A stretch of DNA of 64,000 nucleotides from positions 62,001 through 126,000 of the forward strand of contig NZ_JAFBCZ010000004.1 of the NCBI RefSeq assembly GCF_016907925.1, read 5' to 3'. A program made the translations under genes and the position numbers. The first letter of the stretch is position 1; each line of letters begins with the position of its first letter. Shown piece by piece: positions 1 through 64,000 of this stretch. Under the pieces are notes generated by a model, which worked only from the letters and a program-made list of their open reading frames with translations, was not told the origin of the DNA and ran no database searches. Source of the DNA: Herpetosiphon giganteus. GTDB lineage: Bacteria > Chloroflexota > Chloroflexia > Chloroflexales > Herpetosiphonaceae.

Positions 1-406
1 AAAAGCTCAGCCCATAGGCAACACTCCGCAGCGATTCAAACAACACTGCCGTGCGCCGCGCTTCGGCTTTTAGCAAGATTAAGTGCTTGCCAACCCACCC
101 AAAGAGCCATGCTATCGCCCCAAACACCAGCCAAATAAATAATCGGGTGCCGAAATCAGCACTGGAAAACTCAGTAATTGTTGTATAAACAAGCATCGCA
201 GCGGTCAGATAATAGCGCCAGCCAATTAATTTAAGCCCCAAAGGCACTGAATTTGATGTTAAATGGTCGATTTGCATCAGATCCTCATTCTCTGTTAATC
301 CCAAGAGTATACGCTGCCGATCAGGATTGGTTACCAGATCGCTCTCCATGAAACCGTTGCGACAACGAGTGCATTGACCATTAAGTAGAAGTTTTGGCCG
401 TACCAT
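1..406 (-). CDS. CxxC motif two-helix membrane protein (C-terminus beyond window edge)
   Basis: The reading frame is open from an ATG at 406 down to base 1, so the C-terminal part lies outside the window. The first 25 residues hold a C-T-R-C knuckle, which suggests a small metal-binding or redox site. Two hydrophobic helices follow, one in the YYLTAAMLVY region and one in RLFIWLVFGAIAWLFGW, and then a basic stretch with KAEARR. An internal ATG at 277 has a better ribosome site (GAGG), but it would remove the CxxC part, so the longer frame is preferred. I do not recognise the family. A function cannot be assigned. Confidence 0.55.
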   Translation of the reverse strand, partial: MVRPKLLLNGQCTRCRNGFMESDLVTNPDRQRILLGLTENEDLMQIDHLTSNSVPLGLKLIGWRYYLTAAMLVYTTITEFSSADFGTRLFIWLVFGAIAWLFGWVGKHLILLKAEARRTAVLFESLRSVAYGLSF

Positions 407-605
407 TAAACGACGTGTGGGCAATAATGAGGTGTACTATGTGGCACGTACTATAATTTAAACAGCCATTTCGGAGATAGAGCTGATTATGGTAATTGTA
501 ACAATATACCATGACAAGTGAATAAAGCCAGTGTAGCATAGCCTACGCTGCTTGAATATAGTACTATTCGCAAGTTTGTTCAAGTACTGACGAAGGAGCC
601 ATTGT
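407..605. promoter_or_regulatory. Divergent intergenic region
   Basis: This 200-base, AT-rich gap separates two divergently read genes and should hold both promoters. TATA-like words occur (TATAAT near 451 and TATAGT near 558), but none is paired with a convincing -35 box, so exact promoters are not called. Confidence 0.3.
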
Positions 606-818
606 ATGCACTATGAAATTGTCGTTCGGGCCGAAGCTGGCCAATTTCGCGCAATCTGCCCGCAAATTGCGGGAGTTGTTGGCTATGGTACAAGCGCTGG
701 TGCGGCACTTGATGCAGCAATAGCCGCATTGCAAAGCTATTGCCTCCAACACAACTTGCCCACGCCACAGCTGGAGGTGACGCGGGCAAATCTCAAAACC
801 TTGGTTGGGCGCGCTTAG
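606..818 (+). CDS. HicB-like domain protein, no HicA partner
   Basis: This 70-residue protein matches the N-terminal HicB/UPF0150 fold pattern: a beta strand beginning MHYEIVV, then Q-F-R-A-I-C-P-Q-I-A-G, then a helix with GTSAGAALDAAIAAL. HicB proteins are usually antitoxins that neutralise the RNase HicA. No short HicA-like double-stranded-RNA-binding protein lies on either side, and there is no DNA-binding tail. It may be a solitary HicB-domain protein with another role. The start has a good site, GAAGGAG, seven bases upstream. Its stop overlaps the convergent downstream gene by four bases. Confidence 0.6.
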   Translation: MHYEIVVRAEAGQFRAICPQIAGVVGYGTSAGAALDAAIAALQSYCLQHNLPTPQLEVTRANLKTLVGRA

Positions 819-1255
819 CCTAAGGTTGTAATTGCAGGCACGCGATTGAACATCCAAAAGGCAATAGGCAAGCCCAAGCCAAACGTAAACCCTGCAATCG
901 CCCATGCAGCACCCAGCCAAAGGCCGCTCAGCCACCAACCAACCAACACAAAGTAAATGGCGCGCACAATAAACGCTTGTTGTGGGCGACCATTTGCAAT
1001 CACAACCTGACCATTTGCAACCACAATCAGCGGCATATTGGCAGGGTTTGGGCGCAAGGTCATCATTTGGGGTAGTCGATTGAGCAACATCAAGCCCAAC
1101 GGCAAGCCAATCACGCTGACGATGAGAAACCAAGCCAGCCCTGTAACCAATGCACCCAACCACAAACCCACACAAATAAACCAGAGACCGCGAATCAGAC
1201 AGCCCGGCCCAGTATTACCATTGTGGATAATGACGGTTGGTGGTTGATAGTTCAT
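815..1255 (-). CDS. YccF domain membrane protein
   Basis: This 146-residue protein has two copies of the YccF (DUF307) unit. Each begins with a Trp-rich helix (GLWFICVGLWLG near 24-35; AIYFVLVGWWLSGLW near 98-112) and continues to a Gly-Leu-Pro turn (VIGLPLGL; GLGLPIAF) and a conserved N-R-[LV]-P. YccF proteins are inner-membrane proteins of unknown function. The linker holds a repeated hydrophobic strand (IVVANGQVVIANGRP). The start has AAAGGGA upstream. It appears to be a single-gene unit convergent with the HicB-like gene. Confidence 0.75.
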   Translation of the reverse strand: MNYQPPTVIIHNGNTGPGCLIRGLWFICVGLWLGALVTGLAWFLIVSVIGLPLGLMLLNRLPQMMTLRPNPANMPLIVVANGQVVIANGRPQQAFIVRAIYFVLVGWWLSGLWLGAAWAIAGFTFGLGLPIAFWMFNRVPAITTLG

Positions 1256-1504
1256 TGCGATTCCCTTTCTAACTCAAAATGCTTGGGCGTAGCATAGCGC
1301 ATGGGTAGCAGCACAAATGTGAATGTGCAAAGTTTAATTCAAGCAATTTTTGCCAATTTTGCAAAATTGCTCAAATTTTGACATCTTCGATACATCCATT
1401 CAAAACCAAGTCGCGTAGAACAACACAATAGCGCTATAACGAGTTGAGATGGGCCAAGGCAAAAACAGTTTCCTTGAAGATTGTTGTTTTTGGAGGATTC
1501 TCGA

Positions 1505-2179
1505 ATGTTACGACGATGTATGGTTATCGCGTTGGCACTGTTGGCAATTCTCGGCGTAAGCACCCCGCAAGCAACCAAAGCTGCGACGATGAACTATGTT
1601 CGGGTTATGCACGCCTCACCAGATGCACCAGCGGTCGATATTTTTGTCGATGGCAAAGCAGTGTTAACCAGCGTACCATTCTTTGCACTCAGCGGCCAAT
1701 TGGCCTTACCAGATGGAACCTATACAATTGATATTGCTCCAGCTGGCGCAGGTTTGGCAGCTTCAGTATTCGAAACCAAATTAACAGTTGAAGGCGGCTA
1801 TACTGGTACGGTTGCCGCAGTTGGTAGCTTGGGTTTGGGTAATTTTGATGTCAACGTCTATGATGATGATTTCTCGATGACAAAACCAGGCATGAGCCGC
1901 GTGCGGGTTATTCACGGCTCACCAGATGCACCAGCTGTCGATATTAAAATTGCAGGCACGCAAAATATCGTTGTCAAAGGCGCTAAATTCGGCGATGCAG
2001 CAACCTTAGAAGTGCCAGCAGGCAGCTATAGCTTTGATATTAGCCCAGCAGGCAGCTCAACTGTCTTGTTTACCACGCCAGCCTTGCGCTTTGAATCAGG
2101 TTGGGGCTACAGCTTGGTCGCAAGCGGCTTTGCTAGCAAAAACTTCTGGGTTCAATCACGTGTTGATATGGTGAAATAA
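1505..2179 (+). CDS. DUF4397 domain secreted protein
   Basis: The 224-residue product starts with a signal peptide (MLRRC, a hydrophobic core, cleavage near ATKA-AT). Two DUF4397 repeats follow, each opening with V-R-V-[MI]-H-[AG]-S-P-D-A-P-A-V-D-I, at about residues 30-45 and 138-152. The fold is an extracellular beta sandwich found in surface proteins of many bacteria; no enzymatic activity is known. The start at 1505 was chosen over an in-frame ATG at 1481 because GGAGGA lies seven bases before it and the signal peptide starts there. The gene stands alone and ends at a strong terminator. Confidence 0.8.
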   Translation: MLRRCMVIALALLAILGVSTPQATKAATMNYVRVMHASPDAPAVDIFVDGKAVLTSVPFFALSGQLALPDGTYTIDIAPAGAGLAASVFETKLTVEGGYTGTVAAVGSLGLGNFDVNVYDDDFSMTKPGMSRVRVIHGSPDAPAVDIKIAGTQNIVVKGAKFGDAATLEVPAGSYSFDISPAGSSTVLFTTPALRFESGWGYSLVASGFASKNFWVQSRVDMVK

Positions 2180-2213
2180 GCCTTCGCAGGGATTCTTACC
2201 AACACACAAGAGG

Positions 2214-2250
2214 CCAGCCCGTGATCAAGAGAATCACGGGCTGGTTTATT
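2214..2250. terminator. Bidirectional intrinsic terminator
   Basis: A 12-bp perfect stem (CCAGCCCGTGAT, 2214-2225, with its complement at 2233-2244) is followed by TTTATTTTTT on the plus strand. It lies between the convergent DUF4397 and acs genes and could stop both. Confidence 0.85.
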
Positions 2251-2252
2251 TT

Positions 2253-4214
2253 TTATTGTTCGAGGGTGCTTAAATCGCCTTCGGGCAAGCCCAAGGCTCG
2301 GGCTTTGAGCACGCGGCGCATAATCTTGCCTGAGCGGGTTTTCGGCAAGCTGGCCACAAATTGCACATTTTCGGGCCGCGCAATTGGCCCCATCATCTTG
2401 CCAACGTGGGCAATCAAGGTATCTTCAAGATCTTGATTGGCTTCATAGCCATTTTTGAGTATCACGTAGGTGTGGATGGCGTTGCCCTTAACTTCGTGCG
2501 GCAGGCCAATCGCAGCAGCTTCGGCAACTGAAGGATGCGAAACCAAAGCCGATTCGACTTCAGCAGTACCAAGCCGATAGCCCGAAACCTTGATCACATC
2601 GTCGATCCGACCAATGACCCAGAAATAGCCATCTTCGTCTTTGCGCGCAGAATCGCCAGCGGTGTATACGCCTGGAATGCGGCTCCAATATTGTTCGATA
2701 TAGCGATCAGGATTGTTGTAGATCGTGCGCAACATCGAAGGCCATGGATTGCGAATAATCAACAAGCCATCTTCATCGTCGCTGGCATGCTCGCCTTGCT
2801 CGTTAACTACATCAGCATCGATGCCAAACGATGAACGCGTGCCGGAGCCTGGCTTGAGTGGCGTGGTTGGATTGGGCGTAATCATCATACTGCCGGTTTC
2901 TGTTTGCCACCATGTATCCATAATTGGGCAATTGTTGCGGCCAATTACCCGATGATACCAGCGCCATGCTTCGGGATTAATTGGCTCGCCAACTGAGCCA
3001 AGCAAGCGCAACGAACTCAGATCATGACGATTGGGCCAAGCCTCGCCAAAGCGCATCAAGCCGCGAATTGCAGTTGGCGCGGTGTAGAGCACGGTCACGC
3101 CATAGCGCTCGACGATATTCCACCAGCGATTGGGGAAGGGGAAGGTTGGCGCGCCTTCGTACATCACTTGGGTTGCGCCAAGCATCAACGGGCCATAAAC
3201 AATGTAGGAGTGGCCAGTTACCCAGCCGGGATCAGCGGCACACCAATAGACATCATCTTCTTTTATGTCAAGATTAAAGTGGAGCGTGGTTGCAACCCCA
3301 ACTTGATAGCCACCATGGGTATGCACCAAGCCCTTGGGCGTGCCGGTCGTGCCCGAGGTATAGAGCATATACAAAGGATGTTCTGCATCAAGTTGCTCGG
3401 TTTCGCACTTGGGCGAGGCGATTGGCAGCGCCATCAATTCCTCGTACCACAAATCGCGGCCTTGCTGCATTTCGACCTCGTGGCCAGTGCGTTTGACCAC
3501 AATCACAATTTCGACAACTGGCGAGTGCTTAATCGCATCGTCGGTAATCTTCTTCAGCTCAATAACTTTGCCGTTCATATAGCCGCCGTCGGCAGTAATC
3601 ACCACCCGCGATTGCGCATCTTGGATGCGGGTTTGCAGCGCTTCGACGCTAAAACCACCATAGACGACACTGTGCATCGCACCAATTTTGGCACATGCCA
3701 GCATTGCAATCACAATTTCGGGAATCCGTGGCAGATAAATTGTGACCGTATCGCCTTTTTTAACACCCATTGATTTGAGCACATTGGCAAATTTGTTAAC
3801 GCGCTTGAACAATTGCCAATAGCTATAGGTTTTGTTATCGCCCTTTTCGCTTTCCCAAATCAAGGCCAACTTGTTTTTGCGCCAGGTTTTAACGTGGCGA
3901 TCAAGCGCATTGTGAACGATATTGATTTTGCCATCGTTGAACCATTGATAGAAGGGCGCTTTGCTATCGTCGAGCACCTTGCTAAACGGCACATACCAAT
4001 CGACAAGGCGGGTTGCCATGTCGGCCCAGAATTCCTGATAGTTATCAATCGACCATTGACGCATAGCTTCGGCATCGGCGAAGCCCTTTTCGCGGGCGTA
4101 GGCCATCACGTTCGAGTTTTCAACTAAGGCAGCAGGTGGGTAGTAGAGTGCTGATTCAGCGGCGTTGCTTGCCGAAAATTGCCCAACAGTTGTTGGCGCA
4201 GCATTCTCAGTCAT
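2253..4214 (-). CDS. acs: Acetyl-CoA synthetase (acetate-CoA ligase)
   Basis: Converts acetate, ATP and CoA to acetyl-CoA in the cytoplasm. The length, 653 residues, is that of AMP-forming Acs. The N-terminal linker domain leads to the P-loop YTSGTTGTPKG (about 275-290), then T-W-W-Q-T-E-T-G, which binds AMP and acetate, then GRIDDVIKVSGYRLG of the hinge and lid. The C-terminal PKTRSGKIMRR contains the catalytic and acetylatable lysine, K630. The start has AGGAGG at good spacing. No acetyltransferase or acetate permease lies beside it, so it is transcribed alone. A propionyl-CoA synthetase is possible but less likely from the Trp-containing acetate-pocket motif. Confidence 0.93.
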   Translation of the reverse strand: MTENAAPTTVGQFSASNAAESALYYPPAALVENSNVMAYAREKGFADAEAMRQWSIDNYQEFWADMATRLVDWYVPFSKVLDDSKAPFYQWFNDGKINIVHNALDRHVKTWRKNKLALIWESEKGDNKTYSYWQLFKRVNKFANVLKSMGVKKGDTVTIYLPRIPEIVIAMLACAKIGAMHSVVYGGFSVEALQTRIQDAQSRVVITADGGYMNGKVIELKKITDDAIKHSPVVEIVIVVKRTGHEVEMQQGRDLWYEELMALPIASPKCETEQLDAEHPLYMLYTSGTTGTPKGLVHTHGGYQVGVATTLHFNLDIKEDDVYWCAADPGWVTGHSYIVYGPLMLGATQVMYEGAPTFPFPNRWWNIVERYGVTVLYTAPTAIRGLMRFGEAWPNRHDLSSLRLLGSVGEPINPEAWRWYHRVIGRNNCPIMDTWWQTETGSMMITPNPTTPLKPGSGTRSSFGIDADVVNEQGEHASDDEDGLLIIRNPWPSMLRTIYNNPDRYIEQYWSRIPGVYTAGDSARKDEDGYFWVIGRIDDVIKVSGYRLGTAEVESALVSHPSVAEAAAIGLPHEVKGNAIHTYVILKNGYEANQDLEDTLIAHVGKMMGPIARPENVQFVASLPKTRSGKIMRRVLKARALGLPEGDLSTLEQ

Positions 4215-4379
4215 TGAGATGCCTCCTAATTATTACTCACAAGCGGCGGGACAAGTGCGAGGTCTGGTTCAATTGTAGCCTTGATGATCGGTTCGTGTCA
4301 AAACTGACGAGGGGTCAGGGCTATTGGCTTTTGGCTTTTGGCTATATGTAATGGTACATGCGGTTAACTACCGCCTGAT

Positions 4380-4490
4380 CCCCTCACCCCCTAGCCCCCT
4401 CTCCCGCCCGCGAGGCGAGGGGGAACCGCTGAATCAGTGCTCCCCTCGCCCGCGTTCAGTGGGAGAGGGGCTGGGGGGTGAGGGCATGTC
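4380..4490. repeat. GC-rich inverted repeat, intergenic
   Basis: An imperfect palindrome of about 110 bases has one arm rich in CCCCTCACCCCCTAGCCCC and the other with GGGGCTGGGGGGTGAGGG. A related block lies near 36541-36740. The rest of the 4215-4646 gap has a word of the type TTGGCTTTTGGCT near 4325 and TATGTTCTATGCTC near 4521, both seen in other gaps here. Confidence 0.7.
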
Positions 4491-4646
4491 CTTGGTTGCC
4501 AAGCCAATGAACCATTACAGCTATGTTCTATGCTCTTTGTTCTCTGTTCTTCTGCCTTTAATCTAGCTTTTCTTGGAAAGCCATGTTTAATCGGTTATAC
4601 TTTGGTTGGTCTTTTGCTGAGCATTTCTTTGATCGAGTGAATTGTT

Positions 4647-5903
4647 ATGTTTCGTCATCTTTTTCGTGGGGCAGTGGCAATCGGGATTTTGGTTTGGATC
4701 GTCTTTCTCTGGCAGTTTATTGATTTACGAATCAAACATAGCCGCGCCGCCGATGCCGCCGCCCAAGCCCTGCTACCCCGCCCAACATCAACCGCCCTGC
4801 CGATGCCGACCTTCGTTGCGCCAACCTTGCAGCCGTTACCAAACACGGTTGCCGATGGCCAAGGTGGCTCTGAGCTGCCTGCGAGCGCCAACGATGTGCG
4901 CGGCGTGCACCCCAAAACTGGCCGCTATGTCGCTGCTTGGCTGCCAACCTCGTTTGATGCAGAAGCTGCTCGCGCTACCTTCGAGGCCAATAAAGATATT
5001 CTCGATGAGGTCAGCCCATTTTGGTATGGCGTGCGACCCGATGGCACACTGATCGCCGATATTGGCTCGCGCGATGCAGAATTGGTGCAAATTGCCAAAG
5101 AAAATAATGTGCTGATCATTCCAACCATTCATAATATTGAAGATTTGGAAGCTGCTTCAGTGGCCTTGGCTACACCAGAAAGCCGCACCAACCACATCAA
5201 AATTATTATGGAAGAAGTGCGCGCCTATGGCTACGATGGCATCGACATTGATTATGAATCGCTTTCGCTTGATTATGAAGATGAATTTACCGCCTTTATG
5301 ACTGAATTGGGCGCTGCGCTGCATGCAGAAAATAAACTGCTGACTGTAGCGGTGCATGCCCACACAGGCCGCCCCGATTACCAAAACTATGCCGATTTGG
5401 GCAAAGTGGTCGATCGCTTGCGGATTATGACCTACGATTATAGCTGGCGTGGCTCAGAACCAGGCCCAATTGCGCCGATGTTCTGGGTTAAAGCAGTTGC
5501 CGAATATGCCAAAACCCAAGTCGACCCCAGCAAAATTCAAATTGGCATTTCGTTTTATGCCTACGATTGGCCAAATAATGGCGGCTTTGGCATTGCCCGC
5601 ACCTATACCGAGGTCGAAGAAATTAAGGCAGCCTACCAGCCTCAAATTCGCTTGGTCGAAGAAGATGGCGGCCAGCAAGTGCAAGAATCAACATTTAGCT
5701 ACGCTGGACGAACGGTCTGGTTTTCGAATTATCGTTCGCTGACCGCCAAAATGGAGATGATTCGCGAAAATGATTTAGCTGGGATTGCAATTTGGCGCTT
5801 GGGCAGCGAAGATCCCCAAAACTGGACTTACATTCGCGAATCGTTAAAGCAAGATCCGTTGATCGTACAACGCTCAATCAATCGCTATATTCCAGGCCAT
5901 TAA
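4647..5903 (+). CDS. Glycoside hydrolase family 18 protein, membrane-anchored
   Basis: The 418-residue product has one N-terminal membrane anchor (residues 9-24), a Pro/Thr-rich spacer to about 75, and a TIM-barrel GH18 domain from about 90 to 400. The active-site signature DxxDxDxE is intact as D197-x-x-D200-x-D202-x-E204, so E204 should be the catalytic acid. The family cleaves chitin, chitodextrins or peptidoglycan glycans. The Y-D-Y-S-W-R stretch near 270 and the absence of chitin-binding modules resemble the YaaH/SleL-like branch more than secreted chitinases. It probably acts outside the membrane on wall or external glycans. The start is weakly supported by GAGTG upstream. Confidence 0.8.
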   Translation: MFRHLFRGAVAIGILVWIVFLWQFIDLRIKHSRAADAAAQALLPRPTSTALPMPTFVAPTLQPLPNTVADGQGGSELPASANDVRGVHPKTGRYVAAWLPTSFDAEAARATFEANKDILDEVSPFWYGVRPDGTLIADIGSRDAELVQIAKENNVLIIPTIHNIEDLEAASVALATPESRTNHIKIIMEEVRAYGYDGIDIDYESLSLDYEDEFTAFMTELGAALHAENKLLTVAVHAHTGRPDYQNYADLGKVVDRLRIMTYDYSWRGSEPGPIAPMFWVKAVAEYAKTQVDPSKIQIGISFYAYDWPNNGGFGIARTYTEVEEIKAAYQPQIRLVEEDGGQQVQESTFSYAGRTVWFSNYRSLTAKMEMIRENDLAGIAIWRLGSEDPQNWTYIRESLKQDPLIVQRSINRYIPGH

Positions 5904-6038
5904 GCGAAGGATGAAGGATGAGCTATGAAGGATGAAAACTTCGGTTAAGCTTATTCCTTCTCCATTATTTCTCAATCTATTAATCTTGAAGGATAAAGTT
6001 CATCCCTCATACTTCATCCTTCATCCCTACAGAGGATT
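5904..6038. repeat. GGATGA-word repeat block
   Basis: The gap opens with repeats of AAGGATGAAGGATGA and closes with the complementary words TCATACTTCATCCTTCATCC near 6008-6025, forming a loose inverted pair around an AT-rich centre. The same words occur in at least five other gaps of this window. Confidence 0.7.
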
Positions 6039-7046
6039 ATGGAACAAGGCATTACAACCTACAGTGTTGAGGCGCAGCGCTTGTATGAGCGTGGTTTGGC
6101 GGCGGCGCGCGGCGGTCAACGCCGGATTGCTGCTGGTTTGTTGACCAAGGCAGTTCAGCTTGATCCACGCCATGAGCAGGCTTGGCTTTGGCTTAGCGGG
6201 GTGCTCGACGAGCAGCGTGACGTAGAATTTTGTTTGCAATCGGCGCTCAAAATCAACCCCGACAATCAACAAGCTCGCAAAGGCTTAGCCTGGATTCAGC
6301 AGCAACAGCAAACCAAAGCTGCCAGCATTACCACGCCTAAGCCACCAAGCGCCTTGCAGCAAATTAGCATTCCCACCGTCGAGGAGCGAGCGGCAGAAGC
6401 GGCTCCAGCGGTTGAAAAAGCGTGGTGGCAAGAATGGCGCGATTCTGAACGCAGCGGCAAAGTGGTGCGTGTAGCGTCCTTGGTTGCCTTAATTTTGGCA
6501 ATTAGCTTTACTGGGGTGATGCTGGCAGTGGCCAAAGCTCAACCCTTGCCAGAAGTCACGCCAATTCTCGAGCTAGCCAACCCCAATCAACCTGATGCAC
6601 AGGCAGTGGTTGCGGCCTCGGAAATTAATCAAGCAGAGCTATTGCGGTATTTGAGCCAAGTTGGCGAAATTCGCCAGCGCCTCGATCAAGCAGCGACCAG
6701 CTATCGCGAAACCAGCGATCGATCGACTGTGGCAACCGAGCAAATTGAAGCCGCCAAACGCTATCGCGATGTTGTGCGCCAAGCCTACACCGATTTGGAG
6801 CGCATCAAAGCGCCCGATATTTTGGCCGAAATTCACGACGAATACAAACAAGGCCTGCAATTAGAACAAGCTGCGTTTGATGATATTTTGGAATACTATA
6901 CCAACTATAACGTAGCAATTGCGAACCGCGCTGCTTTGCGCTTGCAAGAGGCCGATGGCCATTTGCAACGGGCGATTGGCGGGCTTGATGCCTACAATCA
7001 AGAGCTGAGCAACCCGCAGCGTGGCGATAGTTTTGGAGAACGCTAA
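6039..7046 (+). CDS. TPR-repeat protein with one membrane segment
   Basis: The 335-residue protein starts with two or three TPR-like helical pairs (about residues 10-90, with AQRLYERGLAAA and AWLWLSGVLDE), then a low-complexity linker. One transmembrane helix spans about 144-166 and a helical, probably coiled-coil, domain fills the C-terminus. TPR modules bind partner proteins. The topology suggests a cytoplasmic TPR part and an external helical part. AGAGGA lies just before the ATG. The last base of its TAA is the first base of the next ATG, so the following gene is probably translationally coupled. Confidence 0.65.
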   Translation: MEQGITTYSVEAQRLYERGLAAARGGQRRIAAGLLTKAVQLDPRHEQAWLWLSGVLDEQRDVEFCLQSALKINPDNQQARKGLAWIQQQQQTKAASITTPKPPSALQQISIPTVEERAAEAAPAVEKAWWQEWRDSERSGKVVRVASLVALILAISFTGVMLAVAKAQPLPEVTPILELANPNQPDAQAVVAASEINQAELLRYLSQVGEIRQRLDQAATSYRETSDRSTVATEQIEAAKRYRDVVRQAYTDLERIKAPDILAEIHDEYKQGLQLEQAAFDDILEYYTNYNVAIANRAALRLQEADGHLQRAIGGLDAYNQELSNPQRGDSFGER

Positions 7047-7513
7047 TGAGTTTACTCGCGGTTGATTTAGGCATTCGCACCGGATTTGCATGCTACAACC
7101 GCGAAGGCAAACTGGTGTGGTATCGTTCGCATAACTATGGCTCGTTGGCACGTTTGCGCAAAGGCAGCAGTGGCCAATTGGCCGAAATGAGCGATTTAAG
7201 CGTGTTGGTGCTTGAAGGCGGCGGCCAAATTGCTGATGTTTGGGAGCGCGAAGCTACCCGCCGCGACCTAGAGTTGATCCGTACAAGTGCTGAGGTCTGG
7301 CGTGCAACCTTGTTATATGCTCGTGAGCAACGCACTGGAGAGCAAGCCAAAGCCGTTGCCGATGAACTAGCCCGCCGCGTTATCGAATGGTCGGATGCAC
7401 CACGCCCCACCTCATTGCGCCACGATGCAGCCGAAGCAATTCTATTGGGCTTATGGGCAGTGGTTCAGATTGGTTGGCTTGCGGCAATTCCGCCCGAAGT
7501 GCGCCGACGCTAA
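7046..7513 (+). CDS. RuvC-like / RNase H-fold putative nuclease
   Basis: The N-terminus LLAVDLGIRTGFACY matches the first strand of the RNase H-like fold used by RuvC and YqgF. Candidate acidic residues are D7, E57 (in VLVLEGGG), D127 (RHD) and E130, close in order and spacing to the D-E-D-D set of RuvC. At 155 residues it is slightly shorter than RuvC. It is not the standard ruvC, because the neighbours are not ruvA or ruvB. Activity on branched DNA is an inference from the fold. The start overlaps the stop of the TPR gene. Confidence 0.55.
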   Translation: MSLLAVDLGIRTGFACYNREGKLVWYRSHNYGSLARLRKGSSGQLAEMSDLSVLVLEGGGQIADVWEREATRRDLELIRTSAEVWRATLLYAREQRTGEQAKAVADELARRVIEWSDAPRPTSLRHDAAEAILLGLWAVVQIGWLAAIPPEVRRR

Positions 7514-7538
7514 TTTTTTTGCGAAGGAGTCGCCAACC

Positions 7539-7832
7539 TTGAGCGAACCAACCGAGCCAGAAGCATTTGATCTAGAAGCGAACGCAGAACCAGCCCCACG
7601 CAAACTCAACGCCGTCGAAGCCGAAGCCTTCGATTATTCCGTCAACAAAGCTGGTAAAGTTTTTATTAGCTGGTATGGCAAACAAGTGATGATTTTGAGC
7701 GGCCCCAAAGCCCAGCGTTTTCTCGCCAACATCGCCGACCTTGAAGGCGAGGCCGCCCAGCTGGTGATGGCCAAAATCACTGGCAACTTCAAACGTGGCA
7801 ACGAACGCCTCGCCAAACAACAATCGCGCTAA
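7539..7832 (+). CDS. Small hypothetical protein
   Basis: The 97-residue product begins at a TTG at 7539 preceded by GAAGGAG, a start that avoids overlap with the RuvC-like gene. The first 25 residues are acidic and probably disordered. The rest contains KVFISWYGKQVMILSGPKAQRFL and looks like a small alpha/beta domain. I do not recognise the family. The 25-base gap to the upstream gene suggests a three-gene operon with the TPR and RuvC-like genes. The frame extends upstream to 7395, but no ribosome site supports that. Confidence 0.6.
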   Translation: MSEPTEPEAFDLEANAEPAPRKLNAVEAEAFDYSVNKAGKVFISWYGKQVMILSGPKAQRFLANIADLEGEAAQLVMAKITGNFKRGNERLAKQQSR

Positions 7833-7853
7833 GTTTGTTAGTCAATTGCAATC

Positions 7854-7887
7854 ATCCCTGCTTGGAAAAATCAGCCCAAGCAGGGAT
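7854..7887 (+). terminator. Hairpin after the small hypothetical gene
   Basis: A perfect 12-bp stem (ATCCCTGCTTGG at 7854-7865 and its complement at 7876-7887) lies just after the end of the three-gene operon. No T tract follows, so it may act as a 3' stabiliser or a weak terminator. Confidence 0.5.
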
Positions 7888-7937
7888 ACTTGAATCAATC
7901 GAATCTTTCCCCAAAATGGGTTGTGATGAGGTGAATT

Positions 7938-10028
7938 ATGCTACTTGGAACAATTGCTGATTATTTGGTGGCGTTGGGCATGCCTAGCTCGGCCCGCACC
8001 TATTTGATCATCACAACCATCTTAGTACTTAGTTTAATTTGGATCGAAACCTCACACTGGGCGCATCGCAGAATTATGATGATGGAGCTTGCTGGCGCGG
8101 CGTTGTTGCTGATTAAAGTCTTTGCGGTCAGCACAACCATGCTTACTTTGGCCTTGCTGCCCTTTCCGCAACTACGCACAGTGATTGCTAGCTCCTTGGC
8201 CATTATGGGCTTGCTAACGCTCTATCGCGAGCTACGTCGCCGCTTGCGGGCTGGCGATCGCTCACCATCAAGCTATATCGGCGGGGTGTTGCTGGTGGTG
8301 CAATTTTTATGTATGGTGCTGCTCACGGTCAGCGGGATTGCCATTATTTTAGAGCTGTTGTTGGTGCCAGCCCGCATCTTGGATAGCGAAACGCGCTTTA
8401 TTGATGCGATAAAAAATTGGGTTGAATTGCTGGCAACCTTATCTGTTTTGCTGACAATTTATTATTTGGGCTTCTACCTAGTGCGGCGCTTGCTCAAAAG
8501 TGGCAGCTTCTCGTGGATTGACCCACCGAATTGGCGCACTTTGTTGCCGCATTTGAAATATACGTTAATGCCGCGTTGGGGTGTGCCACCATGGGCCGAG
8601 AGCGATTTGGCTGATACTGTGCGCATGGCCTATATCGAGCATATTGTGGGTAGCAAAGCTGCGCGCGATGTAGCCAAAGCTGCGCGAATCAAACCTGTGC
8701 AAAACCCGCAACGCGGCTTTACCTTTGCCGTAATTGGCGACCCGGGCGAGGGCGACGAATCGCAGATTGCCCCACCAATTGTCAGTGAAGATAGCCGCCT
8801 CGCCCAACAAGGCCCGGCCAATCCTGCCTACCCAACCTTTACCATTCTTAGCTCGGATATTGTGTACCCAGCTGGCGAGTTGATGGATTATGAGCGCACG
8901 CTCTATCGACCTTATGCCAGCCAAAGCGAAACGCCACCCTTGATCTACGGCTTGGCGGGGAATCACGATTGGTACAACGATTTAAAAGGCTTGATGCTGA
9001 ATTTTGGTTATGCTGCCGCCCACGTCGATAGCCGCGACCCACAGCTTCAACAATGGGCCAAAGCGCTCAAAACGGGGCCTTGGGCGCGCTATGGCTATCC
9101 ATGGGGCCAATTGCGCTGGAACGAAGTGCGCAGTTTGCGCGAGCGCTACGGGCTAACCAAGCTTGGTGGCGACCTCAACGAACCCCAAACCCAGCAACGC
9201 TTGCCATTTTTTGAATTAAGCTTCGATCCTGTACCATTTGTCTTGCTGGCGGTCGATACAGGCTGCATTGGCAATGTCGATGCGATTCAATTGGAATGGT
9301 TAGAAAGTTGCTTGCTAGCGGCCTTCAATCAGCAAAAAATCATCGCGGTTGTGCTCAGCGAGCCATTGTATGTCAATGGAGCCTTTGCCGATCACCCTGG
9401 AATGCGCCAGTTGTACGAGCTTTTGCGGCGCTATGAAACCCACGTGGTTATTGGCGGCGATACCCACGCCTACCAACACTACGAATCACGCTATATCACC
9501 TTGCGCGGAACCCAACACATCGCTCACCACTTTGTCAATGGCGGTGGTGGCGCGTACCTCAGCAAGCCAGTTGATTTACATTGGCACACGCCCAGCGGCA
9601 TGACCCCCTTGGAATCGCGCTTTGTCTATCGCGACGATGATCAAGAAATTGTTGATCAGGTGATGTTGCGCGAAGTTTTCCCCACCGCCCAACAATTGCG
9701 AGCCAAATTCAACGGCAAAATCGAGGTCGAAAATCAAGTTTGGGGCTTGCGGCGCTGGCTGGTTGGCCAAGAGCCAAACATCCTCAATCTTGGCTACACC
9801 AATGCGCTGAACCACGATCGTGCGCCACTTTTGCAAAGCTTGCTGACCTTTAATGTCGATGAAACCCTGAATGGCTGGCGCTTGCGGATCACACCGTGGT
9901 TTACGACTGGGCCTGAAAATAAGCTCGAACCTCAAGAACCGATCGATATTCTAGCCCCCGATCGCGCTAACGAGCGCGTGGTTAGCCGCGATTTGGTGCC
10001 TAGCCCAGCTAGCATTTTAGCGATTTAG
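7938..10028 (+). CDS. Membrane-bound calcineurin-like metallophosphoesterase
   Basis: The 696-residue protein has an N-terminal membrane domain of about five or six helices (residues 1-190) and a cytoplasmic metallophosphoesterase domain from about 255. Motifs occur in family order: VIGDPGEGDE, a D-x-x-Y-like SSDIVYPAG, GNHDW, and near 515 GGDTHAYQHY. These carry the Asp, Asn and His ligands of a two-metal centre, although the first motif has Pro where the usual histidine stands. Substrate cannot be told. GAGGTGAATT precedes the ATG. It has no close operon partner. Confidence 0.7.
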   Translation: MLLGTIADYLVALGMPSSARTYLIITTILVLSLIWIETSHWAHRRIMMMELAGAALLLIKVFAVSTTMLTLALLPFPQLRTVIASSLAIMGLLTLYRELRRRLRAGDRSPSSYIGGVLLVVQFLCMVLLTVSGIAIILELLLVPARILDSETRFIDAIKNWVELLATLSVLLTIYYLGFYLVRRLLKSGSFSWIDPPNWRTLLPHLKYTLMPRWGVPPWAESDLADTVRMAYIEHIVGSKAARDVAKAARIKPVQNPQRGFTFAVIGDPGEGDESQIAPPIVSEDSRLAQQGPANPAYPTFTILSSDIVYPAGELMDYERTLYRPYASQSETPPLIYGLAGNHDWYNDLKGLMLNFGYAAAHVDSRDPQLQQWAKALKTGPWARYGYPWGQLRWNEVRSLRERYGLTKLGGDLNEPQTQQRLPFFELSFDPVPFVLLAVDTGCIGNVDAIQLEWLESCLLAAFNQQKIIAVVLSEPLYVNGAFADHPGMRQLYELLRRYETHVVIGGDTHAYQHYESRYITLRGTQHIAHHFVNGGGGAYLSKPVDLHWHTPSGMTPLESRFVYRDDDQEIVDQVMLREVFPTAQQLRAKFNGKIEVENQVWGLRRWLVGQEPNILNLGYTNALNHDRAPLLQSLLTFNVDETLNGWRLRITPWFTTGPENKLEPQEPIDILAPDRANERVVSRDLVPSPASILAI

Positions 10029-10122
10029 CTTGGGAAAAAACTGGGAAAAAGTTTAACCCAATTCAACCAAACGTGAGTAAACTAGGGTTGAGTAAAGCGC
10101 TGAGGAGCTAGTCGAGGAGTGA

Positions 10123-10245
10123 ATGGTGTTGAAGTTTGATCCTGAGGCTAAACGGCTTTTTTGGCCCATGATCATCATTGGCTTAGGTTGCGGGCTAGGG
10201 CTATTTAGCTGTTTGGTGCTGCAATTAATGATCGAACGTTGGTAA
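10123..10245 (+). CDS. Very small single-span membrane protein (40 aa)
   Basis: An ATG at 10123 with GAGGAG six to nine bases upstream opens a 40-residue frame. The product is MVLKFDPEAKRLFWP, then one hydrophobic segment of about 20 residues rich in Gly, Leu and Cys, then a short MIERW tail. Its stop lies four bases before the next start, so it appears to be the first gene of the membrane protein / histidine kinase / response regulator operon. The good ribosome site, the clean start and the tight spacing are the reasons to call it. The family is unknown. Confidence 0.55.
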   Translation: MVLKFDPEAKRLFWPMIIIGLGCGLGLFSCLVLQLMIERW

Positions 10246-10249
10246 GCCA

Positions 10250-10567
10250 ATGCTGAGTCATCAATGGCTAATTCATGCTGTGGTTGCGCTATTAACTGCG
10301 TGGATCTTGATGTATAATTTTTGCCCACAAGGATTGTTCAAGCTGCTCGTATTTGGGCTAATTGGGCTATTAATCGTAGGTTGCATTGATTTTTTGCATA
10401 GGATTATGGCCTATTTGCTGCCATTTGAGCTAGCAGCATTAATCGTAAGTAGCTTGCTCAATAGCTTTATGCTGTTTTGCTGTTTTGGTTGGCTGTTTGA
10501 TTACGATTATCATGCAATGGTAACCTTGCTTAAATCGCGACTTGGTTATGATTCAGCCAAGCCTTGA
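10250..10567 (+). CDS. Small multi-span membrane protein
   Basis: This 105-residue protein is almost wholly hydrophobic and has three predicted membrane helices (about 6-22, 29-48 and 56-82) and a short charged C-terminus. The ATG follows the stop of the 40-residue gene by four bases and has no separate ribosome site, which suggests coupling. Its end overlaps the start of the histidine kinase gene. It could be an accessory membrane subunit of that sensor; this rests on position only. No family recognised. Confidence 0.55.
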   Translation: MLSHQWLIHAVVALLTAWILMYNFCPQGLFKLLVFGLIGLLIVGCIDFLHRIMAYLLPFELAALIVSSLLNSFMLFCCFGWLFDYDYHAMVTLLKSRLGYDSAKP

Positions 10568-11810
10568 CGAGCCACAAATTCAGCAGCACTATCAGCAATT
10601 GCTTGTGCATCATAAGCGGCGGCTGATTAAGCTCATTACGCTGCTAGCGTGTGTGCTGGCGTTGCCATTTACCCTTGTGCTTGGCTTGGATGTGATCAAT
10701 CAACAGCAATCGTTGGGAGTTTTTGGCTTACACCTCGCTCGCAGTCTGCTCAATCCGTTGCTGGTTTGGTGGTTGCTGCGGCGTAAACAGATTAATTGGG
10801 CTTGGCATGCAAGCATGCTGATTGCAATTATCCATAATTCAGCGTTGGCCTACGCCATGCGTTCGCCGAATGTGCTTATTTTTGAATTATTTGCAGTCTG
10901 TGGTTTTGCAGTCGTCATGCCATTTTGGCAGGTTTTGGGCTATAGCAGTGGCTTGATCGGCCTGAATTATCTAGCAGCAGGCCACTTAATTATCTTCAAC
11001 GAATGGGTATTAGTAATTATTGTTGTGCTGAGCATTGTATTGATGTGCAGCGCAATTGGCCTCGTTTCGCGCCAAACCTTGCGCTATGCCAGCCAGCAAC
11101 ATTTCCAAACGGCCCAGTTGGTAGAGCAACGAACCAGCATGCAGCAACAACTTCACGATTTGCAGCAGCATGTCCAACAGCTTAGTTTGCTCAAACACGA
11201 TTTGCGCCAGCCCCTCAAAAGCGTCCAAGGCTTGCTACAACATCTAGCCTTCGAGCAACCAGCAACCAGCCCCACAATCCAGCCAGCCTTGGCAGCAACC
11301 CAACGGGTCGAACGCCAACTCAACAATTTGCTCGATCAAGCACGCCATCAATTAGCAACCCAACGCGCCAACCTGACCAGCATCGACCTTCAGCAATGTT
11401 TGAATCAACTCCAACCAGCAATCAACGGCTTGGTGGCCTACTATACCGAACCTCTTGCCAATGTAAGCCTCGAAATCGCTGCTGGCAGCCAGATTATGGC
11501 CGATCGTGAGCAATTTGAGCGGGCGCTGTTTAATCTGCTTGATAATAGTTTGAGCCGTTGCCAACAGCAGGTTATTATTCGCAGTTTTCAGCACAACGGC
11601 TCTTTGGTGCTTGAAATCAGCGATGATGGTGCTGGAATGCATCCAGATTTACGCGCAGCGCTTAATCGTGGCGATTTCAGCCCGATTAGCCAAGGCTTGG
11701 GCTTGAAGCAAGTGCAACAAATGCTCACGCAAGCAGCAGCAACCTTGCACGTGCTCGATTCAGCAATTGGCTGCACGCTGCACATGCGGTTTCCACAGGG
11801 TGTTGAATGA
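10548..11810 (+). CDS. Six-span sensor histidine kinase
   Basis: The 420-residue protein has six membrane helices in residues 25-190, with almost no external loops, so it probably senses a membrane or intramembrane cue. A glutamine-rich coiled coil leads to the H-box LLKHDLRQPLKS (phosphorylated His near 218). Next come the N-box FNLLDNSLSRC, G1 ISDDGAGM and G2 SQGLGLKQ of the ATPase domain. The H-box H-D-L-R-Q-P resembles HisKA kinases. The start overlaps the preceding membrane-protein gene; ATG 10548 is used rather than TTG 10542. The stop overlaps the response regulator start by four bases (ATGA), so the two are a coupled pair. Confidence 0.85.
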   Translation: MIQPSLDEPQIQQHYQQLLVHHKRRLIKLITLLACVLALPFTLVLGLDVINQQQSLGVFGLHLARSLLNPLLVWWLLRRKQINWAWHASMLIAIIHNSALAYAMRSPNVLIFELFAVCGFAVVMPFWQVLGYSSGLIGLNYLAAGHLIIFNEWVLVIIVVLSIVLMCSAIGLVSRQTLRYASQQHFQTAQLVEQRTSMQQQLHDLQQHVQQLSLLKHDLRQPLKSVQGLLQHLAFEQPATSPTIQPALAATQRVERQLNNLLDQARHQLATQRANLTSIDLQQCLNQLQPAINGLVAYYTEPLANVSLEIAAGSQIMADREQFERALFNLLDNSLSRCQQQVIIRSFQHNGSLVLEISDDGAGMHPDLRAALNRGDFSPISQGLGLKQVQQMLTQAAATLHVLDSAIGCTLHMRFPQGVE

Positions 11811-12670
11811 GCAAGTATTGCATTATTGTTGATGATCTCGCGGTCGATCGCCAACTGGCAGCGCGCTATCTCCAAGCAGCTGGCTATCAAACCAGTTTGG
11901 CACGTTCGAGCAAACAAGCGACCGAGCAATTGCAGCAAGCCTTGACGAGCTATCAGCCAAGCCAAATTCTGTTGCTGCTCGACCTCAATTTGCCCAACGA
12001 TCCAGCGATTCAGCAGGTGGTTGCATCGTCGTTGGCTGGGGCAAATCTGGCTTTGCAATTGCAAATTCAAATCGCCAATGGCAGTTTGCCCAAGGTAGCA
12101 ATCGTAGCCTTGACCGCGTTGAGTGCTAGCGAAGTTCATCAAACGGCAATTGCCTTTGGTTGCGATGCGGTGCTTGAAAAACCAGCCACGCCAGATTTGG
12201 CCCAACGAATCGAGCAAGCGCTGGCAGCAAGCAGCCAACAAGCGCCAATTGGCAGCCAAGCCTTGCTGAATATTTTGCGGCTGCGGCTGCTTGCACCAAC
12301 GCCAAGCCCAGCCTTGAACGAAGAAGACCTGACTAAAGCGCTGCTTCAGCTGCATCGGCAAGGCTTGGTCGGGCTTGGAGCAAGCCATTTGGCTAAATAT
12401 TTATTTCCGCATAGCGCTAGTGATTATCAACGTGGGCTGCAAACCCAAGCCAAAATTGCTACGGTTATTCGGGAGGCGATGCAATTGAATGTGTTGGAAA
12501 CCTTGGCGATTTTAGAGGGCGAATTTGTGCATTTACAGGCTCCGCAAGCCCAAGCAGAGCACTTACACCTCTCGAAAAGCGAATATTATCGCCGCCGCAA
12601 AGAAGCGATTAGCCAGCTCTACCATATTTTGGCTGAAGCTAGAACAGAGAGCAGAGAGCATAGAACATAG
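11807..12670 (+). CDS. Response regulator with unrecognised output domain
   Basis: The 287-residue product has an N-terminal receiver domain. DD is near 9-10, the phosphorylatable Asp is in LLLDLNLPND near 63, Thr in ALTA and Lys in LEKP. The loop between the Asp and the Thr is about 15 residues longer than usual. The C-terminal 120 residues end in LHLSKSEYYRRRKEAISQL, which looks like a recognition helix of a helix-turn-helix, so it probably regulates transcription. The last 11 codons (from about 12640) are made of an AGAACAGAGAGCAGAGAG-type word shared with intergenic repeats. The natural C-terminus was therefore probably altered by repeat spread. Confidence 0.75.
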   Translation: MSKYCIIVDDLAVDRQLAARYLQAAGYQTSLARSSKQATEQLQQALTSYQPSQILLLLDLNLPNDPAIQQVVASSLAGANLALQLQIQIANGSLPKVAIVALTALSASEVHQTAIAFGCDAVLEKPATPDLAQRIEQALAASSQQAPIGSQALLNILRLRLLAPTPSPALNEEDLTKALLQLHRQGLVGLGASHLAKYLFPHSASDYQRGLQTQAKIATVIREAMQLNVLETLAILEGEFVHLQAPQAQAEHLHLSKSEYYRRRKEAISQLYHILAEARTESREHRT

Positions 12671-13090
12671 GAAGTTTGGAAACCGCGAAGCGCACGAAGG
12701 GCACGAAGCACGTTTTTTAGCCACAGATTGCACAGATTATTGTGATGATGTTCCAATAGCCCAAAGCCCAAAGCCATAAATGCTCTGCGCTTCTGCGTTA
12801 AAAGCCCATCCATCAAAGAACCGCAACACCCCGATAGCCATCAGCCAAGGGCCTTTCCTCCATCATCCTTCATCCTTATATGTTCGCCACAGATTCCACA
12901 GATTATGTTAACTTAAAACCAATAGCCTATAGCCTTATTTTTTGCCTTCTGACTTTTGACTTTTGACTTTTAGCCCTCATAATTCCTCCCTCATCCTTCA
13001 TCCTTCGCTCTGTGCTTCTGCGTTAAATCCCGATTCTCTATCCCTGCCCCTTATGTTCTATGTTCTTTGCTCTATGTTCTTTCCTCCCGC
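12640..13090. repeat. Intergenic mosaic of degenerate word repeats
   Basis: This 450-base block is built from several word families: AGAACAGAGAGCAGAGAGCA, CCGCGAAGCGCACGAAGG, GCCCAAAGCCCAAAGCC, CATCATCCTTCATCC, CTTCTGACTTTTGACTTTTG, GCTTCTGCGTTAAA and TATGTTCTATGTTCTTTGC. None forms a credible gene. The block reaches into the 3' end of the response regulator gene and stops about 100 bases before the aldehyde dehydrogenase start. Confidence 0.75.
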
Positions 13091-13198
13091 CTTTTGTGAT
13101 ATGATAGGAACACGACGGTTGGAAACGCTTCACCTCTGGTTTTGGAACATCCCCCACCCATGTTGGCCCAAGCTTGAAACATGCTATTGGAGGACACT

Positions 13199-14719
13199 GT
13201 GGTCTACACCAATCCCAATCAGCCGGGCAGTAAGGTCAGTTTTAAGTCGCGTTATGGCAACTACATCAATGGCGAGTTTGTCGAGCCAGTCAAGGGCATG
13301 TATTTCGAAAACATCAGCCCCGTCAATGGCAAGCCGTTCTGTGAAGTTCCACGTTCTACCGCCGAAGACATCGAAAAAGCGCTCGATGCGGCTCACGCTG
13401 CCAAAGCTGCTTGGGGGAAAACCTCACCAGCAGAACGAGCCAACATTCTGAATAAGATTGCCGACCGCATGGAAGCCAATCTTGAAATGTTGGCAGTCGC
13501 CGAAACGTGGGAAAATGGCAAGCCAGTGCGCGAAACGCTCGCCGCCGACATGCCACTGGCAATCGATCACTTCCGCTACTTCGCTGGGGCAATTCGCGCG
13601 CAAGAAGGCACCGCCGCCACCGTCGATGAAAATACGATTGCCTACCATTTTTACGAGCCATTGGGCGTGGTCGGCCAAATTATCCCTTGGAATTTCCCTA
13701 TTTTGATGGCAACCTGGAAATTGGCCCCAGCGCTGGCTGCTGGCAATTGCGTTGTGCTCAAGCCCGCCGAGCAAACGCCCACGACAATTCTCGTCTTGAT
13801 GGAATTAATCGGCGATTTACTGCCACCAGGTGTGGTGAATGTGGTTAATGGCTTTGGTATCGAAGCTGGCAAGCCCTTGGCAAGCAGCAATCGGATTGCC
13901 AAAATTGCTTTTACCGGCGAAACCACCACAGGCCGCTTGATTATGCAATATGCCTCAGAAAATATTATTCCTGTCACGTTGGAGCTTGGCGGCAAATCGC
14001 CCAATATCTTCTTTGAGGATGTATTGAGCAAACAAGATGCCTTTGTTGATAAAGCACTCGAAGGCTTTACGATGTTTGCGCTCAATCAAGGCGAAGTTTG
14101 TACCTGTCCATCACGGGCATTAATTCAAAAATCAATTTATGGTGAGTTTTTAGAACGCGCCGTCGAGCGCACCAAACGCTGCGTTCAGGGCAACCCGCTT
14201 GATCCAGCCACAATGGTTGGCGCACAAGCCTCAAACGATCAATACGAAAAAATCTTATCCTACTTGGCGATTGGCCGCGACGAAGGTGCTAAGGCCTTGG
14301 TTGGCGGTGCCAAAGCTGAAATGAGCGGCGACCTCGCCGAAGGCTATTACATTCAGCCAACGATCTTTGCTGGCAACAACCGCATGCGCATCTTCCAAGA
14401 AGAAATTTTCGGGCCGGTAGTTTCCGTAACCTCGTTCGATGATTTTGACGATGCCTTGAGCATTGCCAACGACACGTTGTATGGCTTGGGCGCTGGATTG
14501 TGGACGCGCGATATGAATACCGCCTATCGCATGGGTCGGGCAATTCAAGCTGGTCGCGTCTGGACTAACTGCTACCACTTGTACCCTGCCCATGCTGCCT
14601 TTGGTGGTTACAAACAATCGGGGATTGGCCGCGAAAACCATAAGATGATGCTCAATCACTATCAACAAGTCAAAAACTTGTTGGTCAGCTACGATCCCAA
14701 TCCAATGGGCTTCTTCTAA
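13199..14719 (+). CDS. NAD-dependent aldehyde dehydrogenase (ExaC/AldB type)
   Basis: Oxidises aldehydes, probably acetaldehyde or other short aliphatic aldehydes, to acids. The length, 506 residues, fits the ALDH superfamily. The catalytic Glu is in LELGGKSPN (E262) and the nucleophilic Cys in [10 protein letters not shown] (C301, followed by C303). The NAD-binding segment [11 protein letters not shown] and [11 protein letters not shown] are present. The GTG at 13199 was chosen because GGAGG lies five bases before it. An in-frame ATG at 13181 lies upstream of that ribosome site. The following gene encodes DUF779, the usual companion of this subgroup. Together with acs in this window it could feed ethanol or acetaldehyde carbon to acetyl-CoA. 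Confidence 0.88.
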
Positions 14720-14731
14720 ATTCCAAACGGC

Positions 14732-14764
14732 GCACTACCGCAGGTTTTGGGCTTGCGGTAGTGC
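14732..14764 (+). other. Hairpin between aldehyde dehydrogenase and DUF779 genes
   Basis: An 11-bp perfect stem (GCACTACCGCA at 14732-14742 with its complement at 14754-14764) fills the gap. There is no T tract, so it more likely marks an RNA-processing or stability site inside an operon than a terminator. Confidence 0.45.
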
Positions 14765-14789
14765 TGCCAGCGCAACAAGGAGCTAGATC

Positions 14790-15182
14790 ATGTCAGTTGA
14801 ACGAGTGCTTGCTACCGAACAAACTACAGCTTTAATTGACAAACTCAGCCAATTGCATGGGCCACTCATGTTTCATCAATCTGGTGGTTGTTGCGATGGC
14901 AGCGCGCCCATGTGTTATCCGCGCAAAGAATTTCGGGTTGGCCAGCACGATGTGTATCTTGGCGAGATTGCTGGTTGCCCGTTTTATATCAGCGGGCCGC
15001 AATTTGAATATTGGCAACACACCCAATTAACAATCGATGTGGTTAAAGGTCGCGGCAGTGGCTTTTCGGTCGAAGCTCCCGAAGGCGTGCGTTTTTTAAC
15101 TCGTTCACGGGTGTTTAGCGATGCAGAACATGCAGAATTGCAAGCAGCAGGCCTTCCCCTACGCGGCCCGCAGCACGAGTAA
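14790..15182 (+). CDS. DUF779 family protein, aldehyde dehydrogenase partner
   Basis: The 130-residue protein belongs to DUF779, shown by HQSGGCCDGSAPMCY (residues about 29-43) with its conserved Cys cluster, and by GCPFYISGPQFEYW. The family is regularly encoded next to ExaC-like aldehyde dehydrogenases, as here, but its role is not established. The Cys-Cys pair suggests metal binding or redox chemistry. The start has CAAGGAG upstream. It lies 70 bases after the dehydrogenase, probably in the same transcript. Confidence 0.85.
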   Translation: MSVERVLATEQTTALIDKLSQLHGPLMFHQSGGCCDGSAPMCYPRKEFRVGQHDVYLGEIAGCPFYISGPQFEYWQHTQLTIDVVKGRGSGFSVEAPEGVRFLTRSRVFSDAEHAELQAAGLPLRGPQHE

Positions 15183-15615
15183 AGAGCAAAGAACATAGAG
15201 CATAGAACATAGAACATAGGATTTTGAGCCACGAAGGGTCAGAAACCGCGAAGATCGCGAAGGTTAATTTTTTGATCCACGAAGGACACAAAGAACACGA
15301 AGATGAGGTTATGGGCTATGTGCTTTTGACGTTACCAACAAATGCCTGATAGCCTAGAGCCTTCAGCCCATCGCCATAATTCCTCTGCGTCTCTGCGTTA
15401 AATGCCGATCCCTGACCCCCGATCCCTGACCCCTTGTTCTTTTTGACTTCTGAATTTTGATTTTTATTTCATCCCTCATAATTCATCCTTCATCCTTCAT
15501 GTTCGCCACAAATTGCCCAAAGCCCATAGCCCCGAGCCAATAGCCCTATTCTCTTTTTGACTTCTGACTTCTGACTTTTATTTCATCCCTCATAATTCAT
15601 CCTTCATCCTTCTTA
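15183..15615. repeat. Intergenic mosaic of degenerate word repeats
   Basis: The 560-base gap is nearly filled by the same vocabulary as at 12640-13090: AACATAGAGCATAGAACATA, CCACGAAGGACACAAAGAAC, TAGAGCCTTCAGCCC, GATCCCTGACCCCC, TTGACTTCTGACTTCTGAC, CATAATTCATCCTTCATCC and CTGCGTCTCTGCGTTAAA. The TTGACTTCTGA and CATCCTTCATCC words each occur twice. No gene is supported here; the last 125 bases should hold the promoter of the next gene. Confidence 0.75.
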
Positions 15616-15741
15616 CTACCTTCCATCGTTGAGCAGGACGAATGGTTCTGGCATAGCTCTTGCACACCATGATAGGATACAAACTACAACGGCATTCTTC
15701 AATTCATATCTACATATTCAAATAACCAAGGAGTTCTTGAG

Positions 15742-15987
15742 ATGAACGTGAAGCGTGAAATCTTGATGCAAGGCGTAGAGCTTGCACCAATCGTCGAGCG
15801 ACTTAAAGAGGAAGGCTCCAAACGTGGCTTGAGTCAATCGGCCAATAACGAATATGGCCCAGTCTATATCAACCATCATTACGATTTGCGCATCGAGCGC
15901 GATCCCGGCGATTGGGGCCAATATCGGCTGATGCTGATGCACAAGCTCCAACCAAAAAGCAGCTTTTTCGGCATGTTCCGCCGTTAA
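15742..15987 (+). CDS. Small hypothetical protein
   Basis: The 81-residue product has a helical start, a central VYINHHYDLRIERDP strand pair and a C-terminal FFGMFRR. I do not recognise the family and see no membrane segment. AAGGAG eight bases before the ATG supports the start. It is a single gene with its own terminator, preceded by a repeat block. It looks like a small soluble protein under its own control. Confidence 0.65.
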   Translation: MNVKREILMQGVELAPIVERLKEEGSKRGLSQSANNEYGPVYINHHYDLRIERDPGDWGQYRLMLMHKLQPKSSFFGMFRR

Positions 15988-15992
15988 ATGCC

Positions 15993-16023
15993 AAACCGGC
16001 TGAAGTAGATTCAGCCGGTTTGT
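15993..16023. terminator. Bidirectional intrinsic terminator
   Basis: A 12-bp perfect stem (AAACCGGCTGAA at 15993-16004 and its complement at 16010-16021) ends in a TTTGTTGTTT run on the plus strand. It lies between the convergent small hypothetical gene and bioY. Confidence 0.8.
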
Positions 16024-16040
16024 TGTTTAATTGCCGAAAC

Positions 16041-16640
16041 TTAGCGTTCGTTATGCCCGAATAAGGCCCAAGCCCCAGGCAAAACCAAGGCGGCAACCAC
16101 AATCTTCAGCGCATCGCCCAGCAAGAAGGGATAAACCCCAGCCCACATGACGCTAATTTGGCCAAAGGTATCTTTATAAATATTCAGCCACGATGCCCCG
16201 ATTGCATAAATGATTAGGTTGCCAAACCCAAACATTGCTAAAGCCGTTGGAACTCGGCGATCCCAGCCGCGTTGGGCTAGCCAGCCAACCAAGGTAGCAG
16301 CAAATGGCAAGGCCATCAGATAGCCGCCCGTTGGGCCAAGCAACTTCACCATGCCACTGGTCATGCCAGCAAACACAGGCATGCCCGCCAAGCCTTCGAC
16401 CAGATAGAGTAAAATTGCCAAAGCGCCACGCCGTGGCCCCAAAATCGCTCCCGTCAACAGCACGCCCAAGGTCTGGCCCGTAATTGGCACGGGGGTCCAA
16501 GGCAACGGAATAGCAATTTGAGCGGTGAGGGCAACAAACAAACTAAACCCGACAATCAGCGCAAGATCACGCCCAAGCGATTTGCTTCGCCCAAGATCGG
16601 CCAAGGTTTGTCGTTCCGCTACCGATTCCACACGATACAT
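16041..16640 (-). CDS. bioY: Biotin transporter BioY (ECF S-component)
   Basis: BioY is the biotin-binding membrane subunit of an energy-coupling-factor transporter. The 199-residue product has about six helices and the family motifs QIAIPLPWTPVPITGQTLGVLL, LVEGLAGMPVFAG and GPTGGYL. The N-terminal 25 residues form a cytoplasmic extension. No EcfA or EcfT genes are beside it, so it either shares a common ECF module or works alone, as some BioY proteins do. AGGAGG precedes the ATG at nine bases. The gap to the upstream GNAT gene is 26 bases, so the two may be co-transcribed. Confidence 0.92.
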   Translation of the reverse strand: MYRVESVAERQTLADLGRSKSLGRDLALIVGFSLFVALTAQIAIPLPWTPVPITGQTLGVLLTGAILGPRRGALAILLYLVEGLAGMPVFAGMTSGMVKLLGPTGGYLMALPFAATLVGWLAQRGWDRRVPTALAMFGFGNLIIYAIGASWLNIYKDTFGQISVMWAGVYPFLLGDALKIVVAALVLPGAWALFGHNER

Positions 16641-16666
16641 GTGCAGCTTCCTCCTAGATAGATTGT

Positions 16667-17461
16667 CTACGATCCTCGTTGCTCTTCTAGCGTTACTTTA
16701 TTGTAGGCAAGCCCAAAGCCGGCTCGCGTTACAATCCGTTGCGAATCGCTGCTGCTGATGGTCAATACCGTCGCCCAACGACAACCCTGCGCCTGGGCAT
16801 AAGCCAAACGCGCGGCAATCAGGCTGGTTTGAGCACCACGTCGCCGCCAAGCTGGACTAACAAAGGTTGAAAACAGCGTCGCAACCTCGCCATTGATGCT
16901 GAGCGCACCACAGCCAATCAGCTCATCGTCAAGCCAAGCCCCAAAAAGCTGGCTATCGCTGCGCGCAGCAGCTGCATTGGCCATCGTAATGCCCATTGGG
17001 CTACTCTGGCCACGCTCAGTCATTGCCTCAACCCAGAGTTGGCGTTGTTCAGCTGCGATTATGCGCGATTGTACACTACTTGGGCTAAAAGGGGTATAAC
17101 GCAGCATGTCAAAAGCCAGCACACTCCACCAACGAATAATTCGATAGTTGCCCAAGGCCAACAGAGCTTGCAGGCTAGGGTCGCAAAATGGCGTTAGTTC
17201 AAGGCTCACTGGTAGCTGCCGTTGATGATAAAACGCTGCTAATTCGCCAAAAAGCGCAGCATCCCATTGTTGTTGGCTGCCAGCCCCAACCGCCCGATTA
17301 ATCGGCAAGTCGGGGCCAGTGTAGCAGGCAGTCGCATCGCCAATTAAGGCCCAAGTCGCTTGGCTAGCGGGCACAATCTGGCCAACTGCGGTTGTGTAGT
17401 GGCGCAAATTATGCGCATCGGCAGCCTCAAGCTGAGCCGCCAATTGACGATCAATCAACAT
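16667..17461 (-). CDS. GNAT-family acetyltransferase
   Basis: The C-terminal half of this 264-residue protein carries the GNAT fold: LFSTFVSPAWRRRGAQTSLI is the acetyl-CoA pyrophosphate loop (V-x-P-x-x-R-R-x-G, near 210-220), followed by a helix and a final strand. The N-terminal half (about 1-130) looks like a degenerate second GNAT domain, as in double-GNAT proteins. The substrate is unknown. The ATG at 17461 overlaps the TAA of the upstream gene, which suggests translational coupling; a longer frame upstream has no site. Confidence 0.75.
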   Translation of the reverse strand: MLIDRQLAAQLEAADAHNLRHYTTAVGQIVPASQATWALIGDATACYTGPDLPINRAVGAGSQQQWDAALFGELAAFYHQRQLPVSLELTPFCDPSLQALLALGNYRIIRWWSVLAFDMLRYTPFSPSSVQSRIIAAEQRQLWVEAMTERGQSSPMGITMANAAAARSDSQLFGAWLDDELIGCGALSINGEVATLFSTFVSPAWRRRGAQTSLIAARLAYAQAQGCRWATVLTISSSDSQRIVTRAGFGLAYNKVTLEEQRGS

Positions 17462-19662
17462 TATTGGCCTCGAATGGTCATTGGCAACCAAACCCGCCAT
17501 TGACTCACCACTGGCGTGTTGGTAATCGTTGGGGTGTTACTTGGGGTTGGCGTGTTACTTGGCGTACTGGTATTGGTTGGGGTTAATGTATTCGTCGGGG
17601 TATTGGTTGGAAGATTCGTCGCCATCACGCTGGCGGTAATACTCGCCACATTGCCTTGTGCATTGGAAACCCGCACCCAAACTTGACGATTGGTTTGCAC
17701 ATTGTTCAAGGTCAGGGTTGGCGATGTTGCGCCAGCAATTGGGTTGCTGGTATCGCCAGTTGCGCCGCTATACCATTGATAGCTCAGGTTGGCAGCTCCA
17801 GTTGCGGTCACGTTCACGCTGGCATTTTGGCCAAACGAAACGGTCGTATCAACTGGTTCGCGCACAATTCGCGGAGCCAAATGGCCATACACCACCAATT
17901 TATCGGTGTTGGTAATGCTATCAACCGAGAAGGTGCCAACAATAACTTTGCCATCAGCAACCAACGGCGTGTTAAATTTAGCCAAATTGCCCATCGCATC
18001 GCGGCTCGCAATTTGGTTGCTATTCCAGGTTTCTTGCAAGGTCAAGGCATTATACGCCCGCAGCACACCAGGCTGGGTTGTCGTATTGGCGCTGCCGCCA
18101 GTCGAATGGGTTGCCCAAACAATGCCCGTATTGGCATTCGTGCCATTCCACGACAACGACATCACCCCACCAGGCATCTGAACCGTTTGTAAGGTGCTGG
18201 TTGCCACAGGCGTAGTAATGAAGCTTGGGGTCAAGGGTTGAGTGGTGCTGAATTGAAAAGCCTTCAATGGCGAATTGACTGGCCACACAAACATACGTGT
18301 GCCTGTTGAGCCACCAGCAGCCCAAACCACTGGCGAGCCAAAGATCCCACGAAAGCCAGAGCCACCGTGGGGCTTGAAGCTTTGATAAAACTTGCCTGAA
18401 ACAGGCTTATCAAAGCCTGTTGTGCCTTGTTGAACGCCTAAACCGCCCATATCATTGCGATTGAAGACATAGATTTTGCCGCCCTTGCTGCCTGCAATCA
18501 TCACATTCGTGTTCGGAATGAGGATTGCGCCAGTTGTGCCAAGGTCGGTATCGTTGGTGTTGAGCGTTTTGTAATCATAGGGCGTAAACCAGGTTTGGAC
18601 GGTTGGCGTAAGCGGGTTGCTAATGTTCAATTTGCTGACCGACGAGCCATAATCGCGGCCATTGGGCAAATTGGCGTTCCAACTACCATTGCCAATCGAA
18701 AGATACAAATTGCCTTGACCGTCGCTGGTTAGGCCTTGGCCGCTCATCCAAATGCCGCCTTCGCCGTCGTTGGCAGCGTTTGGCTGCGAAGTAACTTCTT
18801 TTTGTGGGGTTGTGTTGTAGATTAATTCGCGTTGGAGCGTGGTTTTGTTGTAGCCAAAAACCCAGCCATGGTAGGGATCGGTATCTGCATAGCCTGCAAA
18901 CGCCACATACACCCGATTGCCATCAAGCAATAACGACGATCGTTGCAAATGCTGGCGGCTATCGAACACCACCAAACCATCGTTAGGGTTCGCATCGTTG
19001 CCATCGCCTGGCACTGAGCCTTGAATATTCGTCGATTGAATAATTGCGCCAGTTAAAATATTAATCGCGACCATGCGATGCTGATATTGATAGGCTCCCA
19101 AACGAATAAATGGCACAACGTAGAGGGTATTCGTCGCAGGGTCAATTACTGGCGAGCCGGTAATCCCAACGTAGGGTTTAATATCTTGATACACGCCACC
19201 ATTGTAGCGCGTGCCAAATTCGCGCAGGCTGCTGGTGGCAAATTGGCCAAGGTTGACCGACCATAACGGCTGGCTCATGGCTGGATCATCAGCATCAAAC
19301 GCATAAACATTGTTCTTCTGAGTTGCCACCAACACCACATTGCGCACCCCAACCCCAGGTATTGTGAGATCTGGTACATACAAGGGTTGGGCATAAATCT
19401 GGCCATCAACCGTGCGGCTAAACAATTTACCAAACGTATTTGAGACAACATTGGTTGGCGCAAGCAATTGCTCGGCGGCGGTCGTTCCAGTGCGGGCATT
19501 ATCAAAACTACGGGTCGTCACCGCAACTCTGGCTGGTGGCGGCTGAAGCTGGCTGGTTGCGCTTGGTACAGCATGAACTGCCGGTCGGCTCAGCCCTAAT
19601 CCGCCACTTAAACCGGCTATCAGCCCAACAAGCAATAGAATGCGTAATTGAACATTTCGCAT
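17461..19662 (-). CDS. Secreted beta-propeller protein with Ig-like domain and TNTPT tail
   Basis: The 733-residue product has a signal peptide (MRNVQLRILLLVGLIAGL). A large PQQ/WD-like beta-propeller (about 60-590) follows, with repeated NNVYAFD, GKIYVFN and KVIVGTFS strands. Next comes an Ig-like domain of the LSYQWYSGATG type (about 595-680), a TNTPTNTLTPTNTSTPS linker, and a short C-terminal WRVWLPMTIRGQ. The role is extracellular; ligand or enzyme function is not evident, and the quinoprotein Ca2+/PQQ ligands are not obvious. AAGGAG lies seven bases before the ATG at 19662; the 23 upstream in-frame codons lack a signal sequence. Confidence 0.72.
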   Translation of the reverse strand: MRNVQLRILLLVGLIAGLSGGLGLSRPAVHAVPSATSQLQPPPARVAVTTRSFDNARTGTTAAEQLLAPTNVVSNTFGKLFSRTVDGQIYAQPLYVPDLTIPGVGVRNVVLVATQKNNVYAFDADDPAMSQPLWSVNLGQFATSSLREFGTRYNGGVYQDIKPYVGITGSPVIDPATNTLYVVPFIRLGAYQYQHRMVAINILTGAIIQSTNIQGSVPGDGNDANPNDGLVVFDSRQHLQRSSLLLDGNRVYVAFAGYADTDPYHGWVFGYNKTTLQRELIYNTTPQKEVTSQPNAANDGEGGIWMSGQGLTSDGQGNLYLSIGNGSWNANLPNGRDYGSSVSKLNISNPLTPTVQTWFTPYDYKTLNTNDTDLGTTGAILIPNTNVMIAGSKGGKIYVFNRNDMGGLGVQQGTTGFDKPVSGKFYQSFKPHGGSGFRGIFGSPVVWAAGGSTGTRMFVWPVNSPLKAFQFSTTQPLTPSFITTPVATSTLQTVQMPGGVMSLSWNGTNANTGIVWATHSTGGSANTTTQPGVLRAYNALTLQETWNSNQIASRDAMGNLAKFNTPLVADGKVIVGTFSVDSITNTDKLVVYGHLAPRIVREPVDTTVSFGQNASVNVTATGAANLSYQWYSGATGDTSNPIAGATSPTLTLNNVQTNRQVWVRVSNAQGNVASITASVMATNLPTNTPTNTLTPTNTSTPSNTPTPSNTPTITNTPVVSQWRVWLPMTIRGQ

Positions 19663-19758
19663 CGTTGCGCTCCTTCTGCAAAAAGAACGGGGAATTGCTG
19701 CAACTATACTTGATTCAGGCCGTGGCTGCAATCGTTACCGGAACCGTATCCAGCAGGC

Positions 19759-21744
19759 TCAAAAATTTTTTGCTGGCTCGCAAAGCCAACAACATTGGTA
19801 GCTGTCAAGCACGATTTCTGCCCTTTGGACATCAATATTTAATTGGGTTGGCTCCAACAAATTGTGCAAGTTACCAGCCAAACCAGCCTCGCGAACAACG
19901 CTTAACGCCACCCGTTGCGGCTCAGCGGAAAGGTTTCCAAGAATTAAAATTCGCCCCAACGGGTGAACCCGAATCACCCCTAAAACATGGCGTTGTTGGG
20001 TCCAAATCGGGATAGTTTGGCCAGCGCTATGCAAGGCGGGCGTTTGTTGGCGAATGGTAATTAAGTTGCGGATTAAATGCCATAAACGCCCAGCAAGCGT
20101 GGTTGGGTCGTGGCGTTGTGCTGCTAAGGCCCAATTCATGGCCGGACGATGCAACCAGCGGTTATCGTTGGCTTTGCAGGGGTCGTTTAAATAGCTGTGA
20201 TCATTAAGCATGCCCAATTCATCGCCCATATAGATTAATGGAATGCCGCCAAAGCCGAAAATCACTGCATACAACAAGGCGATTCGGCGAATTGCCAACT
20301 CAATCGCCGTCGGATCGGCGTTTGCTAAGGCTTGTTCTAGCCCAGCCAACGAAGCAGTCATGCCACTAATGCGACGATCATTGGTAATCGGGTTGTATTG
20401 AAAAACCTCACCACGGGCGAAGCTACCAGCAAACTCGCCACGATACCAAGCGCTCAAAAATTGGCGATGCAACGGCCCATCTTCGCCAACCAAGGCCGCG
20501 TTTTGGTCAGTAATCGCCCAGCCAATATCATCGTGACAGCGCACATAGGTAATCCACGTGGCGTTGCCAGCAGTCGCAGGCATATTCAGCAACGATTGAG
20601 TCAGCAGATCGGCACGCTGCGAGGCTAAGCCACTCCACAACAGCACCATCAATGAATTATGATAGGCAATTTCGCAAAGTTTGCCCGTGCGTTGGCCCAA
20701 GCCCAAATATTGAACCAAATCATCAGGTGCAACAATCGCCTCAGCCTTAAAAATCGTCGCCGGACAGACGATCCGCATTGCTGCGCGCCACGCCTGCAAC
20801 AAATCAAGCACTTCTGGCTGATTTTGGCAATTCGTGCCCAAACGCTTCCACATAAATGGCACTGCATCCAAGCGCAACACATCAACGCCCAAATTAGCCA
20901 AATACAACAAAATATCGAGCATCTCCAACCAAACCATGGGATTAGCATAGTTCAAATCCCATTGAAATTCGTTGAAGGTGGTCCAAATCCAACGCCCATG
21001 CGCGCCAAGTTCTGGATACCAAGTGAAATTGCCAGGAGCAAAATCGGGAAATACTTCGGGCAAATGCTGCTCATAGGCATCAGGCAAGCTGCGATCAGCA
21101 AAGCTCAGGTAATAATCCAAATAGGTTGGATCGCCAGCTCGCGCTTTGAGCGCCCATTCATGTTCTTTGGCGGTGTGATTAACGACCACATCGATGCAGA
21201 CGCTCATGCCGTTGGCTCGCAGCAAATCGCTTAATTCGACAAAATCGGCAATTGAGCCAAGCTCACGATTAATCGCCCGATAATCTTGCACTGCATAGCC
21301 ACCATCGTTGGGGCCATAACGCGGCTGCAACAGCGGCATCAGATGCACATAGGTCAAGCCCAAATCTTGCAAATAATCGAGATGCTCAATCACGCCGCGC
21401 AACGTACCAGCCAAGCGATCGACGTAGTAGATGCCGCCAACCATCCGCGCTTGAGCAAACCAATCAGGCTCGATTTCACGAGCTAAATCGTGAATTTTCA
21501 GCGCATCACGGCGTTGGGCATAGGCCGCAACCAAACGCTCAGCTAGTTGTTCAAGCAGCGCTGGCCATGCAGAATGCTGGGCATACAAGGCCGCTAAACC
21601 TGCAAAACAATCATTAAAATGGCGTTGTACGCGCAGCCGAAAAATATCGCGATCGCGAGGATTGGCAATCTGTTGGGCCAACAAAGTATCGAATAGCTCG
21701 CCAATGCGAGACATTGGGCTTGATTGAACAGTAGCTTTTTGCAT
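19759..21744 (-). CDS. Amylosucrase-type GH13 glucosyltransferase
   Basis: Transfers glucose from sucrose to a growing alpha-1,4-glucan, releasing fructose. The 661-residue length and the absence of a signal peptide fit cytoplasmic amylosucrase. The GH13 catalytic set is intact: D293 (VLRLDAVPFMWK), E335 (FKAEAIVAPDD) and D405 (YVRCHDDIGW), close to the spacing of the Neisseria enzyme (286, 328, 393). DVVVNHTAKEHEW is conserved region I. GGAGGAG before ATG 21744 fixes the start; upstream in-frame codons overlap the permease gene. A sucrose hydrolase of the same subfamily is the main alternative. It is the last gene of the sugar ABC operon. Confidence 0.85.
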   Translation of the reverse strand: MQKATVQSSPMSRIGELFDTLLAQQIANPRDRDIFRLRVQRHFNDCFAGLAALYAQHSAWPALLEQLAERLVAAYAQRRDALKIHDLAREIEPDWFAQARMVGGIYYVDRLAGTLRGVIEHLDYLQDLGLTYVHLMPLLQPRYGPNDGGYAVQDYRAINRELGSIADFVELSDLLRANGMSVCIDVVVNHTAKEHEWALKARAGDPTYLDYYLSFADRSLPDAYEQHLPEVFPDFAPGNFTWYPELGAHGRWIWTTFNEFQWDLNYANPMVWLEMLDILLYLANLGVDVLRLDAVPFMWKRLGTNCQNQPEVLDLLQAWRAAMRIVCPATIFKAEAIVAPDDLVQYLGLGQRTGKLCEIAYHNSLMVLLWSGLASQRADLLTQSLLNMPATAGNATWITYVRCHDDIGWAITDQNAALVGEDGPLHRQFLSAWYRGEFAGSFARGEVFQYNPITNDRRISGMTASLAGLEQALANADPTAIELAIRRIALLYAVIFGFGGIPLIYMGDELGMLNDHSYLNDPCKANDNRWLHRPAMNWALAAQRHDPTTLAGRLWHLIRNLITIRQQTPALHSAGQTIPIWTQQRHVLGVIRVHPLGRILILGNLSAEPQRVALSVVREAGLAGNLHNLLEPTQLNIDVQRAEIVLDSYQCCWLCEPAKNF

Positions 21745-21773
21745 AACAAAGCTCCTCCTGCGCGTTATGCCGA

Positions 21774-22664
21774 TTAACCCTTGACCCCTGATGAAGCCAC
21801 CGATTGCACAAACCATTTTTGAAAGAGCAGAAAAATAATCAGCACTGGCAACGTTACCATCGTGGCAAACGCCATAATATCGCCCCATTGGCGCGGCATT
21901 TGGCCAAAAAATGCTTGCATGCCAACGGTCAACGGGCGCACCGCTGGATTGCGCACGACCATCAATGGCCAGAGAAAATCGCCCCAGTGCGTCAGAAATT
22001 GCAGAATTGCGACGGTAGCAAACACAGGTCGGGAAAGTGGCACAATAATTTGGGCATACATACGGAAACGACTAGCTCCATCGACCAGCGCCGCTTCCTC
22101 AATATCCTTGGGAATATTCAAGAAAAACTGATAGAACAGGAAAATCGAAAAAGCATCGGCAATAAATGGAATAATTTGGACGTGATAGCTGTCGAGCCAG
22201 GTCATCCGACCATCAAACCACGGCAATTGGTTGACGATCAACAATAATGGCACGGCTACGGCCTGAAATGGAATGATAATCAAAGCTATGATGATTGCCA
22301 ATAGCAATTTTTGACCCCGAAATTGCATTCGCGCCAATGCATAGGCAATTAAGCTATTAACCACCAGGCCAAAGAGCACAATTGTGAAAGCTATCAAAAC
22401 TGAATTGATTAAATATCGCGCAAATGGCACACGGGCAAACACATCGCGAAAATTTTGCAATGAAAGCTCGCCAGTTGGCAAAAATGCTGCAAATGTGCTC
22501 ATTTCACGCAAAATTTGGCCTTCATCGGCTTTAAGCGCTGTAACCAGCATAAATACAATTGGGAATAGACTGAATAGCGCAATGACGGTCATTAACAGAT
22601 ACGAGCCAAAACGACGAGGGCGTTTTTGCCAGCGCTTGGTTGGTTCAATTGCAGGACGTTGCAT
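21774..22664 (-). CDS. Carbohydrate ABC transporter permease (MalG type)
   Basis: Inner-membrane subunit of a type I sugar importer. The 296-residue protein has six predicted helices and the EAA loop EEAALVDGASRFRMYAQIIVPLSRP near 205-230, which docks on the ATPase. It lies 7 bases after the MalF-type gene and 29 bases before amylosucrase, so the four genes form one operon. Start at ATG 22664 with AAAGG upstream. No ATPase gene is present; these systems often share an MsmK/MalK-like ATPase encoded elsewhere. Confidence 0.9.
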   Translation of the reverse strand: MQRPAIEPTKRWQKRPRRFGSYLLMTVIALFSLFPIVFMLVTALKADEGQILREMSTFAAFLPTGELSLQNFRDVFARVPFARYLINSVLIAFTIVLFGLVVNSLIAYALARMQFRGQKLLLAIIIALIIIPFQAVAVPLLLIVNQLPWFDGRMTWLDSYHVQIIPFIADAFSIFLFYQFFLNIPKDIEEAALVDGASRFRMYAQIIVPLSRPVFATVAILQFLTHWGDFLWPLMVVRNPAVRPLTVGMQAFFGQMPRQWGDIMAFATMVTLPVLIIFLLFQKWFVQSVASSGVKG

Positions 22665-22671
22665 CAACAAG

Positions 22672-23616
22672 CTACCTTTCTGGCCGAGTAACTATCCGTT
22701 GGCCAAGCGAAATCAGCAACACAATCACAAAAAACACCACCGAAAGCGCCGAAGCATAGCCAACTTTTTGGCTGCGAAAGCCACTATTCACAATATGCAG
22801 CATTGCGGTAACCGTCGCATCGTTGGGGCCGCCTTTGGTCATAATCTCAACTTGATCGAACAATTTGAAGGCCATAATCGTGGTTGAAATCACCACAAAC
22901 ACTGAAGTGTTGCGCAATTGGGGCAGGGTTACAAAGCGAAACTGTTGCCAAGCATCAGCGCCATCCAATTCAGCTGCTTCGTACAATTCGCCAGGAATTT
23001 CCTGCAAACCAGCCAGATAAATCACCATCTGAAAGCCCACACCCTGCCAAATCGACATCAGCATAATCGCGGGAAAAGCCAATTTTGGGTCTTCCAGCCA
23101 GCGATACGGCCCAAGCTGGCCAAAGCTGATAGTTTGAATAAAACTATTAATGATGCCTTGATCGGGATTGTAGAGAAAGGTCCAAACCACCGCCACAATC
23201 GCCATCATCGTGACAACCGGAATAAAATAGATGGTGCGAAAGAAGTTGATCGCTTTGATTTTCTGGTTGACCAAAATCGCCAAAAACAGGGCAAAACTGG
23301 TTTGGACTGGCACAACAATCAATACAAACAAGAAATTATTCAGCAACGCCCGCACAAACGTCGCGTCTTGCCACATTGCCAGATAATGTTTGAAGCCAAC
23401 AAAACGAGTTGGGATATTGAGATTTGGTACCAAGCGTTGGTCGGTCAGCGAGAGATAGAACGCCAAGCCAAATGGCGCAATCAAAAAGATACAAAGCAAC
23501 AGCAGCGCCGGAGCAACAAACGCCCAAGCCACCCGCTGCTCGCGCCGTTTCCAGCCTAGCATTGGAGTGCGAGCAGTAGCTTTTGGCGGTGCGGTCGGCG
23601 ATTTTAAAATCGTCAT
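22672..23616 (-). CDS. Carbohydrate ABC transporter permease (MalF type)
   Basis: The 314-residue partner permease has six helices and its own EAA loop, YEAAELDGADAWQQFRFVTLPQL, near 215-240. AAGGAG lies eight bases before the ATG at 23616; a 12-codon upstream extension in the same frame has no site. It forms the membrane pore with the MalG-type protein. Given its neighbours the likely substrate is sucrose or another alpha-glucoside, which is inference from gene order. Confidence 0.9.
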   Translation of the reverse strand: MTILKSPTAPPKATARTPMLGWKRREQRVAWAFVAPALLLLCIFLIAPFGLAFYLSLTDQRLVPNLNIPTRFVGFKHYLAMWQDATFVRALLNNFLFVLIVVPVQTSFALFLAILVNQKIKAINFFRTIYFIPVVTMMAIVAVVWTFLYNPDQGIINSFIQTISFGQLGPYRWLEDPKLAFPAIMLMSIWQGVGFQMVIYLAGLQEIPGELYEAAELDGADAWQQFRFVTLPQLRNTSVFVVISTTIMAFKLFDQVEIMTKGGPNDATVTAMLHIVNSGFRSQKVGYASALSVVFFVIVLLISLGQRIVTRPER

Positions 23617-23676
23617 AAGCAAGACTCCTTGGGAAGAACCAAGCCGCCGCAAGCAACGGCTTGATGATTAACGTTG

Positions 23677-24999
23677 TTACTTCACTGGATAGCCTTGATT
23701 ATCTTCAATATCGGCATCAATTTTTTGGGCCGCTTTATCCAATTCGGCTTGCACATCAGCGCCAGCCACAATATTATCGACCGCCTCGGCAAACGCACTG
23801 GTAATCACTGGATATGCGGGCGTGATAGGCCGCGGCACAGCAACGCCGTTGGTCAATTGCTGCACATAGATATTCAGCGGAGCGCCATCACCAAATAATT
23901 TCGATTTGGCAATTGCCGAGCTGCGCGCTGGCACCGCACCATTGGCATCGCTCATGCGCAACACTTCTTCTGGCGAAACAATGAACGAAAGCACTTCAGC
24001 AGCGGCAGCAGGGTTCTCACACTTGCTGGTAATGCCCCAATTCCACGAACCCATGCCCGTTTTTGAGCCTTTGCCCAAATCGGCGGCAGGCAAAACCAAT
24101 AAATCAGCGCCTAGCGCCTTGGCATAATCAGGGTAGGCCCAGTGGCCAACCCAGCTCAACGCAGCCTTGCCCTCAGCAAAATCGGTATCGCCAGCAGGCT
24201 TCGGGTTGACATAGCCATTAGTAAACAAGCTTTGAAACCATTGCATTGCTTCGACCGAAGCTGCTCCATTCAAGGTGCCAGTTGCTTTTTGATAATTCGA
24301 GCGATCGATCAAATCGCCACCGAACGATTGCAAGAAGGGCGAAAAACCATAGCTAAACCATTCGCCACGGCCATAATTCATTTTCAATTCAAGCGGATAC
24401 TGCAAGCCATTGGCTTTGAGTTTGCTCAAGGCTTGGTCTAGCTCGGCCCGCGTCCATGGCTGTGCAAGCGTTGGAATGCGCACGCCAGCTTTTTCCAACA
24501 GCGCTTTATTTGCATAAAAGCCCAAGCCCGAATCGAACTGGCCAAGGCTATACAATTTGCCGTTATACGTGCCTTGTTGAATGATTGAGGGCAAGAAATC
24601 GGCTTTAACATCGGTTGAAATCAATGAATCCAAAGGCTGCAAATAACCCGACCAAGCATAGTTATAAACAAACGGCCCATCAAAATCGAGCAAACAGGGC
24701 AATTCGCCGGCCAAGGCAGCAGCATTGACCTGATCGTTATATGCGCCTTCAGGCAATTCGATGGCTTCGATTTTAATTGCTGAATTTTTGGCGGCGAAGG
24801 CTTGGAGGGTTGCATTCAAGGCATCGCGTTCAGCGCCTTGGCCTGAGTGAAACCAAAGCGTGACGGTGCCGCTTGCCGCACCAGGGTTGGCATCGACAGT
24901 TGACGTGGTAGGAGGATTGGTTGGCGTAGCAGCTGCGCCGCATCCAGCCAAGATCAAGCCGACAAGCAAACTAAACGAGCGAATCCATAGTCGTTTCAT
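23677..24999 (-). CDS. Sugar-binding lipoprotein of ABC transporter
   Basis: The 440-residue solute-binding protein starts with a lipoprotein signal: a basic MKRLWIR, a hydrophobic core and the lipobox LAGC, with the Cys near residue 20 to be lipidated. A Thr/Pro linker follows, then the family 1 binding fold (VTLWFHSGQGAERDAL; later AALSWVGHWAYPDYAKA and a C-terminal NGAVPARSSA). It would capture sugar outside the membrane and pass it to the two permeases. GAGGAT lies before the start. It is the first gene of the operon. Confidence 0.9.
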   Translation of the reverse strand: MKRLWIRSFSLLVGLILAGCGAAATPTNPPTTSTVDANPGAASGTVTLWFHSGQGAERDALNATLQAFAAKNSAIKIEAIELPEGAYNDQVNAAALAGELPCLLDFDGPFVYNYAWSGYLQPLDSLISTDVKADFLPSIIQQGTYNGKLYSLGQFDSGLGFYANKALLEKAGVRIPTLAQPWTRAELDQALSKLKANGLQYPLELKMNYGRGEWFSYGFSPFLQSFGGDLIDRSNYQKATGTLNGAASVEAMQWFQSLFTNGYVNPKPAGDTDFAEGKAALSWVGHWAYPDYAKALGADLLVLPAADLGKGSKTGMGSWNWGITSKCENPAAAAEVLSFIVSPEEVLRMSDANGAVPARSSAIAKSKLFGDGAPLNIYVQQLTNGVAVPRPITPAYPVITSAFAEAVDNIVAGADVQAELDKAAQKIDADIEDNQGYPVK

Positions 25000-25107
25000 G
25001 GTTGGGTATCCTCATTGATGAAACCAAACGTCAGGCTCCTGCGGAATTGATTGGCGTAGATTGGCAATTGATGCTGAGTAGACTCCTTTATGATACGCTA
25101 ATTTTTC

Positions 25108-25123
25108 ATGGAAACGTTTCCAT
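25108..25123. promoter_or_regulatory. LacI-family operator palindrome, proximal
   Basis: The sequence ATGGAAACGTTTCCAT is a perfect 16-base palindrome with the central CG typical of LacI/GalR-family operators and of catabolite-response elements. It sits about 110 bases before the binding-protein start and beside a -10-like TATCAT, a position suited to repression. No LacI-family regulator is encoded in this window. Confidence 0.75.
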
Positions 25124-25235
25124 TATTGTGCTAAAAAATTCTCGTTTTGGGCAGCATGGTGAGCCAAGCAAAAACGAGCAGCTGGAGAATTGGCATCGAA
25201 AAAGGTCTTTTTAGGTTGAATTTTGGCTATCTGAA

Positions 25236-25257
25236 GTAATGGAAGCGTTTCCATTAC
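25236..25257. promoter_or_regulatory. LacI-family operator palindrome, distal
   Basis: A 22-base near-perfect palindrome with core TAATGGAAGCGTTTCCATTA shares the GGAA-CGTTTCC pattern with the proximal site. The centres are about 131 bases apart, so two repressor dimers could bind jointly and loop the DNA. Confidence 0.75.
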
Positions 25258-25569
25258 AATATAGTAAAGTTGTACGCTTGTCAAGAGTGAATTTTGGCCA
25301 GGAGCTACCGCCCTCGATAGCCAACGAAGTAGCCAAATCTCCTGCATTACGCTCCTCATTCACTGGGTGGGAAAGAAGTTGGGTTAAGGGACAATAAACA
25401 ATCATTCATTGAAGAACGATCGATCAGCGAACGAAGTTTTGGCCTAAAAACGCCAAACGAGCACGATTTTGAGCTTTTTCAAAACCATGCTCGTTTGTTT
25501 GACTGACAAACATTGTTTGTAAGCCAAAAAAGCGCTGGTGTAGCACAGGCTCACGCTACAAACGGCGGC

Positions 25570-27708
25570 TTATTCGGCTTGCATGCCTGGTACATAGTAT
25601 TGGGCTACGTAATCTTTGAGCATGCGGCGGAAGCTAAATTCTGGCGCAACCGTGCGAATCGATTCCTTCATGGTTGCAATCCACTTGTGGGGCAAGCCAT
25701 TGGCATCGCGCTCGTAGAAGGCTGGCACAACCTCGTTTTCCAGCAAGCTATACAACGATTCAGCATCGTCAATATCTTGTTGTTCGAGATCGTCGTAGCC
25801 AGCTTCGCGGCCAATCGCCCAGCCGTTCTTGCCGTTGTAGGCTTCGCGCCACCAACCATCAAGCACGCTCAGGTTTGGCACACCGTTCATGCCAGCTTTT
25901 TCGCCGCTGGTGCCCGATGCTTCCAATGGTCGGCGTGGGTTGTTCAACCATACGTCAACGCTTTGCACCAAATGGCGGCCAACATTAATATCATATTCTT
26001 CAATAAAGAAGATCTTGCCGCGCAGCTCTGGGTCGCGAGCCATGTTGTAGACGGCACGAATAAAGCTCTTGCCTGGCTCATCTGCTGGGTGCGATTTACC
26101 AGCAAAAATAATTTGCACTGGGCGCTCTGGATTGTTCAGAATTCGCTTGATCCGATCCAAATCGCGGAAAATCAAGGTAGCCCGTTTGTACGTTGCAAAC
26201 CGCCGCGCAAAGCCAATCAACAAGGCATTCGGATTAACATCGCCGCTAATTGCATCGTCGCGGTGATAGCCAAGTCGGCGTTGGCGTTGCCAAGCGCGTT
26301 CGCGAATAAAGCGCGCCAAATCGTGCTTCAAGCCAGAGTGCACGCCCCAAAGCACTTCATCGGGCATGTTGGTGATGCGATCCCAAGTTGTAGGCTCGTC
26401 CATCACTTCGCGCCAACCAGCGCCAAGCACCGAATCATACATATTGGCCATGGCTGGAGCCAACCAAGTATCCGAATGCACACCGTTGGTCACATGGCCA
26501 ATTGGCACTTCATCAACCGATTTGCCTGGATACAAGAACTGCCACATTTGGCGAGCCACAGCGCCGTGCAATTCGCTCACGCCGTTATGATATTCCGATA
26601 AGCGCAAGGCCAGCACGGTCATGCTGAAGGTTGGCCCCCAGCTTTGTTGCTGCAAAGCAATATTCATAAAGGTATCGCGATCGATGCCCAGTTGTGGCCA
26701 ATAGTTGTGGAAGAATTGATCGATCAAATCGAGTGGGAAGGCATCGTTGCCAGCTGGCACAGGGGTGTGGGTCGTAAAGACTGAACGCTTGCGCACTTCG
26801 GCAACGGCATGCTCAAGATTTTCGCCGCGCTGCACCCGTTCGCGCAATAATTCTAAGCCCAAAAATGCTGAGTGGCCTTCGTTCATATGCCAAACAGTTG
26901 GGTTGATGTTGAGGGCGCGTAACACCCGCACGCCTGCAATCCCCAAGATAATTTCTTGCGCCACCCGCAGCCATTGATCGCCACCATACAAACGGGCCGA
27001 CAATTCGCGATCTTCAGGCCGATTTTCGTCAACATCGGTATCCATCAGCAGCAAGGTAATGCGGCCAACTTGGAAGCGCCACACTTTAACAAACACCGTG
27101 CGCCCAGGCAGATCGACGCTTACACGCAGTTCGCTGCCATCGCTATTGCGCACCACCAAGGCTGGCAATTCGGCAAAATTCAAGCGTTCGTAGAGCGCTT
27201 CTTGGGTGCCTTCGCTATTGATAAATTGGCGAAAATAGCCTTGGGGATATAAAAAGCCAACCCCAACAAACGGCAAGCCAATATCGCTGGCTTCTTTACA
27301 ATGGTCGCCCGACAAAATGCCCAAGCCCCCAGAGTAAATTGGCAACGATTCGTGAATGCCAAACTCAGCCGAAAAATAGGCAATCGTGTGATCTTTATGG
27401 TCAGGATGGGTGCGGGCAAACCAAGTGCGATCATCACGCATATAATGATCAAATTTGATCGTTACCCGATCATACTGGGCCAAATAATTGCTATCAAGGG
27501 CTTTTTGTTCGAGGCTAGCTAAGCTAACTTCACGCAAAAATTTCACCGGATTATGGCCCGTGCGCTCCCATAACGTTGCATCAATCGTTTGGTACAGTGC
27601 TTGGGCTTCTGGTTGCCAGCTCCACCAAAGGTTATAGGCCAACTCATAGAGTCGGTTAATCCGTTGGGGCAACGGGGCAAACTGCGGTGGTAATTCAGCA
27701 ACGTTCAT
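25570..27708 (-). CDS. glgP: Alpha-glucan phosphorylase (GT35)
   Basis: Releases glucose-1-phosphate from alpha-1,4-glucans using a pyridoxal-phosphate cofactor. The 712-residue length fits the shorter, non-animal branch. The N-terminal YELAYNLWWSWQPEAQ is the DUF3417 segment typical of this branch. SAEFGIHESLPIYSGGLG, WHMNEGHSAF and the PLP-region EASGTSGEKAGMNGVPNLSVLDG are all present. AAGGAG precedes the ATG. Its promoter lies upstream on the right side, so it is a separate unit from the amylosucrase operon, though the two enzymes would work on the same glucan. Confidence 0.9.
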   Translation of the reverse strand: MNVAELPPQFAPLPQRINRLYELAYNLWWSWQPEAQALYQTIDATLWERTGHNPVKFLREVSLASLEQKALDSNYLAQYDRVTIKFDHYMRDDRTWFARTHPDHKDHTIAYFSAEFGIHESLPIYSGGLGILSGDHCKEASDIGLPFVGVGFLYPQGYFRQFINSEGTQEALYERLNFAELPALVVRNSDGSELRVSVDLPGRTVFVKVWRFQVGRITLLLMDTDVDENRPEDRELSARLYGGDQWLRVAQEIILGIAGVRVLRALNINPTVWHMNEGHSAFLGLELLRERVQRGENLEHAVAEVRKRSVFTTHTPVPAGNDAFPLDLIDQFFHNYWPQLGIDRDTFMNIALQQQSWGPTFSMTVLALRLSEYHNGVSELHGAVARQMWQFLYPGKSVDEVPIGHVTNGVHSDTWLAPAMANMYDSVLGAGWREVMDEPTTWDRITNMPDEVLWGVHSGLKHDLARFIRERAWQRQRRLGYHRDDAISGDVNPNALLIGFARRFATYKRATLIFRDLDRIKRILNNPERPVQIIFAGKSHPADEPGKSFIRAVYNMARDPELRGKIFFIEEYDINVGRHLVQSVDVWLNNPRRPLEASGTSGEKAGMNGVPNLSVLDGWWREAYNGKNGWAIGREAGYDDLEQQDIDDAESLYSLLENEVVPAFYERDANGLPHKWIATMKESIRTVAPEFSFRRMLKDYVAQYYVPGMQAE

Positions 27709-27849
27709 TGCAACTCCTTGTACTACGATTAATTAAAAAACGATGCCGCTAGCCAGAAAGAGCCTGCCGCAACATCGCGTTGTTTGTTTTGAGCCTGAAC
27801 GTTAGTGCCTATTATGGCTTAAAAGCGGGGGAGTTGCAACCGTTTTTGA

Positions 27850-28320
27850 AAGGATGAAGGATGAAGGATGAGGGATGAAGGGGCTAGGGTTCAGGCTATC
27901 GGCTATTGGCTGAAAGGGATCAGGATTCAGGGATGAGGCTATTGGCTATAGGTTATCGAAGATTTCTTGCAATGACAACAATTGTTCCGATAGCCATCAG
28001 CCTAGAGCCAAAAGCCACCTCCCCTTCGCGATCTTCGCGTCCTTCGTGGTTTCCATCCTTCGTGCTCTTCGTGTCCTTCGTGGCCAAAAGAAACCCAATC
28101 TGAGTCAATCTGTGCCAATCTGTAGCTAAAAAACTTAACCTTCGCGATCTTCGCGTCCTTCGTGGTTTCCATCCTTCGTGCTTTTCGTGGCCTTCGTGGC
28201 CAAAAGAAACCCAATCTGAGTCAATCTGTGCCAATCTGTGGCTAAAAAACTTAACCTTCGCGATCTTCGCGTTCTTCGCGGTTTCCATCCTTCGTGCTCT
28301 TCGTGTCCTTCGTGGATCGA
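27850..28320. repeat. Intergenic word-repeat mosaic with a tandem array
   Basis: The left part (27850-28020) holds GGATGAAGGATGAAGGATGA words and GGCTATCGGCTATTGGCT words. The right part is a tandem array annotated separately. The block runs up to the stop codon of the fused permease gene. Apparent reading frames here only reflect the repeat and are not genes. Confidence 0.8.
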
Positions 28321-28322
28321 AA
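28023..28322. repeat. 116-bp tandem repeat, about 2.6 copies
   Basis: Copies begin at 28023, 28139 and 28255, and the third is cut after about 68 bases. Each begins CCTTCGCGATCTTCGCGTCC and contains a run of CTTCGTG units and then AATCTGAGTCAATCTGTGCC. The copies differ at only a few positions, so the duplication is recent. There are no unique spacers, so this is not a CRISPR array. Confidence 0.9.
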
Positions 28323-30338
28323 CTATACGCGGCGCGCCCGTGCCCGATACAGCACCGTCAAATAGAGCATCAAGCCAAAACTCAGAAAATTTGCGCCCCG
28401 TGGATTGATTGCGCTCCAAAACCAATTACCAGTTTGCTCACGCAAATCATCAAAAAGCTTGCCCACCTTGGGAATCAACAAAAGATCATAGCCCAACACC
28501 AAACATGCAGCAATCAACGGGGCAATAATTCGCCGCGAGCCAGCCAAAACCACAATAATTAACGCAATTGCTGAAACCCGAAATTCGGCTAAACCAGGTG
28601 AAATATAGCTAAAACTCGCCGCAAATAAGCCGCCAGCCAAGGCTGCCACACTGCCGCCCCAGGTATAGGCCAAACGCCTGATTGCGATCGGCTCAACCCC
28701 AACGCTTGCCGCCGCCAATTCATCGCTGGCCAAGGCCGCCAACGCCCGCCCATAGCGCGAACGAAGCAGGTTGTAGCCAAGCATACCAACCCCAACAACA
28801 ACCGCCAAAAGTGCATAATAGCTTGCACTCGGGGCAGCTAAATCGAGGCCGAAGAGCTGCAAATTGGGCACGCCAGCAATTCCACTTGCGCCGTTGGTCA
28901 CGCTGCGCCAGTTTTGGGCAATGCGATGGGCAATCACGCCCAAGGCAAATGTGACGATCGCCAACAATTCATTATCTAAGCGTGCTGCCAAAACGCCAAT
29001 CAGCCAGCCAAACAAGCCACCACATAAACAGCAAACGACGATAATTCCCGCCAATTCGCCCGATGCTAACCAGGTTTGCCAGCCGCCATGCAAGCCAGTG
29101 CTCAGCAAAGCAACCAAATAGGCCCCCAGCACAAATGGCGCAGCATAGCCAAGATCAAGCATGCCGCCCCAACCAACAATCACATTTAAGCCCAAGGCCA
29201 GCAAGCCATAAATTAAAATTTGAATTGCCGCAACTTGAATGCCCAATTCAAACCAACTATTGAGCAATGGTACGCAGGCCAGCAAGCCAGGAATTAACAA
29301 CCAACGCCAGCTTTGTTTTACAGACTGAACTGTGCTAACAATTGCTGCATTAATCGGGCTATCGTTGCTTGGCTGCTGGCGCAGCACAACAATTAACACT
29401 AATAAGCCAAGCGTGAGTGCCGGAGTCCATTGAGCCGCAATAAAATAATCGCTGAAGGCTGCCAACAAACCCAACGCCAAGCCACTCAGCAAGGCTCCCA
29501 ACGGGCGGCCAATCCCGCCAAGCAAGGCAGCAGTAAAGGCAATTAAGCCACTTTGCGCCCCATAATTGGTATAGGGTGCGGTGTAATATAAGGCAAATAG
29601 CAAAGCCGCCAAGCCTGCCAAAGCCCCGCCAAGCGCAAAAGTTTGGCGCAAGGTCGCGCTATAGTTGATTCCACAGAGTTGGGCCATGGTTGGGTCGGCA
29701 GCGCTTGCCTGCAATTTCCAGCCAAAACGGGTGCGTTTGAGCAACCAATGCACGCCGAACGCCACCAGCAGCGCTAGCCCCACAACAATCAAATCTTTGC
29801 CCTGCAACACCAGCGCCGCATCGCCAAACAAATTGCCATGCGGCAACAAATCGGGCACGTTAATCCGCGCTACTTCAGGTATCCCAGGCACACTGCGATG
29901 CTCGCCTGGAATCACTGCGTTGGTCAAGGTACGCACAAACAAAGCCGCTTGGTAGAGCATGAACGAGATGCCGAGGGTTGCCATCAATGGCGCTAAACGG
30001 GATGCGCCGCGAAAAGGCCGAAAGCCAATCTGCTCGATAATTACGCCTGTGCCAGCCCCAACCAAGCCACATATTAACAAAACCGCCAGCAAGCCAAAGC
30101 CAAGCCACCACCAAGCCTGACCAACCTGCAAGCCCAAAATTGCAATCGATTCGGCAGCCAACACCGTGAGCAACGAAAATAAATCGCCATGAGCAAAATT
30201 GAGCATGCGCACAACGCTATATACCAACGTAACGCTAATCGCATTCAAGCCAATAATCGCCCCATTGGCCAAGCCAAAAATAACCAATTGCAGCAAAAGC
30301 TGGCTACACGAAAACTGGGCACCACCACAAGCAGTCAT
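28323..30338 (-). CDS. Fused LivH-LivM branched-chain amino acid type permease
   Basis: The 671-residue protein joins two ABC permeases in one chain. Residues 1-320 are LivH-like (ISVTLVYSVVRMLNFAHGDLFSL; LFALYYTAPYTNYG). Residues 340-671 are LivM-like (GLNVIVGWGGMLDLGYAAPFVLGAYL; SVTNGASGIAGVPNL). Together they would form the membrane channel of a branched-chain amino acid, urea or related importer. No LivF, LivG or binding-protein gene is near, so the rest of the system is elsewhere. GGGGGA precedes ATG 30338; TTG 30353 is in frame but sits ahead of that site. The stop abuts an intergenic repeat. Confidence 0.85.
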   Translation of the reverse strand: MTACGGAQFSCSQLLLQLVIFGLANGAIIGLNAISVTLVYSVVRMLNFAHGDLFSLLTVLAAESIAILGLQVGQAWWWLGFGLLAVLLICGLVGAGTGVIIEQIGFRPFRGASRLAPLMATLGISFMLYQAALFVRTLTNAVIPGEHRSVPGIPEVARINVPDLLPHGNLFGDAALVLQGKDLIVVGLALLVAFGVHWLLKRTRFGWKLQASAADPTMAQLCGINYSATLRQTFALGGALAGLAALLFALYYTAPYTNYGAQSGLIAFTAALLGGIGRPLGALLSGLALGLLAAFSDYFIAAQWTPALTLGLLVLIVVLRQQPSNDSPINAAIVSTVQSVKQSWRWLLIPGLLACVPLLNSWFELGIQVAAIQILIYGLLALGLNVIVGWGGMLDLGYAAPFVLGAYLVALLSTGLHGGWQTWLASGELAGIIVVCCLCGGLFGWLIGVLAARLDNELLAIVTFALGVIAHRIAQNWRSVTNGASGIAGVPNLQLFGLDLAAPSASYYALLAVVVGVGMLGYNLLRSRYGRALAALASDELAAASVGVEPIAIRRLAYTWGGSVAALAGGLFAASFSYISPGLAEFRVSAIALIIVVLAGSRRIIAPLIAACLVLGYDLLLIPKVGKLFDDLREQTGNWFWSAINPRGANFLSFGLMLYLTVLYRARARRV

Positions 30339-30391
30339 TGTGATTTCCCCCAAGCATAGTGAGAATATGGATGTATGGAGAGGTTAAAGTA

Positions 30392-30419
30392 AAGAGCGAA
30401 CTCGTGTAAGTTCGCTCTT
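30392..30419 (-). terminator. Intrinsic terminator after ppk
   Basis: An 11-bp perfect stem (AAGAGCGAACT at 30392-30402 and its complement at 30409-30419) is followed on the minus strand by TTTACTTT. It lies directly after the polyphosphate kinase stop and before the permease gene. Confidence 0.75.
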
Positions 30420-30427
30420 ATGGTAGC

Positions 30428-32515
30428 TTAAGCGGTGTGGCGACGCAAAAAAGAGAGCTGGCTATCGAATGGCTCTTCGCCAGTAGGTGGCAGCGCACAG
30501 CCATACAAACCATTAGGCAGCAACACGCGCGCTTTAGCAGTGTCGCGCCATGCCACGCCCAAAATCTCTTCACGAACGTAGTTCAACAAACTCGGATCTT
30601 CGATTGGAAACAAGACCTCGACCCGTCGATCTAAGTTGCGCTCCATCAAATCGGCGCTGCCAACATACAATTGCTCGTCACCGCCGTTACGCGCATAATA
30701 CAGCCGACTATGCTCCAAAAAGCGCCCAACAATGCTGCGAACCTGAATATGTTCGCTCAAGCCTTCAACCCCAGGCCGCAACGAGCACATGCCCCGCACC
30801 AAGAGCTGAATTTCAACCCCAGCTTGCGAAGCGCGATAGAGCAACTGAATAATTGTTGGGTCAACCAGCGAATTCATTTTGAAAAAGAGTTTGCCGCCAC
30901 GCCCAGCTTGCTGATGCTGAATCTCGCGCTCAATCATTTGGGTCAAGCGGCGGCGTAGGTTAATTGGCGCAATCCACAATTTGCGAAAGTGGTTTTGGCG
31001 CGAATAGCCAGTCAAATAATTAAATAAATCCGAGGCATCAGCCCCAAATTCCTGATTGCAGGTCAACAAGCCAAGATCCGTGTAAATATTGGCGGTCACT
31101 GCGTTGTAATTGCCAGTACCAAGGTGCAAATAGCGCGACAAGCCATCACGTTCTTTGCGCACGACCAAGGCCACCTTGCAGTGCGTTTTCAAGCCCATCA
31201 AGCCATAGACTACATGCACGCCCTCGCGTTCAAGCGCCTTGGCCCATTCAATGTTATTTTCTTCATCAAAGCGCGCTTTAAGCTCCACCAACACCGCAAC
31301 TTGCTTATCGTTCTCGCGGGCTTTGAGCAAGGCCTTGACGATGGGCGAATTCGAACCAACCCGATAGAGGGTTTGCTTAATCGCCAACACATTTGGATCA
31401 CGCGCTGCTGCCTGCAAAAAATCAACGACAGGGGTGAAGGAATCAAAGGGATGGTGCAACAGCACATCGCGGCGTTGCACCACATTAAATAAATCTTCGC
31501 CAGTTGAAAGTACCGCTGGCACGCTTGGCTTGAATGGTGGCAACTTCAACTGCCAACGCTCCAAGCGCACAACGCTCATGAGGCTGCTCAAATCAAGCGC
31601 ACCATTTAATTGATACACATCGTCGCGCTCAACTTCAAGATTCTCAATCAGCAATTCAACAATCCGCGGCGGCATACTCGAATGCACCGAGAGCTTGGTT
31701 ACCGAGCCAAAGCGGCGTTGACGCACGCCAGCCTGAATTGTCTCAAGCAAGTCGGCGGCTTCATCTTCTTCAATTTCAACATCGGCGTTGCGAATAACCC
31801 GAAAAGTATATGCTTCGGAAACCTGCATGCCAGGAAATAGCGTGCTAATATTTTCGGCAATAATTTGTTCGAGCCACGTAAAACAGACCGTATTTGGCTG
31901 CTCACTGGGCACTGCCACCAAGCGCGGCAACGAAGCAGGCACTTTAATGCGGGCAAAATGCTCATCATTATCAGGGTCTTGAATCACAACTGCCAAATTC
32001 AAGCTCAAATTGGAAATATGCGGAAACGGATGGCCTGGATCAAAAGCCAAGGGAGTCAATACAGGGAAAATTTCATTATCAAAATAATTTTTCAGCCATG
32101 CTTGTTGATGAATCGAAAGCTGGCCATATTCGTGAATAAAAATGCCCTCAGCTGCAAGTTTTGGTTGCAAATCTTGGGCAAAACATGAGCGTTGCAATTC
32201 CATCAATGGCGCAACCGCGGCGCGAATTGCCCGCAACTGCTCAAGCGGCGTTTTGCCATCAGCTGAGCGCTCAAACACCCGTGCTGCAACTTGCTGGCGA
32301 ATACCCGAAACCCGAATCATAAAAAACTCATCGAGATTGGTGCTGAAGATCGCCAAAAATTTCACGCGCTCCAACAAGGGCAACGAAGGATCAAGCGCTT
32401 CTTCTAAAACGCGGCGATGAAAAGCCAGCGCACTCAATTCACGATTCAGAAAATTTTTCGGGTCAGCCAGATTCAGTGGTTCAGCAACTGTGTCGTAAGT
32501 TAGCAACTCAGCCAT
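30428..32515 (-). CDS. ppk1: Polyphosphate kinase 1
   Basis: Makes inorganic polyphosphate from ATP and also works in reverse. The 695-residue length is typical. The N-terminal helical domain begins with FLNRELSALAFHRRVLEEA and includes FSTNLDEFFMIRVSG. The catalytic half has VYGLMGLKTHCKVALVV, whose His is the autophosphorylated residue, followed by YLHLGTGNYN. C-terminal VEVLFPIEDP is also conserved. ATG 32515 gives the usual length; the 28 upstream in-frame codons contain no family homology. It appears to be a single-gene unit with its own terminator. Confidence 0.93.
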   Translation of the reverse strand: MAELLTYDTVAEPLNLADPKNFLNRELSALAFHRRVLEEALDPSLPLLERVKFLAIFSTNLDEFFMIRVSGIRQQVAARVFERSADGKTPLEQLRAIRAAVAPLMELQRSCFAQDLQPKLAAEGIFIHEYGQLSIHQQAWLKNYFDNEIFPVLTPLAFDPGHPFPHISNLSLNLAVVIQDPDNDEHFARIKVPASLPRLVAVPSEQPNTVCFTWLEQIIAENISTLFPGMQVSEAYTFRVIRNADVEIEEDEAADLLETIQAGVRQRRFGSVTKLSVHSSMPPRIVELLIENLEVERDDVYQLNGALDLSSLMSVVRLERWQLKLPPFKPSVPAVLSTGEDLFNVVQRRDVLLHHPFDSFTPVVDFLQAAARDPNVLAIKQTLYRVGSNSPIVKALLKARENDKQVAVLVELKARFDEENNIEWAKALEREGVHVVYGLMGLKTHCKVALVVRKERDGLSRYLHLGTGNYNAVTANIYTDLGLLTCNQEFGADASDLFNYLTGYSRQNHFRKLWIAPINLRRRLTQMIEREIQHQQAGRGGKLFFKMNSLVDPTIIQLLYRASQAGVEIQLLVRGMCSLRPGVEGLSEHIQVRSIVGRFLEHSRLYYARNGGDEQLYVGSADLMERNLDRRVEVLFPIEDPSLLNYVREEILGVAWRDTAKARVLLPNGLYGCALPPTGEEPFDSQLSFLRRHTA

Positions 32516-32625
32516 GGGACGCTTCTTTCCACATTCATACATAATCAAACGGCTTGACCATTGTAGGGCAAAAACGATGCCAAGCAAGCCTAAAACCATC
32601 TATTTCGCTGAAATTTAACCAAGCT

Positions 32626-33006
32626 TTAAAGATAGAACTGATCGCGATTTTCATCCTCGTGGACAGCCCCAGTGATGGCGAGAATGCCAATCCAGAAGCC
32701 GCGCGAAACCCGATAGCAAAAGAGTTGAAAAATACTAAGCACACTAATTAAACCAGCAGTGCCGAGGATTAAATGGGCGGGCCATTGCCAGACCAGAATT
32801 AATGCGCCAGCAAAGCCAAGCGCAACCGTGATCGTTAATGAAATGCCCATTGCGCCCGTGCTTTGGTCGCCAGTGCCCTCATAGCGTAGGCCGCAGGCAG
32901 CACAGCCCTCGTTCAGGCCAAAAAATGTTTTGAACATACGCCCATAGCCGCATGTGGGGCAACGCCCAGCTAAGCCACGCCAGAGCATCAAAAGTGCGTT
33001 AAACAT
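32626..33006 (-). CDS. DUF983 family membrane protein
   Basis: The 126-residue protein has an N-terminal zinc-ribbon-like pair of CxxC knuckles (GRCPTCGYGRMF and EGCAACGLRYE) followed by two membrane helices and a Phe/Trp-rich end. This is the DUF983 pattern, often encoded near cytochrome oxidase genes, function unknown. AAGGA six bases before ATG 33006 decides the start; in-frame ATGs at 33012 and 33045 are less well placed. It stands alone here, with no oxidase genes in the window. Confidence 0.75.
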   Translation of the reverse strand: MFNALLMLWRGLAGRCPTCGYGRMFKTFFGLNEGCAACGLRYEGTGDQSTGAMGISLTITVALGFAGALILVWQWPAHLILGTAGLISVLSIFQLFCYRVSRGFWIGILAITGAVHEDENRDQFYL

Positions 33007-33147
33007 CGGCATTCCTTGCGCCAAAACTGCCCGTGCATAATCCATAAGTCCTGTTATAGCCTAGGCCAGGCCTAAAAAGCTGTGCAACAAGACGATTTAT
33101 GCGGTATGATAGCGAAAATTACTCCGGAGTGAGCAGCAAACTCACGC

Positions 33148-33177
33148 TTGCCGAGTAGCAATATCATACCGTATAAT
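33148..33177 (+). promoter_or_regulatory. Sigma70-type promoter of rsbS
   Basis: TTGCCG (33148-33153) and a perfect TATAAT (33172-33177) are separated by 18 bases. A GGTATGATA word at about 33104 and its inverted copy TATCATACC at 33162-33170 flank the region, the second lying inside the spacer. This suggests a regulator-binding inverted repeat. Confidence 0.7.
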
Positions 33178-33243
33178 ACGCATAGACTCCATTCGCAAGC
33201 TTTTGTTGTGGCTCATCTTCGCGTTCGACTTCAGGGAGGCCGC

Positions 33244-33627
33244 TTGGACATCGTTAATATTCCAATTCTTAAGCTCGAGAACTTTTTAATTGCTTCAGTT
33301 CAGGTTGCCCTGTATGACATGCAAGCAATTCAGTTCAAAGACGCGGTTCTCCAGAAGATCTATGAGACCAAAGCAAAAGGGGTCATCATCGATCTAACGG
33401 CGATGGATGTACTAGACAGCTTCGTAGGCCGCTTAATTAGTGATATTGCGGCGATGGCACGCCTGATGGGGACAACCGTTGTTATTACAGGGTTGCAACC
33501 TGCCGTCGCAATTACGTTGGTAGAGCTGGGGCTTGAGTTGCCTGGTGTCACAACGGCGCTGAATTTGGAAAAAGGCATCGCTAAGTTGCGGCTGATTACG
33601 GAGAACAATGCGGATGGCAATGCCTAA
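33244..33627 (+). CDS. rsbS: RsbS-like STAS domain anti-sigma antagonist
   Basis: A 127-residue STAS protein of the stressosome RsbS type (PILKLENFLIASVQVALYD, VIIDLTAMDVLDSFVGRLI). With the TTG at 33244 as start, the phosphorylatable serine in LDSF is residue 59, exactly the number in Bacillus subtilis RsbS. This and GGGAGG four bases upstream fix the start. RsbS is phosphorylated by RsbT, releasing it to activate a partner. The next gene is RsbT and overlaps by 20 bases. No RsbR sensor is beside them. Confidence 0.85.
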   Translation: MDIVNIPILKLENFLIASVQVALYDMQAIQFKDAVLQKIYETKAKGVIIDLTAMDVLDSFVGRLISDIAAMARLMGTTVVITGLQPAVAITLVELGLELPGVTTALNLEKGIAKLRLITENNADGNA

Positions 33628-34021
33628 TAAAGTCATCACAATTCAGAGCGACCTCGACATTGTGGCGGCACGGATGGCAGCCCGCGATATGGCTAAGTCA
33701 ATGGGCTTTGGCGCTATCGACCAAGCACGGATTGCTACCGCGATCTCCGAACTGGCACGGAATATTTATCTCTATGCCGGTGAAGGTACTGTCACAGTGA
33801 GCGAAATACAACAGGGGCTCCGCAAAGGGCTTCAGGTCGTCTGCGAAGACCAAGGGCCAGGTATCGAGGATATTAGCCTCGTAATGCAAGATGGCTATAC
33901 CACCTCCAAGGGGATGGGGATGGGGATGCCAGGTGCAAAGCGGCTCATGGACGAGTTCGAAATTGAATCGATCGTCGGCGAAGGTACCAAAATTACCTGC
34001 CGTAAATGGAAACGCCCCTAA
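33608..34021 (+). CDS. rsbT: RsbT-like serine kinase / switch protein
   Basis: The 137-residue GHKL-family kinase has the N-box ARIATAISELARNIYLYA, the G1 motif CEDQGPGIED and the G2-like TTSKGMGMGMPGAKRL, as in RsbT and related anti-sigma kinases. It would phosphorylate RsbS on Ser59 and, once free, activate a downstream phosphatase or other target. No RsbU-type phosphatase is adjacent, so the target is unknown. The start at 33608 overlaps rsbS and has GGAG four bases upstream; ATG 33620 is also possible. Confidence 0.85.
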   Translation: MRMAMPNKVITIQSDLDIVAARMAARDMAKSMGFGAIDQARIATAISELARNIYLYAGEGTVTVSEIQQGLRKGLQVVCEDQGPGIEDISLVMQDGYTTSKGMGMGMPGAKRLMDEFEIESIVGEGTKITCRKWKRP

Positions 34022-34048
34022 GCTTCAGATGTTTGTAATAGCACGTCC

Positions 34049-34079
34049 AAGAGCAGCACCTGCTGCTCTTTTATTATTT
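34049..34079 (+). terminator. Intrinsic terminator after rsbT
   Basis: A 10-bp perfect stem (AAGAGCAGCA at 34049-34058 and TGCTGCTCTT at 34061-34070) has a very short loop and is followed by TTATTATTTA. It closes the rsbS-rsbT unit. Confidence 0.8.
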
Positions 34080-34201
34080 AACGAGAATACGGACGCTCGC
34101 AAGGACAAAAAGATGGACAGACTTGCGGACAACACGATCGTATTATCGCGATACAATCAGTGTGTGATCATCAATAACTCATTGTTGGAGGAAGTTCGTC
34201 T

Positions 34202-34765
34202 ATGGCAGACACACTCAAGATTGTTGGAATTTCGGGCAGTTTGCGCAAGGATTCGTTCAACACAGCCCTGCTGCACGCCGCCGCCGAATTAATGCCCGCT
34301 GGTGTGGAATTTAGCATCGTTACGTTGCACGAAATCGAGTTGTTCAACGAGGATGTCGAACGCGAGGGCTTTCCCGCTGCTGTCGTTGCCTTGCGCGAGG
34401 CCATTAGCAGCGCTGATGCCTTATTGATCGCCACGCCAGAATATAACTACTCGATTCCTGGGGTGTTGAAAAATGCGCTCGATTGGGCTTCGCGGCCTGG
34501 CAGCAATGGCGAGATGCCACTCAGCGGCAAGCCCTTGGGCATTATCGGCGCAAGCGTCGGAGCCTATGGCACAGCACGCGGCCAACATCACTTACGTCAA
34601 GTAACGGTGAATACCAACATGCATCCCTTAAATAAACCTGAGGTGATGATTACCTTCGCAGATAAAAAGTTTAGCGCTGGTCAACTCCACGATGAACCAA
34701 CCCGCAAGGTTGTACGTACCCATTTAGAAGCGCTTGTGGCTTGGACGAAACGGTTAAGTCAATAA
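34202..34765 (+). CDS. NADPH-dependent FMN reductase
   Basis: A 187-residue flavodoxin-like reductase with the FMN phosphate loop GISGSLRKDSFN (9-20) and the P-E-Y-N-Y-S-I-P-G-V-L-K-N-A-L-D-W motif near 80-96. Such enzymes reduce quinones, azo dyes, chromate or flavins. It lies 54 bases before an MhqO-like dioxygenase and an MhqD-like hydrolase, which suggests a role in quinone or aromatic electrophile detoxification. GGAGGAAG lies upstream of the ATG. The 180-base gap before it holds the rsbT terminator and a TATTAT/TACAAT region that could be its promoter. Confidence 0.88.
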   Translation: MADTLKIVGISGSLRKDSFNTALLHAAAELMPAGVEFSIVTLHEIELFNEDVEREGFPAAVVALREAISSADALLIATPEYNYSIPGVLKNALDWASRPGSNGEMPLSGKPLGIIGASVGAYGTARGQHHLRQVTVNTNMHPLNKPEVMITFADKKFSAGQLHDEPTRKVVRTHLEALVAWTKRLSQ

Positions 34766-34819
34766 ATCTTTCATTAGGGCAACCGGGTCGTCGCATGTTC
34801 ACACAAAGGAGTGTTGATT

Positions 34820-35923
34820 ATGTCGATTTTGGGCTTACATCATATTACAATTGTTAGTGCAGATGCGCAGCGGACCGTCGATTTTTACACTGGAGTATTG
34901 GGTCTGCGCTTAGTCAAGCAAACCGTGAATTTCGACGATCCGGGCTCTTATCATCTTTATTTTGGTGATGCGCATGGCTCTGCTGGCACGATCATCACCT
35001 TTTTTGAATGGCCGCGCGCGCCGCGTGGCGCAACCGGCCTTGGTGGCACGCACCACCTCGCGCTGAGCGTCGCCAACGAGCAAGCCTTGCTCAAATGGAA
35101 ACGGCGTTTGCTCGATGCCAAGGTGCGAGTCAACGGCCCGTATGATCGCAATTATTTCAAATCGCTGTACTTCCGCGATCCCGATGGCACAATTTTGGAA
35201 ATTGCCACCAAAGGCCCAGGTTGGACGGTCGATGAACCATTGGCAAGCCTTGGCCAAAAAGCCATAATGCCACCGATGGAATTGATAAGCAGCAATCGCA
35301 ACGAATGTGATATTGCCACCATCAATTGGCCTGAGCCGGTGCCGGAAATTACCGCCGATATGTCGTTGCATGAAGGCTTGCACCATATTTCAGCCATCGG
35401 CGCAAGCGTTGAGCGCTCGCACGAGTTTTATGCTGGGGTGTTGGGCTTGCAACGGGTCAAAATGACCTACAACTTCGATGATCCAACGGCGGCACATTGG
35501 TACTGGGGCGCTGATAATGGCCGACCTGGCACGCTCATGACCTATTTTGAGCGTGATCCAGCCCATACCCGCCCAGTGCGCATGGGTGCTGGCCAAACCC
35601 ATCATATTGCCTTTGCGATTGCCAACGATGATGAGCAATTGGCTTGGCGCGAACGCTTGCTCAGCTTTGGCAAACGGGTTTCGCCAGTCCAAGATCGAAC
35701 CTATTTCAAAAGCATTTACACCAACGATCCTGATGGCCATATTATTGAACTTGCGACCGTTGGGCCAGGCTTTGCCGTCGATGAGCCAGTTGAGCAATTG
35801 GGCAAAACGCTCAAATTGCCGCCGTGGCTCGAACAACAACGCAGCCTAATCGAAGAACATCTTACGCCGTTGGTTATCCCTTGTAGCACATTGGCAGTTG
35901 TGGAGCAAACTCATGCATTCTAA
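34820..35923 (+). CDS. MhqO-like ring-cleaving dioxygenase (two glyoxalase modules)
   Basis: The 367-residue protein has two paired vicinal-oxygen-chelate domains. Each begins with GLHHI (L-G-L-H-H-I-T near 4; G-L-H-H-I-S near 185) and contains VLGL-R-V-K and F-D-D-P. Metal ligands would be the H in HH, later H-H-L and H-H-I, and the Glu in IIELATVGPG. The pattern matches MhqO/LinE-like dioxygenases induced by hydroquinones in Bacillus. AAGGAG eight bases before ATG 34820 decides the start. The next gene overlaps its end by 11 bases. Confidence 0.88.
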   Translation: MSILGLHHITIVSADAQRTVDFYTGVLGLRLVKQTVNFDDPGSYHLYFGDAHGSAGTIITFFEWPRAPRGATGLGGTHHLALSVANEQALLKWKRRLLDAKVRVNGPYDRNYFKSLYFRDPDGTILEIATKGPGWTVDEPLASLGQKAIMPPMELISSNRNECDIATINWPEPVPEITADMSLHEGLHHISAIGASVERSHEFYAGVLGLQRVKMTYNFDDPTAAHWYWGADNGRPGTLMTYFERDPAHTRPVRMGAGQTHHIAFAIANDDEQLAWRERLLSFGKRVSPVQDRTYFKSIYTNDPDGHIIELATVGPGFAVDEPVEQLGKTLKLPPWLEQQRSLIEEHLTPLVIPCSTLAVVEQTHAF

Positions 35924-36536
35924 TCCGATTCTTCAAACTGGCAGCAGCCTCGAACAAGCCACAGGAGCCATGGTTATGGTTCATGGACGTGGCGCTGATG
36001 CTGAAAGCATTTTGAGTTTGAGCCAAGCCTTTGAGCGGCCAGATTGGGCTTATCTTGCGCCCCAAGCAGATAATCATACCTGGTATCCGCAGCGTTTTAT
36101 CGAGCCAGTTGCGCGCAATCAACCAGCGCTAGATTTTGCCTTGGCAGCGGTTGGCCAAGCCATCGCCCACGCTGAAGCTCACAATATTCCACGCAACAAA
36201 ATCGTGGTACTGGGCTTCTCGCAAGGTGCATGTTTGGCCTTGGAATGGGTAGCACGCAACGGGCAGGGCATTGCTGGTGTGGTGGCCTTGAGCGGCGGCT
36301 TGATTGGTGAAGGAACCCATTTGCCAAGCTATAGCACCGATTTAACCAGCACAAGCGCGTTTCTCGGCTGTAGCGACCGCGATTTCCATATTGCAGCCGA
36401 GCGGGTACGCGAAAGCGCGAGTGTTTTCGAGCAAGCTGGGGCAACTGTCGATATGCGGCTTTACCCAAATATGGGCCACACGGTCAACGACGATGAAATT
36501 GGCGCAATTCAGGCCTTGTTGAAAAAGCTGAACTAG
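35913..36536 (+). CDS. Alpha/beta hydrolase, phospholipase/carboxylesterase family (MhqD-like)
   Basis: The 207-residue hydrolase has MVMVHGRGADAES (oxyanion loop), the nucleophile elbow VLGFSQGACLALE (Ser near 104), the Asp in GCSDRDFHI and the His in PNMGHTVND. Family members hydrolyse esters; MhqD in Bacillus is part of the quinone response. Overlap with the dioxygenase gene and GGAG seven bases before ATG 35913 support co-translation. The three genes from 34202 form one operon. Confidence 0.87.
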   Translation: MHSNPILQTGSSLEQATGAMVMVHGRGADAESILSLSQAFERPDWAYLAPQADNHTWYPQRFIEPVARNQPALDFALAAVGQAIAHAEAHNIPRNKIVVLGFSQGACLALEWVARNGQGIAGVVALSGGLIGEGTHLPSYSTDLTSTSAFLGCSDRDFHIAAERVRESASVFEQAGATVDMRLYPNMGHTVNDDEIGAIQALLKKLN

Positions 36537-36540
36537 ATTG

Positions 36541-36740
36541 ATCCCCTCATCCCAACCCCTCGCCCGAATACGGGCGAGGGGCTTTTTCATTAAGTGGTTC
36601 TCTCCCAATTCCTTGTGAACCACGGCTGCTCCCCCTCGCCCGCCGCGGGGGCAAGGGGTTGGGGGTGAGGGAACACTCCACCGCCGACAAATCGCTCAAA
36701 ACCGACCCTTGAAAGGATGGGGCTGGGGGTGAGGGAACAC
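36541..36740. repeat. GC-rich inverted repeat cluster
   Basis: The gap contains a perfect hairpin (CCCCTCGCCCG, AATA, CGGGCGAGGGG near 36556-36581). Two copies of GGGGTGAGGGAACAC follow near 36661-36740, plus CCCCTCGCCCGCCGCGGGG. The words match the block at 4380-4490. The hairpin and its CTTTTTC tail may also end the hydrolase operon. Confidence 0.75.
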
Positions 36741-36767
36741 AGCTTTTTTTGCTCGGTTTCGTGTAAT

Positions 36768-36796
36768 TTGACAAACAAACTATTCTCCGCTATAAT
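36768..36796 (+). promoter_or_regulatory. Consensus sigma70 promoter of tRNA-Pro
   Basis: TTGACA (36768-36773) and TATAAT (36791-36796) both match consensus exactly and have a 17-base spacer. Transcription should start near 36804, about 20 bases before the mature tRNA. Confidence 0.95.
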
Positions 36797-36823
36797 GCTC
36801 CGCGCAACGATAAAAAAAAGCAA

Positions 36824-36899
36824 CGGGGTGTAGCGCAGTTGGTAGCGCGCGACGTTTGGGACGTTGAGGTCGTAGGTTCGAATCCTATCACCCCGACCA
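36824..36899 (+). tRNA. tRNA-Pro (anticodon TGG)
   Basis: A complete cloverleaf: the acceptor arm CGGGGTG pairs with CACCCCG, the D-arm is GCGCAGTTGGTAGCGC, the anticodon stem is CGACG/CGTTG with loop TTTGGGA, and the T-arm is GTAGGTTCGAATCCTAT. The 3' CCA is encoded at 36897-36899. Anticodon TGG reads proline CCN codons. Confidence 0.97.
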
Positions 36900-36902
36900 C
36901 TA

Positions 36903-36934
36903 CAACGAGGGCAATTTGCTCTCGTTGTTTTTTT
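36903..36934 (+). terminator. Intrinsic terminator after tRNA-Pro
   Basis: The stem CAACGAG...CTCGTTG with an inner GCAA/TTGC pairing is followed directly by a run of seven T. It separates the tRNA from trpD. Confidence 0.8.
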
Positions 36935-36958
36935 GTTGTTTTGCTGCAAGGAGCGACC

Positions 36959-37975
36959 ATGCAGATTCGCGATGCCATTATTACGGTTACCAATCGGGCG
37001 GATTTAAGCCAAGACGATGCGGCGGCGGTGATGGAGCAGATGATGAATGGCGAGGCCACGCCAGCTCAAATCGCGGCCTTGCTGACAGCATTACATTTCA
37101 AAGGTGAAACAGACGCAGAAATTGCAGGCATGGCCCAAGTGATGCGCGCCAAATCGCTGGCAGTGCCCCACGATGGCGGCGTGGTCGATACCTGTGGCAC
37201 GGGCGGCGATCATTCGAATACCTTCAATATTTCGACCACAGCGGCGTTTGTGGCTGCTGGCGCAGGCGCAACCGTGGCCAAACACGGCAATCGCGCTATG
37301 TCATCAAAATGTGGCTCAGCTGATGTGCTCGAAGGCTTAGGCGTGAATATCGAACTTGATGCAGAAGGTGTGGCCCGCTGTTTGCGCCAAGCAGGCATTG
37401 GCTTTATGTTTGCACCCAAGTTTCACCCTGCCATGCGCTACGCTGGGCCGGTACGCCGGGAAATTGGCATTCGTACAATCTTTAATGTGTTGGGGCCGCT
37501 GACCAACCCAGCCCGCGCCGAATATCAGGTGATTGGGGTTGCCAACGCCGAGCTAGCCGAAAAATTGGCCAATGCGCTGAGCAAAATGGGCATTCGGCGC
37601 GCGCTCGTGGTCCATGGTAGCGATGGGCTTGATGAAATTTCAATCAGCGCCCCAACCTTGGTCTATGATGTACGCGCTGGCAGCAATCCCCAAGCCTCGA
37701 CAATTAGCCCCAGTGATTTTGGCCTAAGCATCGCCCCACGTGAAGCAATTGCAGGCGGCTCGGTAGCCGAAAACGTCGCCATGACCAAGGCGATTGTTGA
37801 TGGCAGTGATACTGGCCCGCGCCGCGATATTGTGTTGCTGAACGCTGCTGCTGCGCTGGTTGCCTGCGAACGCGCCGCATCGTTTGGCGAAGCGATGAGC
37901 CAAGCCCAACAAGCAATCACAACTGGCGCTGCTAACCAACGTATGCAACGGATGATCGCCGCTAGCCAAGCCTAA
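36959..37975 (+). CDS. trpD: Anthranilate phosphoribosyltransferase
   Basis: Second step of tryptophan synthesis: joins anthranilate and PRPP. The 338-residue product has the PRPP loop DTCGTGGDHSNTFNIST (78-94), the KHGNRAMSSKCGSADVLE signature (105-122) and RTIFNVLGPLTNPA (about 166-179). AAGGAG before ATG 36959 fixes the start; a longer frame would begin inside the tRNA. No other trp gene is near, so the pathway genes are dispersed. The promoter is unclear; read-through from the tRNA promoter is possible. Confidence 0.94.
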   Translation: MQIRDAIITVTNRADLSQDDAAAVMEQMMNGEATPAQIAALLTALHFKGETDAEIAGMAQVMRAKSLAVPHDGGVVDTCGTGGDHSNTFNISTTAAFVAAGAGATVAKHGNRAMSSKCGSADVLEGLGVNIELDAEGVARCLRQAGIGFMFAPKFHPAMRYAGPVRREIGIRTIFNVLGPLTNPARAEYQVIGVANAELAEKLANALSKMGIRRALVVHGSDGLDEISISAPTLVYDVRAGSNPQASTISPSDFGLSIAPREAIAGGSVAENVAMTKAIVDGSDTGPRRDIVLLNAAAALVACERAASFGEAMSQAQQAITTGAANQRMQRMIAASQA

Positions 37976-38967
37976 CGCTGCTTGATCAGGCGGGCCAAGG
38001 CTTGGTTCTCACGCCAAATCGCCAGCGGCGAACGAGCTGGTTGAATCCAGCGATCAAGTTCATTGATTGCCGCAGTGCGGCGAGCTTGAATTGCTTGACG
38101 CTGCTGACGCAATTGAGGCCATTGGCGGAAAGCATGCAAACGGCCACTAACCGTCGTCCAGCGGCGGCGCACAAGCGCCTGAGCACAAGCTAAACCATCG
38201 TAGGCCAGCATCAAGGCCAAATCACGGGCCAACAACGGCGTTGGCCAACACCTCAGAATCGCCCGCCAGCGATTGCGGGCAATCAGCCAATCTTTGAACG
38301 GCGAACCTTCGCCACCAGTTGCCGAGTAGATATGCCGCGCAACGGCCTGGGGTGCAAGCACGGTTTGCCATTCGCGCAACTGCAAACGCCACGCCAAATC
38401 AACATCTTCCAAATAGGCAAAATAGCCTTCATCAAAGATGCCAACATCGGCTAAAGCGGCGCGCCGATAGGCCACCGCACCACCACTGCCACCCCAAATT
38501 GGATAGGGCTGCTGCGCCAATTGAGCGACTGGCTGCAATAAACCTGCATCAGTTGCCACCCCATCACGATAGAGCTGAATCCCAGCCGAGGCGATAATGG
38601 TAGGCTGATGGGCAAAGGTCAGCACGCCAGCGCTGGCAGCGAGGGTTGGCTGCTGTTCAAACGGCGCTAAAATAGCTGCAATAAAATTTGGCTCAACGAT
38701 TGCATCATTATTCAACAACAGCAATACATCGCCACGCGCCACGTGTAAGCCAACATTGACCCCGCCGCTAAACCCACGATTCTTGGGTAGTGCCAGCAAA
38801 CGCACGTGCGGATAGTGTTGATGCAGCCAAGCCGTCGAACCATCGTGCGAGCCATTATCCACCACCAGCACTTCAATCGAAGCATCGCACTGAGGCAATA
38901 AGGCATTCAGGCAATCGGCCAGCAGCGCGCGGCCATTCCAATTTAAAATAATGACAGAACACTTCAT
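37972..38967 (-). CDS. Family 2 glycosyltransferase
   Basis: A 331-residue GT-A fold enzyme with VIILNWNG at the N-terminus, VLVVDNGSHDGS (UDP-binding Asp), LPKNRGFSGGVNVGL, the metal-binding LLLLNNDAIVEP and the acceptor-site GYFAYLEDVDLAWRL. This resembles rhamnosyl- or galactofuranosyl-transferases that decorate surface polysaccharide. The ATG lies nine bases after a hairpin-plus-T-tract that ends the upstream gene and has no ribosome site. An in-frame TTG at 39000 lies within that hairpin region. The stop overlaps trpD convergently by four bases. Confidence 0.87.
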   Translation of the reverse strand: MKCSVIILNWNGRALLADCLNALLPQCDASIEVLVVDNGSHDGSTAWLHQHYPHVRLLALPKNRGFSGGVNVGLHVARGDVLLLLNNDAIVEPNFIAAILAPFEQQPTLAASAGVLTFAHQPTIIASAGIQLYRDGVATDAGLLQPVAQLAQQPYPIWGGSGGAVAYRRAALADVGIFDEGYFAYLEDVDLAWRLQLREWQTVLAPQAVARHIYSATGGEGSPFKDWLIARNRWRAILRCWPTPLLARDLALMLAYDGLACAQALVRRRWTTVSGRLHAFRQWPQLRQQRQAIQARRTAAINELDRWIQPARSPLAIWRENQALARLIKQR

Positions 38968-38970
38968 ATA

Positions 38971-38996
38971 AAAAAAGCGATTGGTTGCCCAATCGC
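38971..38996 (-). terminator. Intrinsic terminator, gene start right behind it
   Basis: An 8-bp stem GCGATTGG/CCAATCGC with a four-base loop is followed on the minus strand by a T7 run. It closes the FtsB-like gene, and the GT2 ATG follows within ten bases. Confidence 0.85.
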
Positions 38997-39012
38997 TCAA
39001 TCCTTAGTATGC

Positions 39013-39468
39013 TTACGAATCAAAGAGCACGGCCAACCACCGCCGCCAATTGGGCGTTGGATCAGCTGGCGGCAGCACAACTGGCTCGGCTGCTGGTTCG
39101 TCTAGCGTTATGCTTGGCGAAATTGTCAGGGTTGGCGTAACCACGCTGACATGGAGCACCACATCGCCAGGCTTGGCCATGTCGAGCATATCGCGGGCAG
39201 CCAGTTCAATCGCTGCATCGGAGCGCACATAGGCGGCGCGATCACGCAAGCTTTGGCTTTCGGCGGTTAAGCGCGCGTTTTCGGCCTCCAAGGCTTGGGC
39301 TTGCTGCTCCATGGTATAGCCTTGAACGACCAAGCTGCCAAACAGCACCATGAGATACAGCGCAAACGCAGCTAAGCCCCACGTTACCACGAGCGTTGCG
39401 CCGCTACGCAATTGGGTTGGTTGCGGAATTTGGGGTTTACGCCACTGTGGCCAGCGCCAACGAGCCAT
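39013..39468 (-). CDS. FtsB/DivIC-like septum formation protein
   Basis: The 151-residue protein has a basic Pro-rich N-terminus, one membrane helix (about 25-48), a coiled coil (TMEQQAQALEAENARLTAESQSLRDR, about 52-77), and the ARDMLDMAKPGDVV motif that resembles the end of the FtsB/DivIC domain. Such bitopic proteins bridge the FtsQ and FtsL parts of the divisome. The C-terminal 45 residues form a Pro-rich tail with an aromatic end. GAGGAGGG precedes the ATG. Confidence 0.75.
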   Translation of the reverse strand: MARWRWPQWRKPQIPQPTQLRSGATLVVTWGLAAFALYLMVLFGSLVVQGYTMEQQAQALEAENARLTAESQSLRDRAAYVRSDAAIELAARDMLDMAKPGDVVLHVSVVTPTLTISPSITLDEPAAEPVVLPPADPTPNWRRWLAVLFDS

Positions 39469-39570
39469 AACACCCTCCTCAATCGATAAAGAGCAGCGTT
39501 AGCCTAGCACAATGGTTTGGCAAAATCAGCCAACCATGATGACAAATTGCTAACAACGCTGCTTGAGGAA

Positions 39571-40008
39571 TTAAACTCCGCTTGGTTCTTCGTTTAAGCG
39601 TGAGCGTGGTGCATCGAGCAACAATGGCTCATCGATATTGGATGTCATGCTGCTTTGGCCACGGAACAAGCCGCCTGGCTCGATGTGTAACGAAGCGGCG
39701 GTAATATCGCCCCAAACCTTGCCTGAAGGCGAGATTTCGAGTTGCTCGGTTGCGACAACTTGGCCTTTGACAGCGCCTGAAACGTGGATATTTTGGGCCT
39801 TGAGCGTCGCAATCACGCGGCCAGTTGAGCCAACAATCAAATTGCCAAGCACCTCGATTTCGCCCTCAACAGAGCCATCAACCCGCACGTTGCCGTCGGA
39901 TTTGAGGGTTCCAACAAAGGTGGTATTGGCTCCAATCACGGTTTCTGGCTTGCCGGTTGGTGATTGAGCGATTGGTTGTACCACTTTTTTGTTGCCGAAT
40001 AAGCTCAT
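39571..40008 (-). CDS. Bactofilin
   Basis: A 145-residue polymer-forming cytoskeletal protein. The central domain (about 22-115) is a right-handed beta helix of short hydrophobic repeats (NTTFVGTLKSDGNVRVDGSVEGEIEVLGNLIVG). It is flanked by disordered Pro/Ser tails, including a membrane-directing N-terminus. Bactofilins build non-nucleotide filaments that set local cell shape or place wall enzymes. AGGAGG lies before the ATG. The start overlaps the upstream DUF4446 gene by four bases, so the two are made together. Confidence 0.92.
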   Translation of the reverse strand: MSLFGNKKVVQPIAQSPTGKPETVIGANTTFVGTLKSDGNVRVDGSVEGEIEVLGNLIVGSTGRVIATLKAQNIHVSGAVKGQVVATEQLEISPSGKVWGDITAASLHIEPGGLFRGQSSMTSNIDEPLLLDAPRSRLNEEPSGV

Positions 40009-40535
40009 GAATTGCCTCCTGTTGTAGCGGGTAGAGCTGCTGATTCCGGTGCATCGAATTGCCCAAGCGCTTGCGCGATTGACGCAACTTCTTCTTCGGA
40101 AAGCGTATGGGTCGATTGGCCGCGTTGCACGGCTTTGGCGTAGGTGCGCACACCTGAGCGACTATAAATACTACTCAGGACAACCCCGGTTTGTTCGCCA
40201 TCAAGCAGTGCCAACGCATAGCTTTGATCGCCACCAACGTCGCCAAATGGATTAAAACGCACCAGCCCAACATGATGCAGGCTGCTGCGGCCCAAACGCC
40301 GAACTTCACGTTCGAGGGTGGTTATTTGATCATCGTGATGCGCAACTTGCAGCGAGCGTTGCAGCCAAATATCTTCAAGATGTTCAGCATCAACGCCTTT
40401 GGTGAGGGCAGTATACCGTTGATCGGTGGCACGCAGACGTTTGCTTAAACGCCCAATCCAGACCAGCAAGCCAATAATCAATAGGCTGCTGCCGATCCAG
40501 AGATAGAAGCCATAGGTTGTCCAAAAAGCTATCAA
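40005..40535 (-). CDS. DUF4446 family membrane protein
   Basis: The 176-residue product has one N-terminal helix (about 8-28), a coiled-coil stretch with HDDQITTLEREVRRL, and the DUF4446 core VGLVRFNPFGDVGGDQSYALALLDGEQTGVVLSSIYSR. Function is unknown. Pairing with bactofilin suggests a membrane partner of the filament. A TTG at 40535 preceded by GAGG is the likely start. The downstream ATGA overlap couples translation to bactofilin. Confidence 0.85.
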   Translation of the reverse strand: MIAFWTTYGFYLWIGSSLLIIGLLVWIGRLSKRLRATDQRYTALTKGVDAEHLEDIWLQRSLQVAHHDDQITTLEREVRRLGRSSLHHVGLVRFNPFGDVGGDQSYALALLDGEQTGVVLSSIYSRSGVRTYAKAVQRGQSTHTLSEEEVASIAQALGQFDAPESAALPATTGGNS

Positions 40536-40609
40536 GGATATGCCTCGTCTTCAAAACTGCCTTCCATTATAAACGAGGCTATCACCCTCACGCAAACGAC
40601 AACCAAGAA

Positions 40610-40855
40610 CAAAGGATGAAGGATGAAGGATGAGGGATGAAAGTAAAGGCAGAAGGCAAAAATCAGAAGTTAGAAAAAAAGGTAAAAGGGAATAGTAAAT
40701 AATCAAATTAATCTGTGGCCAACGGAAAGGATGAAGGATGAGGGATGAGGGATGAGGGATGAAAATTGACATTCGTGCAATTCGTGCAATTCGTGGCTAA
40801 AAACGTCCTTCGCGATCTTCGCGGTTTCAATCCTTCGTGCGCTTCGTGGATCAAC
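40610..40855. repeat. Intergenic word-repeat block
   Basis: Words here are AAGGATGAAGGATGAAGGAT, AGGCAGAAGGCAAAAATCAG, GGATGAGGGATGAGGGATGA, TTCGTGCAATTCGTGCAATT and CCTTCGCGATCTTCGCGG. All but the TTCGTGCAATTC triplet occur in other gaps of the window. The remaining bases before the next gene hold no supported feature. Confidence 0.75.
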
Positions 40856-40931
40856 ATTTACATGCGCTTATTTTGCATAACTTAGCGAAATCGGCTAGCA
40901 TGGAGTGCTGACTTATGCTAGGAGTTTGGGT

Positions 40932-41912
40932 ATGTTGCCACCAGCCTTGCGGGTTGCCTTGGAACGGGAATTAACGGGCACTGATCAAAAGCGGTTGGCC
41001 ACGGCTGCGAGCGGGCTTTCCGAGCGCTATCGCGAAGGCCATAGCCGCACAACCGCGCCATTTGTGCAAAATGCCGCCGATGTGTTGGCCTACGCCGCCA
41101 CGCGCATGCCCGCAACCCTTGGCGCGCTCAAGGCTGCTTGTAGCGAAATTGCCCAACGCCAACCAAATTTCAAACCGCAAACCCAGCTTGATCTTGGGGC
41201 CGGAACTGGCGCAGCAACCTGGGCCGCCAGCCTCGTGTGGCCAACGCTTCAGCAGCATCATTTACTCGAACGCGAAAGCACAATGCTCCAATTAGGCCAA
41301 CGCTTGATGCAAGCAGGCCCAAGCTCGTTGCAAAAGGCCGCTTGGCAACAAGCCAATTTGCCCAATTCGAGCAATGTGGGCAGCTATGATTTGGTTACGA
41401 TTGGCTATGTGTTGGGTGAATTAAACGCAACCCAACGCCAGCAATTATTTGCTCAAGCCTGGCAAGCCACCAGCGGCAGCTTATTAATTGTGGAGCCAGG
41501 AACGCCGCGCGGCTTTGAATTGATTTTGGCAGCGCGTGAGTTTTTGCTTGGCCAGCAAGCCCATTTAATTGCACCCTGCCCACATCAAACAACCTGCCCA
41601 ATGCAAACCAATGATTGGTGCCATTTTGCCACGCGGATTGAGCGCACCCGCTTTCATCGCAGCCTCAAAGGCGCAGAGCTGGGCTACGAAGATGAAAAAT
41701 GGAGCTATATCGCAGTTAGTCGCCAGCCAACCCAGCCAGCGCCAGCGCGAATCATTCGCCATCCTTTTCAGCAACCACAGCGCATTCAATTGCAACTGTG
41801 CACCCCCCAAGGATTGATCAACACAACGATCAATAAACGTGATGCTCAATGGAAAGCAGCGCGCAAAGCAGAATGGGGCGATAGCTTCGAGCCACATCTA
41901 GCACAAGATTAA
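40932..41912 (+). CDS. Rsm22-like small-subunit rRNA methyltransferase
   Basis: The 326-residue protein has a helical N-terminus (RLATAASGLSERYREGH) and a SAM-binding domain with LDLGAGTGAATWAA (about 85-98). The family's Cys motif CPHQTTCPMQTNDWCHF (near 216-232) may hold an Fe-S cluster, followed by R-x-R-F-H-R. Rsm22 proteins are linked to mitochondrial and bacterial small ribosomal subunits; the exact target is unsettled. AGGAG seven bases before ATG 40932 decides the start. Confidence 0.85.
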   Translation: MLPPALRVALERELTGTDQKRLATAASGLSERYREGHSRTTAPFVQNAADVLAYAATRMPATLGALKAACSEIAQRQPNFKPQTQLDLGAGTGAATWAASLVWPTLQQHHLLERESTMLQLGQRLMQAGPSSLQKAAWQQANLPNSSNVGSYDLVTIGYVLGELNATQRQQLFAQAWQATSGSLLIVEPGTPRGFELILAAREFLLGQQAHLIAPCPHQTTCPMQTNDWCHFATRIERTRFHRSLKGAELGYEDEKWSYIAVSRQPTQPAPARIIRHPFQQPQRIQLQLCTPQGLINTTINKRDAQWKAARKAEWGDSFEPHLAQD

Positions 41913-41958
41913 CATTAATTGATTGAAAAACTAGCGAACGTAGCCCCGTAGAGCGTGC

Positions 41959-42112
41959 TATACTGTTTAAGGTATCAGCACATTGCACAGCTTCATTAAC
42001 CCTGCTGAATTCCAGCACAAGCTCACGCCCATTGGTGGCCGAATCGGCCCTTGGCGCATGTGCTTTTTACCCTTGAAACAAGCCAAGCCTTGCTTGCGTT
42101 TCAAGCTTTTTT
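41959..42112 (+). ncRNA. Candidate structured leader or small RNA with two terminator-like hairpins
   Basis: An extended -10 element (TGCTATACT, box at 41959-41964) is followed about 50 bases later by a nested hairpin. Its pairings are GCACA 42015-42019 with TGTGC 42059-42063, CGCC with GGCG, and an inner GGCCG with CGGCC. It is followed by TTTTT. A second hairpin pairs CTTGAAACAAGC (42072-42083) with GCTTGCGTTTCAAG (42092-42105) and is followed by TTTTTT. The next gene, an A-type Fe-S carrier, starts 76 bases later. This may be a short independent RNA or an attenuated leader. No known riboswitch class is recognised. Confidence 0.5.
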
Positions 42113-42188
42113 CAAGTATGCTACAGGGAAGCAAATGCCATTTGAAGGCATGTTGTCAACCTGATTTTCCGGTACAGGAGGCTCTCAA

Positions 42189-42635
42189 ATGAGCGATGTA
42201 GCAGTAAAACCAATGACTGCAATTGAAATCGATCCAGCATTGGTCACGGTGACGGCATCAGCAGCAAATCGGTTGTTGTCGATCAAGCAAGAAAAAGAAT
42301 TGTCCGATGAATATGCGCTACGGGTTTTTGTGGCCGGTGGCGGCTGTTCAGGCTTGCAATATGGTATGAGCTTCGATGATCAAACCAACGAAGGCGATAC
42401 CGAATTCTACGCGAGTGGCTTGCGCGTCTTGGTCGACCCAATGAGCGCTCAATACATTGGTGGCGCATCAATCGACTACATCGATAGCTTGATGGGTGGC
42501 GGTTTCAAAATTGATAACCCCAACGCAACCTCAAGCTGTGGCTGTGGTAGCTCGTTCAAACCTAAAGATGGCGAAGCTGCTGCCAGTGGTGGTGGCTGTG
42601 GCAGCGGGGCAGGCGGCGGCTGCGGCTGTCACTAA
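42189..42635 (+). CDS. A-type iron-sulfur carrier (ErpA/IscA family) with Cys-rich tail
   Basis: Carries Fe-S clusters to target enzymes. The first 122 residues are a normal A-type carrier with the three cluster cysteines, one in VAGGGCSGLQYG and two in SSCGCGSSF. After that comes an unusual 25-residue tail ending GGGCGSGAGGGCGCH, which adds three Cys and a His. AGGAGG precedes the ATG. No isc or suf genes are adjacent. A terminator follows directly. Confidence 0.9.
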   Translation: MSDVAVKPMTAIEIDPALVTVTASAANRLLSIKQEKELSDEYALRVFVAGGGCSGLQYGMSFDDQTNEGDTEFYASGLRVLVDPMSAQYIGGASIDYIDSLMGGGFKIDNPNATSSCGCGSSFKPKDGEAAASGGGCGSGAGGGCGCH

Positions 42636-42675
42636 GCCTGCGCCCAAAGCTTAAGCTGTTCTACGATACAGTGAG

Positions 42676-42702
42676 CGGGGACGAGTCTCTCGTCCCCGTT
42701 TG
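42676..42702 (+). terminator. Intrinsic terminator after the Fe-S carrier gene
   Basis: A perfect 10-bp stem CGGGGACGAG/CTCGTCCCCG (42676-42685, 42689-42698) with a three-base loop is followed by TTTG. The VanZ-like gene starts ten bases later. Confidence 0.8.
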
Positions 42703-42711
42703 TTATGTTTC

Positions 42712-43143
42712 ATGAAACGATCAACCTTCTATCTATGGCTTGGCAGCCTGTATACATTGGCCGTATTTGGCCTAGCATGGCATAATTGGAGTGGTGGAAA
42801 TAGCCAGCCCATTATTCAAGCGCAGGTCGGGGCAACGATTAGCGCCGCCATCCAGCAAGGCGGGCGGGTTGCCTTGATTAATGTAGTCGGCAATCTAGCG
42901 GCGTTTGCTCCCACGGCGTGGCTTTTAGCCTACTGGCGACCAGCACTCCGACTCTGGCAACTGTGCTTAATTGGGATTGGGTTAAGCTGCGTGGTGGAGC
43001 TTGGTCAATATTGGCTGGGCTATCGCGTTGTCGATATTGACGATGTTGTGTTGAACAGCTTGGGGTTTGGCGGCGCTGGTTGGTTGGCGAAGCTTAGCCA
43101 ACGCCTAATGCTTCATTATACGAGGGAAGTCGATCGTGCTTAA
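42712..43143 (+). CDS. VanZ-family membrane protein
   Basis: The 143-residue protein has four predicted helices and the VanZ motifs NVVGNLAAFAPTAW, VELGQYWLGYRVVDIDDVVLNSLGFGGAGW. VanZ-like proteins influence teicoplanin resistance in enterococci, but most members have unknown roles. The ATG lies ten bases after a terminator stem and lacks a clear ribosome site, so the transcript start and translation signal are unusual. The following gene overlaps by eight bases. Confidence 0.85.
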   Translation: MKRSTFYLWLGSLYTLAVFGLAWHNWSGGNSQPIIQAQVGATISAAIQQGGRVALINVVGNLAAFAPTAWLLAYWRPALRLWQLCLIGIGLSCVVELGQYWLGYRVVDIDDVVLNSLGFGGAGWLAKLSQRLMLHYTREVDRA

Positions 43144-43612
43144 ACCAGCCTATGGCGAGCATTGGCTCACTGCTTATTGTTTCCAAAGCACAAATCAGCA
43201 AATTGTTGCCGCCGCAGTGCGCATGATCACCCAATGTCAGGATCAAGCTCCGCTGCCCGTCGCATGGCAACCAACCCAAGCCTTTGGCGAGCACAACGAC
43301 CAAGGCATGCCAACCTCGTATCATATTGCACCAGCCCAAGGCGATTGGGTGATCGTTTACCCAAATCGCTATGCCAATTTAGCCTTTGCCTCATCGCTTT
43401 CCCGCCAATCGCGCAAATTAACCGTGGCCTACTTTCCCCAACGCCGCGAGGCTTGGGAGCGCGGTCACCCCGCCGAACTGCCAACAATGCCCGAATTAGC
43501 GCTAGTGGATTGTCGCTATTTTAGCCAATTGATTCAGCCACCAGTCGCCGATTGGTCAGCTTGGATTCACCTGTGGCATCCGCGGTGGAATGCCCCTAGC
43601 CAAGGAGCTTAA
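43136..43612 (+). CDS. Hypothetical protein
   Basis: The 158-residue protein starts at a GTG that overlaps the VanZ gene end, with GAGGGAAG upstream. It has mixed alpha/beta character, several aromatic clusters (WVIVYPNRYANLAF, WSAWIHLWHPRW) and no membrane segment. I do not recognise the family. The tight overlap with VanZ and the one-base gap to the rhodanese gene place it in a four-gene run (VanZ, this gene, rhodanese, DUF309). Confidence 0.65.
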   Translation: MLKPAYGEHWLTAYCFQSTNQQIVAAAVRMITQCQDQAPLPVAWQPTQAFGEHNDQGMPTSYHIAPAQGDWVIVYPNRYANLAFASSLSRQSRKLTVAYFPQRREAWERGHPAELPTMPELALVDCRYFSQLIQPPVADWSAWIHLWHPRWNAPSQGA

Positions 43613-43613
43613 G

Positions 43614-43937
43614 ATGTACAACAATCAAAGTGCCGAAGAGATTGCCGCCCGCATTGAAGCTGGCGAAGATTTGTATCTGCTTGACGTGCGCGAACCAAAC
43701 GAATGGGAGATTGCCAGCATCGCCAAGAGCGAACACAAAGCCATGAGCCAAATTAATGAGTGGGTCGGCGAGCTGCCCCAAGATCGCGAAATTGTGGTGT
43801 TTTGCCATCACGGCGGACGCTCGGCCCAAGTGTGTCATGCCTTGGCAACGCAAGCTGGCTTCAGCCAACTAACGAATATGACTGGCGGGATTGATCGCTG
43901 GTCGCTGCAGGTTGATCCTAGCGTCAAGCGCTACTAA
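43614..43937 (+). CDS. Rhodanese-like sulfurtransferase
   Basis: A single rhodanese domain of 107 residues with LLDVREPNEWE (16-30) and the active-site loop VVFCHHGGRSAQV, where the Cys would carry persulfide. NMTGGIDRWS is the family C-terminal motif. The six-residue loop CHHGGRS is typical of GlpE/PspE-like enzymes. AAGGAG six bases before ATG 43614 decides the start, which lies one base after the preceding stop. Confidence 0.9.
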   Translation: MYNNQSAEEIAARIEAGEDLYLLDVREPNEWEIASIAKSEHKAMSQINEWVGELPQDREIVVFCHHGGRSAQVCHALATQAGFSQLTNMTGGIDRWSLQVDPSVKRY

Positions 43938-43949
43938 AATTGCCGTCGT

Positions 43950-44321
43950 ATGCAAGTGCCTGTGCAACAAACGAGCGAGTTTATCCAAGGCTACGAGCTG
44001 TTTAACGCTGGCCATTATTGGCATGCCCACGAAGCGTGGGAAGTGCAATGGCTGCAACGCAGCGGCGCTGAACGCAGCTTGCTGCAAGGCCTCATCCAAA
44101 CAGCTGCCGCGCTGGTACATTGGTCGCGGGGCAATCCCAAAGGACTGGGATTGAATTGGCAGAAAGCCGCGCCCAAGCTGCAAGCCAGCCTTGCTTGGGT
44201 CGATTTTTTAGATCTTCAGCATGTAATCGTGACGATGCAGGCACTTGTTGCCGATCAGCAGAACCAACCGCCGCAATTGCGTTTCGTTTCAGCTTCCGAT
44301 CCACTTTGCAATCAACCTTGA
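43950..44321 (+). CDS. DUF309 family protein
   Basis: The 123-residue helical protein contains the DUF309 signature LFNAGHYWHAHEAWEVQWL and GLIQTAAALVHWSRGNPKG. The conserved His and Glu residues suggest a metal or catalytic site, but the function is unknown. The start lies 12 bases after the rhodanese gene, so co-transcription is likely. A ribosome site is not clear. Confidence 0.85.
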   Translation: MQVPVQQTSEFIQGYELFNAGHYWHAHEAWEVQWLQRSGAERSLLQGLIQTAAALVHWSRGNPKGLGLNWQKAAPKLQASLAWVDFLDLQHVIVTMQALVADQQNQPPQLRFVSASDPLCNQP

Positions 44322-44331
44322 GGGTATCAGC

Positions 44332-45318
44332 ATGTCGGAGATCATTTTAGTCGTTGATGATGAAGCTCGTAGCATTGATACCTTGCGACGGGTGCTTGAA
44401 CGTGAGCGCTACACCGTGCGCGTCGCCCGCAATGGGGTTGAAGCCCTCGACGATATTCAAATTTGCATGCCAGATTTGGTGTTGCTCGATGTGACTATGC
44501 CCGTGATGAATGGCTTTGAGGTTTGCCGCCGCTTGCGCGACCGCGAGGAAACCCAATTGCTGCCAGTCGCCATGCTCACTGGCCTCAACGATGATGAATC
44601 GCGGATTTTGGGCTTGGAGATGGGCGCAGACGATTTTATCAACAAGCCCTTTGAGCGCACAGTCTTGTTGGCACGGATTCGTTCGCTGTTGCGGGTGCGC
44701 CGCCTAACCGAAGAACTCGAAAGCACCGAGCGCGTGATTTTCACCTTAGCGACCACCGTGGAATCGCGCGACCCCTACACCGAAGGCCACTTGCGGCGCT
44801 TGGCCTCGTATAGTCATGCCTTGGCAACCGCCTATGGCTGCGATGCTAAAGAAGCCCGCTTGATTCGTTATGGCGGCTTGCTGCACGATATTGGCAAAAT
44901 TATCATCCGCGAAACCGTGTTGCAAAAAGAGGGCAAGCTGACCGACGACGAATATGAAGAGATGAAGAAACATCCGCAAATTGGGGCCAATATTGTTGCT
45001 CCAATGCGCTTTTCAGTTTCGGTCGGGCCAATGGTGCTCCACCACCACGAACGCTGGGATGGCAAAGGCTACCCTCACGGAATCGCTGGTGATACAATTC
45101 CCCTAGGTGCGCGGATTATCGCCGTGGTTGATAGCTTCGATGCTATGACGACCGACCGCCCCTATCGCAAAGGCATGAGCCGCAGCGAAGCTGTCCAAGT
45201 CTTACGCTCAGGCCGCAACACCCAATGGCAGGCCGAATTGGTCGATCTCTTTGTCCAATTGATCGAACATGGCCATGTTGCTTCAGATGATCTCAGTTGG
45301 GTGCTGCACAACGACTAA
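44332..45318 (+). CDS. Response regulator with HD-GYP phosphodiesterase domain
   Basis: The 328-residue protein joins a receiver domain (D9, D10, phosphorylatable D53, K105) to an HD-GYP domain (about 135-320). H185-D186 of LLHDIGK, H-H-H-E and G-Y-P at 246-248 are present. HD-GYP domains hydrolyse cyclic di-GMP, so phosphorylation likely controls c-di-GMP levels. GAGGGTATC precedes ATG 44332; in-frame upstream codons overlap DUF309. No kinase is encoded beside it. Confidence 0.93.
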   Translation: MSEIILVVDDEARSIDTLRRVLERERYTVRVARNGVEALDDIQICMPDLVLLDVTMPVMNGFEVCRRLRDREETQLLPVAMLTGLNDDESRILGLEMGADDFINKPFERTVLLARIRSLLRVRRLTEELESTERVIFTLATTVESRDPYTEGHLRRLASYSHALATAYGCDAKEARLIRYGGLLHDIGKIIIRETVLQKEGKLTDDEYEEMKKHPQIGANIVAPMRFSVSVGPMVLHHHERWDGKGYPHGIAGDTIPLGARIIAVVDSFDAMTTDRPYRKGMSRSEAVQVLRSGRNTQWQAELVDLFVQLIEHGHVASDDLSWVLHND

Positions 45319-45358
45319 GCTCAATCCGCCGCAGGTTGGCGTTTTAGGTGAGGTAGGT

Positions 45359-46183
45359 ATGCATCCAGATTTACTACCATGGCTGCGCTGTCCAGTTTCG
45401 CAAACCAGCCTCAGCTTGCACGATGCTCGTTGGCGCGATGGCATGGTTTGGTCGGGAACCTTGGTAAGCGCCGTTGGTCAGCAATGGCCAATCCGAGATG
45501 GGATCGTTGATCTATTGCCACGCTCGGCTGCTTGGAATGGCGCGCAAGTCGTTAATCGCTTGCCGCTGGCGGCGTGGGGCTACGAACGGCTTTGGCGCTG
45601 GCAAGCCTTGAGCAAACTCAGCGGGCGCAGTTTCCCCGTGGATGAAGAAGTAGCTTTATTAATCGCCCAGCTCGCACCCCAACGCGGCGGCTTGTATCTC
45701 GACCTAGCCTGCTCGAATGGCCTCTATGCGCGCGCGATTGCCGCCAATCTCCCTGCCGATAGCCATTGCGTGGCGCTTGATCATTCGTTGCCAATGTTGC
45801 GCGAAGCTCAACGCCGCAGCCGCGCTAAACGCCTCAAAATTAGCTATATTCGTGGTTTAGCCGAAGATCTGCCTTTTGCCGACCAATGTTTGGCTGGCGT
45901 TGCTTGCGGTGGCTCACTCAACGAGTTTGTGCGCCCTGATCGAGCGATTTCTGAGGTGCGGCGCTGTTTACTAGCCGCTGGCCGCAGCTTTTGGATGCAA
46001 GCCCAACAGGCAGCTTCGCGCTCAGGCCGTTTATTCCAAACTTTCTTGCTCAGTGGCGGAATTCAATTTTTAGCTGGCGATCAATTTGTTGCCAGTTTAC
46101 GGGCTGCTGGCTTGCATATTTCGTTTGAGCAACGCGATGGCGCGGTGCAAATTGTCGCAACCCGTGGCCGTATTATTGCTTAA
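45359..46183 (+). CDS. SAM-dependent methyltransferase with Trm112-like N-terminus
   Basis: The 274-residue protein opens with HPDLLPWLRCPVSQTSLSL, like the start of Trm112/UPF0434 zinc-ribbon domains but with only one clear Cys. A class I methyltransferase fold follows, with YLDLACSNGLYARAIA (SAM loop) and CVALDHSLPMLREAQRRS. The substrate is unknown; ubiquinone/menaquinone-type and rRNA-type relatives share this layout. GAGGTAGGT lies before ATG 45359. Confidence 0.78.
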   Translation: MHPDLLPWLRCPVSQTSLSLHDARWRDGMVWSGTLVSAVGQQWPIRDGIVDLLPRSAAWNGAQVVNRLPLAAWGYERLWRWQALSKLSGRSFPVDEEVALLIAQLAPQRGGLYLDLACSNGLYARAIAANLPADSHCVALDHSLPMLREAQRRSRAKRLKISYIRGLAEDLPFADQCLAGVACGGSLNEFVRPDRAISEVRRCLLAAGRSFWMQAQQAASRSGRLFQTFLLSGGIQFLAGDQFVASLRAAGLHISFEQRDGAVQIVATRGRIIA

Positions 46184-46228
46184 TTACAACGGCTTTTGCC
46201 CATAATTTTCTAGCGCAGGATCAAACTG

Positions 46229-46759
46229 ATGGCACAAGCACAATTACTCTATATTGGCACCGATCATGGCGTGGTTTTACTCAGCAATCCAGGCCGAATC
46301 GATCGCTGGATTTCGGTTGGGATTGAATTGGCTGATCAAGCAATTCGGGCAGTTGTTTGCCAAGCGGATGCCCCAATGCAAGCCACGGTTTGGAGCAGCG
46401 AGCAAGCCTGGCAAACCAACGACGGCGGCCAAGCGTGGCACGTGCTTGAGCCAACGCCTGAGCCAACTCCACCAAGCCAGCAGCTTGAATTAGCGGGCCA
46501 ACCACCAGCAAGCATTCGCATCGCCAGCGATTCCAACCAATTAGAGCGCAACGATGGCACTGCTTGGCAAAGCTTACAGCTGGGTCAAGTTGGTCAATGG
46601 AGTTGTTTGCTGCAAGTGGCCTATCAAATCGATAGCCTGTATGCAGCCACCAATGCTGGCGAAGTTTGGGTTTCGAGCGATCGGGGCCGAACCTGGACGG
46701 TTCTGAAACAACAACTTGCCCCAATCAACGCTTTGGCAATTGGTCGGGTTATCTCGTAA
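46229..46759 (+). CDS. BNR/Asp-box-like repeat protein
   Basis: The 176-residue product has short beta-rich repeats with Asp-box signatures (S-S-E-Q-A-W, N-D-G-G-Q-A-W, S-S-D-R-G-R-T-W) as in sialidase-like or photosystem-assembly propellers. It is too short for a whole propeller. No signal peptide is seen. It lies 18 bases before the CarH-like gene and may be co-transcribed with it. Function unknown. Confidence 0.6.
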   Translation: MAQAQLLYIGTDHGVVLLSNPGRIDRWISVGIELADQAIRAVVCQADAPMQATVWSSEQAWQTNDGGQAWHVLEPTPEPTPPSQQLELAGQPPASIRIASDSNQLERNDGTAWQSLQLGQVGQWSCLLQVAYQIDSLYAATNAGEVWVSSDRGRTWTVLKQQLAPINALAIGRVIS

Positions 46760-46777
46760 AGACGTTGGTGGAGTTTA

Positions 46778-47698
46778 ATGAGCAGAATAAGCAATCGTTT
46801 TAGCCAATTTAGCCAAGAGCCGTTGTATAACACCAAAGCTGTGGTGCAACGCACTGGCGTTGCCGCCGATACGCTGCGCGCTTGGGAACGACGTTATGGC
46901 ATGCCATTTCCTGAGCGTACCGAAGGCCGCCAACGAGCCTATTCCGAACGCGATATAGCGATGATCGATTGGCTGCGCCAACAAACTGAATCAGGCTTGA
47001 CCATCAGCCAAGCAGTAGCCTTGCTGCAAACAGGCAGCGCAATCGAGCAGCCAACAACCAATGATGCAGCAGGCTTGCAAGACCTCAGCAACAAATGTGT
47101 CCAAGCATTGCTCAGCTTCGATGTGCTGAAAGCTGAGGCTATTTTAAACCAAGCCTTCAGCGTATATCCAGTTGAAACCGTGTGTATCGAGGTGATTGAA
47201 CGAGTCATGGTGGCAATTGGCGATGGCTGGCATGCAGGCACAATTTCAATCTCACAGGAACATGCTGCTACAGCGTTTATGTCATTGAAATTAAGTAACC
47301 TGATTCATCAGGCCCGCACCCGCTCCAATCGAGGCTTGATTATTGTGGCCACTGTGCCAGGCGAGCAGCATGAGCTTGGCGTGATGATGGTGGCGCTGTT
47401 TTTGATGCGCCGTGGCTGGCGGGTGATTTATCTTGGCAGCAACCTACCAACCTCTGAATTACTACACACCGTGCAGCGTTTAAAACCAAAATTAGTTGCC
47501 TTGAGCGCAACCACCAGAGAAAATTATAGCCAAGCAGCGCATCTTTTGCAGGAGCTGAATAAGCTGACCAAACCGCTGATTATTGGCTATGGCGGGGCTG
47601 CGCTGAGCGGCAAAGAACAGCAAAAAACCTTGCCTGGCAGCTTTTTGGGCTATAACGCCGAGCAAGCCTGCGATACCATCGAAGAATTATTGGCCTAA
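46778..47698 (+). CDS. CarH-type B12-dependent light-sensing MerR repressor
   Basis: The 306-residue protein has a MerR DNA-binding domain (about 16-85, YNTKAVVQRTGVAADTLRAWERRYGMP) and a cobalamin-binding photosensory domain. The CarH signature W-x9-E-H is complete (W151-H152...E161-H162), and E196-x-H198-x-x-G201 would supply the lower axial His. In CarH, adenosylcobalamin gives a DNA-binding tetramer in the dark and light breaks it. The next gene is phytoene synthase, the expected target. TGGAG lies before the ATG. A LitR-type homologue would act the same way. Confidence 0.88.
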   Translation: MSRISNRFSQFSQEPLYNTKAVVQRTGVAADTLRAWERRYGMPFPERTEGRQRAYSERDIAMIDWLRQQTESGLTISQAVALLQTGSAIEQPTTNDAAGLQDLSNKCVQALLSFDVLKAEAILNQAFSVYPVETVCIEVIERVMVAIGDGWHAGTISISQEHAATAFMSLKLSNLIHQARTRSNRGLIIVATVPGEQHELGVMMVALFLMRRGWRVIYLGSNLPTSELLHTVQRLKPKLVALSATTRENYSQAAHLLQELNKLTKPLIIGYGGAALSGKEQQKTLPGSFLGYNAEQACDTIEELLA

Positions 47699-47784
47699 TT
47701 CTTGCGCCGACTCATCCAAACCCGAAATGTTTGCGTAGCACCTAACAGCAAACCATGGTGAGTCTGTAGCAGGAAGGATGTGCT

Positions 47785-48759
47785 ATGTCTTGGCCTTCGC
47801 TCGATCCTCAGATGTGCGCTGGATTGACTTTGCCAGCCCAATTTATTCCCACGGTTGCCGAGAGCGTTTCACATCAACTCAGCAACCAATGGCTCAATAA
47901 CGCTTATGCTCATTGTACTGAGCTAACCAACGTGCATTCAAAAAGTTTTTATTTTAGTACCCAATTGTTACCAGTCCGTAAGCGTGATGCAATTCGGGTT
48001 TTGTATGCTTTTTGTCGAACGAGCGACGACTTGGTGGACATGCACCCAGAATCTGCCCCAGAACGCTTGCAACATTGGCTCAATACCTTGCGTTCAACGC
48101 CCCGCCACGATGACCCTGTACCCTTGGCATGGCACAATGTGCGCAACGAGTTCAGAATTTCGAGCAAACTTGAAGCCGAATTATTGGCTGGTGTCGAGAT
48201 GGACTTGTCGATTAATCGCTATGCTACGTTTAGCGATTTATGGCTCTATTGCTATCGGGTGGCTTCGGTGGTCGGCTTGCTCAGCATGCAGGTGATTGGC
48301 TATGCCGCTGGAGCAGTGCCCTATGCCATCAAATTGGGCGTAGCCTTGCAATTAACCAATATTTTGCGCGATATTGGCGAGGATGCCCGCCGCAACCGCA
48401 TTTATTTGCCTCAAGAAGATTTAGAACGCTTTGGGGTGCGCGAAGCTGATATTTTGAATGGCGTGCGTAGCCCACAAATGCAGCAATTATTGCAATTTGA
48501 AATGCAGCGCGCCCATCAACTCTACGAAGAAAGTTGGCAAGGCATTGGCCTGCTGCACCCCGATTCGCGTTTTGCAGTGGCCACAGCAGCAACCGTCTAT
48601 CGTGGGATTCTTGATCAGATTGTGCGCAATGATTATGATGTGTTTAATCAGCGGGCAAGCCTTTCGTTTGGGGCAAAATTAGCCTATTTACCCAAAATTC
48701 TCTGGCGCTTGCGCAAGCTCAACCGCGAGTTTCCGCTTGATCAATGGGGGCATGTATGA
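47785..48759 (+). CDS. crtB: Phytoene synthase
   Basis: Condenses two geranylgeranyl diphosphates to phytoene, the first committed carotenoid step. The 324-residue protein has the two Asp-rich motifs DDLVD (81-85) and DIGED (196-200), plus SFYFSTQLLP and RNRIYLPQEDL. GGAAGGAT precedes the ATG. Squalene or diapophytoene synthase is the alternative, but the CarH neighbour favours carotenoid. The ATGA overlap with the next gene indicates coupling. Confidence 0.9.
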   Translation: MSWPSLDPQMCAGLTLPAQFIPTVAESVSHQLSNQWLNNAYAHCTELTNVHSKSFYFSTQLLPVRKRDAIRVLYAFCRTSDDLVDMHPESAPERLQHWLNTLRSTPRHDDPVPLAWHNVRNEFRISSKLEAELLAGVEMDLSINRYATFSDLWLYCYRVASVVGLLSMQVIGYAAGAVPYAIKLGVALQLTNILRDIGEDARRNRIYLPQEDLERFGVREADILNGVRSPQMQQLLQFEMQRAHQLYEESWQGIGLLHPDSRFAVATAATVYRGILDQIVRNDYDVFNQRASLSFGAKLAYLPKILWRLRKLNREFPLDQWGHV

Positions 48760-49682
48760 TTTTAGTAACTGGTGGCACTGGCTACGTTGGCTCACGCTTG
48801 ATTGAAAAATTACGCCAACGCCCTGAGCCAGTGCGGGTGCTCGTTCGCACTCCGGAAAAAGCCCAAAAGTTGGTCGCTGGCAATATTTCAATCGTCAAAG
48901 GCGATGTGACTGATCCAGAATCGTTGCTGGCTGCGATGAAAGGAGTCAGCACGGTTATTCATTTGGTGGCAATTATTCGCGAACGCTCTGGCGGCATTAC
49001 GTTTGAGCGCATGAATTATCAAGCAACGGTCAATGTCGTCGATGCAGCCAAAGCGGCGGGAGTCAAGCGCTTTTTGCATATGAGTGCGCTTGGCGTGGTC
49101 AACGACCCCAATTTGCCCTATATGGACACCAAATTTCGCGCCCAAAAATATGTTGAGGCCAGCGGCTTAGAGTGGACGGTGTTTCAGCCATCGGTGATTT
49201 TTGGCGAGGGCGATGAATTTATCAATACCTTGGCCGATTTGGTGCGTCGCCCGTTGATGATTGCGCCAGCGCCGTTTGTGCCAGTGGTCGGCGATGGCAA
49301 AACCAAATTTCAGCCTGTTTGGCGCGATGATGTGATCGATGCCTTCATCAAGGCCTTGGATGATCGCAGCACAATTGGCCAAATTTATCAGTTGGGCGGG
49401 CCAGATGCCCTGACCTACGAGCAAATGCTTGATCTGATTATGCAAAAATTGGGCAAAAAACGCAGCAAAATCTATGTGCCAGTGCAATTGATGAAGCCAG
49501 CAGTGTTTATGATGGATAAAATCTTGCCCAAACCGCCAGTTACGCCAGCCCAATTAACCATGCTAAGCCTTGATAATAGTGCGCCGCAATCGGCAACCGA
49601 GCAATTAATTGGCCATCCACCATTGGCCCTGCGCGATGGCATCGACTACATCAAAAAGCGCAATAGCGCCCGCCATAATTAA
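48756..49682 (+). CDS. NAD(P)-binding SDR-like protein (NDUFA9 type)
   Basis: The 308-residue Rossmann protein has VTGGTGYVGSRLIEKL (3-18), IHLVAIIRE and YMDTKFRAQKYVEASGLEWTVFQPSVIFGEGDEF, as in atypical extended SDRs related to complex I subunit NDUFA9. The Y-x-x-x-K dyad is replaced by Y-M-D-T-K. It may act on a carotenoid or quinone intermediate, or serve as a non-catalytic nucleotide-binding protein. The start overlaps crtB by four bases. Confidence 0.82.
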   Translation: MILVTGGTGYVGSRLIEKLRQRPEPVRVLVRTPEKAQKLVAGNISIVKGDVTDPESLLAAMKGVSTVIHLVAIIRERSGGITFERMNYQATVNVVDAAKAAGVKRFLHMSALGVVNDPNLPYMDTKFRAQKYVEASGLEWTVFQPSVIFGEGDEFINTLADLVRRPLMIAPAPFVPVVGDGKTKFQPVWRDDVIDAFIKALDDRSTIGQIYQLGGPDALTYEQMLDLIMQKLGKKRSKIYVPVQLMKPAVFMMDKILPKPPVTPAQLTMLSLDNSAPQSATEQLIGHPPLALRDGIDYIKKRNSARHN

Positions 49683-49688
49683 AAAAAC

Positions 49689-49719
49689 AACCCGCCTGTT
49701 GTAGCCCAACAGGCGGGTT
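49689..49719. terminator. Bidirectional intrinsic terminator
   Basis: A 13-bp perfect stem (AACCCGCCTGTTG at 49689-49701 and its complement at 49707-49719), with A-rich sequence before and TTTTGGTTT after, lies between the convergent SDR and antiporter genes. Confidence 0.9.
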
Positions 49720-49724
49720 TTGGT

Positions 49725-50837
49725 TTAGCCGACGAAGAAGAAGCCAATGCCGACAATGATATACACCGCCAGCAGCATCGCGCCTTCAAGCCAATTGCTC
49801 TCGCCATCCATCGAAACGAAGGTGGCGATAATCACGCTTAGGCCAAGCACCATCACTTCAAACAAGCTGAAAAACAGCGTCATCTGTTGATCAAACAGCA
49901 TACTAATAAAGACCAACAGCGGCGCAACAAAGAGCGCAATTTGGGTGCTTGATCCCAATGAGATCGTCATTGAAAGATCCATTTTATTTTTGAGCGCCGC
50001 TTGCACGCCGACCAAGTGCTCGGCCACGTTGCCCACAATCGGAATAAAAATAATCCCCAAGAACAGCTCGCGCACGCCCAACGAACGGGCGACTGGCTCG
50101 ACCACGCCAACCAAGGCTTCGCTCATAAAGACGATTGCCAAGGTACAGACCACCAAAATACCAATTGCGGTTTTGACGCTCATATTGGCTTGGTGGCTTT
50201 CGATTTCATCGGTTTCTTCAAAGCCCGTATGCGAAACCGCACCCGAATCGCCATCGCGCAGAATGTAAATCATGCTCAAAATGTAGACAATGATCAATAC
50301 AGCTGCCACGCCAATCGAAATTGCCCGCAACTGCGGATCATCAACTTGGGTTTTGAATACATCAAGCGCTAAGTTGGGGTCGGCGATTTCTTTGAGCAAT
50401 TCAAACAGGGTTGGAATAATCAGGCCAATCACCGCCAGCGTCATCAAGGAGGCCGACATGCCTGTCAGGCCGCGATCAAACTTCTGCTTGCCGTTTTTCA
50501 AGCCACCGAGCAAAAAGCTAAACCCGATAATCAGCAGCAAATTACCAATAATCGAGCCAGTCAGCGAAGCCTTGACCAGTTCAATTTTGCCTGCTTTCAA
50601 AGCCACAATCGTGATGATCAATTCGGCGGCATTACCAAGCGTTGCATTGAGCAAGCCACCAATTTTTGGCCCGGTATGAATCGACAATTCTTCGGTTGCT
50701 TCGCCCAAAAATCCCGCCAGCGGAACGAGCGCCAAGGCCGAAAAGATAAAGGTCAGCATATCGTTGTGCAGCAAGAATTCTGCGACCACTGCCAACGGTA
50801 CGAACAGCAACATGTAATGAATCCAACGCAGTTTCAT
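49725..50837 (-). CDS. Calcium/proton antiporter (CaCA superfamily)
   Basis: The 370-residue transporter has about 11 helices and both alpha-repeat motifs of Ca2+/H+ exchangers, GNAAELIITIVAL (about 68-80) and GNVAEHLVGVQAAL (about 263-276), with a central acidic loop (EETDEIESHQ). It would export Ca2+ in exchange for protons. GAGGTGATC precedes the ATG. It follows TerC on the same strand with a 114-base gap that contains a hairpin. Confidence 0.92.
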   Translation of the reverse strand: MKLRWIHYMLLFVPLAVVAEFLLHNDMLTFIFSALALVPLAGFLGEATEELSIHTGPKIGGLLNATLGNAAELIITIVALKAGKIELVKASLTGSIIGNLLLIIGFSFLLGGLKNGKQKFDRGLTGMSASLMTLAVIGLIIPTLFELLKEIADPNLALDVFKTQVDDPQLRAISIGVAAVLIIVYILSMIYILRDGDSGAVSHTGFEETDEIESHQANMSVKTAIGILVVCTLAIVFMSEALVGVVEPVARSLGVRELFLGIIFIPIVGNVAEHLVGVQAALKNKMDLSMTISLGSSTQIALFVAPLLVFISMLFDQQMTLFFSLFEVMVLGLSVIIATFVSMDGESNWLEGAMLLAVYIIVGIGFFFVG

Positions 50838-50892
50838 GGTGGATCACCTCATACCACTAAAATGAAGGGCGATTGCAAACAAGCGCTTAACG

Positions 50893-50928
50893 CCAACAGC
50901 GTATCGACACATGCCAATACGCTGTTGG
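50893..50928. other. Hairpin between terC-like and antiporter genes
   Basis: A 12-bp perfect stem (CCAACAGCGTAT at 50893-50904 and its complement at 50917-50928) lies after the TerC gene stop on the minus strand. The T tract is on the plus strand side (AAATTTTTT), so it is a poor terminator for TerC. It may be a 3' stability element or antiporter leader. Confidence 0.5.
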
Positions 50929-50951
50929 GTAATAAATTTTTTAAAGTTGGG

Positions 50952-51719
50952 TTATTTGGTGCTTTCTTCGACGGCTTCTTGCAAATACGAAGGTTGGCGC
51001 AATTCGACTGGTTTTTGGGTAACTTTCTTGACCCGCAAGTTGAGCATTTCAACCAAGACCGAGAAGCCCATGGCGAAATAGATATAGCCTTTTGGAATGT
51101 GTTGATCGAAGCCTTCGGCCACCAACGACATACCAATGAGGAGCAAGAAGCTGAGCGCCAACATCTTGACAGTTGGGTGGTTGTTGACGAAATCGCTAAT
51201 TTTACCTGCTGAGAGCAACATCACGCCAACGGCAATAATCACTGCTGCAATCATAATCTGAATATGATCGACCATCCCAACGGCGGTAATTACCGAGTCG
51301 AGCGAGAAGACAATATCCAAAACCAAGATTTGAGCAATTACCGAGTTAAACGATTTAGCTTTAACATTTTGTTCGTGATGCTCGGTACCTTCCAAGCGCT
51401 CGTGAATTTCAAAGGTTGCTTTACCGAGCAGGAACAACCCCCCAGAAATGAGAATTAAGTCGCGGCCTGAGATTGCTTGGCCAAACACGGTAAAGAGCGT
51501 GTTGGTCAGACCCATAACCCATGAAAGCGAGAACAAAAGCCCAATCCGCGTAAATAAGGCCAAGGCCAAACCAACTTGGCGGGCTTTAGCTTGTTGCTCT
51601 TTTGGTAATTTGCCCGATAAGATCGAAATAAAGACAATATTGTCAATCCCTAAGACGATTTCAAGCAGGGTCAAGGTTAATAGGGAAATCCAAGTCTGCG
51701 GGTCAGATAACCATTCCAT
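50952..51719 (-). CDS. TerC-family integral membrane protein
   Basis: The 255-residue protein has seven helices with conserved acidic pairs in LLEIVLGIDNIVFISIL (about 20-36) and LDIVFSLDSVITAVGM. TerC proteins are linked to tellurite resistance and to manganese or calcium homeostasis; the adjacent Ca2+ antiporter fits a cation role. AAGGAG lies nine bases before ATG 51719. The 66-base upstream gap is too short for a long riboswitch. Confidence 0.9.
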   Translation of the reverse strand: MEWLSDPQTWISLLTLTLLEIVLGIDNIVFISILSGKLPKEQQAKARQVGLALALFTRIGLLFSLSWVMGLTNTLFTVFGQAISGRDLILISGGLFLLGKATFEIHERLEGTEHHEQNVKAKSFNSVIAQILVLDIVFSLDSVITAVGMVDHIQIMIAAVIIAVGVMLLSAGKISDFVNNHPTVKMLALSFLLLIGMSLVAEGFDQHIPKGYIYFAMGFSVLVEMLNLRVKKVTQKPVELRQPSYLQEAVEESTK

Positions 51720-51803
51720 ACAGGTGCGCTCCTTCAATTAGCGAAAACGGATTCTTCCAAATTGTATGCAATCATGCTGCAATGTAAAGGGTATAATTTC
51801 TTT

Positions 51804-53615
51804 ATGACACGAACACATGCTTCAATCGATTGGCTGGCCAGCCTGCCAACTAGCGAACGCCATGTATTGGCGCATTTGTGGCAGGTTGCCGATGCCGCTG
51901 AGCTTGGTCAACCAGCGTCAATTCAAGCCGTGGTGGCGCGGTTATCCAGCGCTGAACGTTCGGCGTTGGATCGAGTGATCGCTGCTGGTGGTAAGCTAGC
52001 GGCCAAAACGCTTGAACGTGAGTATGGCAAAATTCGCTCACATCGTGATATTGTCACTCCTCGGGCCTATCTCTTGGCCCTGCATGGTCAAGCTTCAGTG
52101 CTTGAGCGCTTGTATGTTTTGGGCTTAATTCAGCCGCTCAAAGCTGTAGACGGCGAGTATTACGTGATTTTTAGCGATTGGTTGCAAGCTTTGCCAGCAG
52201 TTTCGGCCCCAAATTTGCCAATATGGCACGAATATGCCAGACCAAGCACGTGGGTCGAGGCTGATCGCAGCCAAACTGAAAGCGTGCTGACTACAGTTTT
52301 GGCTGTGTGTTATCAGCAAGCGCTGAAACTGACGCGCCAATTACAGCTTGAACGGGAAGGCTTACGGCTAATCTGTCAACGCATAGCAGTTTCTACGCCA
52401 ACAAGTGAACGTCAATTTGGCCAATTAGCTTGGATTCGCAGCTGTGCGCTTGAAGCTGGCTTGTTGCAAATCAATAATCAACAATTGCAACTCGCCGGAA
52501 ATCCGTTGCATTGGCTTGAAGCCAGCCCCAAACAACGGCTTGAGCAGCTATTCAATGGCTGGCTTGGCAGCGATTTTGATGAATTCAGCCTCACTGAACT
52601 GCAAATCCAAGCCCAATTCGATCTGCAAAACGCTCGCCAACAGCTTTGGCAATGCTTACAAACTGCGCCAAGCGATCAATGGTTAGGCTTTGATGATTTG
52701 CTGGCACAGATGCAGGCAAGCTATCCAGAACTTTTGCGCAGCGATTTTGAGCAACCGAACATTGAAAATCAGCATGGCGAGCAGTTGAATGGTTGGCAAC
52801 ATTGGCACGAAGTCGAAGGCGCATGGATTACCGCCGCCTGCCAAGGGCCATTGTTCTGGCTGGGCTTGCTTGACATCGATCAAATGAAGCATCCGCAGGC
52901 CTTGCGGCTGACCCAATGGGCGAGTCATTTGCTGCATGCTGGGCATGAGCCAAGCCAATTTGCAGGCCAACTTCAGCTTGCCAGCGATGGCTTAATTCGG
53001 GTTCCGCCAAGCGTCGAGCCATTGCCACGCTTTCAAATTCAACGGATTACCGAGTGGCAATCGACTGATACGCATGGCACAATGATTGTTCGATTAACCG
53101 CCCATTCGTATAGCCAAGCCTTGCAACGTGGCATTCAGGCCAGTCAAATGCAGGCATTTTTGCAGCGCTGGTGCGATCGGCCTGTGCCGCACGATTTGCA
53201 AACGCTGTTTGAGCAATGGCAAAGCGACCGCAGCCAATTATTAGCCCGCCCAGCCTTGTTACTTGAGGCCAGCGAACCAAGTTTGCTCAGCGAGATTGCC
53301 AATTTGCCAAATTTACCGCCCTATGCTGAGCTTAATGAGCAACTCTGGGAGTTTGAATTAGCTGATGCGGCGGCGATGACGCTCACATTGCACGAGGCTG
53401 GCTATGCGCTCAATCAAGTTAGCGAGTTTGATCAACGGATTAGTGACCACGATCTTAAGCAGCTGCTCACCGCCGTTATGACGGTGCAGCGCTTGGCCCC
53501 AAGTTTGGTCAGCGAAGCCTTGATCGAGCGCGTGCTCCGGGCCTTGCCCAGCAGCGAACGCCAGCAGCTAAAAACCAACGTTAAACAATGGCTACAGATC
53601 ATTAACCGAAGCTAG
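51804..53615 (+). CDS. Helicase-associated (Helicase_C_3-like) domain protein
   Basis: The 603-residue protein has no Walker motifs. Its C-terminal part (about 405-480: [17 protein letters not shown], then [36 protein letters not shown]) matches the helicase-associated domain found fused to XPB-like helicases and in stand-alone proteins. The N-terminal 350 residues are helical, with winged-helix-like stretches. A DNA-repair or regulatory role is inferred from the domain only. A TATAAT box ends six bases before the ATG, so transcription may begin close to the start codon. recO follows by 11 bases. Confidence 0.65.
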
Positions 53616-53626
53616 AAGGAGCCAGC

Positions 53627-54388
53627 ATGCGCGACCGATTATATACCACCGAGGCGCTGATTATTCGCCGCTCCGATGTTGGCGAGGCCGATCGAATTTT
53701 GACGATCTACACGCCGCAATATGGCAAGCTCAGCGTCACCGCGCGCGGCGTGCGCAAAATGACCAGCAAGCTGGCTGGCCATTTAGAGCTATTTATTCAT
53801 ACCCGCTTGCAATTAGCCAAAGGCCGATCGTTCGATGTTGTGACCGAAAGTCGGGTTGTGCAGCCGTTTCGCAGCCTGCGCGAAGATCTTTCGCGCATCA
53901 GCCAAGGCTATTATGTGGCCGAATTGCTCGACCAAATGACCGCCGACGAGAGCGATAATCCGGCGCTGTTTCGGCTCACATGCGAAACCCTGGCGGCGCT
54001 TGATGTGTTGGATGAAGTTGTGCGCCGCGATGTCATTTTGCGGTATTATGAATTACACACGCTGATTCTTTCGGGCTACCGCCCACACCTATTTCACTGT
54101 GCCAACTGTGAGCGCGAGCTTAGCCCAGAGGCCGATCGCTATAGCCCAATCACTGGAGGTGTTTTATGTCAACAATGTTCCAGCAGCGAGCCACGAACAT
54201 TGCCGATCAATCTCAATACCTTCAAATTCTTACGCTACTTGGCGCGCATGCCTTTAGAGACCGTCGCCAGCCTTGCGCCAGCACCAGCAACCGTGCATGA
54301 AGCGCGAGCAGTATTGAAAGCTTCATTGAACCAAGTTTTAGAGCGTGAGCTAAAATCGACCCAATTTCTCAATTTAGTGCGTGGTTGA
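53627..54388 (+). CDS. recO: DNA repair protein RecO
   Basis: A 253-residue RecO with the N-terminal OB fold ([39 protein letters not shown]), a helical C-terminal domain and a zinc site CANC...CQQC (about 155-182). RecO anneals ssDNA and loads RecA with RecR. AAGGAG lies before the ATG. The tight spacing to the helicase-associated gene suggests a two-gene repair unit. Confidence 0.93.
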
Positions 54389-54443
54389 CAAGCCTATAGC
54401 TTACCACTACACTAGCCGCGATTCCCCTAAAGGAGCACAACCA

Positions 54444-55127
54444 ATGAGCTATGTTGAGCAACTCTTAGCTGAAAACGAAGATATTAAATATGAAGCCCAT
54501 CAGCATCCGTTCGTTTTCTTGGGACGCATTGGCTTTGAAGTCGTTGTGATGGCAATTATGGTTGCCGCGATTTTTTTTATTACTAGGCTTGAGAGCGACA
54601 AATGGCAAGCGATTCAACCATATGTGCAAGTGATTTTAATTGCAATTATTTTGCTCATTTTGGCGAGTGCTGTCATTGATTTTCTGCGTTGGCGCAATGA
54701 GAAGTTTTTATTAACCGATCGGCGGGTGATTCATCTCCGAGGCATTATTAATAAAGCGAGCCTCGACTCATCGCTCGATAAAATTAACGATGTGCAAATG
54801 CGCCAAACATTTATGGGTCGGATGTTTAATTATGGCGATCTTGAAGTTCAAACTGCCAATGAAAACAGTGATAACTTCTTCGCATTTATTCGTGCGCCAC
54901 TTGAATTTAAACGCGCCATGTTGAATGCAAAAGAAGAACACGACCGCGAACCAGCGATGTATATGCAATCGGTCAATGCCTATAAAAATTTTGTGCCACC
55001 GTATCAACGCCCGAACGATAATGATGTTGAAGAATTGTTGCTGCGCTTAAACGATCTGCGGCAGAAAAATTTAATTACTGATGCAGATTTTGAAGCCAAA
55101 AAACGCGAAATTCTCAGTCGGATATAA
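54444..55127 (+). CDS. Bacterial PH domain membrane protein with SHOCT tail
   Basis: The 227-residue protein has two membrane helices (about 30-48 and 61-82). A bacterial pleckstrin-homology (YdbS/DUF304) domain follows, with RNEKFLLTDRRVIHLRGIINK and LDKINDVQMRQTFMGRMFNYGDLEVQTA. A C-terminal SHOCT-like helix pair ends it (LLLRLNDLRQKNLITDADFEAKKREIL). Function unknown; SHOCT pieces often guide oligomerisation. AAGGAG before ATG 54444 decides the start over an in-frame TTG that overlaps recO. Confidence 0.85.
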   Translation: MSYVEQLLAENEDIKYEAHQHPFVFLGRIGFEVVVMAIMVAAIFFITRLESDKWQAIQPYVQVILIAIILLILASAVIDFLRWRNEKFLLTDRRVIHLRGIINKASLDSSLDKINDVQMRQTFMGRMFNYGDLEVQTANENSDNFFAFIRAPLEFKRAMLNAKEEHDREPAMYMQSVNAYKNFVPPYQRPNDNDVEELLLRLNDLRQKNLITDADFEAKKREILSRI

Positions 55128-55175
55128 TGCCTGCGGCCATAGCAATGTGGCTATTGTTGCAAAGGATTTCAATTC

Positions 55176-56021
55176 ATGACCACCAATCGCACCCAAGCAA
55201 TCGATGGCGCGGTCGCTGCCATTCGTCGTTATACCGATCGTGTGCCCCAAGTGGGAATTATCCTTGGCTCTGGCTTGAGCCAACTGGTTGACCATATTCA
55301 AAATCCGGTTGTCGTCTCCTACAGCGATATTCCAGGCTTTGCGCCTTCGGCAGTGCCCGGCCATCGCGGCGAACTGGTGTTGGGCGAGCTGGGCGGGGTT
55401 TCAGTGCTGGCTATGCGCGGGCGCTTTCACTTCTACGAAGGCTATGGCATGGATGAAGTGACCTTGCCAGTGCATGTGATGCGCGCCTTGGGAGCCGATA
55501 CGCTGATTGTGACCAACGCTGCTGGTGGCTTGAATGCCAATTGGCAGGTTGGCGATTTAATGCGGATTGCTGATCATATCTTTTTACCAGGCATGGCTGG
55601 TTTTCACCCGTTGCGCGGCCACAACGACGATACGCTTGGCCCACGCTTCCCAGCAATGCTCAATGCCTATGATGCAGAATTAGGTGCGATGGCCAAAGTT
55701 GCCGCCGAACGGGCTGGGGCAACCTTGCGCGAAGGCGTATATGCAATGTTGGCAGGGCCTTCGTTTGAAACTGGCGCTGAAATGAACTATCTGCGCGGAA
55801 TTGGCGTTGATGCAGTTGGGATGTCGACCGCGCCGGAAGCAATTGTGGCCCGCTATCGTGGCATGCGCGTCTTGGGCATTTCGCTAATCACCAACATTGC
55901 CCACCCCGACGCGCCACCAGCCAACCACGAGGAAGTGTTGGAAGCAGGCGAAACCGCCAAGCCCATGTTTAGCGCATTAATTAGCGATGTGCTGAGCCAA
56001 ATTGCGGCCTATGGCAAATAG
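55176..56021 (+). CDS. punA: Purine nucleoside phosphorylase (trimeric type)
   Basis: Cleaves inosine, guanosine and deoxy forms to base and ribose-1-phosphate. The 281-residue protein has the phosphate loop IILGSGLSQL, MRGRFHFYEGYGM, TNAAGGLN, AGPSFETGAEM (purine Glu) and GMSTAPEAIVAR with the base-binding loop SLITNIAHP. Length and motifs fit PNP type I. AAAGG lies before the ATG. The CAP-domain gene overlaps its end by 11 bases. Confidence 0.92.
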   Translation: MTTNRTQAIDGAVAAIRRYTDRVPQVGIILGSGLSQLVDHIQNPVVVSYSDIPGFAPSAVPGHRGELVLGELGGVSVLAMRGRFHFYEGYGMDEVTLPVHVMRALGADTLIVTNAAGGLNANWQVGDLMRIADHIFLPGMAGFHPLRGHNDDTLGPRFPAMLNAYDAELGAMAKVAAERAGATLREGVYAMLAGPSFETGAEMNYLRGIGVDAVGMSTAPEAIVARYRGMRVLGISLITNIAHPDAPPANHEEVLEAGETAKPMFSALISDVLSQIAAYGK

Positions 56022-56703
56022 TCTACGTGGCCTTGGCTTAGTGCTGTTTGGCCTCGTGCTTGGCGTGATCATTGGGGTGTGGTGGGTTGCACCACGCCTC
56101 AATGGAACGGTGATTCGCTTTGAGAGCGCTACCAACCCAACTGCCAGCCCGAGTGTATTACCAACTCTCGCCAGCATTACACCCGCTTCAACCGCAACCA
56201 CAACCAGCTCAGAAACCACAACCCCAAGCGTCGCAGCCAGTGCCACCAGCCAAGCCAGCCCAACTACCGCGCCCACCATCCAAGTGACCGCTAGCCTTAC
56301 CAGTTCTGGTGATCTCAAACTCGATGTCTTGCTGGCAGTTAATCGCGAACGCCAAAAAACCGATTGTGTGGCCTTGGTGTTTGAGCCACGCTTGCAAAGT
56401 ATCGCCCAAGCCCATGCCGACGACATGGCCCAACATCAAAAGATCGATCACGTCAGCAGCGATGGCCGCACCTATAGCGAGCGGCTTGAGCAAGCAGGCT
56501 ACCAATTTATTCGGCGCGGCGAAAATATTTCTGCATGGTTTGCAACGCCAGCAGAAGTAGTGGCCCAATGGATGGATGAGCCAGTGGATGGCCCGCATCG
56601 CGCTAATATTACCAATTGTGCCTATCGCCATGTTGGCATTGGCCTTGCCTACGCTGAAGATCGCCCATATTGGGTGCTTGACATGGCCGAACCAAAACCT
56701 TAA
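56011..56703 (+). CDS. CAP/SCP domain secreted protein
   Basis: The 230-residue protein has an N-terminal anchor (about 8-27), a Ser/Thr/Pro linker (about 40-95) and a CAP domain (about 100-228). The domain has LLAVNRERQKTDC, IAQAHADDMAQHQKIDHVSSDGRTYSERLEQAGY, RRGENISAW and HRANITNCAYRHVGIG, giving the two His and two acidic residues of the CAP cavity. Bacterial CAP proteins act at the cell surface; activity is unclear. The ATG at 56011 overlaps the PNP stop. Confidence 0.87.
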   Translation: MANSLRGLGLVLFGLVLGVIIGVWWVAPRLNGTVIRFESATNPTASPSVLPTLASITPASTATTTSSETTTPSVAASATSQASPTTAPTIQVTASLTSSGDLKLDVLLAVNRERQKTDCVALVFEPRLQSIAQAHADDMAQHQKIDHVSSDGRTYSERLEQAGYQFIRRGENISAWFATPAEVVAQWMDEPVDGPHRANITNCAYRHVGIGLAYAEDRPYWVLDMAEPKP

Positions 56704-56712
56704 GCTATTTTT

Positions 56713-58236
56713 ATGTTAAGTGTATTTGAGCATATTATTCAGCCAATGCTCTGGGGCGTTGGCAGCTATGCAGGGTTGCGGCTGTTAATTCGACTTGGGC
56801 GGCGGTTTGGGTTGATCAGCGGCTTGAACATGCTTGGTCAATTTTTGGCGCTCAGCGCTGCTGGCCTCGTTGGTTTATGGTCGGATCAACAGCTTGAACA
56901 CTGGCCGCTGCTCACCAAAATTCTGCAAACAATCGTTACCGTTTCAATTATTGCTGTAATTTTGCATATTGGCGACCAACTGCTCGTGCGGCGTTTGGCT
57001 GCCAATGGTCGGCCCAATGCTATTCCACGCTTGATGCGCGACATTGCGCGCGGCTTTGTGCTGCTCATGACGTTGCTGATTTGTATTGGTCACTTCTTCC
57101 AAGTGCAAATTGGCACCGTGCTACTCAGCTCAACCGTTTTTACTGCCGTGGTTGGGCTAGCGCTGCAAGATTTGCTCAAAAATGTGATTGCGGGCATCGC
57201 ACTGCAAATGGAACGGCCTTTTATACCTGGCGATTGGATTTTTATCGATGCTCAAACTGGTTATGGCCGCGTTTTGGAAATGAGCTGGCGGGCGATTCGG
57301 GTCAAGCCGCGTGATGGTCAAGTGGTCGTCATCCCCAACACGATTATTGCCCAACAACAAATTATCAATATGAGCGCAACTGGTTTGCCAGTCGCCATGC
57401 GGGTTGCGGTTACTGTCGATTGTATGCACCCGCCGATGATGGTGCGCGAACTGTTGAAAGAGGCAGTGCTTTCGAGCCGTGGCGTTGTTGCCCAACCAGA
57501 GCCGTTTGTGTTTGTGCGCAACTACACCGCCTTTTCGACAACTTACGAAGTTAAATGTTGGATCAGCAACTATGATGATTTTCCGCAGTTGCAAGGCGAT
57601 GCGCTCAGCCGGATTTGGTATGTTTTTCAGCGTCAAGGCATTCATTTTGCCTCAAATGAAATGGTGCTGACCCGCCCAGAACAGGCTAGTCGCCAACGGC
57701 GGCTTGATTACACGCCTGAACAAATTTTCGATCGCCTGCGCCGCATCAAGCTGCTTGATGGAATGCACGAACAAGAATTACGCTTTTTAGCCGAGCATGT
57801 GGAAATTCGCTTATTTGAGCGAGGCGAAATTTTGGCCCATCAAGGCCGCCATGAACATATTTTGTATGCGATTACGCGCGGCAAAGTGCGTGTCGAAGTT
57901 GCCCACGATGATCAGCCGCCACTTGTGGTTTCGCATTTAGGGGCTGGTGATGTGTTTGGCGAACGTGGCATGTTAATGGATGAGCCACGTTCGGCCAGCG
58001 TCATTGCCGAAGAAGATACGCGCACGATTGTGATTGAACGCCACGATTTAGCGCCGTTGTATGCCAAAAATCCATCGTTAGCCGAACGCTTGGGCGTGAT
58101 GGTTGCCGAGCGCCAACAAGCAACCCACAATTATCTTGAGCAGCAGCGCTCGGTTAACCAAAGCGCTACGCCCTCACCAGCCGCTCGCTCAATCACCGAG
58201 CGCATTCGCGATGTGCTCATCGATTTGAGTAAATAG
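56713..58236 (+). CDS. MscS-type channel fused to a cyclic-nucleotide-binding domain
   Basis: The 507-residue protein has four or five N-terminal helices, the MscS pore and beta domain (STVFTAVVGLALQDLLKNVIAGIALQMERPFIPGDWI, about 134-170) and a C-terminal CNB domain (about 345-460). The CNB domain has the phosphate cassette FGERGMLMDEPRSASVIA. This is the layout of bacterial cyclic-nucleotide-gated MscS-like channels, which often respond to cyclic nucleotides more than tension. The cassette keeps the Arg that contacts the phosphate. It lies nine bases after the CAP gene. The stop abuts the convergent HIT gene. Confidence 0.9.
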   Translation: MLSVFEHIIQPMLWGVGSYAGLRLLIRLGRRFGLISGLNMLGQFLALSAAGLVGLWSDQQLEHWPLLTKILQTIVTVSIIAVILHIGDQLLVRRLAANGRPNAIPRLMRDIARGFVLLMTLLICIGHFFQVQIGTVLLSSTVFTAVVGLALQDLLKNVIAGIALQMERPFIPGDWIFIDAQTGYGRVLEMSWRAIRVKPRDGQVVVIPNTIIAQQQIINMSATGLPVAMRVAVTVDCMHPPMMVRELLKEAVLSSRGVVAQPEPFVFVRNYTAFSTTYEVKCWISNYDDFPQLQGDALSRIWYVFQRQGIHFASNEMVLTRPEQASRQRRLDYTPEQIFDRLRRIKLLDGMHEQELRFLAEHVEIRLFERGEILAHQGRHEHILYAITRGKVRVEVAHDDQPPLVVSHLGAGDVFGERGMLMDEPRSASVIAEEDTRTIVIERHDLAPLYAKNPSLAERLGVMVAERQQATHNYLEQQRSVNQSATPSPAARSITERIRDVLIDLSK

Positions 58237-58725
58237 TTATAACGCTTGAAAATGGCCAACTAAGGCGGCGTAGGTATCATCCATGGCTTCGGGAATCAGC
58301 TTCACGCCGCCAATTAATGGCATAAAGTTGGTATCGCCGTTCCAGCGTGGCACGATATGCATATGCAAATGTTCGTCGATGCCTGCGCCTGCTGGGCGGC
58401 CCAAATTCATGCCCAAATTGTAGCCATGTGGATTCATCACCGTGCTCAAAATTGCCGCTGAGCGCTGCGTCAAATGCATAATTTCGGCGGCAGTTGTAGC
58501 TGGTAGATTGGCAAAATCATTGGTATGGGCATAGGGCACAATCATCAAATGGCCTGGATTATAGGGATACAAATTCATCAGCACATAGCTAAATTGGCCC
58601 CGATAGAGCACATGATTTGCAGGATCATTTGATTCTTCGTGCTTGACGCACAAGACACAGCCTGCATCCTTGGGCGTTTCGCCTTTGACAAACTGCCCGC
58701 GCCATGGTGTCCATTTGATCTCCAT
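58237..58725 (-). CDS. HIT-family nucleotide hydrolase
   Basis: The 162-residue protein has the histidine triad in EHLHMHIVPRW (about 121-131). An N-terminal C-x-x-C pair (AGCVLCVKHEESND) probably binds zinc. This resembles AP4A-phosphorylase/FHIT-like HIT proteins that cleave dinucleoside polyphosphates or AMP esters. GGAGG before ATG 58725 decides the start. Confidence 0.9.
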   Translation of the reverse strand: MEIKWTPWRGQFVKGETPKDAGCVLCVKHEESNDPANHVLYRGQFSYVLMNLYPYNPGHLMIVPYAHTNDFANLPATTAAEIMHLTQRSAAILSTVMNPHGYNLGMNLGRPAGAGIDEHLHMHIVPRWNGDTNFMPLIGGVKLIPEAMDDTYAALVGHFQAL

Positions 58726-58783
58726 TGCAACCTCCAAAAGCAAAGAACTGCTGCCATTGTAGCCGAGAATTGCTGCTTAAACA

Positions 58784-58814
58784 CCAACCGATCGTCGTTA
58801 TGACGATCGGTTGG
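58784..58814. other. Hairpin after secreted paralog A gene
   Basis: A 13-bp perfect stem CCAACCGATCGTC/GACGATCGGTTGG lies 20 bases beyond the stop. The paralog at 60518 has a related hairpin (60468-60498, one mismatch in the core) at a similar distance, so the element was duplicated with the gene. Confidence 0.7.
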
Positions 58815-58833
58815 GCATGCTTGAAGCAATGTT

Positions 58834-60312
58834 CTATTGAGTTTTGACGATCGGGATAAAGGTTTTATGGTCGAGAACCAGCACTCGTACTGTGATCGGA
58901 TTGCGAGCTTGAGCGCTGCCCCATGCCCAACCGCCGCCAGCAATTGGCACTTCGCCGGTTGCCCCAGCATCAATTTCGATCGTGCCAGGAGCGATGGCGC
59001 GTAAACCAATTTTGCGGCAGTGGGTTGGATGTTCATTAAATTTACATGGCATCGTCAACGGCGGGTCGAATTGTACAGTTCCGGTTGGGCTAAGCGTGAT
59101 GCCAGTATAGGGCACGCCAATATTGACATACTGAATCGTCAGACTGAAGGCCTCGCCAACATTAACCAAGTTGGGAGCACTCAAAATCAGTTCTTTAACA
59201 ATCGGCGTAACCGTCGGGCTGCCACTCGCTGGTGTGTTCGTTGGCGTACCAATACATGGACTAGCACGAAGTGCCAAATTGGTTGGACATGGTGTCGCTT
59301 CTAGATCTGGCGTTCCGGTCGGCGTGAACGTCGGCGTAGGCGTACACGGCGCTTGCGTCACTTGGGGCGCGTGTTGCATTGGCAACGTTGTTGGCGTATA
59401 GCACGGATAACTTGGAAACGTTGGCGTTGCTGTGCGTGTGCCGGTTGGCGTTGGGGTTGGCGTACACGGCGCTTGCGTCACTTGGGGTGCTTGTTGCATT
59501 GGCAACGTTGTTGGCGTATAGCACGGATAACTTGGCAACGTTGGTGTTGCCGTGCGTGTGCCAGTTGGCGTTGGCGTAAACGTTGGCGTAACGCATGGGT
59601 TGCTTGGTGTTTGGGTCAACTGTGGCGCTTGGCGTTGCCCAAGATTTGGTGTTGGCGTGCTGGTTGGCGTAATACATGGATTACTTGGCGTAAAGGTTGG
59701 CGTTGCGTTCGGATCGCTAATTGTGACCACGAGCGGCGCGCGAGCCGAACCCCAGCCCCAATACCAGCCATGATTATACGATTCGCCGGTTGCTGTCGCA
59801 TTAATCACTAACGTTCCAACATTCGTAGCGCGAATGGTAATGCTGCTACAGCCGGTTGGATGCTCGTTATACTTACAGGGCATGGTCAAGGCTGGATCAA
59901 ACTGGGACAACGAGGAATTGTTGAATCCAATGCTGGCATAGGGCATGCCAAGATTGATATACTGGATTGATAGTGTAAAGACTTGGCCAACCACCACTTG
60001 GCTTGGGCCACTCAAAATCAGTTCAGGTTGCACAAAACAGGGATCTGCGGTTGCGGTAATCGTTGGCGTGCCACTTGGTGGCAGCGTCGGAGTTAAATTG
60101 GGAACCCGCGCTTGGCTATTCTCACCCCGTGGAAAACAGCTAGGAGTAGCTGTCGCCGTAGGAGTAACCGTCATTGACGGTACTATAGTACTACCTGATG
60201 GGGTTTGAGTTAATAAGACCTTGGCGCTTGTTAGTGCAGGTTGTTTGGCTATAGCAAAGCCAAATAATACTGCACACAAACTCATTAACAGGGCCAGCCG
60301 CCTGTTGTTCAT
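58834..60312 (-). CDS. Secreted tandem paralog A, two copies of an unrecognised domain
   Basis: The 492-residue protein has a signal peptide (MNNRRLALLMSLCAVLFGFA), a Thr/Pro spacer and a first beta domain (about 98-200). A long TPT linker with Cys follows (about 205-365), then a second beta domain (about 372-478) and a short C-terminal end TFIPIVKTQ. Both domains share ELILS-P, FxLxIQY-N-G-PY, LTMPCK-NEHPT-C and an internal GWxWGSA. Two Cys in PCK and T-x-C probably form a disulfide. The linker contains two copies of a 40-residue unit (120-bp DNA repeat). GAGGAGG precedes the ATG. Family unknown. Confidence 0.7.
   Translation of the reverse strand: MNNRRLALLMSLCAVLFGFAIAKQPALTSAKVLLTQTPSGSTIVPSMTVTPTATATPSCFPRGENSQARVPNLTPTLPPSGTPTITATADPCFVQPELILSGPSQVVVGQVFTLSIQYINLGMPYASIGFNNSSLSQFDPALTMPCKYNEHPTGCSSITIRATNVGTLVINATATGESYNHGWYWGWGSARAPLVVTISDPNATPTFTPSNPCITPTSTPTPNLGQRQAPQLTQTPSNPCVTPTFTPTPTGTRTATPTLPSYPCYTPTTLPMQQAPQVTQAPCTPTPTPTGTRTATPTFPSYPCYTPTTLPMQHAPQVTQAPCTPTPTFTPTGTPDLEATPCPTNLALRASPCIGTPTNTPASGSPTVTPIVKELILSAPNLVNVGEAFSLTIQYVNIGVPYTGITLSPTGTVQFDPPLTMPCKFNEHPTHCRKIGLRAIAPGTIEIDAGATGEVPIAGGGWAWGSAQARNPITVRVLVLDHKTFIPIVKTQ
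59338..59577. repeat. 120-bp tandem repeat inside paralog A
   Basis: Two near-identical 120-bp copies begin at 59338 and 59458 and encode the Cys-Tyr-Thr-Pro-rich linker unit twice. The period is a multiple of three, so the frame is kept. Confidence 0.9.
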
Positions 60313-60319
60313 AGGAGTC

Positions 60320-60430
60320 CTCCTCTATTCGGATAGTAGGTCTAGGCTTTTAGTATTGCCGATGAGAACTACACCCGCTATAGGACAAATGGCCCAAAAA
60401 CTAACCTATCTAGCAATATAGATATTAAAA
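60320..60430 (-). promoter_or_regulatory. Duplicated upstream region, copy for paralog A
   Basis: About 105 bases are nearly identical to 61775-61885 ahead of paralog B. Both contain AGTAGGTCTAGGCTTTTAG, GGACAAATGGCCCAAAAA and an outer inverted repeat of the form CTATCTA-(5-6)-TAGAT. They include a CAATACT -10-like element on the minus strand. Confidence 0.7.
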
Positions 60431-60467
60431 ACGTATTAATAACACCCGAAATATAGCTTGTTAAATG

Positions 60468-60498
60468 CCAACCGATCGCCATAACGACGATCGATTGG
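60468..60498. other. Hairpin after secreted paralog B gene
   Basis: CCAACCGATCGCC pairs with GACGATCGATTGG across a five-base loop. One mismatch interrupts the core and one lies at the loop end, and the stop codon of paralog B lies 19 bases away. It matches the hairpin at 58784 in position and sequence. Confidence 0.6.
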
Positions 60499-60517
60499 CC
60501 ATGCCTGAATCAACGAA

Positions 60518-61765
60518 CTATTGGGTTTTGACCATCGGAACAAAGAGTTTATGGTCGAGAACCAGCACTCGTACTGTGATAGGATTGCGGGCGCGAGCAC
60601 TACCCCATGCCCAGCCACCGCCAGCAACAGGTACTTCGCCCGTCGCCCCAGCATCAATCTCAATTGTGCCAGGCGCAACGGCGCGTAAGCCAATCGTGCG
60701 GCAGTGGGTGGGATGCTCATTGAATTTACACGGCATGATCATTGGTGGGTCAAATTGCACGGTTCCGGTTGGGCTAAGTGTGATGCCGGTATAGGGCACG
60801 CCAATATTGACATACTGGATGGTCAAGCTGAAGGCCTCGCCAACATTAACCAAGTTGGGAGCACTCAAAATCAGTTCTTTGACAATCGGCGTAACGGTTG
60901 GACTAGCACTGACTGGCGTTGGCACAGGCGTACATGGTGGTTGGGTTATTTGGGGTACGCGGCCTTGTTGATTGTCGCCTGGAGTGCTATCGCAAATATA
61001 GCCATCCACCGTTGGGGTTGGCGTGAACGTTGGGGTTGCAACACATGGCGTTGGGGTTTGGGTCAACTGTGGTGCTTGGCGACCAGCAGGTGTTGGTGTT
61101 GCAGTATAGACTGTGGGTACTGCTGTAGTTACGACACACGTTGCGGTTGGTATTGGCGTAGCATTTGGATCGACAATATTAATTGTCAAGGGAGTTTTGG
61201 CACTTGCCCCACTCCAAAACCAACCATTATTAAACGATTCGCCTCTTGCTTGCGCCTCGATTACCAAAACACCAGCACTGGTAGCACGCAGCGTAATGCT
61301 CTGACAGCGGGTTGGATGCTGATCATATTTACATGGCATGGCTAATGGTGGATCAAAGCGCGCTAAATAATCATCGTTTAATCGAATCGTTGTATGTTGC
61401 ATGCCAATATTTTCATAGGCAATCGATAAGGTAAACAATTCCCCAACTTGAACTTGGCTAGGCCCACTCAGAACCAGAGCCGGATGCACATAACAAGGAT
61501 AGTAATTTGGGGTTGGAACCGTCGTGCGGGTTGGGCCTAATGTCTGTGTGCTATTCGGTGCTTGTGCTTGATTAAGCGGATAGTAGCTTGGACATGGAGT
61601 AGCCGTTAAACTGGGAGTAGCCGTTTCGGATGGTACTATAGTACTATCTGATGGGGTTTGAGTTAATAGGACTTTAGCGCTTGTTAGTACAGGTTGTTTG
61701 GCCACAGCAAAGCCAAATAACACTGCACACAAACTCATTAACAGGGCCAGCCGCCTGTTGTTCAT
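60518..61765 (-). CDS. Secreted tandem paralog B, two copies of an unrecognised domain
   Basis: The 415-residue protein repeats the plan of paralog A: nearly the same signal peptide, a first beta domain (about 98-200), a shorter TPT linker without the 120-bp duplication, a second beta domain, and the end LFVPMVKTQ. The second domains of A and B are almost identical, while the first domains differ more. Conserved PCK-(Y/F)-(D/N)-(Q/E)-HPT-(R/G/H)-C is present twice. GAGGAGG before ATG 61765 decides the start; five upstream in-frame codons overlap the ribosome site. Confidence 0.7.
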   Translation of the reverse strand: MNNRRLALLMSLCAVLFGFAVAKQPVLTSAKVLLTQTPSDSTIVPSETATPSLTATPCPSYYPLNQAQAPNSTQTLGPTRTTVPTPNYYPCYVHPALVLSGPSQVQVGELFTLSIAYENIGMQHTTIRLNDDYLARFDPPLAMPCKYDQHPTRCQSITLRATSAGVLVIEAQARGESFNNGWFWSGASAKTPLTINIVDPNATPIPTATCVVTTAVPTVYTATPTPAGRQAPQLTQTPTPCVATPTFTPTPTVDGYICDSTPGDNQQGRVPQITQPPCTPVPTPVSASPTVTPIVKELILSAPNLVNVGEAFSLTIQYVNIGVPYTGITLSPTGTVQFDPPMIMPCKFNEHPTHCRTIGLRAVAPGTIEIDAGATGEVPVAGGGWAWGSARARNPITVRVLVLDHKLFVPMVKTQ

Positions 61766-61774
61766 AGGGGTCCT

Positions 61775-61885
61775 CCTCAATTGGCTAGTAGGTCTAGGCT
61801 TTTAGTATTGCCGATGAGAACTAGACCTGCTATAGGACAAATGGCCCAAAAAACAATCTATCTAACCAGCTAGATATCAAAATTC
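61775..61885 (-). promoter_or_regulatory. Duplicated upstream region, copy for paralog B
   Basis: Nearly identical to 60320-60430. Here an inner pair, AGGTCTAG and CTAGACCT, is perfect on the two sides of the CAATACT element, while in copy A one arm is mutated. The outer inverted repeat is CTATCTA-ACCAGC-TAGATA-like. Confidence 0.65.
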
Positions 61886-61962
61886 CCTTAAAGAACCCAA
61901 CCTGAAATCCTAAGCTGGAGAGCATCAAAGCGCCAATTGGCTATGATACAATAGACTCTGTG

Positions 61963-62610
61963 ATGAATCGAACAGATGCGGCGCTACAACTGAGCTGGCA
62001 AGCCCTTGCCAAAACCTACAGCACCCGCCCGGTCTACGACCAGTTGGCGGGCGAATTGCATTGGGGCGAAGTTTTGGCGGTGCGTGGCCCAAATGGCGCA
62101 GGCAAATCGACCTTTTTGCGCCTGTTATGTGGTCTCGAACGCCCAAGTGCTGGCAAAATTGCCTATCAATGGCAAGGCCAAACCTATAGCCCAAACACCA
62201 TGCGGCCATGGATTGGCTTTGTTGGGCCGGATGTGGCCTTGTATCGCGAATTGAGTGCGCTGGAACATTTGCAATTTCTCGCCAAAGCCCGTGGTTTGGC
62301 CGCCGAGCAAGCCTATTGGTGCGAGCTATTGGCACAGGTTGGGTTGGCTACGCGCGAGCATGAGCGGGTGGCACATTTTTCATCGGGCATGGCGCTACGT
62401 TTGAAATATGCAATTGCCCTGTTAGCCAAACCACCAGTGTTGCTGCTCGATGAGCCAACTGCCATGTTCGATGAGCATGGTCGCCAATTTGTGGCCCAAC
62501 TGGTTGAACAACAGCGCCAGCATGGCCTAACCGTTTTGGCAACCAACGATGATCGCGATGCAACTTGGGCAGATCTTGTTTTGACTGTAGGAGCCGCTGC
62601 CCGTGGCTAA
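61963..62610 (+). CDS. ccmA: Heme exporter ATP-binding protein CcmA
   Basis: The 215-residue ATPase has Walker A GPNGAGKST (about 42-50), the signature loop HFSSGMALRLKYAIAL, Walker B VLLLDEPTAMFD and a final switch region. With CcmB and CcmC it handles heme for cytochrome c maturation system I. ATG 61963 is preferred to GTG 61960. A TACAAT -10-like box lies about 12 bases upstream, so the leader is very short. ccmB overlaps its end. Confidence 0.88.
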   Translation: MNRTDAALQLSWQALAKTYSTRPVYDQLAGELHWGEVLAVRGPNGAGKSTFLRLLCGLERPSAGKIAYQWQGQTYSPNTMRPWIGFVGPDVALYRELSALEHLQFLAKARGLAAEQAYWCELLAQVGLATREHERVAHFSSGMALRLKYAIALLAKPPVLLLDEPTAMFDEHGRQFVAQLVEQQRQHGLTVLATNDDRDATWADLVLTVGAAARG

Positions 62611-63295
62611 ACCAGCATTTTGGCAGGCTGCATGGGCCGTTGCCTATAAAGATTTACAAATCGAGCTACGTACTCGCTATGCCTTGAATGCAATGGCATT
62701 GTTTGCAGTCACAACTGCGGTGATGGTGAGTTTTCGCTTAGGGCCGTTGGGCCTAAGTCGCGACCCGCGCTCGGCAGCAACCTTGGCAGTGCTCTTGTGG
62801 ATTGCAATCTTTTTTGCGGCGATGAATGGCTTATCACGGACGTTTGTACGTGAGGAAGAGGCCCACACCGCAACCTTATTGCGCTTGAATGTACCAGCGT
62901 TGGCAGTCTATTTGGGCAAATTAGTGGTCAATTTATTGATTTTGGCCTTGCTCGAAACGCTGGTCACGTTGCTCTTTATTGGCTTATTGAATGTCACAAT
63001 TGCCAAAGTTGGCTTGTTTCTGGCCACGCTCAGTTTGGGCGGTTTGGCCCTCGCTGGGGCAACGACAATTTTGGCAACCTTGGTAGCCAAAGCTGATGGC
63101 AAAGGCTCATTGTTTACGATTTTGGCTTTTCCGTTGGTACTACCATTATTGATTATCGCGGTTGAAACAACCGAATTAGCACTTAGCGGCGGCACATGGG
63201 CCTCTGCTGGCAGCGGCTTGCAATTGCTTGCGGCCTATACCATTGCTGAACATGTGGCCGCACTTTGGCTTTTTGAACGAGTTTGGGAAGCATAA
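62603..63295 (+). CDS. ccmB: Heme exporter membrane subunit CcmB
   Basis: The 230-residue membrane protein has six helices, a cytoplasmic KDLQIELRTRYALNAM entry typical of CcmB, and LSRTFVREEEAHTATLLRL. It pairs with CcmA to move or release heme-bound CcmE. GTG 62603 with AGGAG upstream overlaps the ccmA stop by eight bases. Confidence 0.9.
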   Translation: MAKPAFWQAAWAVAYKDLQIELRTRYALNAMALFAVTTAVMVSFRLGPLGLSRDPRSAATLAVLLWIAIFFAAMNGLSRTFVREEEAHTATLLRLNVPALAVYLGKLVVNLLILALLETLVTLLFIGLLNVTIAKVGLFLATLSLGGLALAGATTILATLVAKADGKGSLFTILAFPLVLPLLIIAVETTELALSGGTWASAGSGLQLLAAYTIAEHVAALWLFERVWEA

Positions 63296-63322
63296 ACGCT
63301 CTCATGGTGGGAACAATTAAGC

Positions 63323-64000
63323 ATGCTTGCGACAACCTTTAAGTGGTTTACTGGAATTTGGCTGGGACTGGTCGCCGTGGCCATGTTTTTGTGGGTGCCG
63401 GCTCACGAGGGCTTGGGCAACGTTGGACGAATTGTGATTATGCACGTGCCAACGGGCTGGCTGACCAGCGTCGCCTTTTTGTTTTCGGCAATTTATAGCT
63501 GGCGCTACTTGCGCCATGGCCGCGCTCGCGACGATGCCTTGGCCTTGGCTGCGGCAGAATTGGGCTTAATTTTCAGCGTTTTAGCAACCGTCACTGGGGC
63601 GATTTTTGCCAAAGTTGTGTGGGGAACCTACTGGAATTGGGACCCACGCGAAACCGCAATTGCCGCCTTGATGCTGATTTACGCTGCCTATTTTGCCTTG
63701 CGAACCTCGATTGAAGATCGCCAACGCCAACGCTATCTTGGTTCGATCTATGCCCTGCTGGCTTTTGTAGCCGTTCCATTTTTGATCTTTGTGATTCCAC
63801 GGGTCACCGATGATACCTTGCACCCGAATTGTGCGATTTTGAATACGCCCAACTGCCAAGGCATTGAATTGACTGAAAATGGGCGGATTATCGGCACCGT
63901 CGAAGATTTCAAAGTTGAATTATTGGGCATCGAGCAACAAGCTGATCTGACGGTTGCCACGGTCAGCATTTTATCGAATGGCACAAATTACACCTTAAAA
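63323..64000 (+). CDS. ccmC: Heme-handling protein CcmC (cut by window edge)
   Basis: Read from the ATG at 63323 to the window end without a stop (226 residues so far). It has helices at the start, a conserved IVIMHVPTGWL, the WWD-type heme motif VVWGTYWNWDPRETAIAA (about 98-115) and VPFLIFVIPR. After LHP a long polar stretch of about 60 residues follows with two Cys (NCAILNTPNCQG), an insertion not expected in the short periplasmic loop of Escherichia coli CcmC. The final helices lie beyond the edge. Confidence 0.85.
   Translation, partial: MLATTFKWFTGIWLGLVAVAMFLWVPAHEGLGNVGRIVIMHVPTGWLTSVAFLFSAIYSWRYLRHGRARDDALALAAAELGLIFSVLATVTGAIFAKVVWGTYWNWDPRETAIAALMLIYAAYFALRTSIEDRQRQRYLGSIYALLAFVAVPFLIFVIPRVTDDTLHPNCAILNTPNCQGIELTENGRIIGTVEDFKVELLGIEQQADLTVATVSILSNGTNYTLK

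Follow-up and report, generated by a model that had tools for sequence, protein, structure and literature searches.

The window, a stretch of 64,000 nucleotides of Herpetosiphon giganteus DNA, carries two genes on the minus strand, A (58834-60312, 492 aa) and B (60518-61765, 415 aa from the ATG at 61765), each encoding an apparently exported two-module protein. An in-frame TTG upstream of the B start codon would give a product of 420 aa. In both proteins an apparent signal peptide, judged by eye and containing MNNRRLALLMSLCAVLFGFA at its start, is followed by an N-module, a Pro/Thr-rich linker, a C-module and a short tail. On the minus strand, the DUF11-related, Ig-like N-module of A lies at 59713-60027 (profile match 1.3e-47) and its C-module at 58876-59196 (1e-51; AlphaFold2 pLDDT 92), and the corresponding modules of B lie at 61169-61483 (5.6e-48) and 60560-60880 (2.6e-51). 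The linker of A, rich in Pro, Thr and Cys, contains 2.0 copies of a 120-bp repeat (59339-59574, minus strand, 94% matches); one such unit was seen by eye in the H. geysericola gene. Protein A ends in the YLP-box-like tail VLDHKTFIPIVKTQ (58834-58878 with the stop codon, minus strand), which is of low confidence or disordered in the model, and B ends in VLDHKLFVPMVKTQ (60518-60562 with the stop codon, minus strand), as read from the translation. Neither protein matched a Pfam or NCBIfam family, and the pair was not named in the literature searched. A BatD stretch in B stayed below threshold (0.049). B also matched a PHROG family over residues 31-85 (4e-4), but this match precedes the N-module in low-complexity sequence and was set aside, and an Rfam match inside A (E 0.42) was discarded as far under the gathering score.

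The similarity of A and B extends beyond the coding sequences. The 110 bases upstream of the ATGs (60313-60422 for A and 61766-61875 for B, minus strand) are identical at 97 of 109 positions, and both regions contain the element TTGGGCCATTTGTCCTATAGC. Downstream of A (58784-58814) and of B (60467-60499), folding revealed a hairpin without strand assignment, whose ends were read from the sequence; the hairpins have 13-14 pairs and no T-run, and the stretches of 64 and 70 bases containing them gave folding energies of -32.0 and -28.9 kcal/mol. The initial annotation, in which A and B were paralogs sharing signal peptide, domain plan, downstream hairpin and upstream DNA, was borne out in these respects, both open reading frames included. 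Neither hairpin was among the 5 sites returned by a terminator scan, for which shuffles gave 3.6 (sd 2.2), and the promoter and terminator scans were both near shuffle level. Among the 12 genes at the locus in the genus, TTGGGCCATTTGTCCTATAGC was exact in 8 and carried 1-4 mismatches in 4. In the five genus genomes searched (all but G002), exact copies occurred only before family genes; elsewhere there were two matches with two mismatches each, one in a coding frame and the other at G004:C43. All ten exact matches to a looser core away from the family sit inside long open frames. These searches did not find a regulon under TTGGGCCATTTGTCCTATAGC, but one may still exist, since one-mismatch matches to the looser core exceeded the reversed control in the genus (for example, 26 vs 2 in G001, mostly with one mismatch).

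The family occupies the same site in all six Herpetosiphon genomes examined, with one to three genes in each, and both flanking genes, which we take to be a HIT-type gene on one side of the array and a CcmA-like ABC gene on the other, were found in five of five Herpetosiphon relatives. In the synteny check proposed earlier, the site is thus shared by 6/6 genomes, this one included; single-copy orthologs in every close relative, the pattern named beforehand as contrary to a duplicated pair, were not cleanly seen, the relatives having one to three copies. Both gene copy number and module number differ between species. The module was found in Herpetosiphon and in three MAGs of the same order; regular-expression starts inside the signal peptides of G001_2, G002_2, G004_1 and G002_d were spurious and were ignored.

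The initial annotation interpreted the pair as a recent tandem duplication, after which the N-modules and linkers would have changed faster. The common upstream DNA, a low Ks of 0.171 in the 38-codon signal region and the 94% protein identity of the two C-modules are in agreement with such an origin, but silent sites elsewhere in the genes are not. At the DNA level the N-modules of A and B share 65% identity and are near saturation at silent sites, with a Ks of 1.31 in this genome (G000) and 2.22 in H. llansteffanensis (G005). By comparison, four flanking genes have Ks values of 0.18-0.31 between G000 and G005, the deepest flanking-gene distances measured within the genus are 0.51-0.96, and genes of the same type differ by 0.27-0.55 between these two genomes, G000 and G005. 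Even the C-module with its tail has a DNA identity of 87.1% and a Ks of 0.567, a value exceeding that of the flanking genes between G000 and G005, and so the description of the C-terminal domains as almost identical is valid for the protein only. The N-module tree rejected A and B as sisters (AU p 5.2e-11); the N-module of B grouped instead with the gene-3 N-modules from H. aurantiacus and G002 (99/99, 12-row tree), and both gene types are present in H. llansteffanensis. Recent duplicates should differ little at silent sites and pair as sisters in every segment. A and B do not show this pattern, and we consider a recent duplication very improbable. Because the N-module Ks exceeds the deepest flanking distances and the B N-module groups with genes of other Herpetosiphon genomes, we conclude that A and B diverged before the Herpetosiphon diversity sampled here arose. 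The near-identical ends and common upstream DNA invite the misreading that the pair is fresh, yet the family is old and its ends have been kept similar, as the yardsticks of silent sites and flanking genes exposed.

The C-module tree conflicts with the N-module tree, which points to exchange between copies. It rejected the grouping of B of G000 with B of G005 (AU p 0.0175), of the A-type genes together (AU p 0.019) and of the B-type genes together (AU p 0.0017), of which only the last survives correction for five tests; the G002_d row was used in the 13-row trees but not in the 12-row AU tests. We conclude that copies have swapped their 5' ends and C-modules, whereas the N-module retained a separate history. 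Of the two causes suggested earlier for the uneven divergence, gene conversion or uneven selection, the segment trees point to exchange, whereas uneven selection is not needed, given this conflict and the Ka/Ks values between same-type genes of G000 and G005 (0.05-0.08 for the N-modules and 0.11-0.15 for the C-modules, as averages over sites). Positive selection on the N-modules was considered and set aside, there being no sign of it in the average Ka/Ks of 0.05-0.08 between same-type genes. The conflicts could also have arisen by unequal crossing over, or by gain and loss of module cassettes, in place of gene conversion, a course to which we give appreciable though lesser weight: genes in the genus have two or three modules and loci one to three genes, the linker of A contains a long direct repeat, and the H. 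geysericola gene combines a 5' end of the G003/G001 type (its upstream DNA is 0.91 identical to that of G003 and 0.75 to that of A) with A-type modules. Conversion is nevertheless the simpler account of G000 and G005, where gene order and the two-module plan are equal despite the C-module conflict. The data separate the two processes poorly.

Both cysteines of the motif P-C-K-x-x-x-H-P-T-x-C, to which the initial annotation had drawn attention, were invariant in 24 aligned modules (alignment A3, which has no G002 or G003 rows), but the HPT part was not, three rows from outside the genus reading EDPTGC, EDTSGC and EDASGC. AlphaFold2 modeled the C-module of A with a pLDDT of 92.4 as nine strands with a disordered tail, and structure comparison was dominated by Ig-like folds; the disulfide-linked beta sandwich expected earlier is thus predicted as an Ig-like sandwich, in which the disulfide would be formed by the two cysteines. 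The remark that the domain was not recognized stands as far as Pfam is concerned: a profile search with A, B and three isolated modules gave no DUF11 match at E values up to 10, the gathering score was not reached, and the Pfam match that would have contradicted the remark was absent. It does not stand at the level of remote relationship. The module profile hit DUF11-type repeats with E values of 4.3e-5 and 3.4e-4, at 21.8 and 18.8 bits, whereas 1000 shuffles, 463 of them scoring at all, reached at most 3.3 bits, and hhalign aligned the module to DUF11 with a probability of 93.4, an E value of 2.4e-7 and 31% identity. That the module is an independent Ig-like family, resembling DUF11 through convergence on a common sandwich, would accord with the lack of a Pfam match and with the many unrelated Ig-like folds of similar Z in the structure comparison; however, the repeat matches are in register, including the C-x8-C loop in one, and far above shuffles, and together with the hhalign identity over 72 columns they leave convergence improbable. 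We conclude that the module, an Ig-like sandwich whose two cysteines are invariant, is a remote and divergent relative of DUF11/CLIPPER, beside which a module without a Pfam name can now be placed.

In each of the six Herpetosiphon genomes examined, one further copy of the module is flanked by GH10-like and CBM2-like parts, GH10 and CBM_2 having been confirmed by Pfam on this genome's own copy (1/6). Such a position within a xylanase-like protein is consistent with a spacer, but it might also be expected of a ligand binder, for instance a new carbohydrate-binding module by which the proteins stick to prey or to plant polysaccharide. Within the genus a strand carrying Trp, GGGWxWGxA, is common, and the bacterial structures closest to the model include cohesin-like modules from glycoside hydrolases (2jh2, 2vo8 and 2w1n, Z 9.0-9.6, 2jh2 being the highest). 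The Trp residues are not invariant, however: 2 of the 3 rows from outside the genus lack them, as do some of the Herpetosiphon modules. The cohesin similarity may be generic to Ig-like folds, with nanobodies reaching Z 8.7 in the same list. Among PDB sequences the best cohesin by profile had an E value of 0.47, behind an unrelated surface glycoprotein at 0.35, and there was no match to the Pfam cohesin family, presumably PF00963. Ig-like spacer modules are also common in modular glycoside hydrolases, and a binding role seems to us rather unlikely.

Judged from their architecture, A and B are most likely disulfide-stabilized surface spacers or stalks. They would be exported by Sec, a disulfide would close the C-x8-C loop, the flexible Pro/Thr/Cys-rich linkers could space the modules as a short stalk, and the YLP-box-like tail may retain the proteins at the cell surface. 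We therefore favor, as the probable overall explanation, a Herpetosiphon family of exported non-catalytic proteins, comprising old, exchanged paralogs with DUF11-related modules in an array of one to three genes at a fixed site, with a spacer or stalk role suggested by the architecture. The boundaries of modules, array and tail given here are supplied for surface-display tests in Herpetosiphon, which are filamentous predators.

The tail lies at the extreme C-terminus, past the last module, in proteins with a signal peptide judged by eye, and its sequence FIPIVKTQ resembles the putative YLP-box sorting motif (NCBIfam NF050076, NF053834); with NCBIfam models in existence, an entirely new motif was rejected. 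No NCBIfam family, these two included, matched the final 38 residues of either protein at E up to 10. Tails of the YLP-box type are common in this order (the motif hits fetched were all those of this genome but C24:903, and 20 of 22 from G020), and the strict ending YLPLVx[RS] occurred once in six Herpetosiphon genomes. The term "YLP-box" was absent from the literature searched, and none of the listed papers containing "YLPLV" was on the motif, judging by title and the start of the abstract. A tentative and somewhat doubtful extension is that Herpetosiphon and the surrounding order sort proteins to the surface by means of a C-terminal tail that is very short, lacks a membrane helix and is recognized by some receptor or protease. 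A and B would then be small proteins that naturally bear a divergent form of this signal, attached to stalk modules derived from DUF11 and pinned by a disulfide.

DUF11/CLIPPER (PF01345), a stalk domain of fibrillar adhesins according to PMC12617251, likewise is an Ig-like sandwich of exported proteins, often in several copies. In contrast, the module falls under Pfam detection, its last third is unaligned (the comparison spans 72 of about 107 positions), and it has one invariant cysteine pair, whereas only 2 of 7 DUF11 rows contain a pair of cysteines. It also lacks the DUF11 lysine and aspartate positions: with positions assigned by us from the residue spacing in the same paper, the isopeptide Lys is absent from the aligned column in 16 modules and the catalytic Asp falls in a gap, the Asn region of the site being outside the module alignment; that paper describes the Lys and Asp as not universal in DUF11. 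The cohesin-like modules of Clostridium perfringens glycoside hydrolases share a similar sandwich and a setting in modular enzymes, but with 9-13% identity. Like the YLP-box, the tails of A and B follow the last folded module of an exported protein and place a short [FY]-[IV]-P-hydrophobic-V segment right at the C-terminal end, but they finish in KTQ rather than x-Arg. The MYXO-CTERM and related tripartite sorting tags (PMC11980579) are also C-terminal tags on exported proteins; by eye, the A and B tails have neither a transmembrane helix nor an Arg cluster and are therefore unlikely to work as MYXO-CTERM tags do.

The adjacent genes A (58834-60312, minus strand, 492 aa) and B (60518-61765, minus strand, 415 aa) in the window (G000:C4:62001-126000, from a 6.16-Mb genome, G000) are paralogs much as the initial annotation described them: their C-modules are 94% identical in protein, the upstream DNA common to both is identical at 97 of 109 positions, and a hairpin is present 3' of each gene. 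That annotation had also called the duplication recent, a view that the silent distances (Nei-Gojobori) overturned. The A-B Ks of the N-module was 1.31 in G000 and 2.22 in H. llansteffanensis CA052B (G005), versus 0.18-0.31 between the two genomes for the flanking genes, putatively HIT (0.28), CcmA-like (0.18), MscS-like (0.31) and PNP-like (0.30) genes. Same-position N-modules of the two genomes were separated by 0.55 (A-A) and 0.27 (B-B), and flanking genes of G000 and three other Herpetosiphon genomes (G001-G003) by 0.51-0.96. The signal region (38 codons, few changes) gave A-B values of 0.17 and 0.19, and values between G000 and G005 of 0.09 (A-A) and 0.11 (B-B). In N-module trees (12 rows), AU tests rejected sisterhood of A and B in G000 (p = 5e-11) and in G005 (p = 4e-8). 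The silent distances, set against those of the flanking genes, indicate that the A/B pair predates the sampled genus, and this correction of its age is our firmest result.

The C-module with its tail gave an A-B Ks of about 0.57 in G000 and 0.59 in G005. The same-position distances between these genomes (A-A 0.76, B-B 0.66) exceeded the 0.18-0.31 of the flanking genes, as expected under exchange between copies. AU tests on the C-module (12 rows) rejected a grouping of the two B copies (p = 0.0175), of the A-types (0.019), of the four B-types (0.0017) and of G000 A and B alone (0.0059), the last because the H. geysericola DSM 7119 (G004) gene nests with A; G005 A and B were not rejected (0.22). 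With a Bonferroni cut of 0.01 over these five p values, only 0.0017 and 0.0059 pass. Both modules of the single H. geysericola gene are A-like (Ks 0.25 and 0.21), and its upstream DNA is of the G003 type (identity 0.91, versus 0.75 to A). A tree of the 5' region (13 rows) had no firm branching at most forks.

The HIT and CcmA-like flanks were located in five relatives by tblastn, and the site between them holds family genes in all six Herpetosiphon genomes: one each in G003 and G004, two each in G000 and G005, and three each in H. aurantiacus DSM 785 (G001) and G002. All 12 of these genes are preceded by the element TTGGGCCATTTGTCCTATAGC (window 60313-60422 and 61766-61875), eight exactly and four with 1-4 mismatches. 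An in-frame stop between the first and second modules of gene 1 of the G002 array (L033:9291-10940) suggests a decaying copy; a dispersed G002 copy (L037:5750-6700) lacks the element, its best match having 10 mismatches. The linker of A (59339-59574) contains a cysteine-bearing 120-bp unit twice, linker length differs among species, and the family linkers, judged by eye, are unusually Cys-rich for Pro/Thr linkers.

A module search of the window's own genome found five modules: A and B hold two each, and the fifth is at G000:C3:53363, within a 618-aa protein (L003:1114-2970) between GH10 (E = 1.1e-104) and CBM_2 (7e-31) domains; this order, read by eye, recurs in the other five Herpetosiphon genomes (6/6). 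The module was present in 8 of 60 genomes, G000 counted among them (Herpetosiphon 6/6, others 2/54), and a second query returned the same eight. Matches occurred in 11 of 158 genomes of the class, nine of them clear, and in at least 8 of 400 genomes of the phylum, with the best 12 candidates per genome scored, all already in the earlier lists. A GTDB contig scan, from which the window's own genome was possibly absent, yielded nine loci: three were on MAGs, and three Herpetosiphon genomes contributed the other six.

The tails of A and B were compared with a known ending, which NCBIfam models as the YLP-box putative sorting motif. A loose pattern ([FY]-x-P-hydrophobic-[VA], three codons and a stop) was not enriched by count in G000 (23 matches versus 18 in the reversed control); of 22 checked by frame, seven end long ORFs (A, B and five others) and 15 are short chance frames. 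With two codons, matches and control were 21/17 in G001, 20/8 in G002, 21/19 in G004, 3/8 in G009, 4/12 in G013, 23/5 in G016, 22/13 in G020, 8/8 in G028, 11/13 in G030, 13/17 in G041, 25/24 in G045 and 23/25 in G047, an excess in some genomes only. The free last codon carries a clearer signal than the counts: it is Arg in 19 of 22 G020 matches, and in 10 of 21 G001 and 12 of 21 G004 matches it is Arg or Lys. Eighteen of the 20 G020 matches fetched close long frames.

The strict pattern YLPLVx[RS]-stop, tallied by hand, was present in 37 of 400 phylum genomes. Of the 40 genomes in Herpetosiphon's order, 25 carried it, with 114 matches in all (control 7); a Pro-to-Ala version had none in these 40. 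The strict pattern showed no excess outside the order (19 matches in 12 of 360 genomes, six in G168 and three in G236, versus 28). The six Herpetosiphon genomes contain a single match, so that the genus uses looser endings. With E up to 10 allowed, the YLP-box model matched each of the ten genomes tried, eight above cut-off (20 matches in G000, 34 in G020, 68 in G059, 1-2 in G162 and G010), and 12 of 14 control genomes, two above cut-off, so single matches mean little. A and B did not match this model, and neither did the own-genome candidate L101. We therefore term the tails of A and B only YLP-box-like, a putative assignment supported by similar endings in H. aurantiacus (FIPLARK, FIPLAKNQ) and two MAGs (RLFLPVVSVP, QLFLPLVVSP). 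Endings of this kind, YLPLVxR-stop or similar, are a mark of long proteins in the order that look exported (G020 L107-L126; own-genome L091, L096, L097, L101 and L106), among them an ExeM/NucH-type nuclease, reprolysin-type and subtilase-type peptidases, and SdrD/DUF11 proteins. A search of the literature collection used here found no paper on the YLPLVxR-type ending.

Pfam and NCBIfam searches with A and B returned no family, save a BatD stretch below threshold in B. In the 158-genome class survey the module matched two genomes at 4.3e-5 and 3.4e-4. The match in protein L055 (474-558) lies inside an annotated DUF11 stretch (471-588), and that in L054 (328-415) overlaps DUF7507 (323-431), which is CLIPPER_2, related to DUF11/CLIPPER; L054 carries a second DUF11 stretch, and the match was compared with the DUF7507 position only. 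These proteins scored 21.8 and 18.8 bits among 25 proteins, versus 5.2 for the next best and at most 3.3 for their shuffles (1000 made, 463 scored); L124 and L097, also DUF11-bearing, scored below 1 bit each. Alignment with seven DUF11 repeats by hhalign covered 72 columns (probability 93.4, E = 2.4e-7). The C-x8-C loop pairs with the cysteine pair of the better-matching repeat (L054), one of two such DUF11 rows in seven. With isopeptide residues assigned by spacing, lysine was found at the aligned DUF11 column in none of 16 module rows, and the Asp position fell in a gap.

The C-module with tail (24 rows) was modeled as nine strands (pLDDT 92.4; 50 for the last ten residues). In structure comparison Ig-like folds predominated; the top Z (10.9) belonged to a nuclear-pore protein, and cohesin-like modules (9.0-9.6) were among the next. 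From the architecture, A and B would be exported and retained at the surface, a disulfide would close the loop of each module, and the modules may act as a spacer or stalk; that they instead bind a ligand is a live alternative.

DUF11 domains, renamed CLIPPER, are described in PMC12617251 as stalk domains of fibrillar adhesins. The same paper reports isopeptide bonds between Lys and Asn, together with a putative catalytic Asp, neither universal; disulfides alongside isopeptide bonds occur in 29.7% of CLIPPER domains. The module of A and B is a divergent DUF11-related one, carried in a lineage-restricted array.
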